From a virus, in the IMG/VR virus record IMGVR_UViG_3300021599_003226, positions 1 to 26,223 of that record: a stretch of DNA of 26,223 nucleotides. One strand, given 5' to 3'. Position numbers and translations under genes: made by a program. Positions 1-26,223 of the stretch are shown one piece after another. The notes below the pieces were generated by a model. That model made no database searches. It was not told the origin of the DNA and saw only the letters and a list, made by a program, of their open reading frames with translations. The number at the start of each line of letters is the position of its first letter. Position 1 is the first letter of the stretch.

Positions 1-40
1 CCTGAACTGATATGGGTCTTATAAAAGGGGTTTTTGCCAT
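1..40 (-). CDS. Start of a gene running off the left edge (probable virion protein)
   Basis: A reading frame starts with ATG at position 40 on the minus strand and stays open to the window edge, giving 13 codons: MAKTPFIRPISVQ. It begins 13 bases after the stop of the 305-residue fibre-like gene, in the same orientation, so it is probably the next gene of the late structural operon. There is no Shine-Dalgarno sequence before it, only an AT-rich stretch, as for most genes here. Thirteen residues are too few to assign a family. The call rests on the open frame, the spacing and the context, and a structural role is inference. Confidence 0.5.
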   Translation of the reverse strand, partial: MAKTPFIRPISVQ

Positions 41-53
41 TAAATGCTATTAA

Positions 54-971
54 TTAGAAGTTCCAGTTTGATGTGGCTGATAGAACGACCCATGATCCCT
101 TTTCAGAGGCATCAGATTGAGCTATTCTAGGTTCCCACATGAGGGTAAGTGCAGATTTGTACTGATTTGCAGTGGTTGTGAATTCTGGCGATGTATATTG
201 TCCATCAGCAGTATTGAATCCAGTATAGTATTGTAAACCTGGTCCAGTAACTCCAGTTGCTATTGAGCCACTTGAGGTTGCTGTGTCTATTAAAGTAACA
301 GTAAATCCTGCAGGAATATCGGAAGCTGTAGCTCCTGATCCTGTTGTTGCATAAAAGAAAAATCCAGTGGTAAATCCTGCATCACCCGGTGCAGATGAAA
401 CATAATCGGATTGAATATAAATCACATTTTCAGTCAATGTTAACTGATAAGGATTTGAGTATGTTCCTGTTACGCCTGCTCCGGGAGCAGCTGGGAATAC
501 TGTTGTAGATCCAACTGAAGCTTTTCTGTTTGTGTTTACTACGCTACCAGAAGCTCCGAAAGTTAGTGCTCCGTCCATAATTGCTTTTGCCTGGAAGGTA
601 GCAGTTGCACCAAACGTAGCAGAACCTGTTGCTGAAAAGGCATTCGATTGAAGCACATTTGAGAAAATACCAGTGGCACCAGCAATCGTATTAGAAGCTA
701 CCATAAAACCAGCACTTGCTCCAGTTCCATAAATTTGAATAGTTGGAGATCCTGCTGAAGGCATGACCATACTATTGGAAAGGAAGGACTTAGCCTTGAT
801 TTGACCGCTGGAAGCTGAAGAAACGTCTATCGATCCAGTTAAAACATTAATGTTAAAAGTGTCTTCTAAATCATTATAAGCGTTCTCTAATAGTAAAAAA
901 TTAGCATTAATTGTAAGTCTTGAACCCGAAATAGAATCGGTTCCAAGGATTTCATTGATTGTTACTGCCAT
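54..971 (-). CDS. Fibre-like virion structural protein (305 aa)
   Basis: This 305-residue protein is rich in Ser, Thr, Ala and Gly and poor in charged residues and Cys. Short beta-prone stretches alternate with small-residue turns, as in phage fibres and tail appendages. The first 40 residues form a distinct start, with a helical-looking segment rich in Leu and Asn (about residues 19-38) that could be an attachment or trimerisation piece. The middle (about 60-150) has repeated ATG/GAT/SAT-type low-complexity segments, and the C-terminal half looks like a compact beta domain ending in Trp-Asn-Phe. There is no signal peptide or membrane segment. It lies in the late minus-strand direction but is separated from the giant baseplate gene by the opposing phoH gene, so it probably has its own promoter in the 972-1046 gap. 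No enzyme motif is visible, and the exact role (fibre, decoration or accessory protein) is unknown. Confidence 0.6.
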   Translation of the reverse strand: MAVTINEILGTDSISGSRLTINANFLLLENAYNDLEDTFNINVLTGSIDVSSASSGQIKAKSFLSNSMVMPSAGSPTIQIYGTGASAGFMVASNTIAGATGIFSNVLQSNAFSATGSATFGATATFQAKAIMDGALTFGASGSVVNTNRKASVGSTTVFPAAPGAGVTGTYSNPYQLTLTENVIYIQSDYVSSAPGDAGFTTGFFFYATTGSGATASDIPAGFTVTLIDTATSSGSIATGVTGPGLQYYTGFNTADGQYTSPEFTTTANQYKSALTLMWEPRIAQSDASEKGSWVVLSATSNWNF

Positions 972-988
972 TTGGGATTTCTTTTTTT

Positions 989-998
989 GATATATATC
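989..998. promoter_or_regulatory. Palindromic ATATATA element in the divergent gap
   Basis: GATATATATC is a perfect 10-base palindrome in the 75-base gap between the fibre-like gene (minus, start at 971) and phoH (plus, start at 1047 or 1083). It lies 17 bases before the minus-strand start and about 48 bases before the plus-strand one. Related ATATATA cores precede four other genes in this window. It resembles the T4 late promoter core (TATAAATA), and its symmetry would allow use in both directions. The promoter role is inference. Confidence 0.35.
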
Positions 999-1046
999 CT
1001 GTACTAATCAAGATAGGAAAAGACAGGCATTTTATTAAACAGCAAA

Positions 1047-1757
1047 ATGCTAAGTAGTTTCTTAGAAAAAAAGAGTTTCTTTATGACAACTGAAAACAAC
1101 TGGACCCAGAAAAGAAAACCTAAAAATCCTATTAAATTCAAGATCACTCTAAACGACGAACAGAAAGAAGCAAAAAGAATTATTCTAGAAAATCCTGTAA
1201 ATGTTCTTAAGGGAGCAGCAGGATCTGGTAAGACACTTTTGGCTGTTCAGATAGCTTTAGACTTGTTATTTACTAGAGAGGTAGAAAGAATTGTAATCAC
1301 CAGACCAACTGTAGCCAAGGAGGATATAGGTTTTTTGCCCGGCGATTTAAAGGAAAAAATGGATCCGTGGTTGGCTCCAATTTATTCAAATTTAGAGATG
1401 CTATACGAAAAGGAGAAAATCCAAAAACTCCTAGCTGAAGGGATAATTGAAATATTGCCATTTCCTTTCATGAGAGGTAGAACCCTTGTTAATTCATGTG
1501 TGGTAGTTGATGAAGCACAAAACGTCACAATGAACCAGATGGAAATGGTTCTAGGTAGATTAGGAGTCGGTTCTAAGATCATGATTTGTGGGGACACTTC
1601 TCAGATAGATCTTAAAAACAAGAAGGAATCGGGATTAGATTTCATGAACACCATCTCTGCAAGAGTAGAAGGAGTTAAGGTTATTTCACTCAAGCAAAAC
1701 CATAGACATCCAATCGTTCCTTCTATCTTAGACGTTTACAGGGAGTATACAGTTTAA
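1047..1757 (+). CDS. phoH: PhoH-family ATPase
   Basis: This is a PhoH-like P-loop NTPase, a family close to the ATPase half of superfamily 1 helicases and widespread in marine and large phages. The Walker A motif GAAGSGKT is at residues 56-63, the Walker B region CVVVDEAQN at 151-159, and the GDTSQ sensor-like motif at 182-186. ITRPTV (84-89) and the closing QNHRHP stretch are also typical. At 236 residues it is essentially the ATPase domain alone. A second in-frame ATG at 1083 (Met13) would give MTTENNW at the N-terminus and is at least as likely as the upstream start, since neither has a clear ribosome binding site. It is one of only two plus-strand genes. Its stop (1755-1757) overlaps the stop of the 2,256-aa gene on the other strand (1754-1756). 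The cellular role of phage PhoH remains unsettled; phosphate-starvation or RNA-related roles have been proposed for the family. Confidence 0.93.
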   Translation: MLSSFLEKKSFFMTTENNWTQKRKPKNPIKFKITLNDEQKEAKRIILENPVNVLKGAAGSGKTLLAVQIALDLLFTREVERIVITRPTVAKEDIGFLPGDLKEKMDPWLAPIYSNLEMLYEKEKIQKLLAEGIIEILPFPFMRGRTLVNSCVVVDEAQNVTMNQMEMVLGRLGVGSKIMICGDTSQIDLKNKKESGLDFMNTISARVEGVKVISLKQNHRHPIVPSILDVYREYTV

Positions 1758-4700
1758 ACCTCTAATTCCTGAGATTCTTGTTCAAGATCGAACTTTGATA
1801 AAGGTGGAAATCCTAATGTCTTTCTGTTGTCGTAGATTGTACGAATTAGATAGTCGTCTGGATTTACAACTTCAGGAATTAAGTCTCCCGCAAAAGCTTC
1901 TTTGTGGTCTATAACACGAACTTTTCCTTTGTGTTGTGTTTCATAAGTGTTTCCGTTTGCGTCTTGTAATTGACAAGAAATGGAATAAAAACCAGGAGTT
2001 GTGAATGTCCAAATGAAATATGGAGTTCTTCTAACCTTTACTATTTCTTCACCAGTGTCAGTGTCAGTTAAAACCCATGTGTGGTTTTTCTTTCCAGGAA
2101 TTAAAGAATCAATTGGATTTATGAAAATGGTTGAAGCCAAAGGGATTTCGAATTCTTCTTGATAGAATCTTTCCTCTTTCCAAGACCAAGAATGTGAACC
2201 TAACCAGCTTTGTACAGATCCTATGCTAAGACCTGGATCAAACCTTTCTTTAGGTATTTTCCCAATGAAAGCATCGTTAAGTGTTCCTGGAGGAGTTGCG
2301 AGGTAGGGGGAGAAATCCGCATTGCCTCTAAATAGTCCAGTGATGTAAACATTTTCTTCGTCGTCAAGAATAAGATCTGCTCCAGAATCACTATTGACCC
2401 CACCTGCAGTTACAATGTCTATCAATAATCCATCCTTGTTGAATTTGGTCAAGTAAATATCAGATCCACCCCTAGAAACAACAGTATCTGGTGAAAAATA
2501 TGCTGTAGTTGTGAAGGATCCAGTAATATAAACATTCTCTTGGGAATCACTTTCTATGTCAAAAGCAAAATCCCCAGAAGCTCCTCCACACATTTTCATC
2601 CAAATCAATTTACCAGTTGATAGAAGCTTAATGACAAAAATATCTGATGAAGAAGAGAAAGAAGAAATAGATTGACCTTCCAATTCAAGTGTTCCTGTAA
2701 ATGCTCCAGTTACCAAAAGATGTCCATTTGGATCTAATGTGATTGAATTTGTAGAAATCGATGTGGTTGGTGTTGCAGCCAAAGACTCGGCCCAAAGACA
2801 CGTTCCACTTCCTGCATCAAATTTTGCAAGGAACATATCAGTAGATCCAACATTTGTAAGTTCGATTCCACCTAAGTCTATAATTCCTGAAAATATTCCT
2901 GAGCAATAAACGTATTCTTCGTTAAGTACTGCGATTTCAAAAACTCTTGATATACTTGATGACTCAATTTGCTTGACCCAGACATAATCAAAATTGAAGT
3001 CAAGTTTAGCGATGAATCCATTAGAATTGGTTGCAGTTAATGTGAATGGCCCAAAGTTAACTGTACCTCTAAAGCTACCACATATATAAACGTTCTCATA
3101 TTTGTCAGTTTTAACATCGAAAATAAATCTTGTGCTAGGAACTGATATTGTTAAAGAATTAAGCTGTACACCATCCGGACTTATCTTAACTAATTCTAAG
3201 GTTGATGATAGTTGATCCTCATATACAACATACAAATTGTTGTAAGCATCTGTTGTTACAGATCTAGAGGTTATTAAGTTTCCTGGGCTATTAAGAGAAA
3301 TTGCCCATTGTAAAACCCCTACCTTATTATACTTAGTGACGTAAACACTTTGCGAGGATTCAGTAAGAGTGACTGTGGAAATATTGCTTTTTTCTCCCAA
3401 AGTTATTGTTCCTCTGAAATCTCCTATGCCTATAATAAAGCCTTCAGAATCAACTGTAAGTTTAACTCCCTGGTCATTAAAATTACTTCCAAGTGTTACT
3501 ACCCATTCGAAATTTTGGAATAAATCATTTGATTTTTTCTGCAGAATTCTTTCTATTTGAGCGTTTCTCCAGTAACTTTCCTTAGTCGCTTTTCCGCTAA
3601 TAATATCTCTAAGTGGTGCATATAAGAAGGTATCATTTAAATTTAGAGAAGGGAATTGGTTTTTCAAACTTTCTAATGAATACCTCTGCCAAGTTGGTTT
3701 ATACCAAGAATATCTGTCAACAGAAGGAATTTCTGGTCTAACTATATTGGAATCTAAAGTGATGTTGTCATAGAACGGACCAACTAAGAAATTGAATCCT
3801 ATTTGGTTGTTTCCTATAGCAGAATTGTAAACATATTTTATTTTAGGAAGGGGCGTCGATGTTTCGTGATAAACAAAATCCCAACCATTTGTTCCACTAA
3901 ACTTAGATGTAGCGTGAATGTGAGGAATAATATAATCTAACTTACCTATTTCTCCAGCTAAAGTTGTAAATATTAAATTTCTAGGGAAAGTTGTTTCTCC
4001 ATTCTTAATAGTTTTCCAGGGTGCTGAAAGAGCAGATTTTCCGTAAACATTTGGACAAGGATCAATAGGAGTTGATCCATCGTTTCTATATAGAACCTGA
4101 GTGAAGAAGTAACCATCAAAGAAATAAAGCTCAGATGAAGAAGGTGCTGTTTCAATAGCAAACCAGATATTTCCGTTGCCTGTTTCAACTATGTTTGTAA
4201 AGTTACCAACAGAAATCTCAGGATTAGTTGAATTGTTCCAAACTGCCCATCTTTCCTCGTCCCAATAAGCTAATCCGTTATCAGTTCCTATCCATTTATG
4301 ATTTAGTGAATCGAGTTCAATTGAATAAACATCATTAGAAGGAATACCAGAACTGGATGTATTGAAGTTTCTGAAGTTAACCCCATCAAATCTAATAAGT
4401 CCAGCATTTTCAGTAGCTATCCATAAATACCATTTAGTGAATGAATAATATTCCAGTCGTAAATCTCTAATAATATCATCACCAAGATCTGAATTGGAAG
4501 GAGTAAAGAGTTTCCAAGATTTTCCAAATCCATCATAGTAAAGAAGTCCATTATAGGAAGGTGATGTATTTGAAATAAAAGCTGCAAAAATATCCCCTGA
4601 TTGTGGATTAATCTCAATAACTTTAATACTTGAGTTAGCATCTGGACAAACCATATTCCCCTGATTGTCTATGAATTCTGTTAAATCATAAGCATAATTT

Positions 4701-7700
4701 TCTTCTGGAGCATTGTCATTTATTTTAACCAGAGGTTTGTCAGTGTTCTCAACACCTATCCATTTAACATCATTGCTATCGATTTTGATGCAATTAGTTT
4801 GTACCGCTATTCCAGGAATAGGACTGTTAGTACTATTGTATGTTTCGAAATTGGCACCATCAAATCTGATTAAATCCTCTCCCGTAACCCAAATATCCCC
4901 ATCACCGTCCCAAGCAATTCCTGTTGGTTCAATTATAACTGGTGAATATGAAGGAATAGCCCAGAAGTTCGATGTCACATTTCTTGGCCCTGGAGTTGTA
5001 GTGATATCAGGAGAAATGAGGTTTCCTTCAGGATCTTCTGGTAATTCAGAATATCCTCTTACCACATAATCAAATCTTTGTATGTTTTCGTCTTCTGACA
5101 AATTCAATTGATTAGCAGCTTCGAAAAGATCTAGGTATGAATTTCCGGGCGAATCAGTCTCAGTAAAGACAATACCATTGGTTTGTTCAGAAACTCTTAC
5201 TCTATCTCCATATTGCAGAGAATAGAGATCGAATCCGCCCAACCAGTCGTTGTGATAATCATACATGTCCCAAGTGTGGGCATATGCTTTTGCAAACTCG
5301 AAATCTTCGAAGGTGTCCCAGCAAAGTTTTTTCGTTCCCCAATATTTCATTTCTGCTTTCGGAAGTGCCCCGAAATCATATTCAACATACTCTTCAGTTT
5401 GATTAGAACCTCCAGAGAATGTTGTTGATAATGGAGATGCATGGATTGATCCAGAGACCTGCACTACTAAGCTCTTACCATTCCATAGTGATCCTGAGTC
5501 ATTAGGAGCTTGTATAACGAATGTTTTATCACCTGAAGTGATTATTGAATCAGTTAAGCTAATGATCTTGTATTTGGGCTGTAATACAGAATTATTAATG
5601 GCACTGTATATTACACTGGATGTTGATTCAATATCTCCTTGAAAATTACAATCAGCAATCTTAATTGAATCAGCAAATATTTTTATATTTCCTGGACCAA
5701 AAGCAGAGCCACCACTAATGGGAGTTATTACAATTTCTGGAATCTGGAAAGTTGTTGATGAAAGAACATTGATTACAAACTGTCCATAGGGATCATCTGA
5801 AGAATCTAAAATCCAAACAGTGTCACCTGTTGTGTATCCATGAGCAGATGTTGTTGTAACAACTGCAAGGGAGTAACCTCCATCAACTAATGTGCTTTCG
5901 ATTGTTGAAACAGCAACTGAATCCACTCCCATCTCAAAAGTTGTTGTGGCTTTAACTTCTGCTATTTTAGAAAGTACCTCACAACTTTGACCCTCATTGA
6001 AGTTATTTGAATATTCAGGGAAATTTTGGATAAAGTCAGAAATAAGACTTGTTTCGTCCGTGTTTTCAACAGGCCAGATCCATTGTGATGGATAACTTTC
6101 CCATTTCAAAGGCATATTTTCCCAATCGTACTTTTCAGATTGTCTAAACCTAGTTATGGTGTTCAATTCAATCTCTCTTTTTCCGACAGTGATTACGCTT
6201 CTTTTAATGCCTAACGAAATGGAATTTAAAGTGTCCCAAACTCTACACTTGACATTATAATCTCCAGTATAAGGAAGAAAGTGAACTATTGTTTCTAATT
6301 CAGGAAGACCCCCTCTAATTTGGAAATAATAAGGTCTATCATCTTCTTTGTAAATTGTCCACTCAATTTCATAAAAATCTAAGTAAGATAACCTTGACCA
6401 AGAGTAAAATCCTCCCGAATTTACATAGTTTTGGAAGTAAGTAAAACTATAGGAAGAGAAAGTCAAATTGGTAGGACTAACATTCCAGCTCGAATAGCTT
6501 CCTGATCCTCTGGTGCTTATTACCTGAATAGTTATTAAACCAGTAGCGGTGTCATACCCACCAGGAATAACATATCCCAAACAAAGATTACCAGGGGAAG
6601 TATCAGATTCAACTCTAACAAACACATTATCTGAAGAAGCAGAAAACCAATCGTTTCCAGAACCGATATTAAGTAAAAGAGTTTGTGGAAAGGTATAGCT
6701 TAATTCAAAACTTGTGGCTGATGTTACTGTTTGAAAAGGAGTACCAGGATTGCTTTGAATGGTTCCAGTGTAACTTGCTATGTCAAATAAATCTGTTGTG
6801 ATAGTTGGATCTAAAGTTTCCCAAGTAGCACTTATTTCGTCCCAGGCCAGATCAAAAGTTGAATCAGTTATAATCACTGGGCAACCAGCAGGCAAAACGT
6901 GTTCGGTACCAGACGAGAACAATTGATAACCTGGATAATCATAATCCCCGTCTCCTAAGAATTTAGGCATTGTTCCTTCTTCAACATCTTGATAGTAAGA
7001 TTCTATCGCAGTTTTAAACGGTGCAATAGAAGGTACTGGATATTCTTGAAAAAATGAATAAGGATCTACTGTGTTACCATAATAGCTTATTCCTAGCTCA
7101 GTTCCATTGATATTAGGATAAAGAAGAGATTCCTGGTTGGGTTTTGTATAAAAAACTCTTAGGTCCTCGATGTATCCCTTTTCTGGAAATACTGTGAAGT
7201 CTACCTTTATTCCAGATTTAATTTCACTTATTCCAAGTTGATCAACCCAACCCCTGGTTTTGTAAATGTTAAAATAAACACCTTCACCTGTGATGTCTAC
7301 TATTCTTGCATTGAGAGGTAAATAGTCTCTTTTCAAACGCTCTTTGAGACCGAAAAGTTTTATAAGAACTTCTTCAGGGCTAAATAAGAAAGCATCCTCA
7401 ACAACAGGATACCCAAACTCGTCTTCGTCTACTGAATCATTAACTCTATTGATGTCATAAAAAAGTCCAAAAAGTGAAGTCTTTTTAAATGATTTGGACG
7501 GAAATAGTTGTTCATACTGTTTCTTGAGACCAAAAGACCCATCAGGTTTTTTTCCATAGATCTCAACTTGCTTGAATTTCCCCTCATTTTCGTCTTTCAA
7601 TAAACTGCTTATGAGAGAAAGAGAATCTTGTCCTTGTAAGTTCTTTGTGGCTAACTGCTTTAAGATTTGTGAATTCTGCTGTAAAGGAGTAAGTACTGAA

Positions 7701-8524
7701 GCAGAATCTTTCTTAATATTTAGCCAATATTCTTTAATTCTAAGATCATAGTATCCAAAGAACTTAATAGCATTAAATAAGGATTTATATGAGCCAAGGT
7801 AAGGAAATATACTTTCTCCTGTTAAAAGAAGTTCCTTTCTTTTTTCGTTTATAATTTTAAAATCAGGAAGAGGTTCTTTAATGTCAGTTTCTCTAACAAT
7901 AAAAGAATCTTCAGCAATAAAAGACCTTCCAAAATTGTCAAGTAGAACACCTAATCTTGAATCCTCTCCCTCAACTTCTCCGTGAAAATTCACTCTAAGA
8001 ATTGTAACAGGATTATCAGGATCTGTATAGTCTTCTAAAATTAATACTCTATCATATACACCCTCATTATCAGAATTGAGAGCAATATTGATCTGCATTG
8101 AAGAAGAAGTGATTTCGGATGTAACCACTAGTCCTGAAGGAGATGATATCACATCACCAGGAACAACTTCAGGGAAAAACTCTACATTATCTGCTTCAAC
8201 TAAAATTGGTGCATCTAAGTTTCCGTCTACACCTAATTCATAAGTGTAGATAATAGAAGAAACATCAACCTTTCCATCATAATCTGATTCCCATTTAGTT
8301 CTCCAAACAGGAGTTCCTGGGCTAACACCATAGCTGTGAGGAAATCCATATTTTGTCTCAGAAAGATTATCCAGGAATTTTTCGATAACAAAAATGTGTT
8401 CGATTTCAAAAAGCTTTTCTGAAACCAAGGGGAATAATACAGATCCTTCCCAATAATCTCCATTCCATTCGAAATTATATTGCTCTCCCTGTTTATCGAA
8501 AAATAATAGATTCTGATTAACCAT
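1754..8524 (-). CDS. Giant baseplate/fibre protein with two beta-propeller regions (2,256 aa)
   Basis: A very large structural protein and the last gene of a tightly packed run (gp25-like, gp6-like, 82 aa, this gene; gaps of 1-2 bases). In T4 the gene after 25 and 6 is 7, a large wedge protein, so the first roughly 470 residues may anchor it in the baseplate. That is inference from position. Visible parts in order: a PKD-like beta-sandwich near 710-780; a small domain near 865-935 with the HGYTTGDTVWI signature seen in many phage structural proteins; a region at about 1195-1530 with blades of the Reg_prop type (IWVTG, KWIGT, LWIAT followed by a Gly-rich turn and a Phe/Tyr-Asp-Gly end); seven SBBP-like blades at about 1668-2100 (for example ENVYITGSF followed by DIYLTKF); and a second PKD-like domain near 2131-2206. 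Such domains bind ligands or make protein contacts, so host-surface recognition is plausible. No catalytic motif was seen. Confidence 0.85.
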   Translation of the reverse strand: MVNQNLLFFDKQGEQYNFEWNGDYWEGSVLFPLVSEKLFEIEHIFVIEKFLDNLSETKYGFPHSYGVSPGTPVWRTKWESDYDGKVDVSSIIYTYELGVDGNLDAPILVEADNVEFFPEVVPGDVISSPSGLVVTSEITSSSMQINIALNSDNEGVYDRVLILEDYTDPDNPVTILRVNFHGEVEGEDSRLGVLLDNFGRSFIAEDSFIVRETDIKEPLPDFKIINEKRKELLLTGESIFPYLGSYKSLFNAIKFFGYYDLRIKEYWLNIKKDSASVLTPLQQNSQILKQLATKNLQGQDSLSLISSLLKDENEGKFKQVEIYGKKPDGSFGLKKQYEQLFPSKSFKKTSLFGLFYDINRVNDSVDEDEFGYPVVEDAFLFSPEEVLIKLFGLKERLKRDYLPLNARIVDITGEGVYFNIYKTRGWVDQLGISEIKSGIKVDFTVFPEKGYIEDLRVFYTKPNQESLLYPNINGTELGISYYGNTVDPYSFFQEYPVPSIAPFKTAIESYYQDVEEGTMPKFLGDGDYDYPGYQLFSSGTEHVLPAGCPVIITDSTFDLAWDEISATWETLDPTITTDLFDIASYTGTIQSNPGTPFQTVTSATSFELSYTFPQTLLLNIGSGNDWFSASSDNVFVRVESDTSPGNLCLGYVIPGGYDTATGLITIQVISTRGSGSYSSWNVSPTNLTFSSYSFTYFQNYVNSGGFYSWSRLSYLDFYEIEWTIYKEDDRPYYFQIRGGLPELETIVHFLPYTGDYNVKCRVWDTLNSISLGIKRSVITVGKREIELNTITRFRQSEKYDWENMPLKWESYPSQWIWPVENTDETSLISDFIQNFPEYSNNFNEGQSCEVLSKIAEVKATTTFEMGVDSVAVSTIESTLVDGGYSLAVVTTTSAHGYTTGDTVWILDSSDDPYGQFVINVLSSTTFQIPEIVITPISGGSAFGPGNIKIFADSIKIADCNFQGDIESTSSVIYSAINNSVLQPKYKIISLTDSIITSGDKTFVIQAPNDSGSLWNGKSLVVQVSGSIHASPLSTTFSGGSNQTEEYVEYDFGALPKAEMKYWGTKKLCWDTFEDFEFAKAYAHTWDMYDYHNDWLGGFDLYSLQYGDRVRVSEQTNGIVFTETDSPGNSYLDLFEAANQLNLSEDENIQRFDYVVRGYSELPEDPEGNLISPDITTTPGPRNVTSNFWAIPSYSPVIIEPTGIAWDGDGDIWVTGEDLIRFDGANFETYNSTNSPIPGIAVQTNCIKIDSNDVKWIGVENTDKPLVKINDNAPEENYAYDLTEFIDNQGNMVCPDANSSIKVIEINPQSGDIFAAFISNTSPSYNGLLYYDGFGKSWKLFTPSNSDLGDDIIRDLRLEYYSFTKWYLWIATENAGLIRFDGVNFRNFNTSSSGIPSNDVYSIELDSLNHKWIGTDNGLAYWDEERWAVWNNSTNPEISVGNFTNIVETGNGNIWFAIETAPSSSELYFFDGYFFTQVLYRNDGSTPIDPCPNVYGKSALSAPWKTIKNGETTFPRNLIFTTLAGEIGKLDYIIPHIHATSKFSGTNGWDFVYHETSTPLPKIKYVYNSAIGNNQIGFNFLVGPFYDNITLDSNIVRPEIPSVDRYSWYKPTWQRYSLESLKNQFPSLNLNDTFLYAPLRDIISGKATKESYWRNAQIERILQKKSNDLFQNFEWVVTLGSNFNDQGVKLTVDSEGFIIGIGDFRGTITLGEKSNISTVTLTESSQSVYVTKYNKVGVLQWAISLNSPGNLITSRSVTTDAYNNLYVVYEDQLSSTLELVKISPDGVQLNSLTISVPSTRFIFDVKTDKYENVYICGSFRGTVNFGPFTLTATNSNGFIAKLDFNFDYVWVKQIESSSISRVFEIAVLNEEYVYCSGIFSGIIDLGGIELTNVGSTDMFLAKFDAGSGTCLWAESLAATPTTSISTNSITLDPNGHLLVTGAFTGTLELEGQSISSFSSSSDIFVIKLLSTGKLIWMKMCGGASGDFAFDIESDSQENVYITGSFTTTAYFSPDTVVSRGGSDIYLTKFNKDGLLIDIVTAGGVNSDSGADLILDDEENVYITGLFRGNADFSPYLATPPGTLNDAFIGKIPKERFDPGLSIGSVQSWLGSHSWSWKEERFYQEEFEIPLASTIFINPIDSLIPGKKNHTWVLTDTDTGEEIVKVRRTPYFIWTFTTPGFYSISCQLQDANGNTYETQHKGKVRVIDHKEAFAGDLIPEVVNPDDYLIRTIYDNRKTLGFPPLSKFDLEQESQELEV

Positions 8525-8525
8525 C

Positions 8526-8774
8526 TTACCTTACATACTTATTGTTTTTAGGAACTGTATAATTTATATAGTTCTTAATATATTTCGTAGATTCAAATAG
8601 TTGATGTACTACCCTTTCAATACTGCTTAGTATCAACATTCTGGACTCATCTCCTTGTAGAATTTGATTGGATAATGTTTTCTCAAAAATCTTACCCTCA
8701 TAATCAAATCCAACATTGGATCTAATCTCGTTTTGAGATCTTATAAACTCATACCAGCTGGGTTTGTTTGTCAT
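8526..8774 (-). CDS. Small conserved-position tail protein of unknown function (82 aa)
   Basis: An 82-residue protein fitted between the gp6-like gene (2-base gap upstream) and the giant gene (1-base gap downstream), which makes it a real, probably translationally coupled member of the operon. It is mostly polar with a predicted helical middle (about residues 28-66, including a hydrophobic-heptad-like run around RMLILSSIERVVHQLF) and a basic end. It has no signal peptide, membrane segment or recognisable motif. A small wedge-assembly or adaptor protein would fit the place, but the sequence gives no family assignment. Confidence 0.7.
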   Translation of the reverse strand: MTNKPSWYEFIRSQNEIRSNVGFDYEGKIFEKTLSNQILQGDESRMLILSSIERVVHQLFESTKYIKNYINYTVPKNNKYVR

Positions 8775-8776
8775 AG

Positions 8777-10474
8777 TTAGTTAGTTGTTTTTAAAGAGTT
8801 TTTAAGTATTGTATTAACTTTAGTGTTGTATGTCACAGGAACTATAGATCTAACATCTACATTGACAGAAGATAAAGTTTGCATACTAGCTCCATAATCG
8901 TAATAAATACCATTTCTGTCATCCCATCCTCCAGAGATAACCACTATTTCATCTTTACCTATCACAATATCACCAAATTCATCGAAACCTATATCAGGTG
9001 CATTTGGATTACCTGCTTTTGCTGCTTCATTTCTTTGTCCAACAAAATATAAAGATACTGAGTCTATTCCCTCTATGCCTTCTATAGCTGCAACAAGGTC
9101 AGATCTTGGTATTTTATCTCTTCTTCTTATGTTCAAGAAATAATCACTCAAAACGTTGGTGATTTCTGTCTTGATTGTATCTGGATCGTTTCCTTCGAAG
9201 ATCGTGATTGCAATGTTTACCACGTATTTAATAATTACTGGATCTAAAATCTTAGCTACTGTGGTAACTATTTTTTGTCCACTTTCATCAAGCAACTGAT
9301 AGATTCGATCAATTTGTGGTTTTGTTAATTTGAATCTAGTCAATGGAATATCAAAATACGTCTCGTTGCTTTTGAGTGTTAATTGGATATCTGGTACTAA
9401 AATCAAATAGATTATATTGTCATCGTCGATATATTGGTCATTGAAAGTTGTAAATGCTTCAATGATTGAAAACTGACCAAACTTTTCAAAGAAAGTAATA
9501 TAGTTGGTTGGATTGGCAAGAACAAAGCTTCTAGAAGTTTTTGGAGCAATGAGTCTTGTTAAATCTACTGATTCCTGGTTAGCTCCTAATTGTGGAGCAA
9601 TCGTGCAAGTTACTCCTAAGAAATCTTGAAGAGTAATTGTTCTTCCGAAAAGATCTGTACCATCGGAGTCAAATCTGAAAATGACCTTTGAAGAATCCTC
9701 AACAAGGATATTTCCAAATGCACCTGTGGATTCTAAATAATCAACCTCAATAATAGCACCAGCAGGTGGAGGAAACCCAAAATCTACAGTTCCAAAGAAA
9801 ATATCTATTCCTGAGATCAAAGAACTCTTTACTAAATAGCCTTTGGCATTTCTTGGAATGTCATATAAGGAATCATACTTTTTCCATTCTTCCCCATTCA
9901 CTCTAACAGCAACCTCAAAATTTTCTATACTTGAAGTACCACGGGAAGAAATGTTGTAACTTTGTAAACGTGTTCCATCAGCAGTATACTGGTTCGTATT
10001 AAGTGTTCCTTCCACCATAGAACAAATAATTTTCGAAGTTGCATCTAAGTTTAATCTTAGGTATTCCTGATTCAATTTGATGAGATAAGTTTTTCCGTTA
10101 TTTACACATCTAATCTGGGAGTTATTCGGGAGCAGAATTGCTCCACCTCCTATTTGTTCAAATCCTTTTCCGTTCCATGTGATAACCACTTCACCCTTTG
10201 CAGAAATTGCTCTAGTTGGGTTGTGTCCAGCTAAAGTTGCAAGGCCATAAATTGAAGATTCTCTTGTTGCCTGATTGATATTTAATTCAGTAATCGAATC
10301 CTCTATAAAAAACAGAATAAGCTGGCTAAGGTTTTCTAAAACGAAAATAATCTGTCCCCAAACTGAAGCAACAGTAAATAGCTGCTCAGACATTGAATAT
10401 CTAGCTTGAATAAGGTCGAAGGTTTGACTTAATAAATCACCTATCTTCGCTCTATTTTTCTGTAATAAATCCAT
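8777..10474 (-). CDS. Baseplate wedge protein, gp6 / baseplate J-like (565 aa)
   Basis: This protein is likely the baseplate wedge subunit that forms the inner ring around the hub in contractile tails (T4 gp6; gpJ in P2-like phages). The helical N-terminus (about residues 1-70) ends in TRESSIYGLATLAGHNPTRA, the common opening in which the first helices lead to a beta-rich core with an early PTRA/S-type turn. The C-terminal part contains IPRSDLVAAIEGIEGIDSVSL (near 448-470), the typical J-like closing motif. A later acidic loop (FDEFGDIVIGKDEIVVI) and a DRNG turn follow. The gene directly follows the gp25-like gene with a 1-base gap, the usual neighbour pair in contractile injection systems. 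Its length is close to that of T4 gp6 (about 660 residues). Confidence 0.8.
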   Translation of the reverse strand: MDLLQKNRAKIGDLLSQTFDLIQARYSMSEQLFTVASVWGQIIFVLENLSQLILFFIEDSITELNINQATRESSIYGLATLAGHNPTRAISAKGEVVITWNGKGFEQIGGGAILLPNNSQIRCVNNGKTYLIKLNQEYLRLNLDATSKIICSMVEGTLNTNQYTADGTRLQSYNISSRGTSSIENFEVAVRVNGEEWKKYDSLYDIPRNAKGYLVKSSLISGIDIFFGTVDFGFPPPAGAIIEVDYLESTGAFGNILVEDSSKVIFRFDSDGTDLFGRTITLQDFLGVTCTIAPQLGANQESVDLTRLIAPKTSRSFVLANPTNYITFFEKFGQFSIIEAFTTFNDQYIDDDNIIYLILVPDIQLTLKSNETYFDIPLTRFKLTKPQIDRIYQLLDESGQKIVTTVAKILDPVIIKYVVNIAITIFEGNDPDTIKTEITNVLSDYFLNIRRRDKIPRSDLVAAIEGIEGIDSVSLYFVGQRNEAAKAGNPNAPDIGFDEFGDIVIGKDEIVVISGGWDDRNGIYYDYGASMQTLSSVNVDVRSIVPVTYNTKVNTILKNSLKTTN

Positions 10475-10475
10475 C

Positions 10476-10847
10476 TTAAATTATTTTAATTCCAAGTATT
10501 GGGTTGCCTTTTATTGCAAAATCAATCACACATGAGTCTCTGGTGTCTCCCTTAAAGAAACCCACAGTGAAATCAACGTCATAGATTGAACCTGCTAAAG
10601 GAACATAGGTCATTAAATGTATTCTGATTGCCCTTTCTAAAGTTGCTTGGTCCACACCAAACTCGAAAAGTAAACCTTCTAGATCTATCCCAAAATAAGG
10701 ATCTCCAAGAACCTCTCCTGGAGTAGTCATCATACACTGTTTAATCATACCAATTAGAATCTCAACAGAGTCATCAGTATGGAGTTGTCCAGATTTATAA
10801 TTAGGATCATCAGGATTTCTAGGATAAATTTCTGAGTACCTTGCCAT
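10476..10847 (-). CDS. Baseplate wedge protein, gp25-like (GPW/gp25 family, 123 aa)
   Basis: This small baseplate protein belongs to the GPW/gp25 family, which helps bind the sheath to the wedge core in contractile tails. The length (123 residues) is typical. The hallmark region is TTPGEVLGDPYFGIDLEGLL (residues 41-60): an MIKQCMMTTPGE helix end followed by the P-x-FG-x-x-L pattern. The usual family form has an Arg after Glu; here the residue after GE is Val. The C-terminal beta strands (VDFTVGFFKGDTRDSCVIDFAI) match the family fold. It heads the tight run with the gp6-like gene, which supports the assignment. A GATATATAGA element lies 5 bases before the start codon. Confidence 0.88.
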   Translation of the reverse strand: MARYSEIYPRNPDDPNYKSGQLHTDDSVEILIGMIKQCMMTTPGEVLGDPYFGIDLEGLLFEFGVDQATLERAIRIHLMTYVPLAGSIYDVDFTVGFFKGDTRDSCVIDFAIKGNPILGIKII

Positions 10848-10852
10848 GTTGT

Positions 10853-10862
10853 TCTATATATC
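10853..10862 (-). promoter_or_regulatory. ATATATA element before the gp25-like gene
   Basis: Read on the minus strand this is GATATATAGA, placed 5 bases before the ATG of the gp25-like gene within the 34-base gap that separates it from the 119-residue gene. It shares the ATATATA core with the elements at 989, 11245, 11314 and 14559. It could be a late promoter (T4-like TATAAATA type) or an A/U-rich translation-initiation region; the short distance to the ATG favours the second or a near-leaderless message. Confidence 0.35.
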
Positions 10863-10881
10863 AGAACTAATTAAACCAACA

Positions 10882-11241
10882 TTAATTGACATCGGCACCA
10901 ACTATAAGAATTTTTTTGATTAATTGATCTTTCTTTGTCGCACTCCAGAAATCATAATTATAATTTTCCCAGCCTGGAAGCTTACTCTTCATACTAAAAA
11001 TTGTGGCTTTATTCCAGTAAACATTCAGTAAATTTTTATCATTTTTCATCCAGTAATCTCCCTCGGATAGGTTAAGGACTGAAAGATTTCTAATTTCTAA
11101 ATTCAAATAGAGCATTTCGGGAAAGGTTAAAAATCTTGCAGAATTTCCAAATTCTCTAATTTTTTTCTCGCTTTCTTCTAGGTTTAAGAAAAAGTACTCT
11201 GGAAATATTTCAAAGCCTCCTAAATTCAGAAAATTACTCAT
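10882..11241 (-). CDS. Unknown protein, weakly Lcl/DUF1566-like (119 aa)
   Basis: A 119-residue protein between the nuclease gene and the gp25-like gene, separated from the latter by 34 bases. Its layout (a short N-terminal beta start; GNSARFLTFPEMLYL near 32-46; GDYWMKND near 61-68; FWSATKKDQ near 97-105; a final KKILIV strand) recalls the Lcl C-terminal/DUF1566 pattern of RLPT-x-x-E-L, a later YWSS-T motif and a closing strand. The key residues are changed, so the relation is uncertain. It is rich in aromatic residues and Asn, with no signal peptide or membrane segment. It may be a small virion decoration or an accessory gene that arrived with the neighbouring nuclease. Its start codon follows the GAATATATAA element by 3 bases. 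Confidence 0.6.
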   Translation of the reverse strand: MSNFLNLGGFEIFPEYFFLNLEESEKKIREFGNSARFLTFPEMLYLNLEIRNLSVLNLSEGDYWMKNDKNLLNVYWNKATIFSMKSKLPGWENYNYDFWSATKKDQLIKKILIVGADVN

Positions 11242-11244
11242 TCA

Positions 11245-11254
11245 TTATATATTC
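11245..11254 (-). promoter_or_regulatory. GAATATATAA element before the 119-aa gene
   Basis: On the minus strand the 10-mer GAATATATAA sits exactly 3 bases before the ATG at 11241. The identical 10-mer with identical 3-base spacing precedes the amidoligase-like gene (14559-14568). It is too close to the ATG for an ordinary -10 element unless the message is leaderless or the true promoter lies further up, so an A/U-rich initiation signal is an equal possibility. Confidence 0.4.
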
Positions 11255-11313
11255 AAAAAATGAAATGGCTATTTTTATTATATCTCTAGATAAGGAAAAT
11301 TAATTTCAATATC

Positions 11314-11323
11314 TAATATATAA
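11314..11323 (+). promoter_or_regulatory. TAATATATAA element before the nuclease gene
   Basis: TAATATATAA on the plus strand lies 17 bases before the ATG of the nuclease gene at 11341, within the 99-base divergent gap 11242-11340. It shares eight of ten bases (AATATATAA plus flanks) with the minus-strand element on the other side of the same gap. The spacing would suit a -10-type promoter element with a short leader. The rest of the gap is AT-rich, with no clear operator or terminator. Confidence 0.35.
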
Positions 11324-11340
11324 AGAAAATACACCAAGAT

Positions 11341-12315
11341 ATGGGCATACACAATTTTATAGAGGAAACTAAAAAAAGAGATTTTAAAGGGCAAGCTTTT
11401 GGACAAGTAATATCAATTATTAAAAGGGATCCAAATTTATTAGAAGAAACAATAAAGGAAACGGAATTTTTGGATCAAGTATATCAGGATATAAGTTTAT
11501 CACAAAGATTCTATCATTTGTGGTTTAACATAATGGACATCGAAAAATGCCCATATTGTGATGAACACAAAAAATTCTCATTTACTAATAAATTTTCAAT
11601 AAACCAATATAACAAAAGAGACGCTAATTATTGTGGAACTTGCTGTAAAGATCAATGTAATAAAAAATATAATTTGGATAAAGGGAGAGAAAAATTAATT
11701 GAAAAATACGGGACTAAAAATGTATGGGAAATAGAAGGATATAGAGAAAAATTCGAGAAAAATAATATAGAAAAATATGGGGCAAAATATTACACATCAA
11801 CGGAAGAATTTAAGTTTAAAACTCAGAAAACATTCGAAAAGAAATACGGGGTGCACCCAACAAAATTAGAATCAACTCAGGATAAAATTAAAAAAACAAA
11901 TGTAGAAAAATATGGGTATTCTCATAGACTAAAAGATCCAATAAAATATGAGGAATATTCTAGGAAATCGTTTCAATACAAAGATTATATCTTTCAGTCA
12001 GGAAAGAAAGTAAGGATACAAGGATATGAGAATTTAGCTATAGATCTATTATTAAAAATACACGATGAAGCAAATATAATAATAGAGGATTCTGAGATTG
12101 CTCAAGAAACTGGAAAAATAGAGTATAGTAAAGATAGAATCTATTTTCCTGACATCTTTATAAAAACGGAAAATAAGATTATAGAGGTAAAATCTGAATA
12201 TACCTATGAATGTAATTTAACAGAAAATCTAGAAAAAAAGGATGCTGTATTAGCAAAAAAAATCAATTTTGAATTCTGGATCTTCGACGCTAAAGGGAAT
12301 TTGAGAATTATATAA
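11341..12315 (+). CDS. Probable homing-type PD-(D/E)xK nuclease with KYG repeats (324 aa)
   Basis: A free-standing nuclease-like gene on the plus strand inside a minus-strand tail operon. A helical N-terminus leads to a cysteine set fit for zinc binding: C70-x2-C73 and C98-x2-C101, with further Cys at 102 and 106. Four KYG motifs follow at residues 122-124, 145-147, 168-170 and 190-192, spaced 22-23 residues apart; this DNA-binding-type repeat is common in phage homing nucleases. The C-terminal domain has a GYE motif (228-230), then FPD with D271 and the IEVKS element with E282 and K284, the PD-(D/E)xK catalytic pattern. The coding sequence is visibly richer in A and in AAA/AAT codons than its neighbours, which suggests separate ancestry. 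It ends 19 bases from the convergent stop of the next gene. Target site and activity are unknown. Confidence 0.8.
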   Translation: MGIHNFIEETKKRDFKGQAFGQVISIIKRDPNLLEETIKETEFLDQVYQDISLSQRFYHLWFNIMDIEKCPYCDEHKKFSFTNKFSINQYNKRDANYCGTCCKDQCNKKYNLDKGREKLIEKYGTKNVWEIEGYREKFEKNNIEKYGAKYYTSTEEFKFKTQKTFEKKYGVHPTKLESTQDKIKKTNVEKYGYSHRLKDPIKYEEYSRKSFQYKDYIFQSGKKVRIQGYENLAIDLLLKIHDEANIIIEDSEIAQETGKIEYSKDRIYFPDIFIKTENKIIEVKSEYTYECNLTENLEKKDAVLAKKINFEFWIFDAKGNLRII

Positions 12316-12334
12316 CTGATCCGTTATTACCCTT

Positions 12335-13114
12335 TTAATTCCATTGCAGGAACCAAGAACTTGTGTTCTCGTCTCTAATCATGTTAAGAATTTCTGTTTT
12401 TTCAGTTGTTCCTAGCGACTGGATATTGTTGTAATTAACTCTAACACCTCCTGGGAGATTGTATTCGAATGTTCCCAATAATCTACCAATGTTGATCTTT
12501 GCTTCTGCTAAGACATATCTTACAAAAAGCTCATCATCATAAAGACTTTCTTCAGGAATAGCTATGTAAGCTCTAACCCCTACATCAATACCAGTATAAA
12601 GAACTTGGGTTGTTCCTGCTTCAGTTGTGTTAGTTCTAGCAGGATCTCTACCATTAATAGTAAGTTTCTTTGTGTTTTTATTAAAATTAAAAGCAAAGCT
12701 TTCTAAAAGATATGCTTTTGCAAGGTCAAAGAAAGAATATAAAACAGTTCTATAAACAAGGTTGTCTCCAACAAATGGAGAAAGCATCAATTCTGACCCT
12801 AATAATTTGGAATCACCGAAATCCTTATCCGGTGTTCCTATAAGTCCAGATCCGTTAACTTCTCTTACGTCGTAGACTGAAACCACACAAGAAGGAAGTT
12901 GTATTTGTCTTGTTGCTCTAAATGCTGGTGCAGAAAATAATTCCCTACCAAGGACGAATATTCTATCTTCAACAGCATATTGATAGTTGTCGTAAAAATA
13001 AGCTCTTGCCCTTTTAATGATCCTTTTGATCTCTTGATCATTTAGGTTGTAAGGCAGAGAACAAGAATGAGAAATCTCATCTTTAACCTCTTGAATTAGA
13101 TCCTGTTCAGTCAT
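12335..13114 (-). CDS. Putative virion structural protein (259 aa)
   Basis: The reading frame is open up to an ATG at 13165, but the start at 13114 (MTEQDLIQEV) is preferred. It follows the stop of the amidoligase-like gene by 1 base (TAACATG), the same join seen twice elsewhere in this operon, and it avoids a 50-base overlap. The protein has a helical N-terminus with a repeated basic pattern (EIKRIIKRARAYFYDNYQYAVED) and then mostly mixed alpha/beta sequence with conserved-looking Gly/Pro turns (LPGGVRVNY near the end). It has no signal peptide, membrane segment or catalytic motif. Position and composition suggest a neck, connector or wedge component, but no family is recognised. Its downstream neighbour in the transcription direction is the inserted nuclease gene on the other strand. 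Confidence 0.7.
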   Translation of the reverse strand: MTEQDLIQEVKDEISHSCSLPYNLNDQEIKRIIKRARAYFYDNYQYAVEDRIFVLGRELFSAPAFRATRQIQLPSCVVSVYDVREVNGSGLIGTPDKDFGDSKLLGSELMLSPFVGDNLVYRTVLYSFFDLAKAYLLESFAFNFNKNTKKLTINGRDPARTNTTEAGTTQVLYTGIDVGVRAYIAIPEESLYDDELFVRYVLAEAKINIGRLLGTFEYNLPGGVRVNYNNIQSLGTTEKTEILNMIRDENTSSWFLQWN

Positions 13115-13115
13115 G

Positions 13116-14555
13116 TTAATTGTTTTGTTTGAAAGATACACCAGGGATTCCAGAAGGTTTAGCATTATTATTACTAAATCTTACTGGCTTTGATAAAGAC
13201 TCACCATCATTTCTGTCAGGAAATAATCTTTTTCTAGAAGATCCTTTAAGTTTTTTGTCATCCTCAGCATCAGCTACAACTTCTGTTTCTGGAGAAATGG
13301 TAGCAAGTTTTCCGATAAATCCAGATCTTATAATTCCTCCGAAGACTTCACAATTTATTTCTTTGTCTTTATTATCAATGTAGGTTTCATGAATAGCATT
13401 ACTAAACATGATATCAGAGTGCATAATTTTTGAATTATAAACCTCGTTACCTGCAATCAAATCACAATCTTCAAGAGAGCAATTGTTCAACTTAGTAGAA
13501 AATAATCTACAGTTGAAAAGGTTGCCTGTGATTTCAGATTCAAGAATATCGTAGTCCTTAAGCAAATAAGCTTTGGCTGTTTTAATATCCTTGATTTGGA
13601 ATTTTCCAAGGTTGCTATCGTAGTTCAATTGTCCCTCTTTGATTCCATTTTCAACGATCAAATCATAAAGAACATCCCTTATGTTTAGGAAAAAAGATCT
13701 TAGTATTTGAGGATCAGATCTTAAATCAATCATCACCTGTAAGTGTGGATAATTTTTCTGGAAAGCATCCGGATTTATGAAGGTTGATGAACTTTTATAA
13801 ATTTCGTTCAAGAATGTTTTCAATATCTTCAAATCATTCTGAGTGAATATGTTGTTAGATTGTAAAGTCTGTATAGTGTAAGTTGCTACATAATCTATGA
13901 CTTCCTTAATCTGTGTATATTTTCTCTGATAATCTTTTCCTCCTAGGTATCGTACCTCAAAATAGCCATCGCTTAATTTCAAGAAATTTATTCCCATATT
14001 CTTCTCTACTGGGACTTCAAAAAGGTTCTTATCAATAAATGACAGTGTTGATGGATCTACAAATTTATTAGAAGGAATAACCCTTTTTATAGATTTAGCA
14101 TAAAGAGAGTTTGCTCTCTCAGCAAACGATTTGTAAACTATATTCTCATCAAATCCCAATACAAATTTAAGTATATTGAGTTGGGAAACTGGAGGTATTT
14201 CCGGATAAATTGAGGTGTCAATATCGATCCCAAATTGGAAAGCACATTTTTTATCAGTGTAACCATAAAGATCGATCCACTTCAAAGTTCTGATAAGAAT
14301 AGGGATAGCTTCGTAGTAAGGAAGTGGACCTGTGATTAGTTCCACCATCTTAGATCCACCAGAATAATCTGGCTCTAATTTGAAAATATCGGCAGAAGGC
14401 TTAAGCTTCGAATGATATTTGTTTAGAACTACTATTTTTTTTCCTAATTCCTTACCCAGATTTTGAGCAATTTCTTCTCTATTCAAGTTGCTATAGAACT
14501 CAAATTCAAAACCAAGCTTCACTGAATAAAAAAAATTGCTTTTATTTAAATCCAT
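13116..14555 (-). CDS. Amidoligase-like (COOH-NH2 ligase) protein with C-terminal beta-helix-like repeats (479 aa)
   Basis: The first half matches the 'putative amidoligase' group of the glutamine-synthetase/gamma-glutamylcysteine-ligase fold, enzymes that use ATP to join a carboxyl to an amine. The signatures, in order, are GFEFEF (residues 15-20, metal/ATP-binding Glu pair), EPDYSGGSKMVELITGPL (61-78, with the ELxTGP motif), AFQFGIDID (105-113, in place of the usual GxHVH-type strand), an Arg-Ala-Asn-Ser-Leu-Tyr helix near 146-151, and YFEVRYLGG (197-205, the ExR motif). Residues about 340-395 look like short right-handed beta-helix turns (NCRLFSTKLNNCSLEDCDL), and the tail (about 415-479) is basic and disordered. 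The gene starts after a terminator and a GAATATATAA element and is followed after 1 base by a structural gene, so it is made with the virion genes. The substrate is unknown; peptide modification of a virion or host protein is inference. Confidence 0.75.
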   Translation of the reverse strand: MDLNKSNFFYSVKLGFEFEFYSNLNREEIAQNLGKELGKKIVVLNKYHSKLKPSADIFKLEPDYSGGSKMVELITGPLPYYEAIPILIRTLKWIDLYGYTDKKCAFQFGIDIDTSIYPEIPPVSQLNILKFVLGFDENIVYKSFAERANSLYAKSIKRVIPSNKFVDPSTLSFIDKNLFEVPVEKNMGINFLKLSDGYFEVRYLGGKDYQRKYTQIKEVIDYVATYTIQTLQSNNIFTQNDLKILKTFLNEIYKSSSTFINPDAFQKNYPHLQVMIDLRSDPQILRSFFLNIRDVLYDLIVENGIKEGQLNYDSNLGKFQIKDIKTAKAYLLKDYDILESEITGNLFNCRLFSTKLNNCSLEDCDLIAGNEVYNSKIMHSDIMFSNAIHETYIDNKDKEINCEVFGGIIRSGFIGKLATISPETEVVADAEDDKKLKGSSRKRLFPDRNDGESLSKPVRFSNNNAKPSGIPGVSFKQNN

Positions 14556-14558
14556 GTT

Positions 14559-14568
14559 TTATATATTC
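14559..14568 (-). promoter_or_regulatory. GAATATATAA element before the amidoligase-like gene
   Basis: The minus-strand 10-mer GAATATATAA is 3 bases before the ATG at 14555, identical in sequence and spacing to the element at 11245-11254. It lies between the terminator at 14603-14642 and the next gene, where a new transcript would be expected to begin. Confidence 0.4.
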
Positions 14569-14602
14569 TTAAACTAGAAAATAAAGTTCTAGCACTGGGA
14601 AC

Positions 14603-14642
14603 AAAAAAAGAGTTTTACTTATTTATCACAAGTAAAACTCTT
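14603..14642 (-). terminator. Rho-independent terminator after the S1-domain gene
   Basis: A perfect 13-bp inverted repeat (14608-14620 with 14630-14642) encloses a 9-base loop. On the minus strand the stem is followed at once by a T-tract of seven (the A-run 14603-14609, partly within the stem), the standard form of an intrinsic terminator. It lies 26 bases beyond the stop codon of the S1-domain gene and 48 bases before the amidoligase-like start, so it separates the two transcripts. The stem is AT-rich (4 G-C pairs of 13) but has no mismatch. Confidence 0.85.
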
Positions 14643-14667
14643 ATTATAATTTGGAATTATTAAAGGA

Positions 14668-15777
14668 TTAAACCTCCGCTAATTGTATTTTGAAGGAGGA
14701 TAAGTCAACGTTCGAAACCGAGCAGTTCACAAATTGACCAACCTCATACTCTTTAATTGACTTCATTAATCTTTCTCTTTCGATCAATCCATTGAGACCA
14801 TTTTCTAGCTTAACAAAAGCACCGAAAGTCTTGATTTTTGTGATTTCAGCTTTATAAGTTTTAAGCTGTGTGTCATCCCCAACTACTTCAGAAGAAGAAT
14901 CTTTAAGCTCCTGAATGCTTTTAAGTTTCTCGTTTGGCTCAGTAACCGATAGAGTAATCCTTTGTGGATTCTTAATGTCAGTTACAAAGAAAGTTACGGG
15001 GTCTCCAGTCTTCAGACTTTGGAGTTTAGCAGAGTTAGCTTCGTCAAAAGGAATAATACCAGTGAATATTTCATCCCATTCAACAAACACACCGTTACCA
15101 GAAGCACCTGTAACTATACCATCATACTTGTTAGAGAAAGAAAGTTTTTGAACCTCCCCGTCAATAATTTTTCTCAAGTACTTTTTAAATGATACTACGA
15201 AAATGTCTCTTTTCTGATCATAAATCTCAACCATTACAGTGAGTTCTTTTCCAACATAATCTGCAAAATTCATGATTCTGTTTGCAGCAGCTAAGCTTCC
15301 GGGTAAGAAACATTGAATTCCTGAAAGATCGACCATAAATCCACCGTTACAAACTTCTTTTACTTTAACTTTGAAAGCACAATTATCATCCTTGATTGCT
15401 CTATGAAGTTCAGACTTAAGAGCTTTTTCGTATCCTGCTGAAACAGAACCATAAAAAGCACCTGAAGGATCTTTATGTACAACAACTTCTAAAACCTGTC
15501 CCTCTGACATTTCGATCAAAGGATATCCTAATTTCGTAAGACTTTTTTGTTCTTTGTTTGTATCGATAACAATGCTTTGACCAAACTGAGTCTCCCCAAG
15601 AGCTATGCCTTTTTCTGTGTCGTATCTGCTAATAATAACTCTAGTTGAGGAGTTATTTTTTAAATCCTTACCTTCTGTTTGGTTGATATCCTGTGGTAAT
15701 GATTTCTCGTATAGTTTTTCTAGTACATCTCTTTCACTTTCATCGTAATCGAAGTACGTGTAATTGTTCCTTTTCAT
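14668..15777 (-). CDS. S1-domain RNA-binding protein, ribosomal protein S1-like (369 aa)
   Basis: This protein contains at least three S1 (OB-fold) RNA-binding domains. They lie at about residues 132-205 (FKVKVKEVCNGGFMVDL followed by CFLPGSLA), about 213-285 (YDGIVTGASGNGVFVEW followed by GIIPFDEA), and 305-369 (YKAEITKIKTFGAFVKL followed by GLIERERL). A fourth, degenerate domain is possible near 44-115. The GxF/VV turn and the closing G-x-IP motif are the S1 signature. Bacterial S1 usually has four to six domains, so this is a short form. It has a 58-base A-rich leader without a Shine-Dalgarno sequence and is followed by its own terminator. Likely roles are binding A/U-rich phage message leaders to aid ribosome loading, or acting on phage RNA; both are inference. 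A host-S1-derived origin is plausible, but the sequence alone cannot show it. Confidence 0.85.
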   Translation of the reverse strand: MKRNNYTYFDYDESERDVLEKLYEKSLPQDINQTEGKDLKNNSSTRVIISRYDTEKGIALGETQFGQSIVIDTNKEQKSLTKLGYPLIEMSEGQVLEVVVHKDPSGAFYGSVSAGYEKALKSELHRAIKDDNCAFKVKVKEVCNGGFMVDLSGIQCFLPGSLAAANRIMNFADYVGKELTVMVEIYDQKRDIFVVSFKKYLRKIIDGEVQKLSFSNKYDGIVTGASGNGVFVEWDEIFTGIIPFDEANSAKLQSLKTGDPVTFFVTDIKNPQRITLSVTEPNEKLKSIQELKDSSSEVVGDDTQLKTYKAEITKIKTFGAFVKLENGLNGLIERERLMKSIKEYEVGQFVNCSVSNVDLSSFKIQLAEV

Positions 15778-15810
15778 TAATTTTTTGGTTTGTTGATTTT
15801 TTTAGTAGAT

Positions 15811-15832
15811 AATTGGATTTAAATTTCCAATT
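15811..15832 (+). other. Weak AT-rich hairpin in the S1-gene leader
   Basis: A 7-bp inverted repeat (AATTGGA at 15811-15817 with TCCAATT at 15826-15832) with an 8-base loop lies in the 58-base gap between the 1,749-aa gene and the S1-domain gene. Its T-tract follows on the plus strand, the wrong side for terminating the minus-strand transcript. In the minus-strand RNA it would be a leader hairpin upstream of the S1 start. The stem is short, so a role is speculative. Confidence 0.25.
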
Positions 15833-15835
15833 TTT

Positions 15836-18800
15836 TTAATATTTTTTTACATTAAATGCTTTTTGTAATTCGGAAGGGAGTTCAGGAATTGGATAAACTG
15901 GATCAGCTGCACCTAAGAAGAATTTAAATAGTCCAGAAACATCAGCTGCACTTCTTAAAAATTCATCGATATAGACAACATAATAAGCGTTTTTAAGGCT
16001 CATTCTTCTCCATGAGGGATGGTCATCTGATAAGATGATTGGATTAATTAAGTTTATAACATTTCTTCCTAATAATACTGTAAGTGGCCATGGAATTTTG
16101 GTAAGTATATTCGAAGACAATTCAACTGCAGGATTTACTATATTTCCAAGTAGTGGGGATTTTGGCAAACCCTTAAAGTATTTCCAGAATAAGCTGTAAA
16201 CTATTCTTGCAGGAGGGGGTGCACCCATTCCAATTAGGGCTTGTTCTATCATGTCGGTAGGTCGAGCTTTTGGTATAACTGGAATTTGTGTCAGATTTAA
16301 AAAATCAGGGATATTTGGAGACTCTGGATTTAAACTCTCTCTAACTAAATTCCTAGCTATTTTCTGAATATCCTGCGGATTTAAATTTGTAAACTTAGGA
16401 GAATCTATATTATCAATTTCAGGAAGCAGTTGCTCTAATAAACCTCCATCTAATAAGGATGTTACTGTTTCAATAATAAAATTCTTAATTATAGTACCAG
16501 GTATAGTTACCTGAATTATTCCACCTAAACCTTGTGTTTGTGAAACTTGATCTTGTTTGGGAGGGAAAACTGTAGGGATTTCAAAAGCTGAGATAGCATT
16601 ACCAAAACCTCCATTAAGTGATTCCAAGCAACAATACGGACCTTCGGGATGCGGAAAATCAGAAACTAAAGGTTCTTCAAGGTCCAGAGGTCTTTCGGGA
16701 TCAAATGGACCCCTTCTAGAAAGTCCTAATTTTTTCGATATTAATTTTTTTAAATCCTTAACTCTTATAACTAGAATTGGATTTTCTCCATCATACCTAA
16801 CATATCTTGAGAAGTCCTCTCTTGAATATATTATTTTAGACATACCCTCCATAATCCTTAGGTACATCGCAGTAAGAAGAGGATTTTTAATTTTAATAAT
16901 TTTGAGAGGAACAGGTGCAATATTTGAAACTTGAACAGGAGGAAACACAAAAGGTCCTTGTTTTTCACAATCATCAATTATTGAAAATGCTCCCTTTCTA
17001 ACTTTTTTAATTACCGAGAATTTGTTTCCCTTTAGTATAATATGGGTTATTGCAAGAGATGCTGATCTAATTTCTTTAACTAGATCTTCAAATTCTTCCT
17101 TTTCCATAGTTCTTGGATCCTTATCTAATCTCAAGAAAATTTTATTCGGATTCGAAACGTTTAAGTTGTCCAAAATATATTTGGGTGGAGAAGGTACTTT
17201 GATTAATTTAAGAACCTCCCTCATTTCGTCTTTGAAGTTAATACTGTCCCCACACTTTAACGGTACAAAACTAGCTTTCATATCCTTAAGAATTCTCAAA
17301 GACTTAACTATTCCAGGAACGTCGATTTTAAGCTTGTCTTTATCCTGTGGGTAATAAATGGATTTAGGATTAGGTATCCCTGTTTTTAAATAATCCTTTA
17401 TTACAGTTTTAAGAGTTTCCTTCCTTTGTGCAATTATTAATTCCAACTGCTCTCTTTCTTCATCCACGTTTGGCTGAGGAACGTCCAGCAGTGCTGCTTT
17501 TTTGTCATACTCTTTCCTTTTTGATAAAATCGAATTCTTAAGGTCTATTTCTCTTTGTTGTGCTTCCCTTAAAGCTTCAATATTACCAGGAGGAGGAACA
17601 CTGTCAAAAATTTTTGTCAGATTAGTTTGAAGATCACTAAGAATCCTATTTGGAGAATCCACGTCATCTTGTCCAAAACCTGGGAGTGGAATAAGTTTAT
17701 CAGGAATACCAAAAGAAAGAATCTGCTTGATTTTTTCAAGAGGGTCTTTAAGTTCAGGATCAGATTTTCTTGGGATAAATCTTGGACCTCTGATTCCTGT
17801 TAAGAATAAAGAACTTCCAGTTATAAACTCCTTTAAGTACACTAGAGGAGTAGGCATAAAACCTCCAATAAATGGAATGAAAATTACGATTACTCCTAAA
17901 TTAAGTGGAAGTGGAATAATAATAGGATCTACTATTGTCCATATCATAGGCAAAGGGATCCTAATAAAAGGCTGTCCGTCCACAGGATTAGGTACAGGAA
18001 TAGGAATAAAAGCAGGTGGTAAATAACCAACCGGCCAATATTTTAAACCAAGTCTCACTGATGGTCCTCCAGAAAGAAAGAAACTAGTTTTTTCAATTGG
18101 AGGCAATCCATTAGGATACGGCAGTAACCCAACTTTAGTTACATCTTTACAAAACTGTTTCCACCAACATCTTTGAAATATAGTTGGACAGTCCGAACTA
18201 GGTGGGGACGATGTTAGATAATTAGCATATTTAAAATCCGATCCAGCTGGACCACAGCATTGCGGTGGACAATTAACTGAATTTCCGTTATCAACGTTTC
18301 CTCCATCGCCATCTCCAGCACCACCAGCACCCGCACATTTAAGATCAGAAAACTCCTTATCCAAAGCTTCAGGAGTAAGGGATTGCTCGTTTTCAGTTCT
18401 TTTCTGTGCTGCAATGAGCATCAGTTCTTCAATTTGCTCTATCTTTTCTTTGATGTTAGTAAAATTTTCAAATATTCTAATTCCGATAACATCTAATAAA
18501 GGCAAAGTGTTTCCTAGTGCATTTCCAGCCTGTCTTGCTAATCCTTTTATTTCATTGAGTTTAGGCTCGACATAAACCTGTTTGTTTTGTTGGTATTTAG
18601 CATCCCATTTAGGTTTAAAGTTTCCATAGAAATCTGTGAAAACTTCATTAGGTTCGCCATCTGCAGTAAAAGTACCAGGTCTAAGCTTGCTTGGATTCCT
18701 AGCATCGTTATCTCCTCTTTCCTGTGGAGAAAAGAAAAGCCAATTTGAGGCAGATTTTTCAATAAGCTCACCATAAAGAATTCCCCTGTCCTCGTTAATC

Positions 18801-21085
18801 TGGTTTATGATAGTCTGTTTGGATTTATTCGTATTCAATACATCTTCAAAAAATCCGAAAAAATCTCCAACATCAGGAAATCCAGTTTTAAGGTTCACAA
18901 TTTCTAAGAATTGGTAAGAAGCCAAATATTCCGTGGAATATTCAGCTAATAAACCACCATTACCTGCGTGTTCGTTTCCTAGTTTGATTTTTTCTTGGTC
19001 TGGTTCAGGAACTTCCTGCAAAGGATTTGATGGCTCCCCAGTCATAGAAATTTTACCAGGTTTTTTGACATTCTTATAAGGTAAAGGATCTCCTAGATCA
19101 GACATGAAAGACACCTTAAATTGAAGTTCAGCCCTGGCCCTGTTAAATTCTGGTCTTGCAAATCGAACAGAAAATTCTTGGATCTTGTTTATAAAAGGGT
19201 ATCCATCTGTGGCATATTCCTCGTTACTGCTAGAATATGCAGAGAAAACCCTCTCATTACGTTCAAGTTGAGCACTAGATTGTCCATATAGATCTCCTGA
19301 ATCACCTGATGTTCCTATGAGCGCAGCTTCTATATCATTAAGGTCTAAATCTCTTCCAGTTCTTGATTGTAGTGTTTCGATATTAGCATTTTTAAGTGCT
19401 GTGAGTTCATTTTTTTGGTTTATTAAAGAGTCAACAAAATCTTTTTTAACCAGTATGTTCCTAATCGATTCAATATTAGTTTCAAAAGAAGCTAATCCTT
19501 CGTCCAATCGATAAGCTTGTTTTGATTGATCAAAAGCAACCGGAGAGTTTCCTGCTTCGATATTTTCTTTAAATAAGTCCTTTAGGTCTTTCCTTTCAAG
19601 TTCAGTATCAGCAAAGGAAAGGTCGAACAGTTTTCGCGTGAAAACTGGATTATTAGAAAGGAAGAGATTATAAACGTTTTCTATATCAGTAACTTCTTGC
19701 TGTACTTGTTGTTCCAGAATTGGTTCTTGGTCAGTAAGGGTTAAAATTGAAATTCCAAGTTCGTAATCACTAAGAGATCCTCCATTCGAAAACGGAAATC
19801 TTAATTGCCAGGCATCTTGCAAAGACTTTTGGTATTCGAATATGATTTCATAGTGATAAAGAATTTCCTCTAGAAATCTTTCTATAACTTGCCAACGAGC
19901 TGTTTCCTTATTTTTTTTATCTATTTTGTTAGACTTTTCTAATGCAGAGTCTATACATGCTTGGATTGCATCAACATCTACATTAGCTGCTGGTGGATCC
20001 TCCTGATCAACATTGGATCCTGTCAAGTCATTGGATCCTGTCAAGTCATTTATTCCAGAGAAGTCAAAGGCAGGTGGATCGCAGAATTCTCCAGATATCT
20101 CTTCAACATCAGATTTGGTTGATATGATGTCTCCAGTAATTGGATCTTCAGGAAGGCCTGGATCGCAATCATCATTAATAATAGGATCATCTCCATCCGG
20201 AAAAAAATTAGCATCATATCCATCTTGGCGATCTGATGCGAATCTTCCAAGTCCTGAAAAGTTTCCATCACTGTCGAATTCCAAACCTGATCGTTCCTTT
20301 GAATCATTTTCTGGATCATTCTCTGAATCATTATCAGCATCTCCGTTTAAATCCAGATCTTTAAAATCACATTTTTTAGAATTTTTAAGCTGATCTCCTA
20401 GAACTCTATTAATATCACTGAGGGCTTGGTCATTTGTAATCGAAGGTCCTCCAAGTTTAACATGGACAACTCTTTTACCTGACATTATAAATTCCAAAGG
20501 AATTTTGTATCCAAGAATATTGAGCTCTCTTTTTTTCTTTGCACCTGAATTTGAGGGTTTTCCAAGTACTAGAGGATCAAGATTGTCGAACAAAGATTCG
20601 TTTGTCTTCTCTAAAAATTTGGGGTCCTTTTGTCCAAGAAATTTCACAATACCTGTTGAAGAAATATCCCGTTCTTTTTTGAAAGTTGGAATATTTGTTT
20701 GCACGCCCAAATCATCCACTATAAAGGTCTTTTCGTCTAAACTACCAGAGTTTTTGAGTTCTTCGTATAAGTCCCTGTTTTCAGTCTTTAATGATTCCAA
20801 CAGAATTTGAGAATATAAAGAATCACCTTCATATTTACACGCCAGGTCTTCTATTTTAGAAAGAGGAATAGGTGGTGGTCCTGGCTCAAGACTTTTAATA
20901 AGTTCCTCTACTTCTTTTTCAGATTTTTCAAGTTCTTTATTGAATCCTTCCTCTGATTGTAAATCCTCGTAAGGTAAATCAATTTGTTGACCAGTAATTG
21001 TTTGTACTATTTGCTCAGTAGTAAGATTTTCAAAATCTTGACCAAGTAAATCATCTATTCTTGATTCTATACTTTCAGATGCCAT
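15836..21085 (-). CDS. Very large tail/baseplate structural protein (1,749 aa)
   Basis: A giant protein of no recognised family, 2 bases downstream of the spike gene. Visible parts in order: an acidic helical N-terminus (1-120); an Asp/Asn-rich stretch at about 240-330 with DxDxDG-like calcium-loop patterns (DLDLNGDADND, FDSDGNFSGLG); an exact DLTGSN duplication near 347-358; helical regions (370-700); a Gly/Cys-rich patch at about 918-981 (CPPQCCGP, then RCWWKQFC); a hydrophobic proline-rich stretch at about 1020-1090 (repeated P-I-P, I-P-L-P, F-I-P turns); a charged coiled coil at about 1165-1235; and a mixed C-terminal part. It is the only gene here with a full AGGAGG ribosome binding site, 6 bases before the ATG and built from the last codons of the spike gene. 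Position suggests a tail-tip, hub-associated or length-measuring role, but no motif decides. Confidence 0.75.
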   Translation of the reverse strand: MASESIESRIDDLLGQDFENLTTEQIVQTITGQQIDLPYEDLQSEEGFNKELEKSEKEVEELIKSLEPGPPPIPLSKIEDLACKYEGDSLYSQILLESLKTENRDLYEELKNSGSLDEKTFIVDDLGVQTNIPTFKKERDISSTGIVKFLGQKDPKFLEKTNESLFDNLDPLVLGKPSNSGAKKKRELNILGYKIPLEFIMSGKRVVHVKLGGPSITNDQALSDINRVLGDQLKNSKKCDFKDLDLNGDADNDSENDPENDSKERSGLEFDSDGNFSGLGRFASDRQDGYDANFFPDGDDPIINDDCDPGLPEDPITGDIISTKSDVEEISGEFCDPPAFDFSGINDLTGSNDLTGSNVDQEDPPAANVDVDAIQACIDSALEKSNKIDKKNKETARWQVIERFLEEILYHYEIIFEYQKSLQDAWQLRFPFSNGGSLSDYELGISILTLTDQEPILEQQVQQEVTDIENVYNLFLSNNPVFTRKLFDLSFADTELERKDLKDLFKENIEAGNSPVAFDQSKQAYRLDEGLASFETNIESIRNILVKKDFVDSLINQKNELTALKNANIETLQSRTGRDLDLNDIEAALIGTSGDSGDLYGQSSAQLERNERVFSAYSSSNEEYATDGYPFINKIQEFSVRFARPEFNRARAELQFKVSFMSDLGDPLPYKNVKKPGKISMTGEPSNPLQEVPEPDQEKIKLGNEHAGNGGLLAEYSTEYLASYQFLEIVNLKTGFPDVGDFFGFFEDVLNTNKSKQTIINQINEDRGILYGELIEKSASNWLFFSPQERGDNDARNPSKLRPGTFTADGEPNEVFTDFYGNFKPKWDAKYQQNKQVYVEPKLNEIKGLARQAGNALGNTLPLLDVIGIRIFENFTNIKEKIEQIEELMLIAAQKRTENEQSLTPEALDKEFSDLKCAGAGGAGDGDGGNVDNGNSVNCPPQCCGPAGSDFKYANYLTSSPPSSDCPTIFQRCWWKQFCKDVTKVGLLPYPNGLPPIEKTSFFLSGGPSVRLGLKYWPVGYLPPAFIPIPVPNPVDGQPFIRIPLPMIWTIVDPIIIPLPLNLGVIVIFIPFIGGFMPTPLVYLKEFITGSSLFLTGIRGPRFIPRKSDPELKDPLEKIKQILSFGIPDKLIPLPGFGQDDVDSPNRILSDLQTNLTKIFDSVPPPGNIEALREAQQREIDLKNSILSKRKEYDKKAALLDVPQPNVDEEREQLELIIAQRKETLKTVIKDYLKTGIPNPKSIYYPQDKDKLKIDVPGIVKSLRILKDMKASFVPLKCGDSINFKDEMREVLKLIKVPSPPKYILDNLNVSNPNKIFLRLDKDPRTMEKEEFEDLVKEIRSASLAITHIILKGNKFSVIKKVRKGAFSIIDDCEKQGPFVFPPVQVSNIAPVPLKIIKIKNPLLTAMYLRIMEGMSKIIYSREDFSRYVRYDGENPILVIRVKDLKKLISKKLGLSRRGPFDPERPLDLEEPLVSDFPHPEGPYCCLESLNGGFGNAISAFEIPTVFPPKQDQVSQTQGLGGIIQVTIPGTIIKNFIIETVTSLLDGGLLEQLLPEIDNIDSPKFTNLNPQDIQKIARNLVRESLNPESPNIPDFLNLTQIPVIPKARPTDMIEQALIGMGAPPPARIVYSLFWKYFKGLPKSPLLGNIVNPAVELSSNILTKIPWPLTVLLGRNVINLINPIILSDDHPSWRRMSLKNAYYVVYIDEFLRSAADVSGLFKFFLGAADPVYPIPELPSELQKAFNVKKY
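20011..20046. repeat. Exact 18-bp tandem duplication
   Basis: The 18-base unit CATTGGATCCTGTCAAGT occurs twice head to tail (20011-20028 and 20029-20046) and then begins a third time with CATT. It encodes a doubled DLTGSN in the disordered acidic part of the 1,749-aa protein. The exact identity points to a recent slippage duplication that keeps the frame. Confidence 0.9.
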
Positions 21086-21087
21086 TG

Positions 21088-21963
21088 TTATCCTCCTGTT
21101 GCTCCTGTTCCTCCAGTAGCAGAACTAGGTAAAGATACAGGTTGGCTATTTTGTGCTGGGACTGTAGGAAGGTCTGGTAAGTTTTCCCTTGTTACCCTTA
21201 CTGTCTGACTAGTTGCAAGCTGTTCAAAGCTTTGTGCTAATGTGGAACTTACACCAGGTGTTACTGGAAGTTTAGCATCTACTGCGATGGCTAACTTCTT
21301 CAGAAAATCCCAAAGAGGCTCAGCACAAATCGCTGAGAAAACCGGGGAATGTCCGAGGTTGGTAGTTTTTCCGTCCATCCAAACTTCCTCAGAAGAATGC
21401 TTAATTCTAGTAACTGCAGTATTCTCTATCTCTTGGTCAGCATACTTAGTGATTTTACCTCCTTTTAGCTCAATAGACGAAGTATCGTCCGCATGAGTGA
21501 TCAATATCGAGTTATCGTTTCGAATGATGATTTTGGACTCCTTTAGATCGATTACAAGACCTTTCTCTACAGTGTAATAAATTTTTAATCTCTCGATTCC
21601 ATCATAAATAAGGGAATGAGCTCCATCGTAACTTGCCCTGATTTCATCGATGAGATCTGGAGAAAGTTCCTGCACTGCTTTGTATTCTGGACTGTAATAG
21701 TTGCCATTATTGAATTGGACGTGTACAACTGAACCTAATTTAGGAACAGACATTCTTCCAGATCCTCCACCTAGACCATAACTCATATCAAATCTTTGGT
21801 GTGACCAGGGCAAATCCTCATCACCAACCCCATCATAAACTCCGAATATCCTAATTTTTGCTCTGCCTTTAAATTCTGGATCTTTGTTGTCAATTACAAC
21901 ACCTAGAAAGTGAGCAACTTCAATATTACTATCAATTAAATGTTCTCTTGATATCAGTGTCAT
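21088..21963 (-). CDS. Baseplate central spike protein, gp5-type OB-fold (291 aa)
   Basis: This protein corresponds to the membrane-piercing central spike of contractile tails (T4 gp5/VgrG/gpV group). The N-terminal OB domain spans about residues 15-100: FLGVVIDNKDPEFKGRAKIR, then LPWSH, then a Gly-rich loop GLGGGSG and VPKLGSVVHVQFNNGNYYSPEY, the common pattern of this fold. Residues about 125-200 form short beta repeats (LVIDLKESKIIIRND, SSIELKGGKITKY) likely to build the triple-stranded beta-prism. The C-terminal part (205-291) has one helix (LWDFLKKLAIAVDAKL) and a disordered tail ending in GGTGATGG. There is no lysozyme domain, unlike T4 gp5, so cell-wall cutting must come from another protein. 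It sits between the repeat protein and the 1,749-aa protein, close to the hub gene. Confidence 0.85.
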   Translation of the reverse strand: MTLISREHLIDSNIEVAHFLGVVIDNKDPEFKGRAKIRIFGVYDGVGDEDLPWSHQRFDMSYGLGGGSGRMSVPKLGSVVHVQFNNGNYYSPEYKAVQELSPDLIDEIRASYDGAHSLIYDGIERLKIYYTVEKGLVIDLKESKIIIRNDNSILITHADDTSSIELKGGKITKYADQEIENTAVTRIKHSSEEVWMDGKTTNLGHSPVFSAICAEPLWDFLKKLAIAVDAKLPVTPGVSSTLAQSFEQLATSQTVRVTRENLPDLPTVPAQNSQPVSLPSSATGGTGATGG

Positions 21964-21979
21964 ACTAAATTATAGAATT

Positions 21980-24937
21980 TTAAATGCTAGGGTTTTCATT
22001 GTTATTTGATTTAGGGTAAACTCTTCCAAGGTTTACTGGGGCTGAAGGAGGAACATTATATTCCGCGTTACCAAAAGCTCTTGGGTAAATTCTGTCAGAT
22101 CCTCCTAAGAGAGATCCAGGTACATTAGCGTAAACGTCCTCATTTGTTGGTGGATATTGTCTTCCTGGTGCAGAGAGCGATGATCCAGGTACTGTAGGGA
22201 ATTCATCGGGAGCTTTTGCTCCGGGATAAGTTCTTGCTGGTGCACCTAAATCTATTCCTGGAACAGTTGGATAGGAGTCATCGTTGACTGATTCGTACAC
22301 TCTTCCCAAACCTCCAAGATCCCGACCAGGAACCCCTGTGTATTCATCTTTTGGTGTGACTGGTTTGTATTCTCTGGTAGGTGCTCCTAAGTCTTTTCCA
22401 GGCACATCAGGATAAACATCACCATCTGGAGTTTTGTAAACTCTTGCTAGTGCACCAAGTTCCGAACCAGGTACGTTTTTGTATTCATCTTTAGGAGGAG
22501 GAGCATTATAAACCCTTTCAGTCCCTCCTAAATCAGGTCCAGGAACTCCCGGGTAAGCATCACCCTTAGGTTCATCATAAATTCTTCCCAGTGGACCTGA
22601 ATCTTTACCAGGAACTTCAGTGTACTCATCTTTTGGTGGAGGTACTTTATATTGCCTATCAGGTGCTCCCAAGTCGGGTCCAGGAACCCCTGGATATAAG
22701 TCACCAGTAGGCTCAGAATATACTCTATCAGGAACACCCAGATCTTTACCAGGTACTCCTTTGAACTCATCACCTGCAGGAGGTCCAGGATAGGCTCTTT
22801 CCGGTGCTCCAAGATCCGTGCCCGGGACATCCGGATAAACATCACCTTTTGGTTCTGTATAAGCTCTTAAAGGAACGCCTAAATCTGCACCGGGGACATC
22901 TGAATATTCATCATTCCCTTGTACATTTGGATAGAGTCTTTGAGGTGGTCCAAGATCAGATCCAGGTACATTATTATAAAGATCATCATTAAGAGTTGGA
23001 TAAACTCTTTGAGGAACACCAAGATCTGATCCAGGTACATCGCCATATTCATCAGAGTTTACTGGAGGATATTGTCTATCAGGAACCCCTAAATCGTTTC
23101 CAGGTACGTTTCCGTAAACATCAGAATTTATTGTTGGATAAACTCTCTGTGGAACTCCAAGATCTGGACCAGGAACGTTATTATATTCGTCTGTAGAGAC
23201 TGTTGGATATTGTCTTTCTGGAGCGCCTAAATCAGTTCCAGGAACGTTGTTGTAAACATCATCTTGAAGATTGGTTGTTCCTGCTCCTGAATTGGGTAAA
23301 ACATTTCCAAGATTTTGTCCAGCTTGTCCGTTAACATCAGGATACACATCCGAATTTATTGTTGGGTATTGTCTTTCTGTAGGACCTCCAAGTCCTCTAG
23401 CTTGTGGCGTGTTGTCCTGGAATGGGTTAGGAACTCCTGCTTGGATAGTGCTCACCAAGCTTTGAACACTGGATAAAGCTTGTCCTGCATTTACACCACC
23501 TAATCCGTAAATATTTCCAAGTAACGCTCCCTGAACGATGGATACACCTTGATTAGTTAAATCTGCAACAGTATTGTTAATAAAGTTAGATGCAAGTTCT
23601 GCAGCAAACTGTCCTGCATTTCCCCCGGGATCCACAAAAGCATCACCGAATCCAGTGCTGTTAGCGTAATCTGAAAAATTGTAATCTGACTTAGGGTTTT
23701 CCCAAAGATCAGAAATAACCATGCTTTTGATGTTATCGTTTTTCTGAATGACATCTGCTAACTGATTGAACTGAATTTTATGATCCCTTACTCTTCCCAC
23801 GTGTATCTTAAACTTTGTGGAGACTGATTGACCTCCTTTGTTGTCAATTGACGCATAAGAAGGAAATGTTTCATCGAAGTCAAATTCACACTGATCAAAT
23901 TGGTAAATGAAAGCATAAGGTCCTAAAGTATAAGATCCGAATTTGTCATTTCCCGGATCTTCGGCATTTGTAGATCTTTGTAAAAGTCCTTCTGTATTAT
24001 TCAACAAACCAGTTTGGCTATTAAAGCTATCTAAAAAGTTAGCTGCTTGTGCTACAGAAGGAATCTGGAAAGGGTTCAGAATATCGTTGATTCCATATGT
24101 GAGTTGAATATTTCTTATCTCAGTTACTATCAGCCACATTCTGAACTTTCTGAGATTCTCAGGGAGCATAACTCTGTGGTAAGTGTAGTCATAAATAGCC
24201 TTTCGATAAAGTTCTGAAAGACCAAATATTCTCATGTCGATTGATTCTAAACAATCTATGCTTAAAGTTCCTGCCCTTTTTGGAATACTTCCCTTTTTGT
24301 GGTAATTTTTGATATCAGTTTTTAAAAGCTGATCTAATCCACTAACATTTTGGAAGTAGTATGGACAATTTTTATTAACGAAATCTAATCCCCTTTTAAA
24401 AGCTTCAAGCATTTGCTGTCTTTTCTGAGATCTTTGATATAAAAATTGTTGTGCTCCCATATAGGCAAGAGGGGAGTTAGCGGGAAAGAATCCATAATTT
24501 GCTCTGCTGGGAATTTTTCCCTTTGATCCATAAAAATAATCTTGGGAAGTTCCAAATCCTGAATTTGTAAGATTTTGTATATCATTAGATATTCCGGTAA
24601 TATCTGAAGGATTCTTTCCACTTCTGAGTGCTTCTAATGTTCTTGCCTCAAGATCTCCTGCAGCCGCGTTAATGTTACCAACACCATTAGCTGAATAAGA
24701 TCTAAATAACGGGGAAGGGGCTAAAAAGGTTTCCTCGTCTATTAAGGAATTGTTCCCAAAGTCGAACATAAACTTGAAATAGATGTAGGTAGGATCTTCT
24801 TTCTTTCCGTGTTTCGTAGATGAAATTCCCTTCAGAAATTTCTCTCTCTGGAAATCTATTTTTCTGTTTAAGATATCTCCAGTAGGTAAAACGTTACCAG
24901 CTAATCCTGAACCAAAATCCGATATAAAATCTGCCAT
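21980..24937 (-). CDS. Tail-tube/baseplate-associated protein with a 17-copy proline-rich repeat (985 aa)
   Basis: Residues 1 to about 480 form a folded part with patterns seen in tube-to-baseplate adaptor proteins of large myophages: FRMWLIVTEIRNI near 255-275, then YQFDQCEFDFDETFPSY and FKIHVGRVRDHKIQFN near 340-395. The adaptor reading (analogous to T4 gp48/gp54) is inference. A Gly/Ala/Gln linker follows, then 17 tandem repeats at residues 565-962 with consensus VPGxDLGxPxRxYPxxxxDEYxx, and a short degenerate unit at the C-terminus. The repeat is rich in Pro, Gly, Asp and Tyr and probably extended. There is no Cys in the array, no signal peptide and no membrane segment. The gene lies between the hub gene (9-base gap) and the spike gene (16-base gap). 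Confidence 0.8.
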   Translation of the reverse strand: MADFISDFGSGLAGNVLPTGDILNRKIDFQREKFLKGISSTKHGKKEDPTYIYFKFMFDFGNNSLIDEETFLAPSPLFRSYSANGVGNINAAAGDLEARTLEALRSGKNPSDITGISNDIQNLTNSGFGTSQDYFYGSKGKIPSRANYGFFPANSPLAYMGAQQFLYQRSQKRQQMLEAFKRGLDFVNKNCPYYFQNVSGLDQLLKTDIKNYHKKGSIPKRAGTLSIDCLESIDMRIFGLSELYRKAIYDYTYHRVMLPENLRKFRMWLIVTEIRNIQLTYGINDILNPFQIPSVAQAANFLDSFNSQTGLLNNTEGLLQRSTNAEDPGNDKFGSYTLGPYAFIYQFDQCEFDFDETFPSYASIDNKGGQSVSTKFKIHVGRVRDHKIQFNQLADVIQKNDNIKSMVISDLWENPKSDYNFSDYANSTGFGDAFVDPGGNAGQFAAELASNFINNTVADLTNQGVSIVQGALLGNIYGLGGVNAGQALSSVQSLVSTIQAGVPNPFQDNTPQARGLGGPTERQYPTINSDVYPDVNGQAGQNLGNVLPNSGAGTTNLQDDVYNNVPGTDLGAPERQYPTVSTDEYNNVPGPDLGVPQRVYPTINSDVYGNVPGNDLGVPDRQYPPVNSDEYGDVPGSDLGVPQRVYPTLNDDLYNNVPGSDLGPPQRLYPNVQGNDEYSDVPGADLGVPLRAYTEPKGDVYPDVPGTDLGAPERAYPGPPAGDEFKGVPGKDLGVPDRVYSEPTGDLYPGVPGPDLGAPDRQYKVPPPKDEYTEVPGKDSGPLGRIYDEPKGDAYPGVPGPDLGGTERVYNAPPPKDEYKNVPGSELGALARVYKTPDGDVYPDVPGKDLGAPTREYKPVTPKDEYTGVPGRDLGGLGRVYESVNDDSYPTVPGIDLGAPARTYPGAKAPDEFPTVPGSSLSAPGRQYPPTNEDVYANVPGSLLGGSDRIYPRAFGNAEYNVPPSAPVNLGRVYPKSNNNENPSI
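22052..23245 (-). repeat. Tandem array of 17 protein-level repeats (23/24 residues)
   Basis: Within the 985-aa gene, 17 consecutive units begin with VPG and share DLG, a Pro, an Arg and a Tyr at fixed places. The first four units are 23 residues long. From the fifth onward the lengths alternate 24, 23, 24 and so on, giving a 47-residue (141-base) super-repeat. Odd units carry D/A-E-Y/F near the end; even units carry D followed by V, L, A or S and then Y. A degenerate unit lies before the array and another after it. The copies differ widely in DNA, so the array is old and held by selection rather than freshly duplicated. Confidence 0.95.
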
Positions 24938-24946
24938 TTCTTTCTT

Positions 24947-26223
24947 TTATTTTCCAAATATATCGCTCTTGATGCTTCCTATATCTTCCTGCAAAATCGA
25001 AGAAGCATTTTCTACAAGATCATTAAAGTTCGGATCATTCTCTTTAGGATTTAAAGGAGAAGGATCAGAAGCAATTCCAGGATTGAGTGACCATTGCTTT
25101 TTGCCTAAAAGCAAAGTTTGGTGCATTCCATCTTTTTTATTGTATTCAATAGTGAAACCAAGTACAACATAATTTCCTGACAAAAAAGTATTCGGTACTC
25201 TTTTATCTGGTGGTGGTGCTAATGAGGTTCCGTCACCACCTGCGGCAGTGTATTTTGAATCTCCGGAAATAGTGCTACTTCCCTCTTGAACTATATTAAC
25301 AGGAAACGTTTGTCCTCTATAAATAAATGGTGTCCAAGCTCTGTTCTTAACCTTAAGAAGAATTTTATAACTATCGTTCCTATTTAAGATATTCTGAACT
25401 TGTGCTTGCTGAAAATTTTCATGAACATTATCGAAATAAATTGTTCCAGCGTAAGTGTTTTTAACTTCCTCTTTATAAAGAGATTCACCTAGTCTTCCTT
25501 TGTTCAAAGCGTCTCTTGCCCCTAAATCTCTATTTGTAACAGACTCAATTTTATAGCTAACGAACTTATTTTTGGGTTTGTCAGATGTCAGATTGGAGTC
25601 GTAAAATTGAAGATTTTGAAAATATCCTATATCATTATTAATTTGTCCAGCATTGTGCTGTAATGACATTGCTGTGATAAATAAAGGGGATTTACTATAG
25701 CTCGTTTGGTTTGTTAATAGAATCGGAAACTCAACCTCAGCAGTTTCTGCACCAGGCGCTAAATCTGGAGTGTAGTCCGCTCCATAAGCCATTCTTATCG
25801 TTTCGATTGTGGAATTTTGTTCATCAAACTGTTTTTTTAAATTAACAAGATTCAAGTTGTAATATTGATCAATCCAACAATCAAAATAATCTTGTTCTCC
25901 TAACCAAGAACTATTGACAATGTGTTTTATTGCGTTTTCGTATTCAGTACTTGGAGAAATCCAAGTCATCGAATCATTTGTTTTTGGTTCATTAGAAGCG
26001 TATCCTAGATTTAATTCTTCAGCCATTTTAATTAAAACATCAGAACTTGTTCCTTTGTAAGCTGCAGAATTATGCCTATATAATTTAGGAATTCTAACTT
26101 CGCCCTTGACTGTATAAGTTTGGAATCTTCCAGTAGAGGGTTCAGAGTTATTTTCATCACTCACTGTGTTAGCTCTAGAAAAAGGGGAAATGACCTCAGT
26201 CACAATGAAGTCCATTCTTATAG
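24947..26223 (-). CDS. Baseplate hub protein, gp27/late-control-D-like, 5' end outside window
   Basis: At least 422 residues of a hub protein that would carry the spike. The region about 45-130 (counting from the ATG at 26215) has the hub pattern: YKGTSSDVLIKMAEELNLGY, followed by MTWISPSTEYENAIKHIV, then DYFDCWIDQYYNLNLVNL. It recalls T4 gp27 and related D-like proteins. Late parts include VKNRAWTPFIYRGQTFPVNI and VVLGFTIEYNKKDGMHQTLLL, matching the closing barrel domain. The frame stays open upstream of 26215 to the window edge, and the sequence at that ATG looks internal (no N-terminal domain before the TVKGEVRIP strand), so the true start is probably beyond the window. It is followed after 9 bases by the repeat-protein gene. 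Confidence 0.72.
   Translation of the reverse strand, partial: IRMDFIVTEVISPFSRANTVSDENNSEPSTGRFQTYTVKGEVRIPKLYRHNSAAYKGTSSDVLIKMAEELNLGYASNEPKTNDSMTWISPSTEYENAIKHIVNSSWLGEQDYFDCWIDQYYNLNLVNLKKQFDEQNSTIETIRMAYGADYTPDLAPGAETAEVEFPILLTNQTSYSKSPLFITAMSLQHNAGQINNDIGYFQNLQFYDSNLTSDKPKNKFVSYKIESVTNRDLGARDALNKGRLGESLYKEEVKNTYAGTIYFDNVHENFQQAQVQNILNRNDSYKILLKVKNRAWTPFIYRGQTFPVNIVQEGSSTISGDSKYTAAGGDGTSLAPPPDKRVPNTFLSGNYVVLGFTIEYNKKDGMHQTLLLGKKQWSLNPGIASDPSPLNPKENDPNFNDLVENASSILQEDIGSIKSDIFGK

Follow-up and report, generated by a model that had tools for sequence, protein, structure and literature searches.

A 23-residue tandem repeat, possibly forming a docking arm, on a baseplate-region protein of large uncultured phages

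Introduction

In phage T4, the proteins gp48 and gp54 sit at the junction of the baseplate and the tail tube (PMC3004832). Each is present in six copies, and each is a protein of 35–40 kDa as a whole. We know of no repeat arm on either. Tape measure proteins that carry tandem repeats of 11 residues have been described by Belcaid et al. (PMC3271669). Amino-acid tandem repeats of another kind occur in Borgs; these formed recently, nearly all of them are perfect in DNA sequence, and they are spread over many unrelated proteins (PMC9879509).

The protein described here is encoded in a stretch of viral DNA of 26,223 nt, the entire IMG/VR record IMGVR_UViG_3300021599_003226, which we call ‘the window’. 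Like the genes for gp48 and gp54, its gene belongs to a baseplate operon, with a hub-like and a gp5-like gene as neighbours, and a model of its N-terminal domain weakly matches tube and initiator folds. However, neither sequence comparison nor a PDB fold search gave it a significant match, and in its family the N-terminal domain alone (400–500 aa) is to be set against their 35–40 kDa. With the tape measure repeats it shares its nature as a phage tail protein, a conserved repeat and a variable copy number, but its units are 23 residues long, Pro/Gly-rich and joined to a tube-fold-like domain; the ‘mainly helical’ character of tape measure proteins is missing, the array being predicted, with low confidence, to be coil. 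As in Borgs, the repeats are in frame and give a region of disorder-like composition, but they are old (55–60% DNA identity between units) and confined to one family. Nor do they resemble elastin-like tandems of VPGXG pentapeptides: the period is 23, with one VPG per unit.

Large uncultured phages thus carry a repeat arm on one of their core baseplate proteins, and none was found in the cultured phages of INPHARED. Unit numbers form a natural series, zero, one and upward to about 51, which, together with the uniform and alternating states described below, provides a clean comparative system in which to ask what role regular, apparently unstructured repeats play in a contractile injection machine.

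The array gene and its operon

The window lies in the baseplate operon of a T4-like phage, with a gp6-like wedge protein and a gp5-like OB protein (both from PHROGs) and a small gp25-like protein (recognized by eye). An earlier note on this DNA, made from the sequence alone, had taken the array protein for one of a phage baseplate region, and this part of its reading is supported. The array gene, its parts and its nearest neighbours are as follows:

24947..26215, minus strand: hub-like protein (gp27-like by eye); its true start lies outside the window; 541 aa in locus L012
21980..24937, minus strand: array gene, 985 aa (from the ORF list); N-terminal tube-fold-like domain, linker and repeat array
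23504..24937, minus strand: N-terminal domain, aa 1–478 (from alignments), with a conserved LLGNIYG motif at its end
23246..23395, minus strand: two degenerate leading units, aa 515–564 (from the sequence), which homologues also have
about 22055..23245, minus strand: 17-unit array, aa 565–961; D-E-[YF] in the odd units and D-[VLAS]-Y in the even ones
21983..22054, minus strand: terminal half unit, NLGRVYPKS, kept near the C-terminus in most members of the window clade
21088..21963, minus strand: gp5-like OB-domain baseplate protein, phrog_430
15836..21085, minus strand: 1749-aa ‘slot’ protein; slot size ranges from 0 to 1776 aa in related phages

In order, the operon encodes an initiator-like protein (617 aa), a LysM-like protein (201 aa, by eye), the hub-like protein (541 aa), the array protein, the gp5-like protein, the slot protein, S1, proteins of about 468 aa and 276 aa, gp25 and gp6. 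This order is common to all clades examined, where flanks were read, and in every flank read the hub-like gene is the upstream neighbour of the array gene and the gp5-like gene follows it immediately downstream. Even the array-less loci L094 and L115 keep the first five genes, initiator-like through gp5-like. Related contigs encode, in addition, a head maturation protease and a major head protein (PHROGs), and a sheath protein and two tube paralogues (by eye).

The repeat-derived part of the 985-aa ORF, comprising the array, the degenerate units and the half unit, spans approximately 21980–23395. VPG occurs 17 times in the ORF, and all 17 units contain both VPG and R-x-Y, as the earlier note had stated. 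The fuller motif VPGxDLG, also ascribed to every unit, holds as far as VPG is concerned, but strict DLG is found in 13 of the 17, units 10, 12, 16 and 17 having KDSG, SELG, SSLS and SLLG instead. Just ahead of the closing Y/F, units 1 to 17 have, in turn, E,V,E,L,E,V,E,L,E,A,E,V,E,S,E,V,E: the reported alternation of odd E-Y/F and even V/L/A/S-Y endings is without exception. The chance of exact E/not-E alternation, given nine E among 17 units, is 1/24310 (calculated post hoc), and a permutation test on all aligned residues supports two alternating types, A and B (p=0.0026). Spacings between successive VPGs run 23,23,23,23,24,23,24,23,..., in keeping with the 24/23 alternation of lengths claimed from unit 5 onward, except that unit 17 has 23 residues and not 24. 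Proline makes up 17% of the array and glycine 13%; Cys, Trp, Met and His are absent.

Fold of the N-terminal domain

Sequence searches against PHROG, Pfam, NCBIfam and PDB gave no meaningful match to the array protein, and PDB sequence searches with the N-domain profiles, the array and the neighbouring proteins likewise gave none. An AlphaFold2 model of the full-length protein has a pLDDT of 40.7, with the array modelled as coil at about 35. The shorter homologue L094 gave a better model (pLDDT 55; N-domain core 70–93). When this model was compared with BFVD, the ten significant matches included unnamed proteins and the N-domain homologues of phages PAU and pT24; below them, with E values from 1e-3 to 0.2, came matches that included several tail tube proteins and the ‘baseplate tail tube initiator’ of phiAS4. 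A fold search of PDB with the N-domain model returned nothing significant (best E 0.15), with tube, initiator and Hcp entries among the top matches. On these models the N-domain may adopt a tube-like fold, and the position of the gene in the operon supports this.

A repeat family confined to one protein

A DNA pattern of two motifs spaced 69 bases apart, which matches the window seven times against none expected, finds the consensus in other phage genomes: at least 119 stretches of IMG/VR match, on contigs of up to 434 kb. Among the matches listed there are 117 ORFs, of which 85 have an intact start, and because all 85 of these carry the same N-domain, the array is the property of a single protein family. 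Among close relatives the same protein was found at 30 loci (19 distinct proteins), and a profile scan gave further ones. Twelve long contigs were examined for the motif, and in 11 it is confined to the array gene; the array-less contig G011 has two scattered matches. No INPHARED record matched the array, a search in which the low-complexity filter of BLAST may hide weak matches, and a search of bacterial genomes with the N-domain profile found no relative. The family is widespread in large uncultured phages; we found no description of it in the sources searched.

The basic repeat unit is 23 residues. Among the matches listed, close pairs of motifs are 23 residues apart in 432 of 496 cases and 24 in 35, a strictness that could come partly from duplication of whole units. 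Over 263 units there is hardly any variation at the positions of D, PG, DLG and Y, the G, R and second Y being preset by the search expression. Arrays among the matches listed have from 2 to about 51 units.

Uniform and alternating arrays

A tree of the N-domain divides the family into the window clade, in which units alternate, and a large sister clade, in which they are uniform. In the window clade the type A consensus is D-[VA]-Y-P-N-[VN]-P-G-S-D-L-G-L-P-D-R-Q-Y-P and that of type B is D-E-Y-N-N-V-P-G-S-D-L-G-V-P-G-R-V-Y-P. The distinguishing letters vary from phage to phage, but alternation is mostly kept (e.g. in L037, p=0.004); L087 is irregular. Sister-clade units (e.g. VPGxDLGVPDRVYPxPxGDVY) are 23 residues long, mostly in 5–11 copies, and do not alternate. 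The exceptions are L198 (28 motifs, p=0.003) and L163+L230 (51 motifs, p=0.0005); L171, with 15 motifs and also inside the sister clade, is without alternation. L163+L230 (IMGVR 3300010334_000030, 87530-107428), read across adjoining loci, is the largest array, in a protein of 1993 aa.

Of 24 members of the alternating clade, 20 have an odd number of units, as against 11 of 33 in the uniform clade; these are related sequences and not independent. This preponderance of odd lengths suggests that alternating-clade arrays change mostly by whole pairs, although such steps would also be expected from recombination between like units.

The earlier note had taken a 47-residue pair for the real unit. 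That view does not survive comparison with the sister clade, in which the same protein, in the same operon, carries uniform 23-residue units. Homologues that are more distant still carry just one seed unit or lack it. At larger evolutionary distance, then, there are proteins of the kind that the note itself had named as refuting its view: the two-step order is not the basis of the protein; judged by its distribution among these sequences, it is a clade-specific elaboration of the 23-residue unit.

Age of the array and selection upon it

The units of the window are well diverged at the DNA level, as had been noted: aligned copies are 60% identical within a type and 55% between types, and third-position identity, over shared 4-fold-type codons, is approximately 0.5. 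Most of units 1–12 are closest to the same-numbered unit of the sister phage L011. Between these two phages synonymous sites are near saturation, and dN/dS is approximately 0.14 for array units 1–12 and 0.11 for the motif core. The last units of the array have diverged much more than these. Since unit DNA is about 60% identical, most units match the same-position unit of L011, synonymous sites are near saturation and dN/dS is low, most of the array is old and constrained by purifying selection. That selection maintains the pattern, as the earlier note proposed, agrees with an alternation that is common to the window clade and has persisted while synonymous sites approached saturation. We reject recent homogenization of the array, since unit order is largely orthologous between the window and L011.

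Array-less relatives and the seed unit

Several phages share the N-domain only: Sphingomonas phage PAU (gp255), Tenacibaculum phages PTm1, PTm5 and pT24, Flavobacterium phage MaF61 and the Prevotella Lak phages. Their homologues are unnamed or hypothetical proteins and lack the repeat array. In PTm1 and pT24 a gp5-like gene lies immediately downstream, as in the window, and the PTm1 homologue has a single DLGNVY motif at its end. In L094, L095, L114 and L115 the N-domain is accompanied by roughly one seed unit, such as EDVYPNVPGTDL...DLGNIYK; the contig of L094 measures 374 kb and that of L115 482 kb. LGN[VI]Y also closes the N-domain in most cases. Because unit number varies from about 2 to about 51, and some relatives have one unit or none, the core function of the protein does not depend on the array.

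The homologue in the 735-kb phage LR756501 (L045, 7776-11417) has two different C-terminal arrays, one PHPPVSGTIDTSFK-like and the other TSVTTFADVQFAHASDLDGTRGW-like. They occupy the same place as the array of the window and are unrelated to its repeat. Since this homologue carries two different arrays, growth of repeats on the N-domain anchor may be a repeated event.

Possible functions of the array

Regular spacing, a near-invariant motif, a likely seed in relatives and strict attachment to one anchor make one reading the most likely: that the array protein is anchored where the baseplate hub joins the tail tube and that its array serves as an extended, multivalent docking arm, directed at a putative partner. 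We give this about an even chance. The N-terminal domain, tail-tube-like and placed like gp48 and gp54 of T4, would build the protein into the junction, presumably in several copies. The Pro/Gly-rich C-terminal arm, probably extended, would consist of 23-residue docking units (PGxDLGxPxRxYP...D-x-Y), all of which would recognize one type of site on a virion or assembly partner present in many copies, making of the arm a multivalent tether. The arm may have grown through tandem duplication of a single C-terminal seed, of the kind that persists in array-less jumbo phages; in the window clade, growth would have taken place mostly via A–B pairs, with both types specializing later.

Other functions can be imagined. 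The array might be an elastic or entropic leash, a spacer of P-G turns that links the hub to the wedge or the fibres during contraction and keeps its motifs for their turns and not for binding. The Pro/Gly-rich composition, the coil-only prediction and the VPG with which every unit starts suit such a spacer, yet conservation of Arg, Tyr, Asp and Leu-Gly exceeds what a spacer needs, the spacing is fixed and VPGXG pentapeptides are absent; we think it unlikely. It is quite unlikely, too, that the arms form a ladder or ruler, following the tube or sheath so that each ring, or every few rings, would be matched by one unit or A–B pair, helping to set or stabilize tail length, and with A and B facing two alternating environments. 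For this speak the strict 23/24 spacing, the mostly odd lengths in the alternating clade, the precedent of tape measure repeats (PMC3271669) and a place at the tube platform that corresponds to the one in T4 (PMC3004832); but sister phages manage with uniform arrays of mostly 5–11 units, unit number ranges from 2 to 51 among the matches listed, and it does not clearly track the length of the 1749-aa neighbour (Spearman 0.38, p=0.067), itself not proven to be a tape measure. A related and very doubtful idea is that of a second periodic scaffold in contractile tails, in which beaded arms from the tube-initiator ring lie against the tube or sheath, each subunit layer being paired with one unit or A–B pair. 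Were this true, some mechanical property of the tail would be set by array length, and two alternating sites would be marked by the A/B code.

It is very unlikely that the array grew by neutral, mutation-driven tandem expansion at a free C-terminus, in the manner of the Borg repeats. Copy number is highly variable, the composition is disorder-like, relatives contain a possible seed and LR756501 has unrelated arrays at the corresponding place, all of which such growth would explain. Against it, the DNA copies are old and diverged, their order is largely orthologous, dN/dS is low, and motif and spacing are kept across a family with very divergent N-domains; Borg repeats, by contrast, arose recently, and their DNA copies are perfect in nearly all cases (PMC9879509). 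Least probable of all is an adhesin or glycan-binding fringe around the tail tip that binds host surface polymers, with copy number and A/B types reflecting host surfaces. The motif is indeed aromatic and charged, copy number varies and the gene is in the baseplate region, but the core motif is conserved over very different phages (contigs of up to 434 kb), unlike host-range modules, and the array is never found on another protein among the intact-start ORFs of the matches listed.

Other features of the operon

Between the gp5-like gene and S1, the slot holds 0, 195, 474, 598, 910 or approximately 1570–1776 aa, while the other operon genes are constant (window, L198, L171, L191, L161 and L216). 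Recognizable slot-gene sequence is common only to the window clade and its sister. L198 has no slot gene, so the array protein can do without it as a partner.

A DUF7487 protein with zinc-finger-like cysteines is encoded at 11341-12315 (plus strand), between the 276-aa and gp25-like genes; because the gene is missing from the same place in G006, it is probably a mobile insertion. A PhoH-like ATPase gene (1047-1757, plus strand) lies on the opposite strand within the tail gene block, and G006 has an opposite-strand protein of similar size there. Collagen-like GxT / GATGATG tails occur on several structural proteins (the C-terminus of 21088-21963 in the window, G006:C1:41176-42081, and the 539- and 547-aa genes of G005), among them the gp5-like protein and two adjacent paralogues that are portal-like by eye.
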